From Prasinococcaceae sp. CCMP 1430 (Eukaryota; Prasinodermophyta; Palmophyllophyceae; Prasinococcales; Prasinococcaceae): 64,000 bases of DNA. The notes below the pieces were generated by a model. It was not told the DNA's origin, made no database searches, and saw only the letters and a program-made list of their open reading frames with translations. A program made the translations under genes and the position numbers. Positions 1-64,000 of the stretch are shown one piece after another. The stretch's first letter is position 1. Every line of letters begins with the position of its first letter. The DNA lies in contig RQSC01000014.1 in assembly GCA_013416795.1 (NCBI GenBank), positions 274,946 through 338,945 of the forward strand, in the 5' to 3' direction.

Positions 1-786
1 GAGCTCAGCTCGAGCCTGGCGAGCCGCTTCGTGCCGCCCTCGGTTTCGAACTTCTCCGACAGCCAATACTTATGCTCGTTGATCAATTGCTCGGCTGCGT
101 GCACGCTCGACGATCTTCTCTTCGAGCCCGTCGCCGAGCACACCGCCCGCTACTACATCGCCTCGGTGCTATGCCTACTCGAGTTCCTGCACCGCGAGGG
201 CGTGGTGTTCCGCGGGGTGTGCGCCGACACGCTGCTGGTGGACACCGGCGGACACTTGCAGGCGCTCGACTTTCGCTTCGCAAAGCGCCCCGGGGACGCC
301 GCTGAGGGGCGCACGTTCACGCTATGCGGCGCGCCCGACTACTTGGCGCCGGAGGTCATCAATGGCGGCGGCCACGGTGCCGCAGCGGATATGTGGTCGC
401 TTGGCGTGCTGCTTTTCTTGATGCTTAGCGGCGACCTGCCCTTCGGCGCGCACGGCGAAGACGAGATGAAGGTGTACAACCGCATCGTCGCTCGCGACTT
501 CCGCACGCCCACGACCTGGTCGACGGCTGTCATCGACCTCATTGACCGCCTCCTCACCACGGACGAGCGCGAGCGCATCACGCTGCACCAGGCCAAGGCG
601 CATGCGTTCTTCAAAGGCATGGACTGGGACGCGCTGGACGGCTTCCGCTCCTCGGTGCCGGCGGAAGCTGCGGACCGCGTTGAGAGGGTGATCGAGGCCA
701 AGCAAGCGAACGACGCCCAGAACGAGGACCTCGTGGGCGCTGATGACTACAGCGGCGACGAGGCGTGGTTTGCAGGGCTGTGGTAG
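1..786 (+). CDS. PKG-like (AGC family) pseudokinase, C-terminal part
   Basis: The frame is open to the window edge, so the N-terminus (N-lobe and any regulatory domain) is missing; 261 residues are visible. The C-lobe resembles cGMP-dependent protein kinases: a CGAPDYLAPEV activation-segment end, then GHGAAADMWSLGVLLF, and a C-terminal tail ending WFAGLW. The catalytic loop normally reading YRDLKPEN is FRGVCADT (residues about 70-77), so the catalytic Asp, Lys and Asn are all replaced. The DFG motif is DFR (about 90-92). It is therefore predicted to lack phosphotransfer activity and to act as a scaffold or allosteric partner, as known for other pseudokinases. The substitutions sit inside otherwise well-conserved sequence, which argues against random decay. 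The specific partner is unknown. Confidence 0.85.
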   Translation, partial: ELSSSLASRFVPPSVSNFSDSQYLCSLINCSAACTLDDLLFEPVAEHTARYYIASVLCLLEFLHREGVVFRGVCADTLLVDTGGHLQALDFRFAKRPGDAAEGRTFTLCGAPDYLAPEVINGGGHGAAADMWSLGVLLFLMLSGDLPFGAHGEDEMKVYNRIVARDFRTPTTWSTAVIDLIDRLLTTDERERITLHQAKAHAFFKGMDWDALDGFRSSVPAEAADRVERVIEAKQANDAQNEDLVGADDYSGDEAWFAGLW

Positions 787-1176
787 CGACGAATGCTGAT
801 GCTTCGCTTCTCTCCGCCGAGTCCTGTGCCCTTCCCTATACCATCAATCCCCACCACTCTATAATACGCCCCGTGCGAGGGTTGAACCCGAAGGCACGCG
901 TGCGAACTCAATTAACATTGGACGAATCATTCATCGGTCTGACCGGGTCGGCACAGCACCTACGTCGCCGCCGTGTATGCACTCCCTCCCTCTGGCTCTA
1001 GCTAGAGCTCTCTCTCTCTCTCTAGTACTCTAGCTAGCAACGCAGCAACGTGTGGGCTGAAGAGGCCATGTCCGCACGGAACGCGCGCGAGGGCTATCAG
1101 CATGCTCAGGCGGATGGGGTGTCTGTTGCTCTGGAGCATGAAAGGCCCGAATTTCAGAGAGACACGGGAGCGGAAG
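787..1176. other. Intergenic region with CT repeat
   Basis: Convergent spacer between the pseudokinase and the small lumen-type gene. It holds a 12-bp perfect palindrome (CTCTAGCTAGAG, 996-1007) running straight into a (CT)n tract at about 1008-1023. No coding sequence is supported. Confidence 0.6.
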
Positions 1177-2008
1177 CTACCTGCTGTACTCGAGCTCATA
1201 GAGAGGGTCGAGTTGTTTGGGGAGGCTCTTGGCGACCACGCAATCCTCAACCCGCGGGTCACATGGATCAGGAAGCATCCTATAGTTGCGTTTGTAGAAA
1301 TTGTCCAGTCGCTGCACGGGCGAGGAGCAGGTGTGCGTGGGGATGTGCGAGGGGTGTCAGCGCGAGGTGGGATGGGGGTGGGGTGACGTGTGTTGGGTGT
1401 GGGGGGGTGATGGGAGGGAGGGGGCACATCTGTCGGTGCCGCTGGCGCAGCCGCGCGCGCCTTGTGATAGACTGTACCTTTTGGTCGTTGTAAGCCTTGG
1501 GAAAGAGGGTCGCGACGCCGAGGCATATGCATGGGTCAGGCGGTGCGCTCGGGCCGCGACGAGAAGGCGCACAGCCGCGATGCGCGATGGCAAGCGCGCG
1601 GAAGCGAACGAGCGCACACATCGTTCTCGCGCTCACCTTGTTCTGCTCCGTCCGCGTACGGAGCGACTGAACGAGTGCGCTCGCGTTGGGATCGAAGTCA
1701 GGGTCCGGAAGCAGCGCTTTGCCGCTGCTGGTGCGGGCGCCACCCTCCTGCAGTCCCGGCTGCGCGTCGGCGCGGCCAGGCGTGGTACCGAGCGCTGCGG
1801 CGGCGGCGAGCACCGCAGCTTTAGCGAGCGCGGCCCGCCGCCTGCATGCGCCGCGGCAGGGCTCAGTCGGTGTCCAGTCGCAAGACGCGAGCGCCGCGCG
1901 CCTCCTGCACACCGACGCCAGGGCGCCGCCCGCCGCCCGTGGCGCGCGCACCAGCCGCGATGGCGGCGCACGTGCGCGAAGTCGCAGTTGAGGCTGCGCG
2001 GCGCGCAT
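1177..2008 (-). CDS. Putative thylakoid-lumen protein, 174 aa, with an 18-nt microexon
   Basis: Three exons on the minus strand: 2008-1637, 1495-1478 and 1311-1177, all phase 0 with GT-AG borders. The N-terminus is Arg/Ala-rich and is followed by a twin-Arg motif (CRRRAALAKAAVL), an Ala-rich hydrophobic stretch and a cleavage-like site GRADA before QPG (about residues 55-82), as in Tat-type lumen targeting signals. The mature part contains a charged segment ending TEQNK, the microexon AYNDQK, then RLDNFYKRNYRMLPDP and a Cys pair (DPCDPRVEDC). The reading across the three exons is continuous and charged, unlike the surrounding low-complexity sequence. I do not recognise the family; a small photosystem-associated lumen protein is inferred from targeting only. 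Confidence 0.6.
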
Positions 2009-2250
2009 CGCGCGGGCGCCAAGGGCGGGCTCCTGGCGCGCCTGTGCACAGTGTGGCGTGTGCGGGCCACATGCTCCTTTTTGTTTTGTTTGCTTTTTTG
2101 ACATGGACATGCACGGCGCGGCGTCCGCACCAGACCTCGCACACGAGGCGGTGCTGGCGGCGCGCTGCGTGAGTGGCGGGAAGGGAGGGTGGAGGGGGGG
2201 GGGCGAAGGGTCCATTGGGGTCGAGCCGGCGGGGTGCGGCTTTTGCGGCC
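2009..2250. promoter_or_regulatory. Candidate bidirectional promoter
   Basis: This 242-bp space separates the start codons of two divergent genes, the lumen-type gene on the minus strand and COQ3 on the plus strand. It contains a T-rich patch at about 2080-2100 in an otherwise GC-rich setting. Its promoter role is inferred from position only. Confidence 0.35.
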
Positions 2251-3510
2251 ATGTGGCTGGGCGCGCGCACCGCCGCCGCGGCGTTGTCGTCAGCATCGGC
2301 GGCAGTGGCGAGCGCGGCGGCGGGTGCGGCAGTGGCGGCACGAGGGGGGCGTGTGAGCGAGAGGCGCGTCGCAGGCGTGCTTGCCGCGGCCCGAGATGCG
2401 CAGACGAGGGGATTCGCCGGAGTGGATGGTAAAGAGGGGAATGAGCGCGGCCACAGCGTCGGTGGGGCCGCCGCCGCCGCCGACACTGCCGCCGCATCTG
2501 CTAAGACCGTCGACGCCGCGGAGATCTCCAAGTTTGCAGCGATGGCAGCGCAGTGGTGGGATGCAGATGGCGCTTTCAAGCCCCTGCTCCAGATGAGCGC
2601 GCCGCGCGTAGCCTTCCTGCGTGCTGCAGCGTGCAGGCACTTCGGGCGAGGTGCGTCGACCGCGTGAGCACGTTCATGTGCGCGCGTGCGTGCCTTTGCG
2701 TACTGTGCAGATTGCGCCCAGCGCTGACGCCCAACATCCACCCCGCAACCCACGCAGACCGCGACGCGCTGCGGCCACTCGACGGACTGCGCGTGCTCGA
2801 CGTGGGATGTGGCGGCGGGCTGCTGGCAGAGCCGCTCGCGCGGCTGGGAGCGCGCATGACTGCGGTCGATGCCGCGAGCGAGAGCGTCACCGTCGCCAAG
2901 GCGCACGCGGCTGAGTCTGACTCAGAGCTCGTGAGGGGCATTGAGTACTTGGGCGTGCCGGCCGAGGAGCTGGTAGCGGAGGGGAGGAATTTTGACCTAG
3001 TCACGAGCCTGGAGGTCATCGAGCACGTCAAGGACCCACAGGAGGTGAGAGCGGGTCGTCGTTGGCGTTGGCGTGGGTGTGCTCGCGCGTGTGTGTGGTG
3101 AGTGGTGGGGTCTGGATGGGAGGGGTGATACTGCTCATGTCTAGCGAAGAAATGCATGTGTGCGAGGGGCTGACATGGTGGCGTCTGGGTTGACCTGCGC
3201 GCAGTTTCTGCGGGTGCTCCGGCGGCTGGTGGCGCCCGGCGGCGCGATGGCTCTGTCGACCATCAATCGCACACCGCGCTCGTATGCGATGGCCATCGGC
3301 GCGGCCGAGCACGTGCTCGGCATGGTGCCGGAGGGCACGCACGAGTGGCACAAGTTCGTCGCGCCGGAAGAGCTCGCGGCCATGCTCGCGCGAGCTGACG
3401 CGGAGATGGTCGAGCTGGCGGGCATCGAGTACAGCGTGCTGGGGGGGAGGTGGGCACTGTCGGACGACACGGGGGTCAACTACATCTGCTTCGCCACGCC
3501 AGCGAGATGA
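2251..3510 (+). CDS. COQ3: Ubiquinone biosynthesis O-methyltransferase COQ3
   Basis: SAM-dependent O-methyltransferase of mitochondrial ubiquinone synthesis, methylating polyprenyl catechol intermediates. Exons: 2251-2650, 2758-3044 and 3205-3510, with introns of 107 and 160 nt. The ATG at 2251 opens an Ala/Arg-rich presequence fitting mitochondrial import. The catalytic domain begins EISKFAAMAAQWWD, carries SAM motif I LDVGCGGGLL, then DLVTSLEVIEHV, and the family signature GTHEWHKFVAPEEL near the C-terminus, ending FATPAR. Spacing of the motifs matches UbiG/COQ3. An in-frame upstream GTG at 2173 is less likely to be the start. Confidence 0.92.
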
Positions 3511-3711
3511 TCCTGTACACTTGTCACTTGTACACATGAAACGATGAGTCATTTGTTTGCTGTCCGTTTGTCTTTGTATTTCTAGGAGCAGGCGCGATGC
3601 CGCTTCGCCACAGCCCGCGCCACGGCGGGCGCGGGGCGGGGCGCACGGCGGTGGTGGCGGCCGGTCGCGGGTGCGGTGGAGGGATTCGGGCGCCGTCGCG
3701 GGCGGAAGGGC

Positions 3712-4791
3712 ATGCCGGTCGCCGCAGCGGCCACGCTTGTGGCGGCGGACGCGTCCCTGCGCGCTGCCCGGGCGCCGTCACGTCGTGCGGCCGCTGGTGC
3801 GGCCGCTGCGAGCGCGGCGGCGGCGTACCTGCTGCTCGTGCGCGTGCTGCGCTACCGGCGCGTCGCGCGCATCGCGCAGCTCGGCGGCACGTGACGCCGG
3901 GGAGCAAGCACTTCCGATGGCTGGCGAACGCTCCCAAAACGCTCGAGATGCCATGGCTGGACGGCAAGGCCATCGAGCTTGGCTTTTTCCGCACGTTCGC
4001 TGTGCCCACCATCGCGCGGCTGCTTTTGGCGACCGACGAGTTCAAGCGCGACGCCGACAAGCGCGCAGAAGGCACGGACATTGTCTCGCCTGAGTCTGTG
4101 GAGCGGTCCAGCGAAAGTACGCGCGGCGAGGCCACCCTGCGCCGCCTCTTAGCCGTCCGTGGCAAGGACGAACTCTCGAAGAGCGACTACCTCTACATCC
4201 TATCCATCTTTGTCCTCGAGCCGCGCATGTGGATCGATGCGTACGAGTGGCGGCCCCTGCACAAGCATGAGCTCATCGCGCGCTGCAATTACTGGATAGA
4301 GGTGAGTCGCGCCGCGCTCGTCGCTGCCTGTCGCTGGCTGCGCACGCGCGTAGGAGTGCCATGCTGACGGAGCTCGCGCCTCCGTACCCGCGCGTGCCCT
4401 CGCCCGTACGCCTGCCTGCCCGGGCACGCGCCGGCAGGAGGGCAAGCGCATGGGCATACCCGACATCCCCGCGACTCTCGAGGAGTTCCAGGTGTTCCAG
4501 CAGACGTACGAGGCGCAGCATATGCGCTTTCACCCGGACAGCCGCACTCTCTCTCTGGACGCCATCGATGTGTTCGCGCACGGCCTGCTGCCGCGCTGGA
4601 TAGTGCGTCTCTGCCTGCCCGCGTTGCGCACCGCGGTGCTGGCACTTCTCGAGCCGCGCGTGGTGGCTGCGCTTGGGTTCAAGCAGCCGCCCGCGTCCGC
4701 GCGCGCGGCGTGCCGCGGCGCGCTGCGCCTGCGAGGGTGGCTCGTGCGCCACTTCCTGCTGCCGCGGGCCGACGGGCGAGCCGAGACGTGA
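3712..4791 (+). CDS. MpaB/latex-clearing-protein (DUF2236) family oxygenase, frame broken
   Basis: The family is related to ER-bound oxygenase MpaB and rubber oxygenase Lcp and is haem-dependent where characterised. The segment WLANAPKTLEMPWLDGKAIE through LSIFVLEPRMWIDAYEWRPL matches it well, with MGIPDIP and a YEAQHMRFHPDS block in the next exon. Exons: 3712-4301 and 4438-4791. The N-terminal membrane segment and basic stretch (AAYLLLVRVLRYRRVARIAQ) lie in a different frame and hit TGA at 3892-3894, while the rest continues in the neighbouring frame. A one-base error, or a real frameshift between about 3880 and 3905, is the simplest explanation. The start ATG at 3712 is chosen because it precedes the hydrophobic N-terminus. 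Confidence 0.75.
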
Positions 4792-5118
4792 ACGACACAG
4801 GCGCTTTGTACTGTAACCCGACTGTATTTTGAAATCCACTTTGCGTCTCAAGACGAATGAAATATGACGTGGATGAAACGCAGAGTCCCTCTCGAAATTG
4901 TGGTATTCTGTGATTTATATCAAACCCGATGACATGCGATCAGCACTCTGCGCCTGTGCCGCGCGCGCAGCAGCCGCCGAGGGCGGGTGGCGGGGTGGGG
5001 AGTCGCCCGCGCGCGCGGCCGCCGGCGGCTTCGCTGCGATTGAGCGGGCTGGCAGCGGCAGGCGTCGCCGGGGTGTGGGAGGAGGAGGCAGAGGGCGGGG
5101 GTGGGGGAGCGGGGGCCG

Positions 5119-8100
5119 ATGGAGCGGCAGGGATATGAGCTCGCGGCGGCAGCTCATGAGGCGTGCGCGGGGGGTGGGGGCGCCGATGCTGCGCAGCGCC
5201 GCGCGGTCGCGCTCATCCGTGCCGCTCCGGCGTGCGTTTCGCGCGAGCACGCCGCGTCGCTGGGGCGCGCGGTGCGCGCACTGTGCGCTGAGGGCGGCGA
5301 GGACGGCGAGGCCTTCCGCGCAGCGCTCCTAAAGATAGGGGCCAAGGCAGCAGCAGCGCTGCCTGCGACGTCGCCGCCGGCTGCGCGGGTCGCGCTCGTG
5401 CGCTGGGTGGCGTACGCTGCTGCCGGTGATGGCGCAGACGTTTCGGCCGCCATAGCCACGCACACGGCCATGCTTGGCCAGATGTGGCGCACGGAGGGCG
5501 ACTGCAAGTACGTGCTGCGTGTCGCCCTCGCGCCGATTTGCGCGTAGAATAGCGATCGTGCGCGATAGCGTGTGCGGGCGTGCTCATTGTCCGCGCAATA
5601 GCCGGCTGACAGCGTGCATGCGCTCGCGCTCGTGCTCCACGTCGCTTGTGCGCCATTTCGCGCGAGCAGGGCGTGGCGCGCGGCGTGCGGTGCGCTGTCT
5701 TCGTTGCTGCGCGGCCGCCCGGCGCTCGTGGATGCGTACGTCGCAGCTGCGACTACGGGTGTCGCAAAGGGCGACCCGTCGCTCGTGGCGGCGCTCGCCG
5801 AGGCTTGGCGGCAGTGCGGCGGCACTGCGCCAGCACCCGCAGAGGCGATGGAGGCACTGCTCGCTTGCTGGTCGAAGCACGTGGCGGGAGCGGCGGCGCC
5901 CGTGGCTGAGGCAATCGATGCCTTTGCGCCACTCCTGTCGCTGGCGCCTGCCGAAGTGATGGACGCCACCGTAGCGCCCGCGCTGTGCAAGGCCATCAAA
6001 AAGAGCCCCCTGCTGGGAACCAGTGCCGCCGCGGGCGCGGTCGGCTTTGGCGGTGTGCGGGCGCGCGGCAACGTGGGCGGCTGTGTCGTCTCACTTGCGC
6101 AGGCGCTGGTGCCGGCCTGTCGTCATGCCAACGCGGAAGCGCGCGCAAGTGCGCTGCGCGCCTTGCGAGCTCTCGCCGCCGCAGCGTGTGCGTCGGGTGC
6201 AGAGGCTTCTGCGGCGTTCGCCGCCGAGGTCGTGGCCGGGCTTGAAGTCAAGCCCAAGCCCACTGACGTCAAGCAGCGTGCAGCGACATACACGTGCGCC
6301 GGTGTGGGTGCCGCGTGCTACGGGGGCGCCGCAGGCTCGCCGCCCCAAGCTGTGCTCGAAGGCGCGCTCGACGCGCTCGCAGCTCAGTGCGCAGCCGAGA
6401 AAAATGAGGACGCGCGCGTCGCTCTGGTCGAGGCCATCGAAGCGTGGCTCGGCGCTTGCGGCGAGGGTGGCGCTGGCGCGCTTTCACAGGCCCTTGTGGG
6501 CGCATTGGTGGCAGGGGCGGAAAGCAAGGGCGATTCCGGTCGACGCGCGTTTCTGCGCTGCGCGCACCGAGCGGCAGTCGCATGCGCGCCTGCTGCCGCG
6601 GGTGAGCTCGCGCCGCTCGTGCCATCGCTGGTGAAGACGGCACAGTCGGCCGCATCCAAGCCGGCATTCCGCGGCGACGGCGCGCACGCGCTCGCCGCGT
6701 TGCTCCGCGTGGGCCTGCTGACCCCCGGCGCCCTCGCTGGCAAGAACGTGTTCGCGGAGACGGTGCTTGCTAAGGATGGTGTGCTGTTGGCAGCGGCCAC
6801 TGCCGCCAAGTTCGCCGACGCGGAGGCGCTGGCGCTGTTGGACGCCTGTCGCTGTACATCGCTCGCTGCGTCCAATGTCGAGCTCAAGGTCCCCGCAGCT
6901 GCGACTGCCGCTGCCCACAGGCTTCTCGCGCTATTGGCTGTGCACCCGCGCGCACGCGTGCAAGCGAGCGCGCTGGCGGCGCTCGCTGAGGCTGCTTCTG
7001 GGCGCGCCGACGTCACGGAAGCCCTTCTGATCGACCTGAAGCACTGGATGGACGTCTATGGCGCGCGTGCACACGAAGGTGCCGCTACCGCCACCGAGGC
7101 GGTACTGTTTGCGCTCGACGATGACAGTGACGACGAGGCCGCGCCCTCGCCTCTGGCATTCGAGCGGGCGCTGTGGGCAGCTGCATGCCCGGCGAAGGGC
7201 GCAAGAACGGGCACAAGCTCCACGGCCGGCGCGGTGCCAGTTGTCGCTTCCGGCGTGGGAGCGTTCGTCGCGTTCTTGCTTGCTGCAGGCCACCCGACCG
7301 TGGCGAAGGCCAAGGTGAGCAAGCGTGTGTGGAAGCACGTCGTGCGCGCGTATGGCCACGCATCAGACGATGCCGTCGCCCTGGTGGATGCGTCGCTCCA
7401 GGTGCTCGCAGCGGACGGCGGCCCTCTGTTTGCGGCCGATTCAACGACACGCGCAGCGGCGGGCGGGGCGCTTGGGGGGCTGGTGGCTATCGCAGGGGAA
7501 AAAGGCGGCGTGGCCGTGTCTGCACGCCTTGCCAAGGTGACGGCGTCGGCCGCCGACGCGCATGCCGCGCTAACCGAGGGTGAGATTGTCTCGTACAATA
7601 CACCGCCCACCGTGCTACCTGAAGAGATGATGAGTGCCTCAGCCGTGGCAGCCATGGCCGCTGCCGACACTGGACTAGTAGCCGTGTCCAAGGGGGAAGA
7701 AAAGAAGGAAAAGAAGCCTAGCATCCTGGTACGCATGTCGCCGTGCTTTTGCGCGCATCCGCCTGCGCCCGGCCCGCCCCGCGCGTGCGAGCCTGCGCGT
7801 GCAGGGTAGGTGATCGCGTCATTGCTGACTGGGCCTCGCACTCATTCCACGTAGGCCAAGATGGACAAGGCCAAGTCTAAGAAAGACAAGAAGGACAAGC
7901 CGACCAAGTCGAGTGGACTTATGAGCAAGGACAGGAGCGCGGCGTCGGCTGCGGCAGCCTCCGCGGGCAAAAAGACCGACAAGGAGCTCCACCGCGAGGC
8001 GCGGCTCAAGGAGCAAGCCGAAAACACCAGGAAGGTTGAGGAGGTCACATTCGCGTTGCGATGCGCGCTGAGCGGCGCGGCACGAGTGTGCGTGCTCGCC

Positions 8101-11100
8101 CCGGCTGTCGTGCGCCATGGCGACACGCTAGCAAGCCTCGCAGACGCCATTGGGCCCTTCGTGGGCTCACGCGTGGTCGGTGCCGAAGGCGTGACTGCCG
8201 CAGCGGCATTGCTGGCCGCACTCCCTGGCATGCGCGCCGCCGCACACGACATGGCCGTGGCGCTACGTCTGGCGTGCGGCGACAAGACCACCGCTACTAC
8301 CCTCGCCGATGAGCCGTGCGCGCTGGCCGGCCTGCTCGCGCTCGTGCGGGCGTGTGGCCTCGCAGAGGACCCCACGTCATTCTATCCGCCACCCTCGATT
8401 GCCCAGCCAATGGCAGCTGCCGCGTTCGCCTTCATTTTCCCGGCGCTCGACAGCGTGCTTCGCGCACCGCTGGCGAGCGCGCTCACACGCCCCTCGTTGG
8501 CAATGGTCGGGCTGCACTCGGCACCGGGCTCGCCCGTGCCACGCGCGGCGATGCTGACCGCGTGCCTGTGCGCCCTTCACGCCTCGCCGGGACTGGCGAC
8601 ATCGATGCTGCCCGTGCTCTGTCGCCTGTGTGAGGGCCTCGACGAGGCGGACCTTCTGCTTGCTCTTGAAGGTGCGCTCGACTCCGAGGTTGCGGTGCGT
8701 GCCACCGCACTGCAGGCGCTTGCGCGTGTGCCTGTTCTCGAGTCGGGTACCGCCAACTCCGACGCGCGCGTTGCGGCGCGCCTCTTTTTGGCATGCCACG
8801 ACGAGGAGGATGCGAACGTGGAATACGCCGAAGTCGCCTGGAAGGCGTACGGTCACGCGCTCGATGCCGACGGCGCAAGGGAGCTGCTGGCGCTCCTGCG
8901 CCATCCCTCGGCTGCGGCGCGTTCCGCTGCTGCTGAGGCGCTCGCGACGGCGCTCGAGGACGGGGGCGTGGGCCTGCCCGTCAAGGACGCGCTGTCGACC
9001 GTCTTTGCCGATTACACACAACACGGTGGCGGGTTGGTGTCCGCGCGCCTGGGCACCGCCGAGGCGCTCACGAGCCTCGCGACGCTCATGGGCCCCGCCG
9101 AGCTTCCTGTGGTCGCGGCCTTCCTCCTGGGCCGTGGACTGAGCGACGCCGACGAGGGGGTGCGCGCGCGTATGATCGATGCAGGTGTGGCGGTGATCGA
9201 CGCGGGCGGGTCGGAGGGCGCCAACGCGTTGCTGCCCATATTCGACCGCTTCACGCAAGCAGGCCAGGCAGAGGGCATGAGCGTCGAAATGTACGACGTG
9301 GTGCGCGAGGGCGTGACGGTCTTGCTCGGCGCGCTGGCCAAGCACCTGCCAAAGGGTGACCCGCGCGTTGTCGAGATAGCGCACCTACTGCTCGACGTAC
9401 TCACCACACCCTCGGAGTCCGTCCAGCGCTCGGTGGCCGCCTGCCTGCCACCGCTCATGCCGGCGCTCACCGACAAGTCAAACGAGATTACCGCTGACCT
9501 GCTGAAGATGCTGCTGAAGAGCTCGAAATTCGCCGACCGCAAGGGGGCGGCCTTTGGCATCGCGGGTGCCGTCAAGGGCCTGGGAATCAGCGCGCTGAAG
9601 GCGCATGGCATCATGGACGCCATCAAGGCCGCAGCTGCCGACACCGACAAGAGCGCGAGCATCGGGCGCGAGGGCTCCATGTTTGCGATCCAGGCACTCT
9701 CGGAGAGCTTGGGCAGGCTGTTTGAGCCGTACGTCATGCACGTGATGCCGCTCATCCTGACGTGCCTGGGCGATGGCATGAAGTCGGTGCGCGAGGCCTC
9801 GCGCGGTGCCGCACAGGCCATCATGGCCAAGCTCAGCGCACAGGGCGTCAAGCTGGTCATGCCCTCGCTCCTGAAGGGCCTTGATGATGACGCGTGGCGC
9901 ACCAAGCAAGGCTCTTGCCAGCTGCTGGGCTCGATGGCGCACCTCGCGCCCAAGCAACTTGGCGCGGCGCTTCCGAAGATCGTGCCCAAGCTCGCGGAGG
10001 CGCTGCAGGACACGCATGAGAAAGTGTCCAAGGCAGCCAAGGTTGCCCTCAAGGAAATTGGAGGCGTCATTCGCAACCCTGAGGTGGCCGCGCTGGTGTC
10101 CACGCTCATTTCGGCCATTGCGAATCCCGCTGAAAAGACTGCCAAATGCCTCGACTCGCTGTTGCGGACGGTCTTCGTCAACAGCGTAGACCCGGCATCG
10201 CTGGCGCTCATCGTTCCCGTGCTCTGCCGTGGCATGCGCGAGCGCAGGCCCGAGGACAAGCGAAAGGCCTGTCGCGTGGTGGGCAACATCACCGCGCTGG
10301 TCACCGACAGCAAGGACCTGCTGCCATACCTGGATAGCATCTCGCCCGAGCTGCGGAAGGCAGTGCTCGACCCCATTCCCGACGTGCGCGCCACCGCCGC
10401 CAAGGCGCTGGGCTCGCTGCTCGAGGGCGTGGGCCAGGACGCCTTCCCCGACCTCTTCGAGTGGCTGCTCTCCGCGCTGTCCAGCGAGGTGTCATCCGTG
10501 GAGCGCACGGGAGCTGCGCAGGGCCTCGCTGAGGTGTGCTGCGCTCTCGGGCTTGACGCGCTGGACGGCCTGCTGCCCGAGATTGAGTCGCGTTGCGCCG
10601 ACAAGAACGCCAACGTGCGTGAGGGTGCCATGGGCATGTGGATGTACCTCCCGGTGGCGCTGGGAGACCTCTTCGAGCCGTACATCGAGCGCTGCCTGCC
10701 GTTCTTGCTCGATGGTCTGGCGGACGAGGCGGAGGCCGTGCGTGAGATAGCGCTGTGCGGCGGGCGAAACATCGTCAACCTGTACGCGCACTCGAGCATG
10801 CCGCTGCTCCTGCCAACCATGACGGACGGCCTGTTCAGCGACAGCTGGCGCATCCGCCAGGCGAGCGTTGAGCTGCTGGGCATGCTGCTGTTCCGCGTGT
10901 CGGGCATGAGCGGCAAGATCCAAACCAGTGCCGACTCTGACGACGAGGACATCTCAGGCGCGTCCCAGGCGCAGGCGATTGCCGAGGCGCTCGGCCCCGA
11001 GGCGCGGCAGCGCGTGCTGGCCGCCATTTACATCGCACGCTCCGACGTGGCCATCACCGTGCGCCAGCAATCGCTGCACGTGTGGAAGACCATCGTCAGC

Positions 11101-13539
11101 AACACGCCGAGGACTCTCAAGGAGATCCTTCCCGAGATGATGCGAACGCTCATCGCCAGCCTCGCGAGCGATTCGGAGGAGCGCAAGCGCATCGCTGGCC
11201 GCGCGTTGGGTGACCTCGTCAAGAAGCTCGGCGACAGCGTCCTCGCGCAGATCCTGCCCATCCTGCAGCAGGGCCTCGAAGAGGCCGAGGACGACGACAC
11301 CAAGCAAGGCGTGTGCTTTGGACTGGCGGAGGTCATGCAGGCCGCATCCCGCGACCAGCTCCAGGACCACCTGCAGAGGCTGCTGCCCGCTGTGCAGGCG
11401 GCCCTGTGCGACGAGGCGGTCGCCGTGCGCGAGGCTGCTGCGGACGCGCTCAACGAGCTGGTGGCGATGTTCGGCCCGAAGGTGGTGGCCGCGACCGTCG
11501 AGCCCATGCTGGGCGGGGCCGAGAGCGGCAGCGCGGACGCCGAGCGCTCGCTCGGCGGGCTTCGCGCGGTGGCGGAGTTGCGCCCCGCCCAGGTGGTGGA
11601 GTTCGCTCTGCCGCTCCTTCTGCAGGCCGGCGAAGATGGGGCGCTCACTGCAGGCAAGTGTGCGGCCATGGAGGCCATCGCTGAGGTGGCTGGCGATGCG
11701 GTCCTGGCGCAGAGCTCGACGATGCTCGCGCCGCTGCTCGAGGCGAGCGTTGGCGGGGGCGGCGCCGAGGATGGCGGCGGCGAGCTGGCGGAGGCCGCGT
11801 GGTCGGCCGCTGTGGCTGTGATGTCGCAGATGGCGGATGAGCAGGACGCCGAGCTTGCCGTCGGCAACCTGTTGGTGTGCGTCGACGATGCCGGTGCAGC
11901 TCCTGCCGCGCGCGCCAGGGCTTGCGACCTGGTGGCCCACGTTGCGAAGACTTCTGCGAAGGTGGACCTGCGCAGCGTGACGGGCGACATGCTGTCGTCG
12001 CTGGTGAGCGTCGCGTCCGAGTCGGACGCTGTGCTGCTTGGCGCCGCGTGGGCTGCGATTGGCGCGGTGGTGGGCTCGGTGCCCAAGGAGACGCAGGGCG
12101 CCTTCATGCCACCCGTCCGCGCGGCGGTGTCCTCCATCAAGGAGAAGCGCCAGCGCGACGCCGAGGCGGAGGCGCGGCGCACCGGCAAGAGCGTTGCCGC
12201 CTCGCTTGACGCGCTGCAAGTGCCGGGCTTTGCGCAGGCCAAGGCCCTGCAGCCGGTGCTGCCCGTCTACCTGCAGGCGTTGCTGCTGGGTTCACCCGAG
12301 GGGCGCGAGAGGGCTGCAGACGGAATCCACGATCTGGTGTGCCTCGCGAGCGCGAGCGCACTGCGTCCGAGCGTCGTGGGCATCACCGGGCCTCTGATTC
12401 GTGTGGTTGGCGACAAGTTCAACTCGAACGTCAAGGCGGCCATCCTGCGCGCGCTGGGCGTCCTCGTGCAGCGCGGCGGCGTGGGCCTGAGGCCGTTCGT
12501 TCCGCAGCTGCAGACCACCTTCGTCAAGTGCCTCAACGACGGCTCGAGCAGCGTCCGCATGCGCGCTGCGGACGCGCTCGGTCGGCTGGCCGAGCTCTCG
12601 CCGCGCGTCGACGCGCTCGTGACCGATCTCGCGAGCGGCGTGGCGAGCGCGGAGGGGGGTGTGCTCGCGGCGACGCTCAAGGCGCTCTCTGGCGCGCTGC
12701 GCTTCGCGGGGCCCAAGCTCACCGAGGGTGCAATGGCAGGCGTGTGGCCGGCGCTCCAGGGGCCGCTGGCCAGCGACAACGAGGACGTGTGCGACGCGGC
12801 GGCCGCCACGGCAGGCGCGCTGCTCGCGCGGGCGCAGGTGGGCACGCTCGGACCCATCTGGAGCGAGATCGCCGACGGCTGTGCCGCCGACGGTGCGGCG
12901 GCCAACGGCCCCGCGACCGCGCTGGCAGCAGCACTGCGCGAGACTGGCGGCGGTGCCAAGCGCGTGGCGACCGAGCGCGCGTTTGCCGACGCCGCCATGC
13001 GGGCCACGAAGGCGGCAGCGCGCTGCAGCGACTCGGTGGCGCGCTACGCGGCCGCGCGCGCGCTCGGCAGGCTGCTGCTCGCCGAGCGGCGGCACGGGCC
13101 CGCCGGTGCGTACGCGACGACGCTGGCGGCCTCCGAGCGTGTCTTCCAGGCGCTGCTCGCCGATACGAGCCTCGACGTGCGCAGAAGGGCGTGCACGAGC
13201 GCCAAGGTGGTGTCCAAGCTCTACCGCGGCGAGGCGGGCGTGCTGACGGACGGCGTGGTGTGCGCCATCGCCGAGAAGCTCGGCGACCCCAGCCGATCGG
13301 TGCGGGTGGCGGCCGAGAAGGCGCTCATGTACGCGCTCGACGCGCGCGCGTCCGCCGCGGGCGTGGAGTCGGCGATTGCCGCGGCGAGCGCCGCGGGCTC
13401 GTCCAAGGCGGCCGGCCTCCTCAAAGAGCAGGCCAGGCGCCTCTGCAAGCTGCCGCAGCACTCGGAGGACGAGGAATCCGACGAGGAGGAGCTGGCGACC
13501 AACGCCAAGCAGCTGGCGCAGAGCATCGGCGCGGAGTAG
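5119..13539 (+). CDS. GCN1: GCN1, HEAT-repeat activator of the eIF2-alpha kinase GCN2
   Basis: GCN1 binds ribosomes and GCN2 and relays amino-acid starvation to eIF2-alpha phosphorylation. Three exons: 5119-5507, 5613-7728 and 7855-13539, with GT-AG introns of 105 and 126 nt, giving about 2,729 aa, close to the usual 2,670. The product is HEAT repeats almost throughout. The central eEF3-like region is the best conserved, for example LDPIPDVRATAAKALGSL, VSSVERTGAAQGLAEV and the repeated DSWRIRQASVELLG-type units. A Lys-rich stretch (KAKSKKDKKDKP) opens exon 3, and the C-terminus is acidic (SEDEESDEEE). ATG 5119 is the first good start after a GC-rich leader. Confidence 0.93.
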
Positions 13540-15048
13540 TGAGTGAGGCACCCGGGCGCTCGCGACGGCCGAGACGCACGCATTTTGCCTAAACGATTCT
13601 GGTGTGTCACTCGATATCAAGCAGGCCCTCGCTCGCTCGTCGCGCGCCGCGAGCTGGCTCTCGCTAGCCTTGGGCCCTGCCTCAGCGCCACGCGCGAGGG
13701 CACGCGCGGGCGTCCCCACCGCGCGCTGTGCCGCCGGGCGCCGGGCCCGCGCGCTCTCGCGCGCACGCAGGCCCGAGTGCACGCACCGATGACCGCGTGC
13801 TCGCGCGCTCACGTGCGCGCGCACACAGTCAGCTTACAGCACCGTCGCCCTACCAACCAATTGACCCGCACCCGAACCCTCCCTCGAACGCACAGTGTGA
13901 AGCACACGGGGTCGCACCCCACCCCCCAACTCGACGCGACGTGCCCGCCGTCCACTCCCTGCAGCCCCCCCTCTCCCCCGCCCCCCCCTCCCCATGCACA
14001 CACGTGCACATTCCACCCCTACAAACCCTCCGGCGCGCCGTGGATTCGGGGTCTCGCGCGGCGGCCTCCCTCACCACGCAGCATCCGGCGGAATCCTCGC
14101 CCCGCGCGGCCTGGTGGCCCCCTGGGTTGGCCCCCAGGGCCATGGTTGAGGTGCGCCTGGGTTCCCACGTGGGCCTTTGGTGGCCCTGTTTGGGGCGCCA
14201 ACGGGCAACGCGCGAGCGCGGGGGCGGGCGCGCGCTGGCGGAGAGGCTGAGCGTCAGGCGCTGCACGCGCGCGGCGCCAGCCTGTCGCGCGCGCGCGCGA
14301 CGCGGCCCGACCCGATCCCGACGATCCCGATCCCGATCCGCGACGGAAAAAAAACACACACACACAACTCAAACGAGACGGTTACTCAGTATGCTACTAG
14401 ACTAATGCACCGAATTGATGCCAACGGCCAGAATGTCACGCCGACATTCCAACAGCCTCCGCCGCGCGCAATTCATCGGCGGGCCTTTTTTCGTGATAAT
14501 CAGTCAGCATCCGGGCGATCGATCCGCTCACGGAGGGGATATTTCTGCGACATTGACGCGTGGGAAACAGGGTTGGCGGAATTTTCGTGTTCGGTGCGGG
14601 GTTGTTAGTGGTAGCGATGGGGTTGGCGCGATCGAGTCAGCGGGGTGACGTGGGCGCGGCCCCCCTCGCCCGGCCTCGCCTGGCGGGGCTGATCCGGGGT
14701 GCGGGCGGGGTGGCAGGGGGAGTTGGCTGCCGGTTTGACGCGGGGCGGGAGCTCCGAGGGCGGGAGCTGCCAGAAGGGCTCGACCCCCAAAAATTGGGAT
14801 GTTTTTCGGGGCCGCCGCGCGGGGGCGCGCGGCGCGCGCGCGCGNGTACAGCAGGCCCTTGAGGATCCCCCCCCCTCTTATCCCCCCAGCGACGAGCGAG
14901 GGGCCGGCGGCAGCTGGCGGCGCCCGCGCATGGGGCGCGCGTGCGGGCTGCGCGAGAAAATTGCGCGGCGCCGCGACAGTGCGCATTTCCGCACGCGCGC
15001 GCCACACACCGCGCGCCAAGGCGCACGCACGGGACCCCCTCGCTCGCC
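13540..15048. other. Long intergenic region with low-complexity sequence and a single-base gap
   Basis: No protein-like frame is convincing here. The region includes short runs of CCCGAT repeats near 14315-14340, an A/CA stretch at about 14346-14366, an AT-richer patch around 14370-14530, and an undetermined base at 14845 that probably marks a scaffold join. The 3' end should contain the ammonium transporter promoter. Confidence 0.5.
14845..14845. other. Single undetermined base
   Basis: Isolated N in a GC-repeat context about 200 bp upstream of the ammonium transporter start; it probably marks a scaffold join, so promoter continuity is uncertain. Confidence 0.7.
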
Positions 15049-16945
15049 ATGCGACAGGCGGTGATGGAGGCGGGCGCTGCCGCCCTCGGCGGCGAAGCCC
15101 TGCACGGCGCCGGGCGCCAGCTCCTCGAGATCGACACCCTCTCCTCGGAGATCACCGCGGTCAACAATGCCGTCGACACGCTGTGGCTGCTGCTCTCGTG
15201 CGTGCGCGCGCGGGGGAGCCCGGGGACGCGAACTCGGCGACGGCGGCGCGCGCACGGCGCGCGCGCAACACGCGCGCGGCGAGAGAGACTCGGCGCATCC
15301 GTATGGCGCTGGACGCGCGAGCGCGGCGCACGCCTGCCCGCGGTGCAGGACCTGTCGCTGACGGTGCCAGCCGTCGCGCCCCTCGTCCACATCCCTCCCA
15401 CACACACATGCACGCACTCCCGCCGCACACTGCTCCCACGACAGCGCCTTCATGGTGTTCCTGATGCAGGCGGGCTTCGCGGCGCTAGAGGCCGGCTCCG
15501 TCCGCGCGAAGAACACGAAGAACATCCTTCTCAAGAACCTTCTCGACGCGTGCGTCGGCGCCTTCATTTGGTGGTCGCTCGGCTTCCCCTTCGCCTTCGG
15601 CGTCCGTTTCAACGACGGCAACGGCTGGATCGGCGCGAACAACTTCTTCCTGGCCCAGTTCAACACCGTGGAATTCACCATCGAGCAGCCGCGCTACTCG
15701 ATCGAGCTGTGGAACTTCGGCGGCGGCGGTCTGAGCGGCTACGCCTTCTGGATGTTCCAGTGGGCGTTCGCGGCCACCACGGCCACCATCGTGAGCGGTG
15801 CCGTCGCGGAGCGCTGCCGCTTCGTCGGGTACCTGATCTACAACGTCTTCCTGATCGCGTTCGTGTACCCCGTCGTCGTGCACTGGGTGTGGTCCGGCGA
15901 GGGCTGGCTGTCGGCCTTCTTCGTGGCCCCGGACTCGGGCGACCGCGGCTCGTGCCAGAGCATCTGCAACAACCTCTTCAACGGCATCGTCGACTTCGCC
16001 GGCTCCGGCGTCGTGCACATGACCGGTGGCACCGCCGCGTTCTGGGCGGCGTGGATCCTCGGGCCGCGCATCGGCAGGTTCGGCGCGTCCGGCGAGGTGA
16101 ACAGCATGATGCCGCACTCGCTGCCCATCGCCACGCTCGGCGTGTTCATCATGTGGTTCGGCTGGTACGGTTTCAACGCGGGCTCGACCCTGGCGCTCAG
16201 CGGCGGCTTCTGGTACGTCGCCGCCAAGGTCGCGGTCGTCACGACGCTCGCCGCCGCCGGCGGCGGATGCGGCGTGGTGATGATCAACCTCATCGGGCGC
16301 ATGCCCATCGACCTGGCGCCGGTGCTCAACGGCATCCTCTCGGGCCTCGTGGCGTCCTGCGCCAGCGTGGCGACCGCAGAGCCCTTCGCCGGCCTGCTCA
16401 TCGGTATGGTCGCCAGCTGGCTGTACTACGGCGCCGCCAACGTCCTCAAGATGATGAGGATCGACGACCCGCTCGACGCCTCGCCCGTGCACATGATCAG
16501 CGGCATGTGGGGCCTCCTGGCCGCCGGCCTCTTCAGCACGCGCACCAACACTGTCGCCGCCTACGGCGACCCGGGCCCGGACAACCAGCAACCCACGGGC
16601 TTCATCTTCACCGACTCCGGCGGCAAGTACTGGGGCGGCTTCTACGGCGGCGGCGGCAGGCTGTTCGGCGCGGAGATCGTCGCGCTGCTCGCCATCTTCG
16701 CCTGGGTCTCGATCTGCTGCATCGTGCTCTTCGGCACGCTCAAGGTCACGGGCCTGTTCCGCGTGACCGAGGAGGAGGAGATTGTTGGTATGGACATCTC
16801 GCATCACGGCGGAAGCGCCTACGAGTGGCAGGTCAAGGACGGCGAGAAGGACGACGAGAAGCCACCGCCGCCCGCGCCCGAGGAAACCGAGGGCGAGGCC
16901 CGGAGCGAGGAGACCAAGGGTGGGGACGCCGAGGAGAACGTCTGA
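15049..16945 (+). CDS. AMT1: Ammonium transporter (AMT/Rh family)
   Basis: Eleven-TM ammonium channel/transporter of the plasma membrane. Exons 15049-15197 and 15445-16945 join in phase 2 to restore LWLLLSAFMVFLMQAG, the first conserved AMT block. Later blocks include RAKNTKNILLKN, FQWAFAATTATIVSG, DFAGSGVVHMTGG, WFGWYGFNAGS and the pore His region SPVHMISGMWG. The C-terminus is acidic and Pro-rich (KPPPPAPEETEGE). The regulatory cytosolic segment GMDISHHGGSAYEW is present; in plant AMT1 the equivalent GMDxTxHGG segment holds an inhibitory Thr, which is Ser here. Length about 549 aa. A second frame overlapping this gene is an artefact of GC bias. Confidence 0.95.
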
Positions 16946-17208
16946 GCGACTCGCTGACCCTTCGACCGACCTCATCGACTGCTCTCGGGCTGCGGCCCCC
17001 TCGTTTCGCAGTGTTAGCGCCTTCGCAGGCCACTCGCACCTGCTCGCCAGCTCCGGTGCCCGCGCGCTACAACGAGGAATTGGAGCTGCGCCGCGACCGA
17101 TACGATGTGCGGCAGTAAAAGCAAGAAGACATATCTACAGCGACCGAACGCTTAGCTTAGTTGGCGCCTGCTCGTGAAGTTGTGCTCGGTGAAGATGCCA
17201 CCGCCTCA

Positions 17209-18603
17209 CTAAATCCGACACTCATAGTTGCCGCTGCTCTGCGTGAGGTACCTCACCCACTTGGTGGGGGCGTAGCCGCTCTTCTCGAACACCTTGAGAA
17301 AGCGCACGCGCATGCCCGAGGAGGTGAACATCGGAATGGAGAAGGTCAGCTTGATGGGCGGTTTTTCCCACGCCTTGTCTGCGACGGTCGACAGCATTGA
17401 CACTCCCATGTTGAAGGTGGCCTCTGTCATGCCCGGGAACTCGCTGATCTTCCACACCACCACGCATCGCGCCTTGTCGTACTTGGACTTCCCGGCGGTC
17501 TGCTCGGTCTTCACCGCGGACGTGGTCTTGGGCACGGGAATCTCTATGCGGACGCTGTACCCCGCGAGGGCCGGCGGATAGTCCGCGCGGACCTTCACGG
17601 TCATCTCAGCGCGCGTGCGCCCCGGCTGGTGGTACGCCGGCACGACCTTGAAAGGCAGCTTCACCTGGCCACTTTCGGTGAGGCGATACTGCACCAGATC
17701 GAACTCGCCGTCGGGCGGCACGAACATGATCTCCTTGGTTGCCTCGAAGTGCTTCAGCCTGACACACTGGTGAAACTTGAGCGAGTCCAGTGCCACCTCG
17801 CGCTTGGAGCCGAGGTTGGCCACCGCCTGCGGCCGGCTGACCTCGCCTGGACCGCCGACGCCCGAGGCGACGCCTCCGACACCCGCGCCGCCGCCGTACG
17901 CGGACGCATCCGACTGCTCCATCAGGATCTTGTCGTTCAAGCCGAGCTTGCACTCGGGCATGCCCGAGAGCTGCGACTTCATCACGATCCTGCCACTGAC
18001 CTCGCCAAAGAGCATTTCTCCGGACGGCGTCAGCAAAGCGGACACGTTCTCGATCGTGTCGAGGAACAGCTCGTTTTTCTTGTACGCGATGCCCTGCCGA
18101 CGCCAGGCGACGGCACCTGTGACGTCGAGCGTCAGGTTCTTCTGCTTCTCGCGCAGCGCGAGTATCGCGCGCGGGTCCTTCGGCATCCCCTTCTCGAGAA
18201 TGAAGTCCTTCAGCAAGTTGTACGAGGTCACCTGCGGGTACCCATAGTCCATCGCCTCGTCGAGAATGGCGTATAGCAGGGTGTACCCGAGGCGGACCTT
18301 GTCAGAGTTCAGCACGCCTCCGAAGTACTGCCTGATCGTGTGCACGAGCGCATTGAGGAACTCGAAGGCCATGAGCGAGTTGGCGTTGAGGCGGGTGCTG
18401 GCCACGATGAATATGTCACCCTCGCGCACGAACAGGAAGGAGCTCCCTGCGCGCGTGGCGATGGGGCACACCTCGGTCTCGCGCGTGCGGATGATGCGCT
18501 GTCCGAAGTCCACAAGCGCCAAGCGGCTCACGTCGCCGCGGAAGTCGCGCCATGCGAGCAGCCGCCCCTGGTTCGCCTCCATCAGCGCAACGCACGACAA
18601 CAT
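17209..18603 (-). CDS. AP2M1: AP-2 clathrin adaptor complex, mu (medium) subunit
   Basis: Cargo-binding mu chain of the endocytic AP-2 adaptor. It is one uninterrupted exon of 464 aa. The N-terminal longin-like domain is followed by the linker phosphosite region LDVTGAVAWRRQG, where the Thr aligns with the AAK1 target of animal AP-2. The mu-homology domain contains SGMPECKLGLNDK, FHQCVRLKHFEATKE and PPDGEFDLVQYRL. The C-terminus SSGNYECRI resembles AP-2 (YETRC) more than AP-1. ATG 18603 is preferred over an in-frame TTG nine bases upstream. It is convergent with the ammonium transporter, and the 263-bp space between them shows no gene. Confidence 0.92.
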   Translation of the reverse strand: MLSCVALMEANQGRLLAWRDFRGDVSRLALVDFGQRIIRTRETEVCPIATRAGSSFLFVREGDIFIVASTRLNANSLMAFEFLNALVHTIRQYFGGVLNSDKVRLGYTLLYAILDEAMDYGYPQVTSYNLLKDFILEKGMPKDPRAILALREKQKNLTLDVTGAVAWRRQGIAYKKNELFLDTIENVSALLTPSGEMLFGEVSGRIVMKSQLSGMPECKLGLNDKILMEQSDASAYGGGAGVGGVASGVGGPGEVSRPQAVANLGSKREVALDSLKFHQCVRLKHFEATKEIMFVPPDGEFDLVQYRLTESGQVKLPFKVVPAYHQPGRTRAEMTVKVRADYPPALAGYSVRIEIPVPKTTSAVKTEQTAGKSKYDKARCVVVWKISEFPGMTEATFNMGVSMLSTVADKAWEKPPIKLTFSIPMFTSSGMRVRFLKVFEKSGYAPTKWVRYLTQSSGNYECRI

Positions 18604-18967
18604 GGCTGCCAACAGCCGCTGTTGCCGCGCGCCCTCGCAGTGTGTAGCAGGTGGCGCCTCGCGCGCCTCGCGTTTCGCAACGGCGGCCTAAAAAAGCGCC
18701 GCGGCGGCGGCGCGCGCGGCCGCGGCGCCCTACCCACTCGTGCGCGCCGCGAAGGCAAGGCAAGGCACCTCTATGTAGCCGCCCGGAGCGTGCGCGCGCC
18801 CACGCCGGTCAGTGTGACGCGCGCGCGTGATTTGGGTGTGTGTGTGGGGGGGGGGGGGCGCGCCCGCCAGCACCCCCGGACGGCAACACCCCTCGCATAG
18901 CATAATGTGTGTGCGAAAGTGTGTGCTTCGCAGATGATGAAATTAATCCAATTGTTGTTTTCCAATG
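18604..18967. other. Intergenic region with poly-G run
   Basis: Lies between the AP-2 mu start and the stop of the SLOG/SLATT gene; both are on the minus strand. It contains a GT-rich to poly-G stretch at about 18835-18859 and an AT-rich patch at 18900-18960, probably the 3' processing region of the SLOG/SLATT gene. No coding frame is supported. Confidence 0.5.
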
Positions 18968-21900
18968 TCAGCGCTCGCGCGGCCCCCACGAGGTGATGAC
19001 CTCGACGCACTCGTCGCGGGCCTCGGCCTTGAGCGCCCTGTCGCTGCCGCGCACCGAACCTCCGGTCCAGTCTTCGAGCGTGCCCCCTTCGTCGGCGTGC
19101 GCGAGCCACCTCTCGACGGCCTCCCGCCCGGCCTGCTTCAACTTCTTGCCAATGACGCTCCTCATCAGAAAGGCGTGCCGGATCTCGTCGGTGAGCGGCG
19201 GCTTGAGGACGATGTCGTTTTCCTCGAGCGGCTCTATGATCCTCTCGTCCTGGAGCCACTGTGTGAGCTCATGAAAGAAGATTGGATGCTTGTCACACCA
19301 GTTGTGCTTGAAGATGACCTTGCCCGAGGCATCGGCGGCTTCCGCGATGTCCTGCCTGAGCTCGTTGAGGTCGAGCGAAGGCGCGCTGTCATTCTGCTCG
19401 TCGTCGTCGCCGACGTTCATGGCCAGCACGGAGAGCTCCTCCATGCACGCAGTCTCTACCTCGTCTACCAGCTTGGCGAACTTCTGCGGGTTGGACTTCT
19501 CGATGTCGGTAAGCGAGAGCCACCAGCCGAGCAAATTGCGGATCTTCGTGAGGGAGCGGTTGTACACGAGTAGCTTCTCGCCGAAGCGGCTCTCCTCAGC
19601 GACCGTGACGAGGCTCGACGCTACCGCCACGGACACGGCCACGTATAGGCGGGTCTGGCGGAAGACGGCGAGCACCGTCCCCATCCCACCCAGCACGTAG
19701 TTGAGCACGTTGAAGAGGGCGAGGTAGAAGGTTATCTGCTTTGCCTTGCGCTCGAAGTCCGCCACGATGGGGCCCAGGCGCAGCTCGATGTAATCCTCGG
19801 GACTGAGCGTGCTCACGCCGTTGTCGACGTCGCTCACGGCGCAGTTGGATTTTCGCACCACGTTGCCGCCCTTCGCGCTCAGCGCACCCTCGGCAACCAC
19901 CGACGCCAGCACTTCCTGCTGGATCTTCTGCACGCTTCGGTCGAGCTCGGTGGCGCGGTCCGACACGGTGACGGCCGCATACTCGCCCGTGCGCGTACGC
20001 CACCGATAAATCTGCGAGCGGATGCGCTCCGCCGCCAGTTTGAGCACGGCGGCCTTCTTTTTCGCTCGCAGCTTCAGCGAAATCGCAGAGATCACCGCCA
20101 GCACGATGGGCGCTATGATGACGGCGTGCTCGAGCCAATCCTCCAAGGTCACAGACCATCCCGTCGACGTCGCCTCGGCGAGCCCCGCGCCGCGGATGGC
20201 CTCGATTGTGCAGGCCACGGCGGTGATGACCACGCCGATGCTCAGGAAGCTGTTACGAAGCCACTTCGACTGACCCTTGTAGATGTCGGTAGCGTGCGAG
20301 TACTCGCCAAAGCGCTCCCACGCGAGCCGAACAGTGGGGTCGTCCGTGTTCTTCGACTTGAGCTGCTGCTCCTGCGCGAAGAAGAGCCGCTTGATCATCT
20401 GTGACGTTGTGCCGCCGTCCACCTCAGACAGCTCGATAAACTCAATGTTGGCCTCCTGCACGATCTCGGTGATGGCCGAGTCGTTCATGTACGTGTGCCC
20501 CGCCTGCCTCGCTTTGTAGAGGCGATCGGCCACACCACCCGAACCCTTGATGCACACAAGTGGCCAGCCCTTGCGCACGCACTCCAGCGTCTCCATGAGC
20601 GCGGGCTGGGCGCCGTTGACCAGGAAGGCCACCGCGGGCAGCTGTCGGTCGGTTGCGTCGTCTCTCGCGATGGCATCAGCCAGGTCGAATCGGTACTTGG
20701 AAATCGCCGCCTCGTCATCGGTAGGCAACAGCACCACATGCGTGTGATCTGGCTGCAGCGGCAGGCGGTCCCTCTGCCCCGGGCGCACGTCACCCGGCCA
20801 AGTCATCTTCGGCTTGGCGTTGACGGCCACCAGCGGGACGCGGTACTCGCGGTCGCGGTTGGCATACCCGGCATAGCCCGCAGGGCCCACATCCCACCCG
20901 CCGGACATCACAACAGCGTGCACCTGCTCTGCGGCGGCCATGATGCCGCGACTGTAGACCATCTGCAGCCGCGCGATGGTTTCCTCCGGCGAGATCCCGT
21001 CGGGCAGGCGCTGGCCTGGCAGCTCGCCAGCGACGAAGTCGTCGAGCGCCGACGAGGCCCCGATGACCTTGATTAGGCCGTGCACGCCCGCATTCGTGTG
21101 CTGGTGCTCCGAGATGTAGGATGACAGTTTCAGCATTCTCTCCACCTCATCGGGATGCGTGCCCGGGTCGGGTTCCACGACGAAGCTGGCACGCGCGCCG
21201 AAGAGGGTGGGGTCCCATACGATTCTCTCCACTTTCTCCGTCTCGCCCACGTAAGACGGCACATCTGCAAAAAACGTGTCGACGGGCAGCGGCGGGACCA
21301 TGGTCCCGTAGTCCGTGATGGCCACGTATTCCGCATTCTCGGAGGGGTCGATGTCCGATGGCGGCGCCGAGGGCGGAGGACTCGCGAAGGACGCGAGCGA
21401 GGGAGGCGTAGCGGGCTGCGGCATCAGCGCGAGCGCGCGCGCGTGAGCGTGCGATGCGCACGCATTTGACCCCATGTCCGCTTCATCGCCCGAGTCGTAG
21501 AATGGCGGCGATGGCGGAAGCGAGGCCATGAGTGGCGGCGACGGCGCGGGGGAGGTCGCAAAGCCACCAACGTTCGGCGCGCCGCGCATCGAGGACGCCA
21601 TCTTCTTGGACATGACCATCGAGGATGCCACCCCGGTGACCGTGGACGCCACCATGGGGTCGCCGTCTCCATCGTAGAGCTTCATGTTGTGCGTGTTGCA
21701 CAACCAGGCGATGTAGATCTCAAAGAACTCGGGATATTTGCCCATCCACACCTTGCCCCAGGCGACACTACCCTCGGACGTGTTCGAGCTCACATCTGCC
21801 ATGAACTCGTCCAAGTTGAAGTTCAGCTCACCATTCGTGCCCTCCGTCTCGACCATGGGCGCGCCTGGGTTCGTTGAGCGCCGCTGGTTGGACATCGCGC

Positions 21901-24630
21901 GTTCGCACACGCGCACGAGCTTAGAGAACTTCTGCGGGTTGGCCTGCTCGATGGCCGTGCGCGAGCGCCACCAGCCAATCACCTCGAGCATCTTTCCGCT
22001 GGCGCGGTTAGCGGCAATGATCTTGGGCTCGTAACCAAGAGACTCGGTGAGCGTGAGCAGCGCGCTCGACACTGCCGTCGTGACGGCAATGTAGATATTC
22101 AGGCCGAAGATCGCGAACGCCGTACCCGACGCTGACATGAGGATCACTAGAATGGACATGGCCTTGCTTGCACTGTCCATCATGTTCGCGCTCGTCTGGT
22201 ACGTGAGCATGGCGGGCTCCGCGCGCATCTTGATGTACGAGTCCGGTGCCAGCACGCTGAAGCCGTCATCATCCTCGCTCACGCGGTAGTCTGTGTTGCG
22301 CAATGCCGTGAGGACCGAGCGGTCGAGAGCAACCTCGCCGACGAGCGTGCTTTGCAGACGATCGGTGATAATCTGATAACGCTCCGCCAGGATGGCATCG
22401 CATTTCTGCGCTGCCACGAAGGCCTCGACGCGCGAGCGATAGGTGTAAAGTTCCTTGCGCATGGCCTGGGCTGCCGCCGTGAGGATTTTTGCCTTCAGCC
22501 CATACTGGAACTTTTGGTTGATGGACACCAGAATTGTGTTGGCGATGGGGGTGAAGAAGATTATGTGGTCCATGGTGTCGGCGTCATGTGCGGACACGCG
22601 CGCGTACACCGAGTCGTTGCGCACCGATACAAGCACCACGATAAACACGGCGAGGAGCTGGATAGACGCGTACATGTACCAATAGATCTTTCCGAGTCTC
22701 GCTGAGTTGCTCTCGAAGATAGCGATGGCCTGATGGACCATCACGGACGCGCCGGTGGCGTCCTCTACGGGTGGGAGCCGCACGCGCCCATCATCGCCAT
22801 CGCCGTCGCCCATGAGCGCCGCTCTCACGCCCTTTGCTCTCTTTTGGTCACCCCCCAACTTCTCGTCCTTGTCTTCCTTCCCCGGTCCCGCCCCCCTGGC
22901 CAGCATGGTCTTGAATAACCGCTCCAGCATCGCCTGTAAAATCTTGCCGTCGGCGTCGGCTATGCTGATCACTTCAATCACTGCCGATCGAACGATCTCC
23001 ATGAGCTGACGGAGGCATGCACGCGCGGGTTGCAGGTGCGAGTGCGGGCGCACGGAGAATGAGATGGGAGGGCATTTTTGAGGGCGGGGGTTCGGCGACG
23101 GCTGTCAGTGGGCTGGATCGGGCGAGCACGGCGCACGAGCGAGCGAGCGCTGCGCGCTCGCGTGCACGCGTGCAGGATCGCGCGCAAATTGCGCGCGGGT
23201 GCGTTCGTTGCTCTCACCTTGGGATTGGGCACGAAGTGGTTGGCGTTCTCCTTCTGCGAGGCCCAAGCAATGGCGTCCGCTGCGCCACCCGTTCCCTTCA
23301 CGATCACCAGCGGCCACCCACGCCTCACGCACGCAAGAGTCTCCTCGATGGCGGCCTCGGCACCGCTCACAAGCACACCCACCACAGGCAGTGGACCCGC
23401 GCCACGCGCGTTGCGGGCGAGCACGGCCTCAATCACGCGAAAACGCAGCTGCCGTGCCCCCACCTCGTCGTCCGTGGCGGCCATAACCACGTGCGAGTGG
23501 CCTGGGTGCACGCCGAGGCGCAGCTCGCGGCCTTTTGCCCCGTGGTTTGGCCTCGGGTCGCCCGGCCACGTGGCGCGTGACATGGGCACCACGCCGACCA
23601 CGGGCATCTTGTTGCCCCGGTCCATGGCGGCACGGCCCATGTAGGCCACCGGCCCGCGGTCGATGCCCGCCGTGAAGACAGCCGCGTGCACCGACTCGGC
23701 CGCGCGCGCGAGCCCGCGGGAGAACATGAGAGACAGTCTCGAGCTCGCCTCCGTCTTGGTCACAGCTGCGGTCAGCCCGCCGAAGTGCTCAACGTAATTG
23801 GGGTCGCGTGCCACGCGGCCGTCGTGCTCGGCAATCTGCCTGTCGAGCAGGTCCGAGTCACCGATGACGGTGATGACACCTTGCACACCCGCGGTCGAGC
23901 CCTGCTCCTGCCGTATGAAGCCGCGCAGATCGAGCGTGGCGGCCACGCTCTCCGCAGTGTCGCTGTCGCACACGGCCACCGCCAGGCTGGTGCGCATTTC
24001 CATGTCTTTCGGCTGCCAGCGAATCTTTGATGTCGGCAGCAGCGGCGATGGTGCTGCGGCCGCGCGCGCCGGCGCAACGGTGCTGCCGGCATCGTATCCC
24101 GCGCTGTTGCTGTCGTCAGCGCCCTTGCCTTCTTCGTCAGCGACGCCTTCGGGATTCACCCGGCGTGAAAACAACTTGCTGAGAAGCCTGGGGACAGGCT
24201 TTTGGGGGGATGAGGGCGCTGGCGTGGGGTCGGCGCCGGCTTGAGTGTCGAATGGCGTCGGCGGTGGCAGCGCTGATGCATCGACGTCCACGCCGGCAGC
24301 GGCGGCGGCATCGAGTGGGTCAGTACGTGCAGCCGAGCCCACGTCGGTAGCGCTCCCTCCCTTCTCTATAGGAGCTCCATCGATCCGGCTTTCCACAAGA
24401 TATCCAGGCTCCACTCCGGCCTCTTTAGCTGCATGCAACTCGTGCGCAACCTCCTCCGCAACAGGTGCGACGCCTCCCTCGTCCATGCCTGGCGCGTCGA
24501 CGGCAGCGTCGGGATCGGCGCGGCTAATAGATAGGTTCGCAGATTCCGTTGAAAGGGGTGCGACGCCCTCCGCGTCCACGCGCGGTACGTCTGCCGCACT
24601 CTCGGTGGGAAGCCCGCCGCCTCCCGGCAT
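18968..24630 (-). CDS. Tandem SLOG(LSDAT)-SLATT membrane protein, about 1,816 aa
   Basis: Two exons, 24630-23218 and 23005-18968, join in phase 0. Order: disordered Ala/Pro-rich N-terminus (1-200); LSDAT/SLOG domain A (about 202-504); membrane hairpins A1 (about 578-636) and A2 (752-793); low-complexity linker (940-1030); LSDAT domain B (about 1061-1351); hairpins B1 (1388-1447) and B2 (1561-1607); charged tail. The SLOG domains match the TRPM-type sensor: MFSRGLARAAESVHAAVFTAG, GHSHVVMAATDDE and GWPLVIVKGTGGAADAI in A; GIMAAAEQVHAVVMSGG, THVVLLPTDDE and GWPLVCIKGSGGVADRL in B. The hairpins end in SLATT/DUF4231-like YIELRLGPIVADFERKAK and WWLSLTDIEKSNPQKFAKLV. SLOG domains bind nucleotide-derived ligands and SLATT domains are predicted membrane effectors; sensing coupled to membrane perturbation or a channel is inferred. 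The frame stays open without ATG to 24765, so an upstream exon is possible. Confidence 0.8.
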
Positions 24631-25253
24631 GTCGGTGGCTGCGGCACTGCGGTCAATTGAGAGCGCCAACAGGGCTCGATTCCTGCCCTTGATGCTTTCC
24701 CAGTGGCGCTGGCTGCGCAAGTACGCCAGGTTGAAGAGCGGGACTTGGCGCGTGCGTGCGAGCACGCGCTAAAACGGCGCTGGTCCCTCGGGCGGCGGGG
24801 TCCGGAGGGCGGGTGGGTGTGGAGGACGCGCGCGCGGGGTGGGTGGGGGATGGGTGAGGGAGCGGCGCGCCTGCACTCTTTTCCCCAACGGTCGCGCCGC
24901 GCGCCGCGCCGGCGGGCGCCGGCGCGCCCCCCCGGGTTCGAAAATCGCGCCGCGCCAGGTTTACTGTAGGGTCCAGACTTTGCGGGTTGTGGGAGGGGAT
25001 GCGGCCGTGCGCCCGCGCGATGCGATGCGATGCGATGCGATGCGATGCGGGTGCCGTGCCATGCCATCGCCACATGCCACGAGCGCGCGGCCGCGCTGCG
25101 CCGGACGCACGTCTTGGGTGCGGCCGTGCGGTGAGGTGAGGGGTGGGCACAGAGGGATGCGGGGGCGCCTGCGTGTGCTAGTACTATGTAATGAACAGTG
25201 CTTTAAAGGCCCCCTGTGATGGAGACAACTGGAGAGCACGGCCGGCAATGCGC
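24631..25253. other. Region between SLOG/SLATT gene and HSP90, with pentanucleotide repeat
   Basis: On the minus strand the SLOG/SLATT frame continues open to 24765 next to an acceptor-like TTTTAG, so part may be coding. The rest holds a (GATGC)n microsatellite of about six units at 25017-25046 and an AT-rich patch at 25185-25210 downstream of the HSP90 stop. Promoter function for the SLOG/SLATT gene is inferred. Confidence 0.45.
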
Positions 25254-28250
<2,997 letters not shown>

Positions 28251-28458
28251 AGAGCATGACCCGTTCTGATGCGACCGTGTGCAGCGCAGTGTCATGTGCG
28301 TGCGCGCGTGTCTGGGTGGGGGGAGGCGTGACACCCCCCTGCGTGTGCACCCGCGCGGGCGAGCGTGTCGAACGCCCCGAGCCTTCCTCAGTCCACAGCG
28401 CGCGCGCGCGCGAGGGCGCGCTGCCCCGCGGGCGCTCGGCCCGTGCCCCCGCCGACCC

Positions 28459-28884
28459 NNNNNNNNNNNNNNNNNNNNNNNNNNNNNNNNNNNNNNNNNN
28501 NNNNNNNNNNNNNNNNNNNNNNNNNNNNNNNNNNNNNNNNNNNNNNNNNNNNNNNNNNNNNNNNNNNNNNNNNNNNNNNNNNNNNNNNNNNNNNNNNNNN
28601 NNNNNNNNNNNNNNNNNNNNNNNNNNNNNNNNNNNNNNNNNNNNNNNNNNNNNNNNNNNNNNNNNNNNNNNNNNNNNNNNNNNNNNNNNNNNNNNNNNNN
28701 NNNNNNNNNNNNNNNNNNNNNNNNNNNNNNNNNNNNNNNNNNNNNNNNNNNNNNNNNNNNNNNNNNNNNNNNNNNNNNNNNNNNNNNNNNNNNNNNNNNN
28801 NNNNNNNNNNNNNNNNNNNNNNNNNNNNNNNNNNNNNNNNNNNNNNNNNNNNNNNNNNNNNNNNNNNNNNNNNNNNNNNNNNNN
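28459..28884. other. Assembly gap (426 N)
   Basis: Run of undetermined bases in the divergent promoter between HSP90 and the kinesin-like gene. Flanking sequence (28251-28458 and 28885-28992) is GC-rich with no clear coding frame. Some regulatory sequence is missing. Confidence 0.99.
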
Positions 28885-28992
28885 TCGCCGTCGCCCTCGA
28901 CGCAGCCCGCGGCGGCGCCCGCCGCCCGCCGCCTCACGCGGGGTCTTCCACCCCCATCCCGCCCGCCTTGCCTCCCTCTCCCGCCCGGCGCC

Positions 28993-31900
28993 ATGACGCG
29001 CGCGCGCGTGTGCGCCCGCGTGCGCGCGCGGCGTTCCGACGAAGAGGACGGCTTCGACGAGGCGGTGCGCGTGCTCGCCGCGGAGGCCCACGCCTCGAAC
29101 GCGGACGGCGCCGGCGCGCCGCAAAGCAGGGGGGGGGTCGTCGAGCTCAGGAAGGTGCGAGAGAAGTGCGCGTGCTCGCGCCAATCGGCGCGTGGCAGCG
29201 GCGCTCCCTGGACCCCTGAACGCCCTCGCGCGCTGACGCCCTCGCCCCCAACCTCCACGCAACCCACGTCACCACAACTTCCCACCCCCAAACGCCGCTG
29301 CGCGACGCGACGACCGGCGCCGACGCCCTCCCGCCGCGCAACGCCCTCCCGCCGCGCCACGCAACACACCAACGCCAACAACGACGCCGGCGGCGACGAC
29401 ACCCGACACACAGACCCGATTCGGACAGGTCGAGCGCCACCAGCTTGACGCGGCCGTGTGCGCCTCGGACGGCCCGGCGGCGCTCTTTCGCGCAGCTGGT
29501 GCGCCCGCGGCGGCCGCCGCGCTAGCGGGCGCCGCCCCCGGCTGCGTGCTCGTGTGCGGCCACGGCGGAGCGGCTGCAGGCACGCGCTCAGCGTTCGAGG
29601 AGCTCCTGGGCGGCGCGGTCGGCGCGCTTTTCGACGCGGCAGGGGCGGAGGCCAGCGCACTCGCCACTACGATCTCGGTGAGCTACGTGGCGCTGCTCGA
29701 GGACGGCAAGGCGCGTGACCTGCTCGCCCCGGGCAGCGCGCCGCTCGAGGCCACACCGGCTACCCCCGCGGATGCCGCTCTCTCTTCAGGCGACGCCCTC
29801 GCGACCAGCCCAAGCGCGAAACGCCCCCCCCCAGCCGGGGGCTTTGACTTCTCCCGCTCCTTTCCCGGCGTGTACGCCCAGGAGGTCAGCTCGGGCGCCG
29901 ACTGCCTCGACCTGGTCGCCGCCGCCGAGGAGTTCCGCGGCGTGACGCTCGCCCGCGCGGGCGCGAGTGCGAACAGCACCCACGGCGTGCTTGCACTGAC
30001 CGTCACCCGGCGAGCGACGCGGAGGACGCGCGCCTCGGGGCTGGCGGCGGCCGCCGCCGCCGCCGCTACTGCCAACAGCAGCCCGTCGCAGACTCCGATG
30101 AGCAGCCCGCACAGCGACGAATCGCCCAAACGCGTGGAAAGCACCAGAGCCGCCCTGGTGCTCGTGGAGATGGCAACGGACGAATCGGGCGGGCAGACCA
30201 TGGAGGCCTTGCGTGGCGCGCTCGCCGCGCGCGCGGCAGGTTCGAGCGATGCCGTCGGTGACCCGTGGGGCGCGTCCCCACTGACGTCGTCGCTGCGCGG
30301 CGTGCTCGGCGACGGCGCCGCCACGACCGTGCTGGTGTGCGTGGCGCCGACCGCTGGTGACGAGGATGCCAGCGCTCGATCACTCCGATTCGCTGCGGCA
30401 TGCGCGGGCAGGGAGGACGTGGCGGGCATCGCCGCAGATCTCTACGACCGGCAGCGCCAGCCAGGCGATGGATCCAACGCTCCTACTGCCGCATTTGTGA
30501 CGACTCCGAGCGACGAGGCGGCTCGTGCTCCCTTGCGCTCCCCCTCCAACGCCCTGTCAAGCGCCGAGAGAGAGCGAAAGCAAGGGACTAAGAAGCGGAC
30601 GGAGCTACCGCTGGGAGGAGTGCATCATCAGCACCAGAGCTCCAGCCAGCAGCCCGTGGTCGTGCCAAGCTCCGAGGGTGCAAACGACGCGGTCACCGAG
30701 ACGTTGGACTCACCCGGCAGCAGCTCCCCGACAGCAGCGGGAAAAATTGTCCCCGCCTTCTCGCCGGCCCCGCCCCCCGCGCGGACTCTGAGCTCGATGT
30801 CCGCGCCGGCCTTCATTAACGAAACCCTGCCGCCCAAGGAGAGCCTGTCGTCGGTGCCCTCCGGCGGGACGCTGAAGACTTGCTCCGAAACTGGCAGCGT
30901 GGTGGAACACCCCAGCCCTGCCACTGGGAGCGTCAGCGGTGATCCGCCGCGCGACGACGACATCGTCACGAACCAAGCAGCGGGCAGCGTCGTCTATTTC
31001 GCGGACGAGCACGCGCCTGGAGAAAGGCAGCCCCCCCTCCCCTTGGCGAGCGACGTCGCAGAGGAAGTCAACATCGATGGTACGGACGACGAGTCTCTCC
31101 ACCTCGACCCCACACTTCACTTCGATCCGCGAGCGGCCGCCGACCATGACCCGTCCGCGTACGCGCCCTCTGCTGAGGCGGTGGCCGCGGTGCTCGAGCG
31201 CAACGCGCAACTCGAGGCCGAGCTCGAGGCGCTGTGCGAACGGCTGGACGCGAAGCACGACGGCACGTCAAGGCGCACAGCCAGCCGCACCAACGCGCCC
31301 GGAGGAGGCGACTCGGAGGACGCGCCAGCCGGCCATCACAACAGCGACAGCAGCCGCCCGGCGTCGGTGCGCTCCGGGGTGCTCACGCCCAGGTCGTCGG
31401 GCTCGGAGGACGGCGCCTCCAGCGCGCGAGAATACCCCCGGCATCAGTCACAGCTCCACCACAGAGGCCAACCGCAGGATCAACAAACGTCGCGGCGAGC
31501 GCTGCGCGCGCTGCGCGCGCGCCTCGCGGAGGCCGAGGCGGCGCTGGCGTCCGCCTCGCGCCGCCACGAGCGCGAACTGCGCGAGCTCAAGGAGGGCTTC
31601 CGACGCGGCCTCGCCGCGCGCGACGCCGAACTGGCCGAAGTCACGGGAGCGCTCGCGCACTTCGAGGAGCGCTCGGCGAGCGCGCTGGGGGCCGGCGGTC
31701 GATCCGCGGACGAGCTGCTGCGCGCCCTCGAAAACGAGAAGGCCGCGCATGAGCGCAGCCGTAGGCAGCTGGCCGTGCTCACCCAGATCGCGCTCGGCGC
31801 CGGCAAGAGCCGCGGCGAGAGGGAGCGTGGCGGCGGCGGGCGCAAGGGAGGCAAGGGCATGGGCGGGATCATGGGCTTCGGCTCGCCCGATGTGCGCGGC

Positions 31901-33139
31901 GGCCGCCGGTCCGGCATGGGCGGCACCGGCGGCAATCGCGGCGGCGCGGAGCGCGGCGGTCGCATGCTGTCCGAGGCTGCGCTGCAAGGCCTGGTCCATG
32001 ACACCGAGGAACGCGCCGAGGTTCACGACAAGGCCATCGCCGAGCACAAGCAGATCATCAACATGCTTGTCGAGGAGGGCGAAGGTCTCAAGGCTCAGCT
32101 CAGCCAGGCGACGTCCGTGCTGGAACGCACCGGCGTCGACACGCTGCTGCGGCTGCTCCGCAAGGATGGAAACGAGGACAACGCCACGCGTCGCGCCGCT
32201 GCCAAGGCGCTCGCGAATATTTGCGCTCGTGCCGCGGGCGCCCGTGAGGTGCTCGCAGCGCAAGGCGTTGCGGCGCTCTCCGCGCATTTGGCCGACGATT
32301 CCACGGACGAGGCGCTGCGCCGTCTTGCCGCTGGCGCCCTGGCCAATCTCGCCATGTTCCCCGAGGGGCGCAGCGAGATGCTCGGTTTCAGCGCCCGCGT
32401 CGCCGACGGCGGGAGTGCCGAGCACGCTGCCAACGCGGGCGCAGGTCGCCCGACCCGCGCGCACGCCACCGCGGCGCTCTCGGCGCTCTGCGGCGCCGCG
32501 TACTCGTCAGCAGACGTCCACGTGCTTCGCATGGTCGCCGGTGCGCTCGCCAATCTCGCGGGAGGCGAGGGAGAGGGAGCGATGGAGGCCCGGCAGGCCG
32601 TGCTAGAGGGCGGGGGCCTGCGCGCACTCGTGGCACTCGCGAGCTCGGGCCACCCGGACGTGCTCGCGCAGGTCGCACGCGGTCTCGCCAACTTTGTCGT
32701 GGGCAAGGAGGAGGGACCCGCGAGTGCGGCGCCGAGCGAGGGCAAGCCAGCAGACGCAACCACCGCCTCTACCACCGCCACAAGCGCCGACGCGCTCGAC
32801 CCTGTCAGCCCGGGCGTCAGGGCAGGCGCGTGGCCCGGCGAGGCGCTCATGCACGCGGGCGCGCTGCCGGCGCTCGTGACGATGGCGTCGAGCCACACCA
32901 TCAGCGTGAAGAGGCATGCGGCGCTCGCCCTTTTCAATCTCGCGGCGAAGGGCGGTGCGCCCGCCGCCGCGCGCCTCGTCGGCGCCGGCGCGCTTGAGCC
33001 GCTCGTTGAGATGCGCAAGTGCGAGCGCCCCGACGTGGCCAAACTGGCGGAGCGCGCCGTGGGTGCGCTCCGCGACGCCGATCCGAGCGTTCGCGGCAGA
33101 GTCGCGCTCCTGTTGGACGTCGAAGGCACGCAGCAATGA
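28993..33139 (+). CDS. Armadillo-repeat kinesin with degenerate motor domain
   Basis: Exons 28993-29154 and 29414-33139, phase 0, about 1,295 aa. The N-terminus RARVCARVRARRS mirrors the first strand of kinesin motors (VCVRVRP). SVSYVALLEDGKARDLLAP matches the VSYxEIYNExxxDLL strand, and the segment ending ASARSLRFAAACAG matches the motor C-terminus. The nucleotide motifs are lost: the P-loop is GHGGAAAGTR (near 103-112), switch I keeps only NSTH, and switch II DLAGSE reads EMATDE (near 305). After a disordered region come a coiled coil (about 748-815) and armadillo repeats (about 960 to the end: LRLLRKDGNEDNATRRAAAK, RRLAAGALANLAMF). The plan is that of ARK kinesins, which regulate microtubules in plants and protists; ATP hydrolysis is unlikely here. 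Confidence 0.75.
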
Positions 33140-33547
33140 CTTTCGACGCACCCGCGACGCACTCTCGCCTCGAGCATGCACGCACGCACGCTCGACCGCG
33201 TGCCTCACAACGACGCCTGCGGACATCACACCACATTCCACGCCCCACCCGCGCACTTCGAAGTACAGTACTGAAGCGCAATCCACACCGCACCACACGC
33301 CGACCTGTATCACACGCATCGCCCCACCACTCCCATGTACACTGGTACAGTAAGACTACTGCACATGTAATTGAATTGCAATTGCGCATGACACAATCTG
33401 TGAAGGCTCACCGCGCTGTTCCCGCTGCCGCGCAGTTCATAAGGGTTTAGGATAGCGCGGCCGCGGCGCGCGGCATGGCGCGGCTGGGTGCGGGGGTGGG
33501 CGGTTTGCCTCTTACTGTTGTATATTCGTTCTTGTACAATTTTGCAG
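33140..33547. other. Intergenic region with AT-rich patch, and possible first exon of MenA
   Basis: Holds an AT-rich patch (33355-33400), a telobox-like AGGGTTTAG at 33442-33450, and an ATG at 33475 opening MARLGAG. A classic acceptor (pyrimidine-rich, ending TTTTGCAG) lies at 33547. A first exon beginning at 33475 is likely, but no donor with matching phase joins it to 33548. Confidence 0.45.
33442..33450. promoter_or_regulatory. Telobox-like motif upstream of MenA
   Basis: AGGGTTTAG, the reverse complement of CTAAACCCT, 25 bp before the ATG at 33475. In plants, teloboxes are found near the starts of many growth-related genes; function in this organism is inferred. Confidence 0.35.
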
Positions 33548-33548
33548 G

Positions 33549-34544
33549 TTCCTTGTCGCGCGCCGTGCGCCGCGGGCGGGCGCTACGGTGGCGACCGCAC
33601 CCGTGTCGGCGGACGCACCTGAGCCGCGCACGCGCGGCGAGCTCATCTGGGCGGCCGTGAAGCTGCCCATTTACTCGGTGGCGCTCGCGCCCATCTGCGT
33701 GGGCAGCGCGGCGGCGTACGCAGCTACCGGTGGTGCCGTGGACGGCGGTCGCATCGCGGGCGTCGTGGCGAGCAGCGTGGCTGTCATCGCGTGGCTCAAC
33801 TTGAGCAACGACGGCCACGACGCGGACACTGGGGTCGACGCTGGCGGTGCCAAGCCTGAGTCCGTGGTCAACCTCTTCGGCGGCGCGAGCACAGTGCTGC
33901 GCGTGGCGTACGCGCTGCTCGCGCTCGGTTGCGCGGGTCTCCTCCGAGCAGCCGTGTCCGCGGGGGACGCGCGGATAGCCATGCTGCTCGCGGCTGCCAT
34001 CGCATGCGGGTACGTCTACCAATGCCCCCCGTTCAGGTGGAGCTACAAGGGCGTTGGCGAGCCGCTGTGCTTCGCGGCCTTCGGGCCGCTCGCAACGTCG
34101 GCCTTCTACCTGTGCGCGGTGGCTGGGCACGAGCCCACGCTCGTGCTGCCTCCGGTCACGGCCGCCGCTGGCGCCGCCGCGGCGATGGTCGGCATGACGA
34201 CCACAGCCATCCTGCTCTGCTCGCACTTCCACCAGAGGGATGGCGACATGGCCGCGGGCAAGAAGTCGCCAGTCGTGCGGCTGGGCACCGCGACTGCAGC
34301 CGACGTGCTGACTTCTGGCACGCTGCTTGCGCACAGCGTGGCGGTGGGCGCGTGCGCGGCGGGCGTACTACCCTGGGCCGCCGCGGCTGCGGTCGCAGCG
34401 TGCGCCCCGCTCGCGTTCAATATGGTGCGCTTCGTGCGGAGGCATCACGACGTGCCCGAGGTGGTCTTCAGAGCCAAGTTCCTTGCGGTGCGGTGGCACG
34501 TTGCCATGGCGGTGTGCCTGTCGCTGGCGCTCGCGCTGGGCTAG
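33549..34544 (+). CDS. menA: 1,4-dihydroxy-2-naphthoate phytyltransferase-like (MenA) prenyltransferase
   Basis: UbiA-superfamily membrane prenyltransferase of phylloquinone (vitamin K1) synthesis in the plastid. The first Asp-rich site is NLSNDGHDADTG and the second is SHFHQRDGDMAAGKKSPVVR, as in cyanobacterial MenA. About eight hydrophobic helices are visible. The sequence enters from an acceptor at 33547, and no in-frame ATG precedes the conserved N-terminal segment RGELIWAAVKLPIYSVA, so a 5' exon carrying the start and any plastid presequence is unresolved. Phylloquinone serves photosystem I, which supports a photosynthetic host. It is convergent with the flavodoxin-like gene. Confidence 0.82.
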   Translation, partial: FLVARRAPRAGATVATAPVSADAPEPRTRGELIWAAVKLPIYSVALAPICVGSAAAYAATGGAVDGGRIAGVVASSVAVIAWLNLSNDGHDADTGVDAGGAKPESVVNLFGGASTVLRVAYALLALGCAGLLRAAVSAGDARIAMLLAAAIACGYVYQCPPFRWSYKGVGEPLCFAAFGPLATSAFYLCAVAGHEPTLVLPPVTAAAGAAAAMVGMTTTAILLCSHFHQRDGDMAAGKKSPVVRLGTATAADVLTSGTLLAHSVAVGACAAGVLPWAAAAAVAACAPLAFNMVRFVRRHHDVPEVVFRAKFLAVRWHVAMAVCLSLALALG

Positions 34545-34701
34545 AGAGAGGGTGGTGTCAAAATAATCATAATTAGTCCAACGGCCCTCGCAACCGAGTG
34601 GCCGTGCGTCGCGCATGTCCGGCGCGCGCCTCCGCGAGCTCGCGCGCTCGTCGAGTGCGTGCCGTCCGCGCGCCGATATGGTAGCGGAGCTTTCACTCGG
34701 G

Positions 34702-35274
34702 TCAGACCGCGAGCGCCTCTTTCAGCGGCGACCACAGCTTGTCCATCCACGGCTCGAGCGCCTCCTCGAGGCCCTCCGCCTCGTTGCACTCGCAGCGCGA
34801 CACGAATCGTGTCGCGCCGCACTTTGCGAGCTGGCCGTCCATCTGCTGGCCCACGCGGTTGCAGTCCTTCGCCGTCGTGGTCTGCCTATCCAGCAGCAAG
34901 TTCGTGTCGCCGATGGCCACGACGGCGAACTTGAGGCCGGCGAACGCACTCACGTACGGGCATTTTGTACCGCACTGCGGGTTTGGGCGCGACGTGCGCG
35001 TGCTGCAGTAGTCGCACCTGCGCGCCTTGAGCAGCTGCGAGACGCAGCGCTCCGCCTGGGGCGCCGGCGCGTTGTTCTCGTGCGTCTCGAGCACAAGCAG
35101 CGCCACGGTCGACCCGGGCGCGCCTTCGAGCGCCTCAACGCACTTCTTGTGCTCGTCCATCGCCATCAGCGCCGCCGTGCACGAGCACTTTGCGGCCGCG
35201 CCGGCGGCGAGCTGCTTCGCCACCTCCTCGCTCGCCTCGCCGCCGTAGAGCACCACCAGCGAGCGTGCGGCCAT
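34702..35274 (-). CDS. Flavodoxin-fold protein with altered FMN loop
   Basis: Single exon, 190 aa. The start MAARSLVVLYGGEASEEVAK is the flavodoxin first strand and phosphate-binding loop. FAVVAIGDTNLLL and the end, with QLAKCGATRF and a helix including EGLEEALEPWMDKLW, match the flavodoxin-like domain of diflavin reductases. The usual phosphate loop (SxTGT) reads GGEASE, so FMN binding may be weakened. An inserted Cys-rich segment (CDYCSTRTSRPNPQCGTKC) is not typical and could bind metal or form disulfides. No FAD/NADPH reductase domain follows. The function is unknown. Confidence 0.65.
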   Translation of the reverse strand: MAARSLVVLYGGEASEEVAKQLAAGAAAKCSCTAALMAMDEHKKCVEALEGAPGSTVALLVLETHENNAPAPQAERCVSQLLKARRCDYCSTRTSRPNPQCGTKCPYVSAFAGLKFAVVAIGDTNLLLDRQTTTAKDCNRVGQQMDGQLAKCGATRFVSRCECNEAEGLEEALEPWMDKLWSPLKEALAV

Positions 35275-35792
35275 CGCGCGCGGAGGCCGCTTCGACGCGC
35301 GCGGTCCGCCGCGGAGGAGGCGCTCCCCCCCCCCAGCCCCCCGACGCGCAAGCGCACCCGCGCGCACCCCGGCGCACCCGCGCGCACCCGCGACGCCGCG
35401 CTTGTGTGGCCCTCGCTCGTCCACACCGAGCCGGCCTGCCTACCGAGCTGCTTAGCGTGCGTCCCCATTCGTCTCACCTCAAATGCATAATGTAATATAG
35501 GGTTTAATGTACCCACGGGAGATGTCTCACACGTCAAATACGAAGAAACCGTCGCGCTCCGCCGCGGTTCCACCTCGGCGCGCGGAGGGGGGGGGGGGGA
35601 GGGGGGGAAGAAGGGGCGGCACATGCCACGCGGCATGCGAAGGTGGGGTGAGGCGAGGAGGAGGGGGTAGAGGTAGCAGGCGGCGCTCGGGCGCGCACGT
35701 GGCGGACCGCGGGTCGGGCGAGGGGTTTGGCTGTGCTGCCGCAGGCGTCTGCGGTGGCGCAGGAGCGCGGGGTGAGAGGACGCGCGGTCGCG
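35275..35792. promoter_or_regulatory. Divergent intergenic region with TCAAATGCA/telobox pair and G-tract
   Basis: Shared 5' region of the flavodoxin-fold gene and the 617-aa gene. TCAAATGCA at 35479-35487 is followed by TAGGGTTTA at 35498-35506 (an inverted telobox), in an AT-rich patch. A long, nearly pure G tract lies at about 35587-35608. Its promoter role is inferred from position and from similarity to motifs near other gene starts in the window. Confidence 0.4.
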
Positions 35793-37646
35793 ATGGGCGC
35801 GGGAGGGGAGGGTGGCGGCGACGACGACGACGGCGTGGCCGGCGGGCAGCTCTCGATTGCAGCAGTCGCAGCGGCGGCGGCGCTGCTCGCGGTGAAGGAC
35901 GCGGGCACAAGCGAAGAGATTTGGGCGACTGGTCGCACGCGACGCGCGCACACGCCCGCGTTCTCCGCCGCGCTCAGCGCCCAGCGCAAGCGTCCAGCGA
36001 CTGCCGGGGCACCCGATGACGTCGACGAGGAAGAGGCGGCACTGCGCGCGGCGTACGTGCGTGGCTTTCGCGCAGCCGTGGACCCGCATCATGTTGATAC
36101 CGCGTTCGAGGCCGTGAGTCGAGCGCATCGCCCCTTTCTGCTGCTCGGTGACGCTGCCTTCGCCGCGTATTGGGAGGGCAAGCACGCCGTCGTGCCGGGG
36201 CGCACGCCGCCGGCGCTGCTCGCCGAGCAGGTCAACGCCGCACAGGAGACGCAGCGACAGCCGGGCGAGCGGGAGCGAAGCGGGAAGGAGGCTGCTGCCT
36301 TCACTGAGGCCGATGCGGCCGCACTCATCACCGAGGTCGACAACTCCGACTTGCTCGTCGCCGATGGCGCGCTGGCGGACGACGACCGCGCGCACTGGCT
36401 CGCCCTCGCGCGGCGGCAGGCGGCGGGCCCAGCGCGGCTAGTGGTCGGGTCGGCGGGATCGGCGACAGGTACAGCGGCGCTCGTGGCGGCAAAGCGCGTG
36501 GCGCGGCAGGCAGCCGCAGCCATGGCGAAAGAGGCGCGCGAGGGCGCGCGCGCCGCGCGTGCGAGTGGCCGTGCGTACGCGGCTGCCAACCTGCTCGCAT
36601 ACACCGCTGAGGCGGAGGCGGCAGTTGCAGACATGGCGGCGGCCGCCGCCGAGCGGCGACGACAGCGTGGGCAGCCGACCACCGGTGCTGTCCTTGACGT
36701 GCGCGTCTCGGCTGCGGCAGGCGTGCGAGTGAACGTCGTCCCCGCGCCTGCGCCGTCGCTCGCGGTCACACTCGCCGCAGCCTCGAAGGGTGCCGAGGGC
36801 GTGCCCACCATCCGCCCGTGCGCACTGCGCCTTGCGTTGTGCTTCCGTGGCATTTGCGTGTCAGCACGGCAGGCGGCGCTGCTCGTGGCGCTTTTCCCTA
36901 CGAGCGAGGCCGCCGCGAGCGGGGACGCGGCCGTGCCGGTGGGCGCGTGCGACGCCGCCGCGCTTCACGAGGCGCTGGCAGGCGCAAGGCTGGATGCAGA
37001 GGGCATCACCGCGTCAGACGGTGACACTTCCTCCGTCCCGATGGTGAAGCCCGGTGCCACCGACGCTGCGGAGAGCGTCGACGCTCCAATGGCCGCCGCC
37101 GCGCGCCTGCTCGCCGCACGCAACACGTCGCTGGTGAGGGCCCTGCGCGTGCTAGACGCGACGGGGACGGGGGCAGTGTCCATGTCTGACTTCCGATACG
37201 CGCTCAAGATGGCGGGCTGCCGCTCGCTCGACAGGGCCACGATTTGTAGCGTGGCGGACGAGTTCCCTTTTCCGCCTGCGAGGCTCGCGTTGGGCAAGCC
37301 GGAACCGCGCGTGGCGTGGCCAAAGCTCGTGGCCAGCCTGGGCCCCGCGCTGGCGGCGGTGCTCGCCGAGGCGGCCGCACGGGGGCTCCCGGCGCGCCGC
37401 GCGCGCCCCGACGATCGCACGGCGGCGATGGGTGCGCTCGCTTCCGAGGTGTTCTCCGAGGCCGTCGCTGCCGCGTTCGCGTGCGAGGCGCTCGGTAACG
37501 CGGCAGCGCCCGCAGCTGTCGAGGACGCCGTGGCTGGTTGCGGCGAGTGGGCACTTGCTCGATGCCCGGGCACCGCGCCGGGCACAATCGACGGGCCGCT
37601 CGTGGGCATGGCGCTTCTCGCAGCGGTCGAGGCGGTCGAGGGCTGA
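35793..37646 (+). CDS. Unrecognised Ala-rich protein with one EF-hand-like motif, 617 aa
   Basis: Uninterrupted frame from the first ATG at 35793; an earlier in-frame TTG is less likely. I do not recognise the family. The N-terminus is acidic and Gly-rich (GGDDDDGVAGG), then comes a conserved-looking charged block (EEAALRAAYVRGFRAAVDP, RPFLLLGDAAFAAYW) and an Ala-rich helical region. Near residue 470, LDATGTGAVSMSDFRYAL fits an EF-hand loop and helix (Asp, Thr, Gly, Ser and Asp at expected positions). There is no clear signal peptide or membrane segment. Non-random amino-acid use and length support a real gene. A flagellar or cytoskeletal role is possible but unsupported. Confidence 0.6.
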   Translation: MGAGGEGGGDDDDGVAGGQLSIAAVAAAAALLAVKDAGTSEEIWATGRTRRAHTPAFSAALSAQRKRPATAGAPDDVDEEEAALRAAYVRGFRAAVDPHHVDTAFEAVSRAHRPFLLLGDAAFAAYWEGKHAVVPGRTPPALLAEQVNAAQETQRQPGERERSGKEAAAFTEADAAALITEVDNSDLLVADGALADDDRAHWLALARRQAAGPARLVVGSAGSATGTAALVAAKRVARQAAAAMAKEAREGARAARASGRAYAAANLLAYTAEAEAAVADMAAAAAERRRQRGQPTTGAVLDVRVSAAAGVRVNVVPAPAPSLAVTLAAASKGAEGVPTIRPCALRLALCFRGICVSARQAALLVALFPTSEAAASGDAAVPVGACDAAALHEALAGARLDAEGITASDGDTSSVPMVKPGATDAAESVDAPMAAAARLLAARNTSLVRALRVLDATGTGAVSMSDFRYALKMAGCRSLDRATICSVADEFPFPPARLALGKPEPRVAWPKLVASLGPALAAVLAEAAARGLPARRARPDDRTAAMGALASEVFSEAVAAAFACEALGNAAAPAAVEDAVAGCGEWALARCPGTAPGTIDGPLVGMALLAAVEAVEG

Positions 37647-37773
37647 GCTCCCTCGCCCTCTCGGGGCTCAGCGCCGTGCCGCGCTCCTTGTAATACATAA
37701 TGGTTATGAGACAACGAGTGGCGGCTGAGCGGCGCATGCCCGCGCCGCGCGTGCGTCGTGACACGCCTGCGCC

Positions 37774-38403
37774 TCAAGCCTTCTTGACATAGCGGGCGAT
37801 GGCCTCCTTGCCTTTGAAGTTGCGCGCGACGCGCTCCTGCGGCACCATCTCGCACGAGATCTTCTCAAAGCCACGCGGCACGAGGAGGTCCTCGACGTGC
37901 TCCGGCGTGAGCGCGTAGGGCGGGCCGCCCTCGTGGTCGGCGATGGGAAAGACGAGCAGGACGATCTCGCCGCCCGGCGAGACTAGCTCGCTCATCTTGT
38001 CGCCCCACTTTGGCCTCCAGTCGGGGGGGATCGCGCAGAGGAAGGTGCAATCGTACACGAGCGAGTACGCGCCCTTGTGGGCGAAGAAATCGCCCACCTC
38101 GACCCGCGCCTCGCCCTTGGGCTCCGCAGAGGGGACGAACTTCCGAGCGACTTCCGCGGCCGTCTCGCTCAGCTCGAGCCCGACGACACTGCGCTCCGGG
38201 GACGCGAGCGCCGCGACCGCGTAGCCTCGGCCGCAGCCCGGCACGAGCGCCACGCCGCCCGGCAGCGGCCGGCCGCCGTCGTCGCCATCGATGAGCGCCT
38301 GCAGCGCGGGCTCCACGCGGTCGGCGTCGAACGCCTCGCCGCGCCCGAGGCCCGCCTTCCATATGCCGTCCCACCTGTCGTGCTCGCCCGGCGCGCACGC
38401 CAT
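37774..38403 (-). CDS. Thiol/halide methyltransferase (TPMT/HOL family)
   Basis: SAM-dependent methyltransferase, 209 aa, of the family that methylates thiols, thiocyanate and halides; plant HOL enzymes release methyl halides. Start MACAPGEHDRWDGIWKAG; motif I is VALVPGCGRGYAVAAL; VYDCTFLCAIPPDWRPKW matches the family signature (YDYTFxCAIxP). Single exon; the frame stays open upstream through a Gly-rich stretch encoded by the poly-C tract, but the ATG at 38403 fits family starts. Substrate cannot be read from sequence. The stop is 127 bp from that of the 617-aa gene, which converges on it. Confidence 0.88.
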   Translation of the reverse strand: MACAPGEHDRWDGIWKAGLGRGEAFDADRVEPALQALIDGDDGGRPLPGGVALVPGCGRGYAVAALASPERSVVGLELSETAAEVARKFVPSAEPKGEARVEVGDFFAHKGAYSLVYDCTFLCAIPPDWRPKWGDKMSELVSPGGEIVLLVFPIADHEGGPPYALTPEHVEDLLVPRGFEKISCEMVPQERVARNFKGKEAIARYVKKA

Positions 38404-38622
38404 CGCCTTCGCCTCCGCCCCTCTCTCACCCCTGGCCGGCCAGACCCGCGCACACCAGCACCGGTACGCGAACCCTCCCGCCCACAACCCCAGCGCTGCC
38501 GAACGCGCGCCGCCGTGCTCGCACTGCGCGGGGCGCTGCGCGCGGCGTGCGCAACGCGGCGCGACACGTTGGCGGTGTGGCATGGTGCGACGCTCGTGGG
38601 CCAGGTCGGCGCACGGGCAGCG

Positions 38623-38625
<3 letters not shown>

Positions 38626-38674
<49 letters not shown>
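38626..38674. repeat. Poly-C homopolymer, 49 nt
   Basis: An uninterrupted run of 49 C on the plus strand, about 220 bp upstream of the methyltransferase start. The length may be a sequencing or assembly artefact; if real, it could form G-quadruplex/i-motif structures. Confidence 0.9.
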
Positions 38675-38751
38675 TGGCCCCCTTTCCCTGGGCACCGCTG
38701 CGGCGCGCGCCGCGCCTGCCGCAAGCACTGCGTGGACTTTGAGGATAGGAA

Positions 38752-38775
38752 TAGGGTTTTGTCGCGAGTGCATTT
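38752..38775. promoter_or_regulatory. Telobox/TGCATTT pair
   Basis: TAGGGTTTT at 38752-38760 followed by TGCATTT at 38769-38775. Read on the minus strand this is AAATGCA then AAAACCCTA, the same order as the pairs upstream of HSP90. It lies about 350 bp upstream of the HOL-type methyltransferase. Confidence 0.4.
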
Positions 38776-38976
38776 GGGGATAGGGCGAAGGAGAGGGTTT
38801 GGATGCGCACGGAACGGAAGCGCGGATCGGCCGGCCGACCCGCCGCAGCGCGCGCTAGCGCCGCGCAGCGCGTGGGGGACCGGGCGGCGAGGGCTACCTC
38901 CGGGGCACCACGCCGACGGGCGGGGGGCGCGCGCGCCATGCGCCACGTGGCAGGGCTGTGCGGTTTTCACAGTGAT

Positions 38977-41900
38977 TTACGTAGCGGCGTCACACGCGGC
39001 GACCACCCTATCGCAGTAGTGTGGCGCGCGGTGCTTGTGCCTCGCCTGCTGCACGACCTCCCTGACCTGTTTGGGCTTGCGGCGGGCGGCGGCCTCGAGC
39101 ACGCGGCACGCCGCCTCTTGCATGCGCGCGTCGGGGTCGTCCATGTGCACGACCACGCCCGCCGCGCAGTACTCAGAGTTGGCGTCGCAGTAGTCGGCCG
39201 GCGTGGCCTCCCAAAACGCCACGAGCGCCGCGCAGGCAGCCATTCGCACATCGTCCGACGCGTCGTCGAGTCGCTTCAGCAGCTCAGGGTAGACTTTGCG
39301 GCGCAGATCATCGGTGAGCCCGGCGGCGCCTGTGAGTTGCAGCATCGCCGAGATGCACTGCGCGGCAGCCAGACGCGTGTCGGAGTAGTAGTGCTCGTCG
39401 AGCGCGCCCTGTAGCGCCCCCCACAACTCCGAGTTGCCAGCATCGGCGGTGAGCAGCTCGGCCAGCGCGCGTGCGTCGCACGTAGGGCTCGCAACGAGGC
39501 GCGCGATCGCGGCCACGGCTGCGTAGCGCACCGCGGCAGCCGAGCGCCCCACCGCCCACTGCGCGCTCGGCAGGCATAGCTCGCGCAGCACGCGGCGTGT
39601 GAGCACGCCGAAGGCTGGCGCGGCAGCACCCGCCAGCAGACGCTCCAGCAGCTGCAACAGCGACAGGCGCAGACCAGCGTCGCGTTCCTTCTCCAGCGCC
39701 CGCGCCAGCGCGTCCACCACCGCCGGCACATGCGGCGAGAGCGCCGCATGCGCCGCGCAGCCCTCCACCAACGCCACGAACGACTCCGCCTCGGGCGCGC
39801 CACCCGACCAAAGCGCGGCCGTGCCGATGGCCTCTGAGAGCAGCGGTGCCGCGTGCGACAGGTACAGTTCCGTGAGCGCCGCCTCGCCCTCGCCCTCGGT
39901 AGCGGATGCCGCCTCCATCCCACGCCAAGCCAGAGCGAGCGAGCGCATTGTAGTGGTTGCGGTACGCCTTGCAGAGGCAGGGACCGCTTCGCTGTCGGCC
40001 GACGCATTGGCGACCCCCACCAGCGCGCGGAAGAGAGCTACTGTGGTCGCCTCGGCGCCCCCGCTCGAGTTGGCATCGCTCGAGTCGAAGGCGTGCGGCG
40101 CGGCGGCCACCAGCGCGGCCGCAGCTGCGGAGAGCTGCGTGCGCACTCCGGCGTGCTCAGAACAGCGCATGTCCTCGGCGGCGAGGGTGGTGGCAATTGC
40201 GGAGACCTCAGTGGCACCCACCGCACGTGCACTCCCACGAGCGGGCGCCGCGCGCAGCAGCGCTGCGACCACCACGAGCGCGCTCGCACGCTGCGCTGGT
40301 GCCGCGCGTTCGCCCGCCGCCAGTTCGGTGGCCAGCGGCACCCATGCGTGCGGAGCGCAGACGGCACCCACCGCCTCCGCAGCCGCCGCCACTGCCGCGG
40401 CCACAGCCGCATCGTCGTCCGCCACCGCGCTTGCGAGCGCGGGCACCACAGTGTCAAGGTGGGCCTCGAGCGCTTTCCCAGCGCACGCTGCGCACGCACG
40501 CAGCAGCCGCGCACCGCACAGCCGCGCGGTTGGTGTCCACTCGCGCAGCTGCGCGAGGGCATCGTCCACTAGCGCGCGCAGCACGGAGCGGACCAGCGTG
40601 CGCAGCACAGGACGAGCGGTGGGTGGCTCGCCCTCAACTAGAGGCAGCCAGCTCTCCGCGCCCTCGTCGACCCCGCTCTGCTGCTGCTCGCTGTCCTCGC
40701 CCGCGTCGGCCATCGCGGCGTCAGTCTCGTCACCAGCGGCCGCCTCGGCGGCCGTGTCGAGGTCCATCCCCTGCACGCCAGCCACGGCATCAGGCAGGCT
40801 CGCCACCGCACCTCCGACACCATCAAGGAGTGCCAGCGCGCGCACACGGACCGTTTCTGCCTCGTCCGAGAGAGCCAACAGTAGGCTGGGTAGCAGCAGT
40901 GGCAGCAACGCCGCCGCGTCCGCGCGCGAGAGCTCGTGGCGCAACGTGGCCGCGGATGCCTCCACGCCCATCGGCACCAGCACGTCCGCGTCCGGCGCGT
41001 GACCCATCCACGCGGCGGCGGCGACGATTGCGCATTCGCGCACGGCGGGCGAACGATCGGCGCCCAACGCGCGCACGGCGGCCGACGCGCCCCCGGTGAG
41101 GCTTGCGGCAGCCGGGCTTACGCCGGGCGCGGCGCCCTTCGCGTCATTCTTGGCGCTGCCGTTCCCCTGAACGATGGCGAGCGCCGCCGGCGCGGTGCCC
41201 GCTGAGGAAATGGCGCAGTGGGTCGCCTGCAGCGCTGCCACACGCACGCGCGAGTGCTGGTGCCCCAGCGCACTCAGTGCCGCGGCCGCCACAGCTGCTG
41301 CGCTGTGCGCCGCCGGCCCCGGGGCACGCGCGGCCACGCCCGCCGAGAGCGCGCATGCCGCCTTCTTGACATCGGGGAAGTGGTCCGACATGCAGCGGCG
41401 CGCGATGAGCAGCAGATCGTCGACGAAGGGCTCAATCTGTGCCACGTCGCAGCGCTCGAGCACGGGCCCGCCGAAAGCTCGCACGAGCCCAAGCCTCAGC
41501 TCCTCACTGGGTTCGAGCGCGTCGCGCTTGAGCGCCGCGGCGCTGAGGCTTCCGTCGGCTCCCGCGGTCTGCGGTGCGTGCGCGAGCGGCGGCGCGAGCC
41601 TCGCCTTGGCAACCGGCACGAGCGTGGGCAAAACGCTCTCTGCGGGCGACTCCGCCCGCCGCAGGGCCGCCTCGATCACCTCGAAGGCGCCCACACGCAC
41701 GCTCTCGACGCTGTCCTCGAGTAGAGCGCGCGTCAGAGGCTGCGCGAGCGTCGATCTGTACACCTCGGCGAACATCGCTGGTGACACGCCGGCATCCTCA
41801 GTCACGAAGGCGGCGCGTAGCGTTGCTGCACCGCGCTTGCGCGCCGCGCGCTCCGCCGACGCATCCGCCAGGCAGTTGGCCGAGCGCACGACCGCCTGCC

Positions 41901-42282
41901 GCAGCGCAGCTGCGTCACCTGCTGCTGCTGCGGCGGCCACCGCTGCTGCGACGCCCGAAGCGGCGCAGGCGTCCTCCTGCTGCCTCGCCGCCTGCTTGGG
42001 CGCCGGCTGCGCTGTCGCCGCGGTTGCTTTTTCGTCGGCGCTAGGTGCTCGGAGGCCACCGATTACCGCCGGAGCCGCGCCCGCGCCCGCCGCGCCCGCG
42101 CCTGGCGCCGCGGGCGCTGCAGAGCGCTGCAGGCCCGCATACGGCGCGCCCGGCGCGGCCGCGCGTGCGGCGGTGCCTGGCGCGCTGTACGAGACGAACC
42201 CGCCGGTGGCGCCCGCCTTGGGCCGGGGCTGCTGCGACTTTAGCGCCGCCCAGATCGCCGACACGTCCTTCTTCCCGTCCAT
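38977..42282 (-). CDS. DNAAF5: Dynein axonemal assembly factor 5 (HEATR2) homologue
   Basis: Cytoplasmic HEAT-repeat factor needed to preassemble ciliary dynein arms. Single exon, 1,101 aa from ATG 42282. MDGKKDVSAIWAALKSQQ opens a disordered region rich in Ala, Pro and Gly. The HEAT array begins near VVRSANCLADASAERAARKR. Good family blocks are YRSTLAQPLTRALLEDSVES, SDHFPDVKKAACALSAG, SALGHQHSRVRVAALQATH and, at the C-terminus, YPELLKRLDDASDDVRMAAC with VVQQARHKHRAPHYCDRVV. These match DNAAF5 from start to finish. The gene is divergent from the POL5 gene. It implies motile flagella. Confidence 0.88.
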   Translation of the reverse strand: MDGKKDVSAIWAALKSQQPRPKAGATGGFVSYSAPGTAARAAAPGAPYAGLQRSAAPAAPGAGAAGAGAAPAVIGGLRAPSADEKATAATAQPAPKQAARQQEDACAASGVAAAVAAAAAAGDAAALRQAVVRSANCLADASAERAARKRGAATLRAAFVTEDAGVSPAMFAEVYRSTLAQPLTRALLEDSVESVRVGAFEVIEAALRRAESPAESVLPTLVPVAKARLAPPLAHAPQTAGADGSLSAAALKRDALEPSEELRLGLVRAFGGPVLERCDVAQIEPFVDDLLLIARRCMSDHFPDVKKAACALSAGVAARAPGPAAHSAAAVAAAALSALGHQHSRVRVAALQATHCAISSAGTAPAALAIVQGNGSAKNDAKGAAPGVSPAAASLTGGASAAVRALGADRSPAVRECAIVAAAAWMGHAPDADVLVPMGVEASAATLRHELSRADAAALLPLLLPSLLLALSDEAETVRVRALALLDGVGGAVASLPDAVAGVQGMDLDTAAEAAAGDETDAAMADAGEDSEQQQSGVDEGAESWLPLVEGEPPTARPVLRTLVRSVLRALVDDALAQLREWTPTARLCGARLLRACAACAGKALEAHLDTVVPALASAVADDDAAVAAAVAAAAEAVGAVCAPHAWVPLATELAAGERAAPAQRASALVVVAALLRAAPARGSARAVGATEVSAIATTLAAEDMRCSEHAGVRTQLSAAAAALVAAAPHAFDSSDANSSGGAEATTVALFRALVGVANASADSEAVPASARRTATTTMRSLALAWRGMEAASATEGEGEAALTELYLSHAAPLLSEAIGTAALWSGGAPEAESFVALVEGCAAHAALSPHVPAVVDALARALEKERDAGLRLSLLQLLERLLAGAAAPAFGVLTRRVLRELCLPSAQWAVGRSAAAVRYAAVAAIARLVASPTCDARALAELLTADAGNSELWGALQGALDEHYYSDTRLAAAQCISAMLQLTGAAGLTDDLRRKVYPELLKRLDDASDDVRMAACAALVAFWEATPADYCDANSEYCAAGVVVHMDDPDARMQEAACRVLEAAARRKPKQVREVVQQARHKHRAPHYCDRVVAACDAAT

Positions 42283-42343
42283 CGCGTCCAAGGACCTCTA
42301 TCTCTCGCCTTCCCCCACTCCCACCCACCCACCCACCCACCCA

Positions 42344-42344
42344 N
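42344..42344. other. Single undetermined base
   Basis: Isolated N at the end of a (CCCA)n tract, probably a scaffold join; the acidic open frame to its right appears to start abruptly here. Confidence 0.7.
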
Positions 42345-42616
42345 GGGCTCCGACCTCGGCAAGGCGCTGTCGGAGGACTACATCGACGCCGCCTACTCGG
42401 CGGCGGAGGGCGCCGTCGACTATGCATACGGGGACATCGAGCTCGACTACGAGGTCAAGGAGTCGCTCGCGCCCATCAAGGACGACGAGGACGAGAAGCG
42501 CAGCCAGGCGTCGCCGCCGCCGCGCGCGGCGTCGCCCCCGCCGCCCCCGCCGCCGATCGTCAGGAAGGAGTCCCCGCCGCCGCCCGGAGCGGCAGCGGCG
42601 TCGCCACCGCCACCAC

Positions 42617-42686
42617 AGAGCGGGCACGGCGGGGACGGCGATCATCACAGGAGAGCGGGCACGGCGGGGACGGCGATCATCACAGG
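42617..42686. repeat. Perfect tandem direct repeat, 2 x 35 bp
   Basis: Two identical adjacent 35-bp copies. Because 35 is not a multiple of three, the duplication shifts the reading frame between the upstream acidic segment and POL5. Both copies encode SGHGGDGDHHR, the first in the upstream frame and the second in the POL5 frame. Confidence 0.9.
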
Positions 42687-42728
42687 CACGGCGGCGGTAG
42701 CGGCCGCGCGGCCGCGGCCAACCCGGGC

Positions 42729-45700
42729 ATGGAGGCGTTCTGGGAGCTCGCGAGCGTGCACGCCTCGGACCGCGCTGCGGCGGTGCGCGTGCTAGCGGCG
42801 GCGACACCCTCCCTCGTCGACAGCACGTACACGCGCCGCCGGCTGTGCCGCGGCCTCGGGTCGGGCCGCGGCGGCGCACGACAAGGCTTTGCAGCAGCGC
42901 TCGCGCACCTCGTCGCCGACAGGGCCGGCTCGGACAGCGACTGGACGCCCGCGGCGGTCTTAGACGAGATGGACTCGGCGCTGGAGATCTCCGGCGGAAT
43001 GAAGGGCCCGGAGGTCCGCGACGCGCTCATCGGGCGCGTGTTCGGCTTCGCGGCGCTCGCCCGTGCGCACGCGGCCGGTGCCGCGATGGGCGCAGACGCG
43101 TGGGCGCCGCGCTGCGTGGCGGGCCTCGTCGAGTGCTACCATGCCAAGGCGTTCCTGCGTGAGGCGGCCGTGGACGCCCTTCTGGCTGTCGCGGGCGCGC
43201 TAGACGACGCGGAGCTCGCGCGCCACGTGTGCGCGCACGAGGGCTTCGCTGCACTGCTGTGCGCACCCGCGGAGGAGCTCTCCGCCGAGGCGCTGCTGCT
43301 CGTCGTCCGGCTGCGCGCGCGGCTGCCGGCGGAGCTGCGCGCGCGCGTGGAGGTGCTCTCGCGGGACGCCGACGGTGGGGCGTGCGCGTCGAGCGACGAC
43401 GCGCTCTTCGGCTCGGCGGCGGCCGTAGCTCGGCTCGTGCCTGCGCTTAGGGACGGCACGCGCGCGCACCCGCGGCTGCACTCGGTGTGGGGGGCGCTGC
43501 GCGAGGCGCTGCTACCTGACGGTGGCGACGACGAGAGCGCCGCGACGGAAGCGCGCCTGTGCACTTTCTGGCGTGCAGCAGTGGACAAGGGCCTTTGCGA
43601 GTCCAGCGGTGAGCGCCGCTACGCGGCGCTGAGCCTCGCGGTCGCATGGATGCCCGCCGTGCCGCCGCGCGCGCTGCTACGCACGGCGCTCTCGCGTGAC
43701 GTGCTGGCGACGGTCGTGGCGGGCATTGGCAGCGGCAAAAAGGGCAAGGGCGAGGGTGACAACCTCCTCACCAAAGCCGCCAAGGAGTGCCTGTCCTCCA
43801 TCGTGGCCTTCGCGAGCTCGGCGGAGGGGCGCGCGCGCGGCGTCGGCGCGAGCCTCGCGCTTGGCCTGTTGCAGCACGCCGATGCGGGCGCGAAGCTGCT
43901 CGTGCGCGGCAGCGCGGTGGCGACTCTCGTCGACGAGCTCGACGAGGACGGCGTGGCGCAGTACGTAGACCAGCTTGAGGCCGATTTCCTCACGCCCAGC
44001 GTGGACGCGGCGGCCGATGCCGACGAAGATGAGACGGGCGTGCAGGGGGCGGAGACAGCAGAGGCGCGGGCGAACGCTGCCGCCCATGAGCACCGCTCCT
44101 GGGCGCTCACGCAGATGTGTGGCACGCACCGCCTGCCACAGCTGCCACGCTCGGCCCGCGCCGCGCTGCGCGCGCGCTCGGCGCGCTTTTTGGCGACGCA
44201 CGCCTTCTTTGTGGCCAAGCCCTCCGCCAAGGGGGACAAGACGCCCTCGAAGCGGTCCAGAGGCGCCGCCAAGAAGACGGCGGCGGTCGCAACGCCGGCG
44301 CTGGTCGACACAACGCGCGCGCTCGCGGCCGCGCGCCTAATGTCCCTGCTTGCGGATTCGCTCAAGGAGCGACCGGAGGCGGGCGCTGATGGGGCCGGCA
44401 GCGAGGGCAGGGACGCGCCGGTGGCGATGAGCACCGCGACGCTCGATGCTGTATGTGCTCACGTGGACGAGTGCGAGGCGTCGCGCGAGTGGGAGCTCGC
44501 CGCCGAAATCAGTGAGGGTGTGGCGACGGCCCGCGCGACTCTCGCGGCGGCGCCAGGCGCGATGGCGCTGGAGGCTCCGGCGGGTGCGGGTGCAGGCGAG
44601 GGCGCAACGCGCGCGGCGGCGCGCGCGCTCATGAGCGCATTGCGCCTGTCGCTGCTCGCGCCTGACGCCGAGCACGCCGATGCATCTGAGGACCTTGTCT
44701 CCGCCCTCACCAAACTCTTTCCTGCGCCCACTAAGGCCAAGAAGACGCCTGCGAAAAAGTCGAAGAAGGCTGCTTCCGCTGACGCGGCAGAGGAAGAGCC
44801 GGAGCCGATGGATGTGCTTGTCGACGTCGTGCTCGCGGTCGAAGCGTCACCCTCGCCCCTTCTGCGTCCCCTGGCAGAGACGCTGTTCCGCGGCACGTGT
44901 GCGCGCGTCTCTCAAACCGGCCTCGCGGACATTGTGCGCGTTGTGACCACCGAATCAAACACTGCCACCGCTGCGGGTGACGATGACGGCGTGCTCGTTG
45001 AAGGTGACAGTGACGACGAGGGGAGCGACGAGGACGATTACGACGATGATATGGAAAGCGACGAGGAAAGCGATGAGGGCGGTGACGGGGCGGGCGTCTT
45101 CGGCGTGGCGGGTGGCGCGGCGGCGCGCTCGCGAGGCAGCGTGGGTGCCCAGAGCAGTGACGACGAAAGCGACGGGAGTGGCTCCGGCTCGGAATCGGAA
45201 TCAGAGGAGGACGGCATGGACATGGATGATGCCGCCATGTTCCGCACCGACAAGGCGCTGTCCGCGCACCTTTCACTCGTGCGCGAGCGTGCGCGCGCGC
45301 GCCGTGAGGCCACACAGGCCCTGGAGCACTTCCGCTCACGTGCGTGCGGCCTGCTCGAGGCGTGCGCTGGGCGGCGACCGTGTCCCGCGCACGCATTCGT
45401 CGACGTCGTGCCCCAGCTGCTCGCACTGGTCTCGAAGGCTGTTGTGACGTCAAAGGGAGCAGCTACTGACGCAAGCAGGGGGTCGCAGGCGCAGCTCACC
45501 GCGCTCGGCTCGCGCGTGGCTGGCCTACTCAAGCGTCTCTCAAGCGCCGACGTGGCGCGCGGCGAAGCCGGCGAAGCCGCGGCTCTGGGCGACGCCGCTG
45601 CCGCGGCGTTGGCGAAGGTGCTCTCGCGCTCCCGCAAGCAGAGCAAGGCACCGCCCGCGGCGATGGCGGGTGCGTGCGGGGGTGCGGCACAGTTCCTTTT

Positions 45701-46352
45701 ACGCTGTGTGAGCCACGCGGAGGGCGACGCATGTGTTGGAGTTGCAACGCGTGCGCTGTCCGACGCGACTGCTCAATGCCTCGACCGGCGCGGCGGGCGG
45801 ACCCTCGGGCGCGTGCTGCGCGCATGCGCGGCGAGGTCTCACGCAGCCGCGCGGGCGGTGTGCGAGGCGGCCGCGCCGCGTGTGGGCGGCGGCTCGGCCG
45901 CTCGCTCGGAGTTCGCGCGCGTGGAGGCGGCACAGCTTGCACTGGCCGGCGCGCGCAATCTATGTGTTGCGGGCGATGCGAGCGCCAAGGCTTCGCGCGA
46001 GGCCGTGAAGGCCGCATGCGCCGCCGCCGATGCGCCACTTGCGGCGCTCGCTCGCGATCGGGAGGGCTTCAACAACGCGCGGCATCGAGCGCAAGCTCTG
46101 GCTGAGGCGCGCACACTAGCGGCCGCGCTGCTGCGTGCGGGTGGAACACTGCCGGCGCTTGCGGCCGCTGCACCAGATGCGTTGGCCGAGGCGCAGGACG
46201 AGGCGAACGAGCTGAGTGGCAAGGTGCGGCAGGCACTGCGGCTGCTCGCGCGCACGGCGTCGGGCGAAGACGGCAAGCGCAAGGGCAACGGCAAGCCGGC
46301 GGAGGTTTCGGAGAGCCCCAAGAAGAGGCGCAAACGCGCCAGCAAGGCGTGA
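42729..46352 (+). CDS. POL5/MYBBP1A nucleolar protein
   Basis: Nucleolar HEAT-like protein of the DNA polymerase phi / MYBBP1A family, needed for rRNA production. 1,207 aa from ATG 42729. The start MEAFWELASVHASDRAAAV and YTRRRLCRGLGSGRGGARQG match the family N-terminus (RLI.GL.SSREAAR). Later come a Lys-rich segment (KAKKTPAKKSKKA), a long acidic region (DSDDEGSDEDDYDDDMESDE), the block MFRTDKALSAHLSLVRERAR, and a Lys/Arg-rich C-terminus (KKRRKRASKA) fit for nucleolar targeting. The true N-terminus may lie further upstream. It is convergent with MCU, 285 bp apart. Confidence 0.82.
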   Translation: MEAFWELASVHASDRAAAVRVLAAATPSLVDSTYTRRRLCRGLGSGRGGARQGFAAALAHLVADRAGSDSDWTPAAVLDEMDSALEISGGMKGPEVRDALIGRVFGFAALARAHAAGAAMGADAWAPRCVAGLVECYHAKAFLREAAVDALLAVAGALDDAELARHVCAHEGFAALLCAPAEELSAEALLLVVRLRARLPAELRARVEVLSRDADGGACASSDDALFGSAAAVARLVPALRDGTRAHPRLHSVWGALREALLPDGGDDESAATEARLCTFWRAAVDKGLCESSGERRYAALSLAVAWMPAVPPRALLRTALSRDVLATVVAGIGSGKKGKGEGDNLLTKAAKECLSSIVAFASSAEGRARGVGASLALGLLQHADAGAKLLVRGSAVATLVDELDEDGVAQYVDQLEADFLTPSVDAAADADEDETGVQGAETAEARANAAAHEHRSWALTQMCGTHRLPQLPRSARAALRARSARFLATHAFFVAKPSAKGDKTPSKRSRGAAKKTAAVATPALVDTTRALAAARLMSLLADSLKERPEAGADGAGSEGRDAPVAMSTATLDAVCAHVDECEASREWELAAEISEGVATARATLAAAPGAMALEAPAGAGAGEGATRAAARALMSALRLSLLAPDAEHADASEDLVSALTKLFPAPTKAKKTPAKKSKKAASADAAEEEPEPMDVLVDVVLAVEASPSPLLRPLAETLFRGTCARVSQTGLADIVRVVTTESNTATAAGDDDGVLVEGDSDDEGSDEDDYDDDMESDEESDEGGDGAGVFGVAGGAAARSRGSVGAQSSDDESDGSGSGSESESEEDGMDMDDAAMFRTDKALSAHLSLVRERARARREATQALEHFRSRACGLLEACAGRRPCPAHAFVDVVPQLLALVSKAVVTSKGAATDASRGSQAQLTALGSRVAGLLKRLSSADVARGEAGEAAALGDAAAAALAKVLSRSRKQSKAPPAAMAGACGGAAQFLLRCVSHAEGDACVGVATRALSDATAQCLDRRGGRTLGRVLRACAARSHAAARAVCEAAAPRVGGGSAARSEFARVEAAQLALAGARNLCVAGDASAKASREAVKAACAAADAPLAALARDREGFNNARHRAQALAEARTLAAALLRAGGTLPALAAAAPDALAEAQDEANELSGKVRQALRLLARTASGEDGKRKGNGKPAEVSESPKKRRKRASKA

Positions 46353-46637
46353 GGCGACTTTGTGGCGGCGGTGTGCTGGCGGCGTCGCATGCGACAACGT
46401 GCGGCGCGCGCCACAGACGCCAATTAAGCCAGCTGAATGCACGCCCGCGTTGGCCATGCTCGCCCCCAGCCCCAGCTGATGCGTACGCGCTGGGCACTGC
46501 GTGTTCGGCGGCGTGTCTGGTCAAGTGCGATTTGAGGGTGATTTTCAGTGTTGGGCTGCGCCCACGCGCACGCGAGCTGGGGCACGGGCGCCGCGGCGCA
46601 GCAGATGGCGCGGGCCTCGCCCGCTCGCTCCCCAGCG

Positions 46638-47441
46638 CTAGCTACCCTGGAGCATGCGGTCAAGCTGCGCCACCTGTTCCTTCAGCGCCCCGTACTTGCG
46701 AACGTCAAAGCCCTGCTTGGCGTATAAGGTGTCCATGCGTTGGCAAACGATCTTCTGGAAGACGTTCTGGTTGGTGCACTCTCTCTCGGTGGTCATGAAG
46801 TAGGTGTAGCCCCCAATCATGAGCGCGAGGCCGGTGAAGTAGCTCACCGGCTCCATCACTGCGGCGCGGGCGGGGAGGGATGGCGCACGCGCGTCAGGAA
46901 CGCGCCGCGCGGCAATGCAGCACGAGCGCGGCACAGGGGCGCCATCTGGGGCGTCCCCCTCACCGTCCCAGGACAGCTCGTAGAATGTGAGCTGGTAGAA
47001 GACGCCGAATTGCGTGAGCAGCCCCGCGTAGCCCGTCCACAGGATTGCCCTGGCGCGTCGCACAGCCGACCTTTCGATCTCGTCGTGCTCAGCGGCGAGC
47101 GGCTTGAGCTCGTCGTTTACGCGCTCGCGAAGCTCTGACAGGCGCTTGCGCAGGCTGTCCGTGAGCACCACGCCTCCCCCCTCCGCCGTGCCCCTCGCGC
47201 CCAAGGCCGCGCCCACTGCGGCAGTGAGCACCTCGGGCCTGAGCAGGACGTCGTCGCGCACGCGCAGCACGACACCTGCGTCGTGAAGGGCGTCGACCAC
47301 GCGCTCGGCGTGTTCATCACTTTCCGCCGCACCCGCGTCACGGGCGAGAGCTACGAGCTCCTCGCGCGGCATGGTCGCGCGCGTCGCGCCATGCACGCTG
47401 AGCGCCTCGCGCAAGGCCCGCACGGACGCGCCGCGCAGCAC
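46638..47441 (-). CDS. MCU: Mitochondrial calcium uniporter (MCU), 5' end unresolved
   Basis: Pore subunit of the inner-membrane calcium uniporter. Exons visible: 47441-46964 and 46858-46638, joined in phase 1 to give SWDVMEPVSYFTG, the selectivity motif (WDxMEPVxYF). The first membrane helix is GYAGLLTQFGVFYQLTFYE, the second follows the motif (LALMIGGYTYFM), and a C-terminal coiled coil ends QLDRMLQGS. The N-terminal domain (ELVALARDAG, RVVDALHDAGVVLRVRDDV) resembles plant MCUs. The frame stays open and protein-like upstream of 47441 to about 47550 (AFELSADEQSE) but has no ATG, so a first exon with the mitochondrial presequence is missing. The 105-nt intron is divisible by three and has no in-frame stop. 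Confidence 0.88.
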   Translation of the reverse strand: MLRGASVRALREALSVHGATRATMPREELVALARDAGAAESDEHAERVVDALHDAGVVLRVRDDVLLRPEVLTAAVGAALGARGTAEGGGVVLTDSLRKRLSELRERVNDELKPLAAEHDEIERSAVRRARAILWTGYAGLLTQFGVFYQLTFYELSWDGEGDAPDGAPVPRSCCIAARRVPDARAPSLPARAAVMEPVSYFTGLALMIGGYTYFMTTERECTNQNVFQKIVCQRMDTLYAKQGFDVRKYGALKEQVAQLDRMLQGS

Positions 47442-48073
47442 CTCGGACTGCTCATCGGCAGAAAGCTCGAACGCCTCTCCGCCGTCGGTGCCGCTCGCCG
47501 CAAACCCGCGCAGCCCGGCCCCGAAACCGAGGCGCGGTGCAGCAGGCGCGTCCCTCGCGGGCGCCGCGGCCGCGGCCGCGGCCGTCGCGCGCGCGCGGAC
47601 GTCGCCGTCGCGACGCCCGCCCGCGCGGACTCGTTTTGCCCTACATTACATACACTCGCCCGTGTGTAGCTCCAGCAGACTCCACATCAAAACACGTCCG
47701 CCCGCGCGCGCGCCCGTCGCGATCCGCGCGCGAGAGGTCAAACCGCATCTGTACGCGGCGTGCGCCCGCGCGCGGAAGAGGAAAAAAAAAAGGCGCCCGC
47801 GACGAACCGCGCGCGGTCGGAGGGGCCAAACTGTTGCTCGGTTCGGGCACGTCAGAATCCATTGCTGTGTCCCGTCCGTTTCCGGTCGAGTTCCTCCCGA
47901 AAACTCAATGTGCCTGCCTGCGAGGGCGGTGTTCCTCGTACGAGGAAAATCGTGAGAGGCGAGGTCGGCTCTGCGTGTGCCGAATTTGGGTTTGGTGTTT
48001 GAGCCCTAATCCGAGGCGCGCGCGCGCAGCGCCGGCGCCCCCGGACGCCCGGCCGCCCCGCGGCTCGGCAGGC
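47442..48073. other. MCU 5' region and unassigned sequence
   Basis: On the minus strand the MCU frame extends to about 47550 and is open as far as about 47650, where an in-frame TAA occurs. The rest includes an A-run (47781-47791) and GAGCCCTAATC at 48002-48012, similar to a telobox. No separate gene is supported. Confidence 0.5.
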
Positions 48074-48074
48074 N
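48074..48074. other. Single undetermined base
   Basis: Isolated N directly before the open frame of the JmjC/cupin fragment; probably a scaffold join that removes that gene's 5' end. Confidence 0.7.
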
Positions 48075-48935
48075 TTCGCGGCAGCGCTCCTCGCAGCGGC
48101 GGGGCTGGACGCGCCCGCACCGGCGCGGCCGCCGCCGTTGCTCGGCGCGGGGGTGGCAGAGCAGCCGCTCGCCGAGTCAGCCGAGGCCGCTGGCGGCGGT
48201 GCGTACGTCCTGCGCGCCGCCGCCTCCGGTGCCGCGTTCGCCGCACCGCGCGAGTGGAGCTTCGCTTCGCTCGCGGCAGCCGGACTCCGCGGCTCGTCGC
48301 GGCGCAGTGCGACGCCAGACTTCACGTACTGCGAAGAGATGCACCCGGCGGTGGCGGCGGGCACTTTTGCTCCACCCAGCACGAGCCGCCCAATGTCGGC
48401 GCTCGAGTGGGCCGCCCGCGCCGCCCTTGGCGCACGAGAACGCGCGGCTGGGCCTTTCTACTACCTGCAAGCGGCGCTCACGGGCTCTCCTCTCGAAAGC
48501 GAGGCGGAGGCCGCCGCATCAGCTGCCGCCGCCGCCGCTAGGCTGCCAGGTGGGCGCGCGACGCAGCCCCCGCGCGCGTGGTGCAGCCGCGCGGGCTACG
48601 TCTCGACGCTGCACTACGACGCCAGCGACTCGCTCCTGATGCAGCTCCGAGGCAGCAAGACCATCGTCGTGTGGCCGCGCGCGGCGCTCGAGTCGCTGCG
48701 CCCTTACCCAGACTCCCATCCGCTGCGTCGACGCTGCCGCGCCGACCCGCGCCTCCCCGCGGGTGCGCCCGAGGGGGTTCCTGCGGGCGGGGCGCGGTGC
48801 GTGGCGCGGCGCCGGCGGAGGCGCGCTCGCGGCGCCTTCGTTGCAGCAGCTGCTGACGCCTCACGCTACTCTCGACCAACCCCTTCACACGCCTCCACGC
48901 CCCCCCTCCGTCATCCTCTACCCACGGGCCAATGA
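48075..48935 (+). CDS. JmjC/cupin-8 type oxygenase fragment
   Basis: The frame begins directly after an undetermined base, so the 5' end is cut. SRAGYVSTLHYDASDSLLMQ, followed by LRGSKTIVVWP and PYPDSHPLRRRCRADPR, is typical of cupin-8/JmjC 2-oxoglutarate oxygenases; HYD supplies the first His and Asp of the metal site. After about 48760 the reading becomes Arg-rich and lacks the strand carrying the second metal His, then ends at TGA 48933-48935, overlapping the proposed MRE11 start. The gene is therefore truncated, misassembled or contains an intron I cannot place. Confidence 0.55.
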   Translation, partial: FAAALLAAAGLDAPAPARPPPLLGAGVAEQPLAESAEAAGGGAYVLRAAASGAAFAAPREWSFASLAAAGLRGSSRRSATPDFTYCEEMHPAVAAGTFAPPSTSRPMSALEWAARAALGARERAAGPFYYLQAALTGSPLESEAEAAASAAAAAARLPGGRATQPPRAWCSRAGYVSTLHYDASDSLLMQLRGSKTIVVWPRAALESLRPYPDSHPLRRRCRADPRLPAGAPEGVPAGGARCVARRRRRRARGAFVAAAADASRYSRPTPSHASTPPLRHPLPTGQ

Positions 48936-51468
48936 CCCCGTACTCCGCTCTTCTCGACGCATCCTCTCTTTTGGCGTTGCCGCGCCTGTGGCTCCCCTGC
49001 CGCGTTGGCGCCGCCGCGGGCTCGAACAGAGCGGACACGTTCCGCATTCTCATCGCCACTGACAACCATCTCGGGCTGAACGAAAAGTGCCAGGAGCGCA
49101 AGAATGACTCCTTCGAAGCGTTCGAGGAGGTGCTGAAGATGGCGGTGAAGATGAAGGTGGACTTCCTGCTGCTCGATGGCGACCTCTTTCACGACAACGT
49201 GCCCAGCCGCGCGACGATGGTGCGCACGATGGACATGCTGCGCAAGTACTGCATCGGCGACGGCGCGGTGCGCTTCCAGGTCGTAAGCGACCAAGCGCGC
49301 AACTTCGACCGAGTGGGCGCCAGCAACGTGGTGAATTTCGAAGGTGCGTAGTGCCGCGCTCCTGGGACACCGCACGTCCGCGCCCGGTGTGCCTCCGGGC
49401 GCCGCCACTGGCTCTGCCGAACCTCGCGCCGTTGGTAGCGCTGACGCGAACGCCCCATCCTCCGCGCGCTCGCGTTCCTCCGCCCGTGCCCGACGCCGCC
49501 TATCTGCCCGCGCACTGTCACACCCTCGCGCCAGATGAGCACTTGAACGTCAAGCTGCCCGTGTTCTGCATCCACGGCAACCACGACGATCCGACCGGCG
49601 CCGACCATCACAGCGCCCTCGACGTGCTCAGCTCCGCGCAGCTTGTCAATTACTTCGGCAAGGCCCAGACGACCGTTCAGCCGAACGGCAAGGACACCAC
49701 CGGCGCCATCAAGGTATGGCCCGTGCTGATGGTGAAGGGCGAAACGAAGCTCGCGCTGTACGGCCTCGGAAACATGCGTGATGAGCGCCTCCATCGCATG
49801 TTCCACCAGCCCGAGCACGTCAAATTCGTGCGCCCCGCAGGCGACAACAAGGACGACTGGTTCTCCGTTTTCGGCATCCACCAGAATCGCGAGGGATACG
49901 GATCCAAGGCGTTCATACCTCACAACGTGCTTCCGGACTTTCTGGACCTGATCGTGTGGGGACACGAGCACGAGTCGAAGCCCGAACCGGAGAGTGTGCA
50001 GGGACTGGAAAAGGCGGTTGTCCTGCAGCCAGGCTCAACAGTCGTGATGCAGCTCACCGAGGCAGAGTCCAAACGCAAGCACGCGTGCTTGCTGGAGGTG
50101 CGCAGCGGGCAATACCGCGTGACGCCCAAGCCCATCCCCAACCAGCGCCCCTTCATCTTCGCCAGCGTCGCTCTGAGAGACCACATCGCCGCGGAGGAGG
50201 CGCAGGACTCGGAAGCGGTCGCGCGCTTCCTGCAGGACCACGTGGAGGGTCTGCTCTCTGAGCACGCGGACGAAATGGCCATGCGCGACGAGGACGCGCG
50301 AAATGAAGGCAGGGCGGGCGAAAGCAGCTGGCTGGATCCGCACAAGAAGCCGCTCGTGCGCGTCAAGGTCGACTACTCGGGCAAGGACAACAACAGGCCC
50401 TACACCACCATCAACGTGCAGCGCTTCGGGCAGGAGTTCGTCGGCAAGGTTGCCAATCCCAAGGACATTCTGAACTTCTCCAAGGCGGCGAGCAAGGCGC
50501 AGGGCAGAAAGGCGGCGGCGCATGGCTCGACGGCCAACGCAGAGATCGCTCGAGAAGAGGAGCTTCTGCGCAACGCAGGTGGCGGCGGGGGCAGACAAAT
50601 CGAGCAGCTCGTGTCGCAGAATCTGTCCGCGGAGATGTCGATCATCGACGACAGGGACCTCAGCCTGGCGCTGCAGAAGTACGTGCACAAGGACGACAAG
50701 AGTGCATTCATGGACATGGTGCGCGCCAAAATCGAGGAGACTGCGAAGGTCATGAAGCAGCGCGATGCGACGAACTTGGGGAGCGAGCAAGAGGTGCAGG
50801 CGGCCGTGCGGGATCACGCACAGGCGCTTATGAAGAAACGCAGGGAGGCTGAGGGTGACGGCGACGAAGCGGTGGGCGGCGCCTCGACGGGCCCCGCCGC
50901 AGCTGCGAAGGGCAAGGCCAAAGCGAGGGCGCCGCTGAGGCAGGCGACGCTGGCCGACATGGACGCCAACCGCGAGGGGGGTGCACAAGCCAAGAAGCGC
51001 GGTCGCGCTGAGGCCGATGCGGCCTCCGGTGGCGACGCCTTTGGCGAGGAAGGGCCAACGCCTGCGCGCGCGAGCAAGCGGGCCGCGGCTGTGACGCGCA
51101 AGTCGCCGCGTGGGAAGGCACCGGCAGCGGCGGCAACGAGGGGTCGCAGCACCCGCGGAGGTGGGCGCGCCACTGCGAGGTGTGAGGCGCAAGTACTCGA
51201 CACAGACAGCGACGAGGACGATCCTGCATTCGCCCCAACTGAGGATGGCGGATCTGAGGACAGCGAGATGGAAGAGGCTGCAGAAGCACCCAAGATGACC
51301 AGCAGGGGGCGCGCCGCCTCGCAGCGCGGCGCCGTCCGGGCGTCGCAACGCGGCACCACGCGAGGCACGCAGCGCGGCACGCAGCGCACGCGCGGCGGCA
51401 GCCAGCGGGCGACGCGTGCCGGTGGCGGCAATGACGATGACGACGACGGCCCTGGGTACCGCTTCTGA
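48932..51468 (+). CDS. MRE11: MRE11 double-strand-break repair nuclease
   Basis: Nuclease subunit of the MRE11-RAD50-NBS1 complex. Exons 48932-49343 and 49535-51468 join in phase 1 to give NFEDEHLNVKLPVFCIHGNH. Phosphoesterase motifs are complete: ATDNHLG, LLDGDLFHDN, HGNHDDPTG and VWGHEHES. The cap region holds RPYTTINVQRFGQEF. The C-terminus is Lys/Arg-rich, with an acidic block (DTDSDEDDPAF) and Arg-Gly-Thr-Gln repeats (RGTTRGTQRGTQRTRGG) like the GAR motif of animal MRE11, ending GPGYRF. About 781 aa. The first 35 residues from ATG 48932 look non-conserved, and an acceptor near 49022 suggests the real start could be in an upstream exon. Confidence 0.92.
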
Positions 51469-51739
51469 GCCTCACGTGGGTGAGAAAGTAGCTACTGACT
51501 CCTGCCTACGCCAGCAGCGCATAATGAGACGACAGCGGCGCAATGAGTGTGCGCGTACGAACCGAGTGCGCGTGCGAAGGCACCATGAGCGCGGGCATCG
51601 GGCGCTCTAGCGCACCGAGCGCGCGCGCGCGCGCACCGCATTAATACTGATCGAAACACGAGCGTCGGGCGGCTTTGCGGCCGCTACACACATCTTGAGC
51701 CGCGTTGCCAAAAAATGAGCTGTGAGCCCCGTGAGTTCG

Positions 51740-52581
51740 TTAATGCTCGAGCCCTGGCGCCTTGTCGGCGCCCGTGTAATCGTAGATGTGCTGCGCGTCT
51801 TTGGGCCGCAAGAACAGAGAGCGCCGCTCGGCGCCAAAGGGGATCTTGTCTGACACCTGCGCAGCTCGAGCGTGAAAAGGTGGCGATGCGCCGATGGGTG
51901 TTGGTGTGGATGCAGGAAAGGCGCAAATGTGTGAGCCCGCGCGCGCGCTGGGGGTGCCCGCAGGAGGTCGCCCTCCCGTACACTCGCTCGCGCGCCTACG
52001 AGCAGTTCCAACGCACGCACCTCGTCCACCTTGTCTGCGGCGCCACAGGTCGTGAGGTCGAACGTAGTGATCACCTTCTCGCGGCTTCGGCGCTGTGAGT
52101 GAGTGTAGTATTTGATGTCGTACACGCGCTCGGGGGACGACCTCGGAATGATGGCCGTCTCGGCCTTAGCCCTGCACGGGCGAGCCGGCGCGGGTGCGCA
52201 GCGAGCGTCAGCGCGATGTTCACGCACGGCGCCATGCTCTGAGGCCCCCCACACGCCCGCGCGTCCGTGCCAGGCGCGCTCGTGTGCCAGGTGCGGCCGG
52301 CGCCCAAACCCAAAAAGCGCCGCCGGGCGAGACAAACGCGCAGACTGCGCACCGGCGCGCGCGGGCGCCGCAGCAGCGCGGCGCGCGCACCTCAGGTTGG
52401 TTCGGTAGTCCGTGGCTTCCACAACCGCCTCGTTCCACTTCTCTGGGTCCGACGCCGGGCCCGAGAGCGGCTTCCACGGCCTCCAGCCGAGCAGGCCGAT
52501 GAATCCGCCGCTGTGCGCTGTCTCAGTCGCGTAGCCCGCGCGCGCGCCGAGCGCGCGCGCGGGCGCGGCGAGCGCCGCGGC
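51740..52581 (-). CDS. Unrecognised probable mitochondrial protein, 5' end lost in gap
   Basis: Three exons on the minus strand: 52581 (gap edge)-52391, 52171-52021 and 51856-51740. GT-AG borders and phases (2, then 0) agree, giving 152 visible residues. The N-terminal visible part (LAAPARALGARAGYATETAH) resembles a mitochondrial presequence cleavage region. Then come SGGFIGLLGWRPWKPLSGP, SDPEKWNEAVVEATDYRTNL, SSPERVYDIKYYTHSQRRSR and KIPFGAERRSLFLRP before the end KAPGLEH. The aromatic, charged composition and consistent splicing argue for a real gene. It could be an accessory subunit of a respiratory complex, but I cannot name it. Confidence 0.6.
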
Positions 52582-53483
52582 NNNNNNNNNNNNNNNNNNN
52601 NNNNNNNNNNNNNNNNNNNNNNNNNNNNNNNNNNNNNNNNNNNNNNNNNNNNNNNNNNNNNNNNNNNNNNNNNNNNNNNNNNNNNNNNNNNNNNNNNNNN
52701 NNNNNNNNNNNNNNNNNNNNNNNNNNNNNNNNNNNNNNNNNNNNNNNNNNNNNNNNNNNNNNNNNNNNNNNNNNNNNNNNNNNNNNNNNNNNNNNNNNNN
52801 NNNNNNNNNNNNNNNNNNNNNNNNNNNNNNNNNNNNNNNNNNNNNNNNNNNNNNNNNNNNNNNNNNNNNNNNNNNNNNNNNNNNNNNNNNNNNNNNNNNN
52901 NNNNNNNNNNNNNNNNNNNNNNNNNNNNNNNNNNNNNNNNNNNNNNNNNNNNNNNNNNNNNNNNNNNNNNNNNNNNNNNNNNNNNNNNNNNNNNNNNNNN
53001 NNNNNNNNNNNNNNNNNNNNNNNNNNNNNNNNNNNNNNNNNNNNNNNNNNNNNNNNNNNNNNNNNNNNNNNNNNNNNNNNNNNNNNNNNNNNNNNNNNNN
53101 NNNNNNNNNNNNNNNNNNNNNNNNNNNNNNNNNNNNNNNNNNNNNNNNNNNNNNNNNNNNNNNNNNNNNNNNNNNNNNNNNNNNNNNNNNNNNNNNNNNN
53201 NNNNNNNNNNNNNNNNNNNNNNNNNNNNNNNNNNNNNNNNNNNNNNNNNNNNNNNNNNNNNNNNNNNNNNNNNNNNNNNNNNNNNNNNNNNNNNNNNNNN
53301 NNNNNNNNNNNNNNNNNNNNNNNNNNNNNNNNNNNNNNNNNNNNNNNNNNNNNNNNNNNNNNNNNNNNNNNNNNNNNNNNNNNNNNNNNNNNNNNNNNNN
53401 NNNNNNNNNNNNNNNNNNNNNNNNNNNNNNNNNNNNNNNNNNNNNNNNNNNNNNNNNNNNNNNNNNNNNNNNNNNNNNNNNNN
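52582..53483. other. Assembly gap (902 N)
   Basis: Run of undetermined bases that removes the 5' ends of both flanking divergent genes (the probable mitochondrial protein and the ClpP paralogue). The 53484-53605 flank is GC-rich and ends in an intron acceptor. Confidence 0.99.
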
Positions 53484-53605
53484 GCGCGCTCGCGCGCCCG
53501 CTGGCGCAGGCGCTCGCGCCGCCGCTCGCTTCGCCCCCCGCGCGCCACCGGGATGCTGTGCTGACGACAGCTGCCCGCACGCTTGGCTCTCACCCGCTCT
53601 TGTAG

Positions 53606-54154
53606 AAAATCAACGACTCGCTCGCCGCGCAGGTCGTGTCCTCGCTGCTGTACCTTGAGGCGCTTTCCCCCGAGGACGACATCCGCATCTACCTGAACAC
53701 TCAGGGCGGCATGGGCCACAGCGTGATGGGCATCTACGACACCATGCAGTACGTGCGCCCAGACGTGCAGACTGTCGCGCTGGGCGTGGTGGGCTCGAGC
53801 GCGAACCTGCTGCTCGCGGGCGGCACGGCGGGCAAGCGCATGTCCACGACCAACGCGCGTGTCATGCTGGGGCAGCCGTTCGGCGGCGCGGCGGGTAGCG
53901 TGGTTGACGCGACCATCACGAGCAACGAGCTCGTCAGGCAGCGCGCGGTGATCAACGAGCTCTACGCCAAGCACACAGGTCTTCCCGTGAGCGAGGTCGC
54001 CGCGCTGTGCGACCGCGACCGCTTCCTCTCGGGCCCGGAGGCCAAGGAGCTCAAGTTCATCGACGAGGTCATCGATGAGGAGTACGGTATCTTCGGGCCC
54101 GTGCCGGAGAGCTGCACGCTGCCCGAGTACGCCGCGCTCGACACGGTGGGCTAG
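53606..54154 (+). CDS. ClpP-family protease subunit lacking the catalytic His (ClpR-like)
   Basis: Caseinolytic protease subunit, 182 visible residues, entering from an acceptor at 53605; earlier exons are in the gap. SSLLYLEALSPEDDIRIYLN, MGIYDTMQYVRPDVQT and RDRFLSGPEAKELKFIDEV are diagnostic of ClpP. The nucleophile region GVVGSSANLLLAGG keeps a Ser at the catalytic position, and the Asp aligns in SVVDATI. The catalytic His motif (MIHQP) reads MLGQP, so the His is Gly and the triad is broken. Such non-catalytic subunits (ClpR) form mixed rings with active ClpP in cyanobacteria and plastids; a plastid location is inferred. Confidence 0.8.
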   Translation, partial: KINDSLAAQVVSSLLYLEALSPEDDIRIYLNTQGGMGHSVMGIYDTMQYVRPDVQTVALGVVGSSANLLLAGGTAGKRMSTTNARVMLGQPFGGAAGSVVDATITSNELVRQRAVINELYAKHTGLPVSEVAALCDRDRFLSGPEAKELKFIDEVIDEEYGIFGPVPESCTLPEYAALDTVG

Positions 54155-54709
54155 GCTGGTCTCCTGCGCGCGCGAGGGGGCGAGTGCGATGCTCGCGCTC
54201 ATGTCTGCTTTGCGTCGCTGGCCCGGCGCTCGCACGCTTGCGTGTGCGTTGCACGGCCAGCCGCCTTCCACCCCCGTGTGCGGGGCTTAATACATTTTCA
54301 TCTGCGTCACAGAAGCGCTGGTTCCTTTTGCACCGCATGGCCATGCTATGTGAATGAATCGCCCGTGGGACAATTTCATCTTCATTTTGTCGAATTTGTG
54401 GACCTCCCTGGAGCTGCAGCGCTCTGCTTCACGGCGATCAGATACCGAGGCGCGGACCGTAGCGCGTACCATCGCGATGGCGGAGATGGAGATGCGTTCG
54501 CGCACCATAACGTGCGCGCCGCGCTGGCGCCCCCCCTCCCCCCCTCCACCGCCCGACTCCGAGCCCCTTCCACCCACGCGCGAGGTCGCCGCCAGCTCGG
54601 CCCCCGCCGCGCCTCCCCCCCCCTTCCTTGGCCCGCTCCCGTCCACCCTGCGCCCAGGCCCAGGACCGCCCGCAGCCGCGGCGCGCGCGAGCAACATTTT
54701 GGTCGCGCC
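54155..54709. other. Intergenic region
   Basis: AT-richer sequence at 54290-54410, consistent with 3' processing of the ClpP-type gene, then C-rich sequence leading to the UDP-galactopyranose mutase start. No gene is supported. Confidence 0.5.
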
Positions 54710-56461
54710 ATGAGCGGCAACGCGCACGAGATGTGCATGGGCGAGTTCGAGCGCGCCGCCAAGCGCGCCCGGGCGGGCTGCGCGCCGCCGTTTGCCGAGG
54801 AGTTCCCGTTCTCGCAGCAGGAGAAGCGCGCGCGGGCGCCGTACGGCGAGATGAACCTGCTGCACGGCAAGGAGGCGGTGGGGCACGACGCCATGCACGC
54901 CGCTGGGGTCACAGACGAGGGGCCAATGCCCGTGCCGGAATCGTACTTCCGCGGCATGAACGGTTTCGACGAGGTGCGCATGCTGAGACGAACGCCTGCG
55001 TGCGCGGGGGCGGCGCGTCGCTTGGTGGCGCTGGCGCGAGTCAAGGGCGCTGACGCGCCCGCGGCGCGCCGCGCCGCGCGCCCCGCGCGTGTCACCGCGC
55101 GATCGTGATCGCACCGCGCAGCACTACGATTTGGTGATCGTCGGCTGCGGCCTGTCGGGCTGCGTGATCGCCGAGCGCGCTCTCGCCGAGTTCGGATACA
55201 AGTCGCTCATCATCGACAAGCGCGACCACATCGGCGGGAACTGCTACGACTACCTGGACCGCCACGGCATTCGCGTGTCCCTGTATGGCGTGCACCTGTT
55301 TCACACCAAGTTTGAGCGTGTGCGCGAGTACGTCTCCAAGTTCTCCGAGTGGATGCCGTATGAGCACCGCGTCAAGGCGCGCGTCTCGGACGTCAGGGGC
55401 GACTTCAAAAGCGTGCCCGTGCCGCCCGTGCAACAAGCCGTCAATACGCTCTTCGACGCGAACGTCAACAGGTGCGTGGACGTGTGAGCGCCGCGAGCGC
55501 GGTGGGACGGCGAAGCTTGCAGGCGCCTGCTCGTGCGCTGCTGACTGTCGATCGCCCCGGTCTCCAACGAACGCCGCCCACCGCCGGAATCCCGAACAGC
55601 GAGGAGGAGATGCTCGCGTGGCTGGACGAGCGCCGCCCGAAGATCGACAACCCCGCCAACGGTGAGGAGGCGGCCCTCTCGCGCGTGGGCCCCGAGCTGT
55701 ACGAGAAGATATTCAAGTATTACACGAAGAAACAGTGGGACAAGTATCCGGCGGAGCTCGACGCCAGCGTGCTCGCGCGCATTCCCTGCCGCACAAACAC
55801 GGACGATCGCTACTTCGGCGACGACTGGCAGGCGCTGCCCGCGCGCGGGTACACGCGCATCTTCGAGAACATGCTGTACCCCCACCAGGACAAGATCCAC
55901 GTGCGCCTGGGCGTCGACTTCTTCGCCATGCGCGACAAGCTGCCCAAGCACGATCTCCTGGTCTTCACTGGCCCCATCGACCGCTACTTCGCAGGCAAGG
56001 GCCTGCCCAAGCTCGAGTACCGCTCGCTCAAGTTCGAGTGCGAGTATCACGAGCCCGAGGGCGGCTACTACCAGGAGGCGCTGCAGGTGAACTATCCCGA
56101 GATGAAGTGCAAGGGCGAGGACGTCACCTACACGCGCATCACTGAGTACAAGCACAAGCCCAACCAGCCGGCGGGCGTGCACTCCAAGCCCGGTACTGTC
56201 ATCTACAAGGAGTGGTCGTGCGACGACGGCGATCCGTACTACCCGGTGCCCAATCCTGCCAACCGCGAGCTGTACGAGAAGTACAAGGCCATGGCCGACG
56301 AGGAGAAGGGCGTGTGCTTCGTTGGCCGCCTCGCGAGCTACAAGTACTTCAACATGGACCAGGCCATCCTCAACGCGCTCGAGATGTTCGACAACCTCAA
56401 GGAGACGGGCAAGCTCGCGCCCAAGACGGCCTTTGTGAACGGAATCGAGCCCAAGTACTGA
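54710..56461 (+). CDS. UDP-galactopyranose mutase
   Basis: FAD enzyme converting UDP-galactopyranose to UDP-galactofuranose, the donor for Galf-containing glycans. Exons: 54710-54973, 55122-55471 and 55600-56461, about 491 aa; the second join restores NVNSEEEMLAWLDERRPK. The FAD-binding site is DLVIVGCGLSGCVIAERAL with DKRDHIGGNCYDY. GVHLFHTKFERVREYV, YEKIFKYYTKKQWDKYP and RIPCRTNTDDRYFGDDWQ are family blocks, and FVGRLASYKYFNMDQAI ends the Rossmann core. The first exon adds about 88 residues of unrecognised, charged, Met-rich sequence not found in bacterial enzymes. Confidence 0.92.
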
Positions 56462-57458
56462 GGCGGCCTGGTTGGCGTGCGCGGCCAGTAACGACTGCCA
56501 CTATCCCAGCGGTGCACCCCTTCCCACCGCCACCGCCACCGCCACCAGCGCCCACACGGCGCCCGCGGCGGAGCGCGCGCCCGAGCGCGAGCGCCCGCGC
56601 GCCGGTCCGTGCGCTCGAGCGCTCCAGCTCGACCGCGGTCTCGATCGATACCATCATGGTATCGTCCAATCGCGCTCCGCCGTCGCGACAGCGCCCGCGT
56701 CCGCGTCCGCCATCAAAAACGCACTGCCGCGCGGCGGCGGCGCGGCGCGCGGCCCCCCTCTCCCCCCCCAACCAAACATTATCCGGCCGCGGCCCCCAGC
56801 GCGATCCGCCACCGACGGAATTCCGTCACGAAGACGCGCGTGTGGGGTGGGATTCCACCGGGATTCAGATCACTTTCGTGTGTCCGGCGACGGGCGGGCG
56901 CGCGCGCGCGCGCGGCGGGAGATGGAATCCGTGAGTGGGAGTGGCGAGTGGCTGTCAGCGCGCGCGCGCGAGCGAGCGCAGGGGGTAGCGAGGGGGGAAT
57001 GGGGTTGGTGCCACTCGGCCGGCCCCTCGCCCCGTTGAGCCCCAACCCTCCCCCCTCGTAGCCAGGAGATGGCGATGGCAGCCCGCACGACGGCCGGCGC
57101 GCGCGCGGCCGCGCCCGTGCCCGAGGCCGCGCCCATCACGGCCATCGACCACCCTCTGTCCCCCCCCCCTCTCGCCGCGCTCGCCCCTCTGCCGCGCGCG
57201 TAGTGGCCGGCAGCAGCGGGGCGCCCGCGTGAGGCCGCGCACTTCTTGTTATCCACTGCCTCATGGACGGTGGTTACAAAGTTTTGGCTCTCGCAAAGGG
57301 TGGGAGGGTGGGCGAGCGACGCACACGCGTCGCGAGCAGCAGAACTGGCGCGTCGCCGCGAATGCCTCCCCCACCCCCCTTCGGCCCCGACAATTTCTGC
57401 CCCTGCAGAGTTTAGGGCTCCCTCGAGACCCCACGTTGGTCTCCTTCGCGGCTCCGTA
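56462..57458. other. Intergenic region with palindrome and telobox
   Basis: Contains a hairpin-forming inverted repeat CGATACCA-TCA-TGGTATCG (56646-56664). ATG 57069 opens a short Ala-rich frame ending at 57202, which could be an unassigned first exon. TTTAGGG at 57411-57417 lies 42 bp before the next candidate start codon. No conserved protein is seen. Confidence 0.45.
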
Positions 57459-58845
57459 ATGGCGTTTGACACCTTCACTGCTCACCGGAGCGGTGCGGCC
57501 GCGTGTGGTGCGACCACTGTAGTACCTCGGCGCGCGGCGGGCGCCGGTCGCGGGCGCTGTGCCGCCCGCCGGCCCTCATGCACTCTTTCCATGCGTATTC
57601 TCCGGCCCGACGCAGCTCATCCGCCACTGCGCTGGCCGGAATCCGCCGCGCGGCTTCCGATTCCGCGAGGCGTTCCCCAACGTCGCGCGTGCGCGCGGGC
57701 CCAGCGCGGGCGCCGCGGTAGGGGGCGCGGGCACCACACGCCGCGGCGGGTCGCCGGCGCCCGGGCAGCACAGGCAGGCGCTCGCCGCGGCCGCGGCGGC
57801 GCTCACGCTGGTGAGTGGCAGAGGCGAGCGCGCGAGGGCGCGGCGGAGGCGTGAGCAAGCCAGCACGCGCGCGTGAGATGCGGCAGATGGTTTTTCCGGG
57901 TGCTGACGCCATGCTCGCTTGTGGCTCACCGCGTGCGCGCGCGCGCGCGCTCCGCCTTTCTTCGGCGGCGCCGCACACCACCGCCGGGCTACCCAACACC
58001 GCCGCCTCCGCACCCTCCCAATCCTCTCACCCCGCGTGCCTCCCCTCCTTGCGCGCCCGCAGTCGCTCGCGCCCGCGTCCGCAAACGCCGCCTTCGACCC
58101 GTCGCGCATTGCCATGGCTTCGGCAGAGGCAGACGTGGCGCCCAAGAAGCTCTTCCAGTCGGAAGACAAGCCCAAGCCGGCGCCCAAGCCCAAGGCCGCG
58201 CCGGTGCAGAGGGTACGCGCGCGCGCGCGAGGCGCGGCAACGACGCTCTCATGCGCGTGCGAGGGAGGGAGGAAGAGAAGGGGAGGGGACATTGAGCGCG
58301 ACGGTGCCACGGCCAGGCTGCGCTGCTGCCTTTCTGCTCGCCGGCGAAGCACCCTGCAGGCTGTCTTTTGGGCGACGCCGCCGCGAAGTCGCTGACGCCG
58401 CGTTGCCCATACTCAATGGCTCCCAACTCGTCCGCATCCCGTGCGCGCCTCCCCGTGCGCGCGCCGGAACAGGTTGGCCCGAGGACCGGCGGCGCCAAGG
58501 CCGAGCGCAAGCCCGTCGAGTTCAAGGCGCCCTCGCTGCCCAAGGTGCGCAGCAGCACGCGTCGCCCGCGTTGCTCGCGCTCGCGCTCGCTCGTTGGTAC
58601 GCGCCTCGCATCCAAACGCTGTGCTGACAGTGCGTGCCTGGCCACCCGCCTGCGCGCAGTTTTCCGCGCCCAAGGTGTCGGCGCCCAAGGTGTCGGCCCC
58701 CAAGGTGTCGGCCCCCAAGGTCTCGGCGCCGTCGTTCTCGGGACCCGCGAGCGATACGCAGGAGGCTGCCATCGTCGCCGGCGCTGCCGTGCTGGGCGCC
58801 GCCCTCGCGAGCTCCGTGGTGGGCGGCCTGACCAAGCCTGAGTAA
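57459..58845 (+). CDS. Thylakoid-targeted protein with SAPKV repeats and C-terminal membrane helix
   Basis: Supported exons: about 57670-57810, 58063-58212, 58473-58544 and 58660-58845, all phase 0. ATG 57459 with a donor at 57519 is a candidate first exon, not certain. Exons 2-3 join into an Ala-rich hydrophobic stretch and SLAPASANA before AFDPSRIA, a lumen-type cleavage site. The mature part is Lys/Pro-rich (KPKPAPKPKAAPVQR), then four tandem SAPKV units encoded by 15-bp repeats, and a C-terminal helix EAAIVAGAAVLGAALASSVV ending GGLTKPE. This predicts a small plastid protein anchored in the thylakoid with a Pro/Lys-rich soluble arm. I know no family name for it. It is convergent with aspartate aminotransferase. 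Confidence 0.55.
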
Positions 58846-59106
58846 TGCTCGCGGGCGTTGGGCACAGGCGACGGAGGTAGAAATACGCACACTTCTTTGT
58901 GACACTCGTTCACTTGTGAGCCGCTCGACGCGCGCGCGCGCGCACGCGCTCGCGCAATGGTCACGCAGCAGGCTCGCGTGCGCCCGATGCCGGTCCCGTC
59001 GGCAGATGACCACCTGCTCGCGACGACGCAGCGTGAGCTCAGGGCGACGTCTGTCACCCGACTTGGCGGGAATCTTTGTGTACATTTATAGAAAGGGCGC
59101 GCCTAC

Positions 59107-60648
59107 TTACTCGGGCTGCTTGAACGAGTCGACGATGGCGTTGGCGAGGTACGCGGCCTTGGCCGCCGACAGGCCCGCGAGCGACACACGGCCGTCAAAG
59201 GTCATGTACACGTGGTGCTCGTCCCACATGTGCTGCACCTGGTTCTTGCTGAGGCCGGTGTACGAGAACATGCCGATCTGCGAGGTCACGAAGCTCCAGT
59301 CCTTGGCGGGGTCGAGCTTCTCGAGCTCGGCGCGCAGCAGCGTCCGCACGTTGTTGATGCGGCCGGACATGCCCTCCATCTCAGCCTTCCACTCGTCGAA
59401 GAGCGCGTCGTCGCCCATGACGGTGGCCACGATGCGCGCTCCGTGCACGGGCGGGTTCGAGTACATCGCGCGCGCAATGCGCTTCATCTGCGACAGCACC
59501 CTCCCGGCGGCGTCGGCATCGCTGAGCACCGCGTTCAGCGCGCCCACGCGCTCGCCGTACAGGCCGAGGTTCTTGGAGTACGACTGCGCGCACAGGAATT
59601 CGAGGCCCTTGTCGGCGAAGAGGCGCGGCGCGAACGAGTCCTTGTCGAGCGACCCCGACGCGAACCCCTGGTAGGCCACGTCGAAGAAGGGGAAGAGGCC
59701 GCACTCCTCGCACAGCGCGGCGATCTGCTCCCACTGCTCGGGCGTCGGGTCGATGCCGGTCGGGTTGTGCGCGCAGCCGTGCAGCACGACGACGCTGCCC
59801 TTGGGCGCCGCGCGAAGGTCCTCGCACATGCCCTCGAAGTCCAGGCCGGTGGTCTCCTTGTTGAAGTAGCGGTACATCTTGGTGGGCACGCCCGCGTCCG
59901 CGAAAATGTTCTTGTGGTTGCCCCAGGTGGGGTTGGACAGGTACACGGTCGCGTCCGGCAGGTAGCGGTTGATGAACGCCGCGCCCACGCGCAGGGAGCC
60001 CGTGCCCGACAGCGACTGCACGGTCGCCACGCGGCCCTCGGCGGCGGCGGCGGACCCCTCGCCCAGCAGGAGGCGCACGGTGGCGGCGTTGAACTCGGCC
60101 AGGCCCTGGATCGGCAAGTACTCCTTGTTCTCCGCGGCAGCGAGCATCTGCGAGGCGAGGCGCGCGGACGCGCGGCGCAATCGCGGCGGACGCGCGGCAC
60201 ACGCTGAGGCGTCAGCTGCGTTCAGAGATGGTCCGTGCGACAGGCGACCGCAGCACACGCCTGGGACAGGCGGGAGGGCAAAGGGCTGGGTGGGGGGGGG
60301 GGTCGCCCGGATCGAGGGCGACGGAGGGCGAGGAAAGAAAGCGACACGAGCGCGCGCGCGCGCCGCCGCGCCGCGGCGCGCCGCCAGCGCGCCGCCTGAG
60401 CGGCGGCCCGATCGGTGCGCCGAGCCCCCCTCGAACGCGCGCCGTCGCCGCACCTTCTCCTCGGCCTTGGTTACGACCGGCAGCACGTAGGGCTTCAGAT
60501 CCTCCGTGCGGTAGGCGCCGACGCCAAGATTGAGCTTGTCGGGCGACTCGTCCTTCTTGAACGCCTCAGACACGCCGAGGATGGGGTCCGCGGGCGCCTG
60601 CTCGACGAAGCCGAGCGCCGACTCGGCCGCGCGCGGCGCGGCGCGGCG
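59107..60648 (-). CDS. Aspartate aminotransferase, 5' end cut by assembly gap
   Basis: PLP enzyme interconverting aspartate/2-oxoglutarate and oxaloacetate/glutamate. Exons 60648-60454 and 60147-59107 join to give KAEEKMLAAAENKEYLPIQG. Family motifs: ADPILGVSEAFKKDE near the N-terminus, NLGVGAYRTEDLKPYVLPVV, NPTWGNHKNIF, HGCAHNPTGIDPT and the PLP-lysine site QSYSKNLGLYGERVG. The C-terminus is AIVDSFKQPE. An undetermined base at 60649 interrupts the frame before any start codon, so the targeting sequence (mitochondrial, plastid or none) cannot be read. Confidence 0.95.
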   Translation of the reverse strand, partial: RRAAPRAAESALGFVEQAPADPILGVSEAFKKDESPDKLNLGVGAYRTEDLKPYVLPVVTKAEEKVRRRRAFEGGSAHRSGRRSGGALAARRGAAARARARVAFFPRPPSPSIRATPPPTQPFALPPVPGVCCGRLSHGPSLNAADASACAARPPRLRRASARLASQMLAAAENKEYLPIQGLAEFNAATVRLLLGEGSAAAAEGRVATVQSLSGTGSLRVGAAFINRYLPDATVYLSNPTWGNHKNIFADAGVPTKMYRYFNKETTGLDFEGMCEDLRAAPKGSVVVLHGCAHNPTGIDPTPEQWEQIAALCEECGLFPFFDVAYQGFASGSLDKDSFAPRLFADKGLEFLCAQSYSKNLGLYGERVGALNAVLSDADAAGRVLSQMKRIARAMYSNPPVHGARIVATVMGDDALFDEWKAEMEGMSGRINNVRTLLRAELEKLDPAKDWSFVTSQIGMFSYTGLSKNQVQHMWDEHHVYMTFDGRVSLAGLSAAKAAYLANAIVDSFKQPE

Positions 60649-60909
60649 NGTACAATGGGGCGCGCCGGCAGGACTCGCCTGTGGCGCAGCCGGCCGCGGC
60701 ACGCACACGGAAGCCTGCGCGAGCGTCGGGAGCGCGCACGCCGCCCAAACGAAAGGGCCCGAATAGGGGCGGTAGCGAGGGTGGCTCTGCCTCAGAGGGT
60801 CACATGCGCTCGCGGCGGCGCGGCGATCGGCTGGTCCGCCGGAGGGGTCGGCTCGGCGAGCCGGATCGGCGCCGAGGTGCGGAGGGATATCCGCTGCGCG
60901 CAGGCGCGC

Positions 60910-60941
<32 letters not shown>

Positions 60942-61362
60942 CGCGGGCCGCGAGCCAGCCCGGCGGAGCCGATTGGCGCGAGGGGCGGCAGGCCGAAGCA
61001 GAGAGAGACGATATTTGTAACCACGGGCGATCAATTGATGCGCGCCGCCGCGCGCGGGGGCGGCCCGGTGGGAGCTGAGCTCGCGCGCCTGGGGAGGCGC
61101 GCGCGGACAGGCAGCGAGCAGCGTCGCCCGCCGGGACGACGCACGCGAGGGGGGAGAGCGGCATGCAGTGCGCTCCCCGCGCGCGCCAGCCGGCAGGTGC
61201 CACCGCCAGCACGCGCGGCGAGGCGCCGTGGGCCCGTGGCTCGCATGTGATGTATTTGTATATTAAAAAAATGAAATGCGCAGGCGTTGCCTCCAGCTGG
61301 GTAGCGAGGTAGGTCTGCCGCGCACGTGCTGTGGCAGCAGCCGCACGCGCCAGTGCCATATA
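60649..61362. other. Intergenic region with single N and CAG repeat
   Basis: Starts with an undetermined base that cuts aspartate aminotransferase. Holds (CAG)10 at 60911-60940 and an AT-rich stretch at 61245-61275. It should contain the missing 5' end of the aminotransferase, but none can be recognised, so sequences on either side of the N may not be truly adjacent. Confidence 0.5.
60911..60940. repeat. (CAG)10 trinucleotide repeat
   Basis: Ten uninterrupted CAG units in non-coding sequence upstream of the aspartate aminotransferase fragment. Confidence 0.95.
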
Positions 61363-63981
61363 TCACCCGGCGGTGGCATCCGCTGCCGCGCGCAGCAAGG
61401 CCCTGCACTCGCTCGCGGCGCTCGCCTCGTGGGCATCGGCGTGCTCGGCGTCGGGGACGGCGTCGAGGCTCTCGAGAACGACGGCCTGCTCCTCGCTCGT
61501 GAGCGCGGCGGCGTTGGAGGGCAGCAACGCGCGCAGTTCCCCGAGTGCGAGGGCGCGAGCGGCCCAGCGAGCACGCAGCCCCTCAGCGAGCGCTCCGCGT
61601 ATGGCAGCCGCGGCGAGCTCAGGCACGCGCGCGGCACGCGCCGCAGCGGCTGCCGCCCCCAAGGCGCGTTCTGCCTGCGCGGCGTGTCGTGCCGCCACCA
61701 CGGAGTTGCCACTGGCACGCGCCCTCTCAGCACCGCCGCGGGCCGAGCGCACCACCGTGGCGGCGCGCTCGAGTAGCGCGCGCACCTGAGCGACGCCGCA
61801 GCCAGCGTGTGCGCGCACGCTCGCCAGCGCTGCGCACACCAGCGGCGCGTCCTGTGGCAGCGCCCACGGCCAGCTCGAGACCAGTGCGCTCAGCGCACCG
61901 CCGCCCGCTCCGGCGCGCCAGAGCAGCGTAGGCACGTCAACCTCCCCAACGCCCGTCGCCAGCCGTGCGAGCAGAGCCTCGAGCCGCGAAGCGCTCGTGC
62001 CGCCGCCTTCATCGCTACCAATGCGCGCGGCGGCGAGGTCGGCAGCGCGCGCGCGCTCGGCCTCGGCGGCCGCGCACGCTGCATGGAAGAGGACGCCGGC
62101 CATGCCATCCACATGCGCCGCCACATCGCTCACTGCCGCAGCTGCGATCACCTCGTCCGCGCCCGCGTCCTCACCTGCGACCGACGCTTCCAGCGCGCTG
62201 CAGGTTGCTTCACCGAGCGCGGCCACCAGCCTGTTCGCCGCGTCGTTGGTGGCAGAGTCGCGGCACGCAAGCCTCGCGTGGCACAGCAGCGGCGGCAGCA
62301 ACGACGAAAGTACAGCGTCGACATTGCCCGCGCCTGCGCCGGCTGGAAGTAGCACCGAGCGGCAGAGCGCGTCCGCGGCGCGCACCCAGCCCACCAGCGG
62401 CGCGCCTTCGGCGTCCACGAGCCCCGCCACGAGGGCCGGCAACCACGCGGCGGATGCCGTGGTCTGAGCAAGCACTGCGCAACACTGCGCTGCCGTCTCG
62501 CGTGTGTGCGCGTCGCACATGCAGCCTGCGAGCGCGCGCAACATCGGGCCCATGTGCTGGACGCAGCGGCCCTCCACCAGCACCAGCATGGTGCGCAGCA
62601 TCTGCACCGCCTGCAGGCGTGACTCGACGTTGCGCTCCGTGCACTCGTTGAGGAGTGCGGTGATGCCCCGGTTGAAGGCTCCGACGGCGATGAGACGCGC
62701 TCCGATGCGTGGCCGCGGCCGATCCGCGAAGGGGTGTGGCAGGTGCTCGGGGGCGATGCGCGCCATGCCCCCGAGGGCGCCGCACCCCGCGCGCCCCCCC
62801 CCCCTCTCGCGCACCGTCGCCCTCTCCTCTGGCAGCCAGTCGAGCTCGTCCTTGAGCTCCTCCTTCTTATCCTCCTCGTGCGCGGCCCCCAGCGACAGCA
62901 GTACGTCGAGCGCGGCCTCGCGCGTAGCACCGACCTCGTCGCTCATCGCAGCGAGCACGTACACGCCCAGCCGTGGCTCGTAGTCGTACCGCTCATCGAG
63001 CGAGAGCAGCCAGCGGCCGAGCGTGTCGAGGAGCGCGCGGCGCACCGCAGGGTTTGCGTCCCGTGCAAGCGCGGCGAAGTAGTTGGCGCGTCGCTCGCCC
63101 TCGTAGAAAGCCTTGATCGGTACGACGTTTGCGTCGCGGTGGCCGCTGAGCTCGAGCAGAACGTTTGCGCCCCCGTTGAAGACGAGCGCCTCGAGCGCGC
63201 TCAGCGCGGCGACGCGCACGCGCGCGTGCCTGTGCGCCAGCGCGGGGCACAGGCTGCGCGCCACGATCTCGGCGAGCGCCGGTGCGTCGCTGCCCTGCTT
63301 TCCGAGCGCGGCGCGCCCCAGCGCTGCGGCAACCATGGCGCACAGCGAACAGGCGGCGACGCACACTGCCGCGGCGGCGTCGCTCGCGCCGGCCATCGCC
63401 ACCTCGGCGAGACGCCCGCCCTGCGCTCGCACGGCCGTCGGCGCGGCGGCCGCGACAGCAGGCAGCAGCCGAGACACCAGCGCCAGCAGCGCCGCGCGCA
63501 CCTCCTCGCTAGGCTCGGCGGGCGGCGGCGCCGCGGCGTTGAACTCGACGGCGCCGCCGTACCGGTCGCTCACGACGCTCACCAGCCGGTCGCGCCGCAG
63601 CCGCGCCCATGCCACGGGACACGCGTACTTCCACATGCCCACGGCCGCCGCGCCGCCGCCCGCCGACACGAGCGCGTTGATGCACTCGAGCGACTCGACG
63701 CGTAGCGCTTCGGTGGTGTCCTCGAGGCGCAGCACGAGCGCCTTTCCGACCGCGCCGGCGGCGAGCGACGCCAGTGAGGCCATCGACGGCCCGCGCTCCC
63801 CCAGCAGCACCTCACGCACGCGCGCCAGCGCGCCTCGCCGCGCGGCCGCCGGCGTGCCGACAGCATCGGCCAGCGTGTTGAGGTCGCGCCGCACTGCCGC
63901 CAGGCACTCGTCCGCGCCCGCGCCCAGGAGGTCCGGGCATGGCGTGCTCCCAGTCGCGGGCGCCGCCGGCAGCGCCGCCAT
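61363..63981 (-). CDS. Second DNAAF5-like HEAT-repeat protein, 872 aa
   Basis: Complete frame from ATG 63981. HEAT repeats with DNAAF5-like blocks: ECLAAVRRDLNTLADAVG, ALAHRHARVRVAALSALEAL, NPAVRRALLDTLGRWLLSLD, YVLAAMSDEVGATREAAL and NVESRLQAVQMLRTMLVLVE. It lacks the C-terminal HKHR/YCDR block present in the DNAAF5 gene at 39-42 kb, so it is probably a paralogue or a related assembly factor rather than DNAAF5 itself. A Gly/Arg-rich low-complexity stretch (about 62760-62830) might be a retained intron starting GTGCGCGAG. Function is inferred from resemblance only. Confidence 0.7.
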   Translation of the reverse strand: MAALPAAPATGSTPCPDLLGAGADECLAAVRRDLNTLADAVGTPAAARRGALARVREVLLGERGPSMASLASLAAGAVGKALVLRLEDTTEALRVESLECINALVSAGGGAAAVGMWKYACPVAWARLRRDRLVSVVSDRYGGAVEFNAAAPPPAEPSEEVRAALLALVSRLLPAVAAAAPTAVRAQGGRLAEVAMAGASDAAAAVCVAACSLCAMVAAALGRAALGKQGSDAPALAEIVARSLCPALAHRHARVRVAALSALEALVFNGGANVLLELSGHRDANVVPIKAFYEGERRANYFAALARDANPAVRRALLDTLGRWLLSLDERYDYEPRLGVYVLAAMSDEVGATREAALDVLLSLGAAHEEDKKEELKDELDWLPEERATVRERGGGRAGCGALGGMARIAPEHLPHPFADRPRPRIGARLIAVGAFNRGITALLNECTERNVESRLQAVQMLRTMLVLVEGRCVQHMGPMLRALAGCMCDAHTRETAAQCCAVLAQTTASAAWLPALVAGLVDAEGAPLVGWVRAADALCRSVLLPAGAGAGNVDAVLSSLLPPLLCHARLACRDSATNDAANRLVAALGEATCSALEASVAGEDAGADEVIAAAAVSDVAAHVDGMAGVLFHAACAAAEAERARAADLAAARIGSDEGGGTSASRLEALLARLATGVGEVDVPTLLWRAGAGGGALSALVSSWPWALPQDAPLVCAALASVRAHAGCGVAQVRALLERAATVVRSARGGAERARASGNSVVAARHAAQAERALGAAAAAARAARVPELAAAAIRGALAEGLRARWAARALALGELRALLPSNAAALTSEEQAVVLESLDAVPDAEHADAHEASAASECRALLRAAADATAG

Positions 63982-64000
63982 TGCTGCCTGCGCCGGCGAC

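What the first reader, a model, noticed from the sequence alone, without database searches (positions are those of the whole stretch)
18968..24630. Eukaryotic SLOG(LSDAT)-SLATT fusion: candidate nucleotide-sensing membrane effector
The sequence shows TRPM-type SLOG sensor motifs (MFSRGLARAAESVHAAVFTAG, GWPLVIVKGTGGAADAI) in one polypeptide with DUF4231/SLATT-like membrane hairpins. SLOG domains of the LSDAT type are known from TRPM channels (nucleotide-derived ligands such as ADP-ribose species) and from bacterial conflict systems, where they occur with SLATT, a predicted membrane effector. A ~1,800-residue algal protein combining both, without a TRPM channel domain, suggests a self-contained sensor-effector for stress, infection or NAD metabolism. 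Function is inference.
Basis: partly seen in the sequence, partly recalled or inferred. Interest (0 to 1): 0.9.

Follow-up and report, generated by a model that had tools for sequence, protein, structure and literature searches.

The report
Algal doubled SLOG–SLATT membrane sensor-effector
A green-alga-like genome carries one gene that strings together, twice over, a nucleotide-sensing domain shared with animal TRPM channels and a predicted bacterial immune pore, which suggests that a bacterial defence-type sensor and effector was taken over and doubled in algae.

The parts
18968..24630 (-). whole gene, ATG to stop, 2 exons, 1816 aa
   Evidence: relatives
23006..23217 (-). 212-bp intron GTGAGA...CCGTCAG; in P0001 (99% identical) the same interval is read through as 70 residues (210 nt), so its length differs out of frame; junction contiguous in P0002/P0003
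24028..24630 (-). low-complexity N-terminal region, aa 1-201
   Evidence: no family matched here
22904..24027 (-). SLOG/LSDAT domain 1 (about aa 202-505; spans the intron)
   Evidence: LSDAT_prok 1.5e-24 on the exon-1 part; LSDAT_euk aa 291-486
22319..22741 (-). module 1 first 2TM unit, at the position of DUF4231 in P0003; hydrophobic aa 577-608 and 615-633
   Evidence: no DUF4231 match of its own
21881..22237 (-). SLATT_1 of module 1, aa 728-846
21584..21781 (-). post-SLATT segment 1 (D-[IV]...G.V....W..K...FF pattern), seen in algal-type proteins, not in the bacterial rows aligned
   Evidence: sequences
20354..21238 (-). SLOG/LSDAT domain 2, aa 1061-1355
19973..20278 (-). module 2 first 2TM unit (DUF4231, 18.0 bits, below cut-off), aa 1381-1482
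19436..19792 (-). SLATT_1 of module 2, aa 1543-1661
   Evidence: 2.5e-08 alone
19154..19351 (-). post-SLATT segment 2, same pattern as segment 1

Best explanation
A nuclear gene for a membrane-bound nucleotide sensor-effector. Each module puts a TRPM-MHR1/2-like SLOG clamshell (cytosolic sensor) in front of four membrane-crossing helices built from two 2TM SLATT-type units. Most likely an NAD-derived nucleotide (ADP-ribose or a cyclic or modified relative) binds between the SLOG lobes, the lobes close, and the pull on the long helix that enters the membrane makes the SLATT units assemble or open and permeabilise a membrane. The module comes from a bacterial family in which, in part of the loci, a TIR domain (NADase family) is encoded next door and is the likely source of the signal (Thoeris-like logic: TIR makes the signal, SLOG reads it, a membrane domain acts). 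In algae the module was doubled head to tail, so one chain brings two sensors and eight membrane helices. Shown: gene structure, domains, internal duplication, bacterial single-module relatives, TIR neighbourhood in a minority of them, SLOG fold. Inferred: direction of descent from bacteria, ligand class, gating, pore, cellular role.
Against: No TIR_2 or TIR match in the own genome (six-frame, exon by exon, two profiles only). 11 of 18 full-module loci show no TIR in the stretch held, and L010 and L019 carry it on the other strand. The loop position that is Arg in nvTRPM2 and in 8 of 16 bacterial sequences (recalled as R358 of hsTRPM2) is Gly in 11 of 11 algal-type rows, so the ligand may differ from TRPM2's. 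The SLATT part has no PDB match under E 0.001, so 'pore' rests on published prediction. PADLOC: 0 of 3 eukaryotic queries match, 1 of 2 bacterial ones weakly (2TM effector, 2.2e-4). DUF4231 is sub-threshold in the window protein. In P0003 only one SLATT_1 stretch passes, in module 2.
Confidence: 0.6

Rival explanations
1. A housekeeping ligand-gated channel: the alga uses it like TRPM2, to turn ADP-ribose or NAD status into ion flux (Ca2+, osmotic or redox signalling), with no defence or death role.
For: Sensor fold is that of TRPM MHR1/2. No TIR found in the genome. Not an expanded family here: only the window locus and one near-identical partial copy match.
Against: Relatives of the whole module sit beside TIR genes in bacteria. 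No ion-channel family; the SLATT part resembles no solved channel under E 0.001.
Confidence: 0.25
2. The SLOG domains are enzymes (LOG-like phosphoribohydrolase or nucleotide processing) anchored to a membrane, not sensors.
For: LOG enzymes belong to the same superfamily (recalled; the name is explained so in PMC13143021, passages).
Against: Matches are to the LSDAT models and no LOG family appears up to E=1; the LOG motif PGGxGTxxE (recalled) is absent from the protein; the G-[ST]-GG-x-AD loop is TRPM-like.
Confidence: 0.06
3. A membrane scaffold or tether in which SLOG and SLATT have lost ligand and pore function.
For: Loop Arg replaced by Gly in 11 of 11 algal-type rows; the doubled architecture could be structural.
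Against: H-x-H, G-[ST]-GG-x-AD, D[DN]G..L.P..Y and WW are kept in both modules of the window protein.
Confidence: 0.09

Closest known systems
Bacterial LSDAT-DUF4231-SLATT_1 proteins (annotated 'DUF4231 domain-containing protein' in the two plasmid records)
   Same: same three domains in the same order, 85% and 87% of the module covered, E 2e-24 and 4e-28
   Different: single module, in part of the loci next to a TIR gene; the algal protein is a tandem double with extra post-SLATT segments
Uncharacterised Cymbomonas tetramitiformis protein CYMTET_17368 (P0009)
   Same: two LSDAT and two SLATT_1 stretches
   Different: 33% identity (to P0003, 64% covered); whether the duplication was shared is not resolved (p-AU 0.375)
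TRPM channels (TRPM2 MHR1/2)
   Different: no ion-channel family matched; SLATT units instead. Absence of MHR3/4 and NUDT9-H rests on the Pfam scan alone
[quoted passage not shown]
   Same: logic: TIR-made signal read by a nucleotide-binding domain; the TM variant is thought to act on membranes (PMC11204291, passages)
   Different: here SLOG is LSDAT-type and joined to SLATT; no TIR match in the alga
SLATT proteins of other conflict systems and of polinton-like viruses in cryptophytes
   Same: predicted pore-forming 2TM domain (PMC7159879, PMC12220804, passages)
   Different: the PLV transcripts in the passages seen carry SLATT_4; no SLOG partner is mentioned there

Membership tests
LSDAT-type SLOG (TRPM MHR1/2-like) | significant LSDAT profile match in both modules | tested here: met
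LSDAT-type SLOG (TRPM MHR1/2-like) | Rossmann-like bilobed fold as in TRPM MHR1/2 | tested here: met
   module 2 only; module 1 not modelled
LSDAT-type SLOG (TRPM MHR1/2-like) | binds ADP-ribose-type nucleotide | not testable with these tools
   needs a binding assay; pocket columns mixed
SLATT / DUF4231 2TM effector | significant SLATT profile match with 2 hydrophobic helices | tested here: met
   SLATT_1 over cut-off in both modules; hydropathy; helices
SLATT / DUF4231 2TM effector | DUF4231 match over cut-off in the first 2TM unit | tested here: inconclusive
   window module 2 18.0 bits (cut-off 24.7), module 1 none, own genome 0; over the cut-off once each in P0002 and P0003
SLATT / DUF4231 2TM effector | forms a pore | not testable with these tools
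   published prediction only (PMC7159879, PMC12483538 passages)
TRPM channel | TRP ion-transport pore domain | tested here: not met
   no ion-transport family up to E=1
Thoeris-like TIR-SLOG system | TIR gene adjacent (bacterial relatives) | tested here: inconclusive
   enriched over chance but in a minority: 6 of 18 full-module loci over Pfam's cut-off, L022 under it
Thoeris-like TIR-SLOG system | TIR partner in the alga's genome | tested here: inconclusive
   PF13676 and PF01582 give 0 matches, but split exons and other families were not covered
LOG phosphoribohydrolase | PGGxGTxxE motif (recalled) | tested here: not met

The most novel reading that the evidence does not exclude
Green algae run a eukaryotic form of a bacterial TIR–SLOG–SLATT immune relay: a doubled, nucleotide-gated membrane pore that acts as an innate-immune or programmed-death effector, with two different SLOG sensors per chain working as a built-in threshold or AND-gate. 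It would be a second eukaryotic re-use of the same bacterial sensor that TRPM channels carry.
Probability: 0.3. Interest if true: 0.85.

Novelty: new variant of a known kind. Interest (0 to 1): 0.62.

Why it matters
It puts the TRPM sensor and a predicted bacterial immune pore in one eukaryotic chain, with bacterial single-module relatives that connect both to TIR signalling. That makes three things testable: what the LSDAT-SLOG ligand is outside TRPM2, whether SLATT domains form nucleotide-gated pores, and whether TRPM-type sensing grew out of bacterial conflict systems.

Tried and rejected
Chance or contamination: rejected; the gene has an intron, lies between an AP-complex mu-like and an HSP90 gene (read by eye, no family search), and has algal-type relatives. 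Viral origin: no relative confirmed in viral contigs (41 pattern hits, 0 confirmed) or phages; these scans are of limited reach. First genome-contig scan with the eukaryote-only alignment gave nothing (53 pattern hits, 0 confirmed); a second with two bacterial rows gave 63 loci, so the first negative was one of sensitivity. Protein searches were capped at the 8000 candidates sharing most words and gave 4, 2 and 4 proteins, so the family's breadth is a lower bound. SLATT-part fold search: best E 0.021, a CydDC chain with TMq 0.17, taken as chance; it was not put through VIA-align. LOG enzyme motif: absent. Papers: Burroughs et al. 2015, which named SLOG/LSDAT/SLATT (recalled; cited for SLOG and LSDAT in PMC13143021 and for SLATT in PMC7159879), is not held, so I cannot say whether a eukaryotic LSDAT–SLATT fusion is already in it; among the rows listed by searches (10 and 18 list 20 of 49 and 20 of 117) no title or abstract start describes such an algal protein; only passages of nine papers were opened. 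Species: window GC 69.2% and 24.5 Mb fit Prasinoderma coloniale (69.8%, 25.3 Mb; PMC7455551, passages), but its assembly there is 22 chromosomes and this one is 145 contigs; not proven. One RbcS-like exon (PF00101 positions 66-97, E 6e-9) lies in sequence of GC 0.67 (the 0.13 at the start of that locus is 824 N of 1000) and hints at a green-type alga. The tree with Cymbomonas does not settle one versus two duplications: without it m1 and m2 rows each form one clade; with it neither does, and one clade is not rejected.
Full report
Observation. On the minus strand the frame from ATG 24630 to the stop ending at 18968 is open apart from a 212-bp interval 23217-23006 with GT..AG ends; removing it gives 1816 aa. 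P0001 (99% identical over 74% of the query) was translated through an interval of 210 nt at the same place, while P0002 (1769 aa) and P0003 (1686 aa) are contiguous at the junction, so the intron is well supported. No transcript was available.

Domains. Pfam finds LSDAT_prok (5.4e-52, two stretches), LSDAT_euk (9.9e-22, two) and SLATT_1 (5.3e-17, two), and no ion channel up to E=1. BLAST of aa 200-960 on aa 1061-1700 gives 32% identity, E 5e-86: the protein is a tandem repeat of one module. A DUF4231 match lies between SLOG and SLATT_1 in module 2 of P0002 and after the SLOG in module 1 of P0003, over the cut-off. In the window's module 2 the same place scores 18.0 bits, under 24.7; module 1 has no report, and a genome-wide DUF4231 search gave 0. 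Three bacterial DUF4231 units also match SLATT_3 over its cut-off, so I read each module as two 2TM units of SLATT type, eight membrane helices in all; simple hydropathy shows the paired segments.

Relatives. Two LSDAT and two SLATT_1 stretches are found in P0002 and in the Cymbomonas tetramitiformis protein P0009; P0003 has two LSDAT stretches and one SLATT_1 stretch that passes, though its module 1 aligns through the SLATT motifs; P0004 has one LSDAT set, a SLATT_1 just under the cut-off (25.0 v 26.3) and looks cut off in its second module; P0005 and P0006 start inside a SLOG. tblastn of module 2 on 72,556 plasmid records finds 2 proteins covering 85% and 87% of it (Chlorohelix, Hymenobacter), both with LSDAT_prok, DUF4231 and SLATT_1. 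A genome scan gave 63 loci. Fourteen encode the whole module in one ORF (L012-L023, L025, L026), two as adjacent genes (L024, L036), and many Nostoc-type loci have a SLOG gene followed by a 2TM gene (three such downstream proteins scanned, all DUF4231). Of 29 sequences scanned together at E 0.01, LSDAT_prok matched 24 and DUF4231 24, as many as could hold them by position, and SLATT_1 23, so at least 20 of the 21 expected (one search gives totals, not rows).

Tree. Without Cymbomonas, module-1 rows (4) and module-2 rows (5) each form one supported clade, apart from 16 bacterial rows. With both Cymbomonas modules added the order among the eukaryotic modules is unresolved; holding module-1 rows together is not rejected (p-AU 0.375). 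The root is a midpoint; donor group, direction of transfer and number of duplications stay open.

TIR neighbourhood. TIR was first noticed in 3 of 27 neighbour proteins. Seeded with the TIR gene next to the Oculatella operon, an iterated profile search of 3161 ORFs in 65 bacterial loci finds TIR in 14: L010, L017, L019, L022, L024-L029, L041, L046, L049, L057. Pfam was run on 11 of these: TIR_2 is over the cut-off in 9 (L010, L017, L019, L024, L025, L026, L041, L046, L049), under it in L022, and not visible for L029, whose list was cut at 25 rows; L027, L028 and L057 were not scanned. Distances from the SLOG/SLATT gene to the start of the open frame on the same strand: L025 1 bp, L041 57, L022 61, L017 107, L024 110; L010 and L019 are on the other strand at 1.2 and 3.2 kb. 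With genome-wide TIR_2 counts (genome sizes rounded there) as control, the 16 genome-contig full-module loci should hold 0.25 by chance; 6 seen, P 7e-8; 5 without L022, P 3e-6; 4 of 15 if L026, kin of L025, is dropped too, P 4e-5. Caveats: the detector for 'seen' was my own profile and the control used Pfam's, and the test was thought of after TIR was noticed. Several of these TIR proteins also carry WD40 repeats, one a NACHT domain.

Pocket. H-x-H is present in 27 of 27 modules. At the column that aligns with an Arg of nvTRPM2 (recalled as R302 in hsTRPM2, a residue named in PMC6759353), algal-type rows have R in 10 of 11 and K in 1; bacterial rows R in 1, K in 3, M or L in 12 of 16. At the glycine-loop column recalled as R358, algal-type rows have G in 11 of 11, bacterial rows R in 8 of 16. 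These mappings are tentative.

Mechanism. TRPM2 MHR1/2 binds ADPR and closes like a clamshell (PMC6759353, passages). Thoeris SLOG reads TIR-made 3'cADPR, and TM-macro effectors are thought to perturb membranes (PMC11204291, passages with abstract). SLATT is predicted to be a nucleotide-responsive or pore-forming effector (PMC7159879, PMC9503650, PMC12483538, passages). Some unicellular algae encode TIR-NLR proteins (PMC10022894, passages), but this genome shows no match to two TIR profiles, so the signal may come from another enzyme or from ADP-ribose released under stress, as for TRPM2. The most likely reading is a membrane effector gated by an NAD-derived nucleotide.

Own genome. Besides the window gene there is a 2757-bp partial copy on contig C68, 99.93% identical including the intron, with two mismatches near one edge: a recent segmental duplication or an assembly effect. 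Species not named; see Tried and rejected.

Noticed in passing
G000:C68:227500-237000 (L009 3227-5983): 2757-bp partial copy of this gene, 99.93% identical including the intron, ending abruptly on both sides; recent duplication or assembly artefact.
   Followed up: partly
window 19154-19351 and 21584-21781: A segment of about 65 aa after each SLATT, with the pattern D-[IV]...G.V....W..K...FF, present in algal-type proteins and not in the bacterial rows aligned; no Pfam match.
   Followed up: partly
L024 3169-8149: Cyanobacterial gene row: SLOG, DUF4231-SLATT_1, TIR. A YjeF-type NAD(P)HX dehydratase gene precedes the operon in L036; a second such match among the 27 neighbours is probably the gene upstream in L024, not checked singly.
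   Followed up: partly
L025 6960-11753 and L026 7513-11853: Long ORFs with several TIR_2 stretches and WD40 repeats downstream of SLOG-SLATT genes in Thioploca and Halobeggiatoa; L017 also joins TIR to WD40, and in L010 the TIR protein carries NACHT and FGE-sulfatase domains.
   Followed up: partly
window 52582-53483 and 28459-28884: Runs of N; the apparent low-GC dip at 52-54 kb is due to the first run (GC 0.69 without N).
   Followed up: yes
window 25254-27608, 17209-18612, 15452-16945: By eye: HSP90 ending in MEEVD, an AP-complex mu-like gene and an ammonium-transporter-like gene flank the locus; they look like ordinary eukaryotic genes.
   Followed up: no
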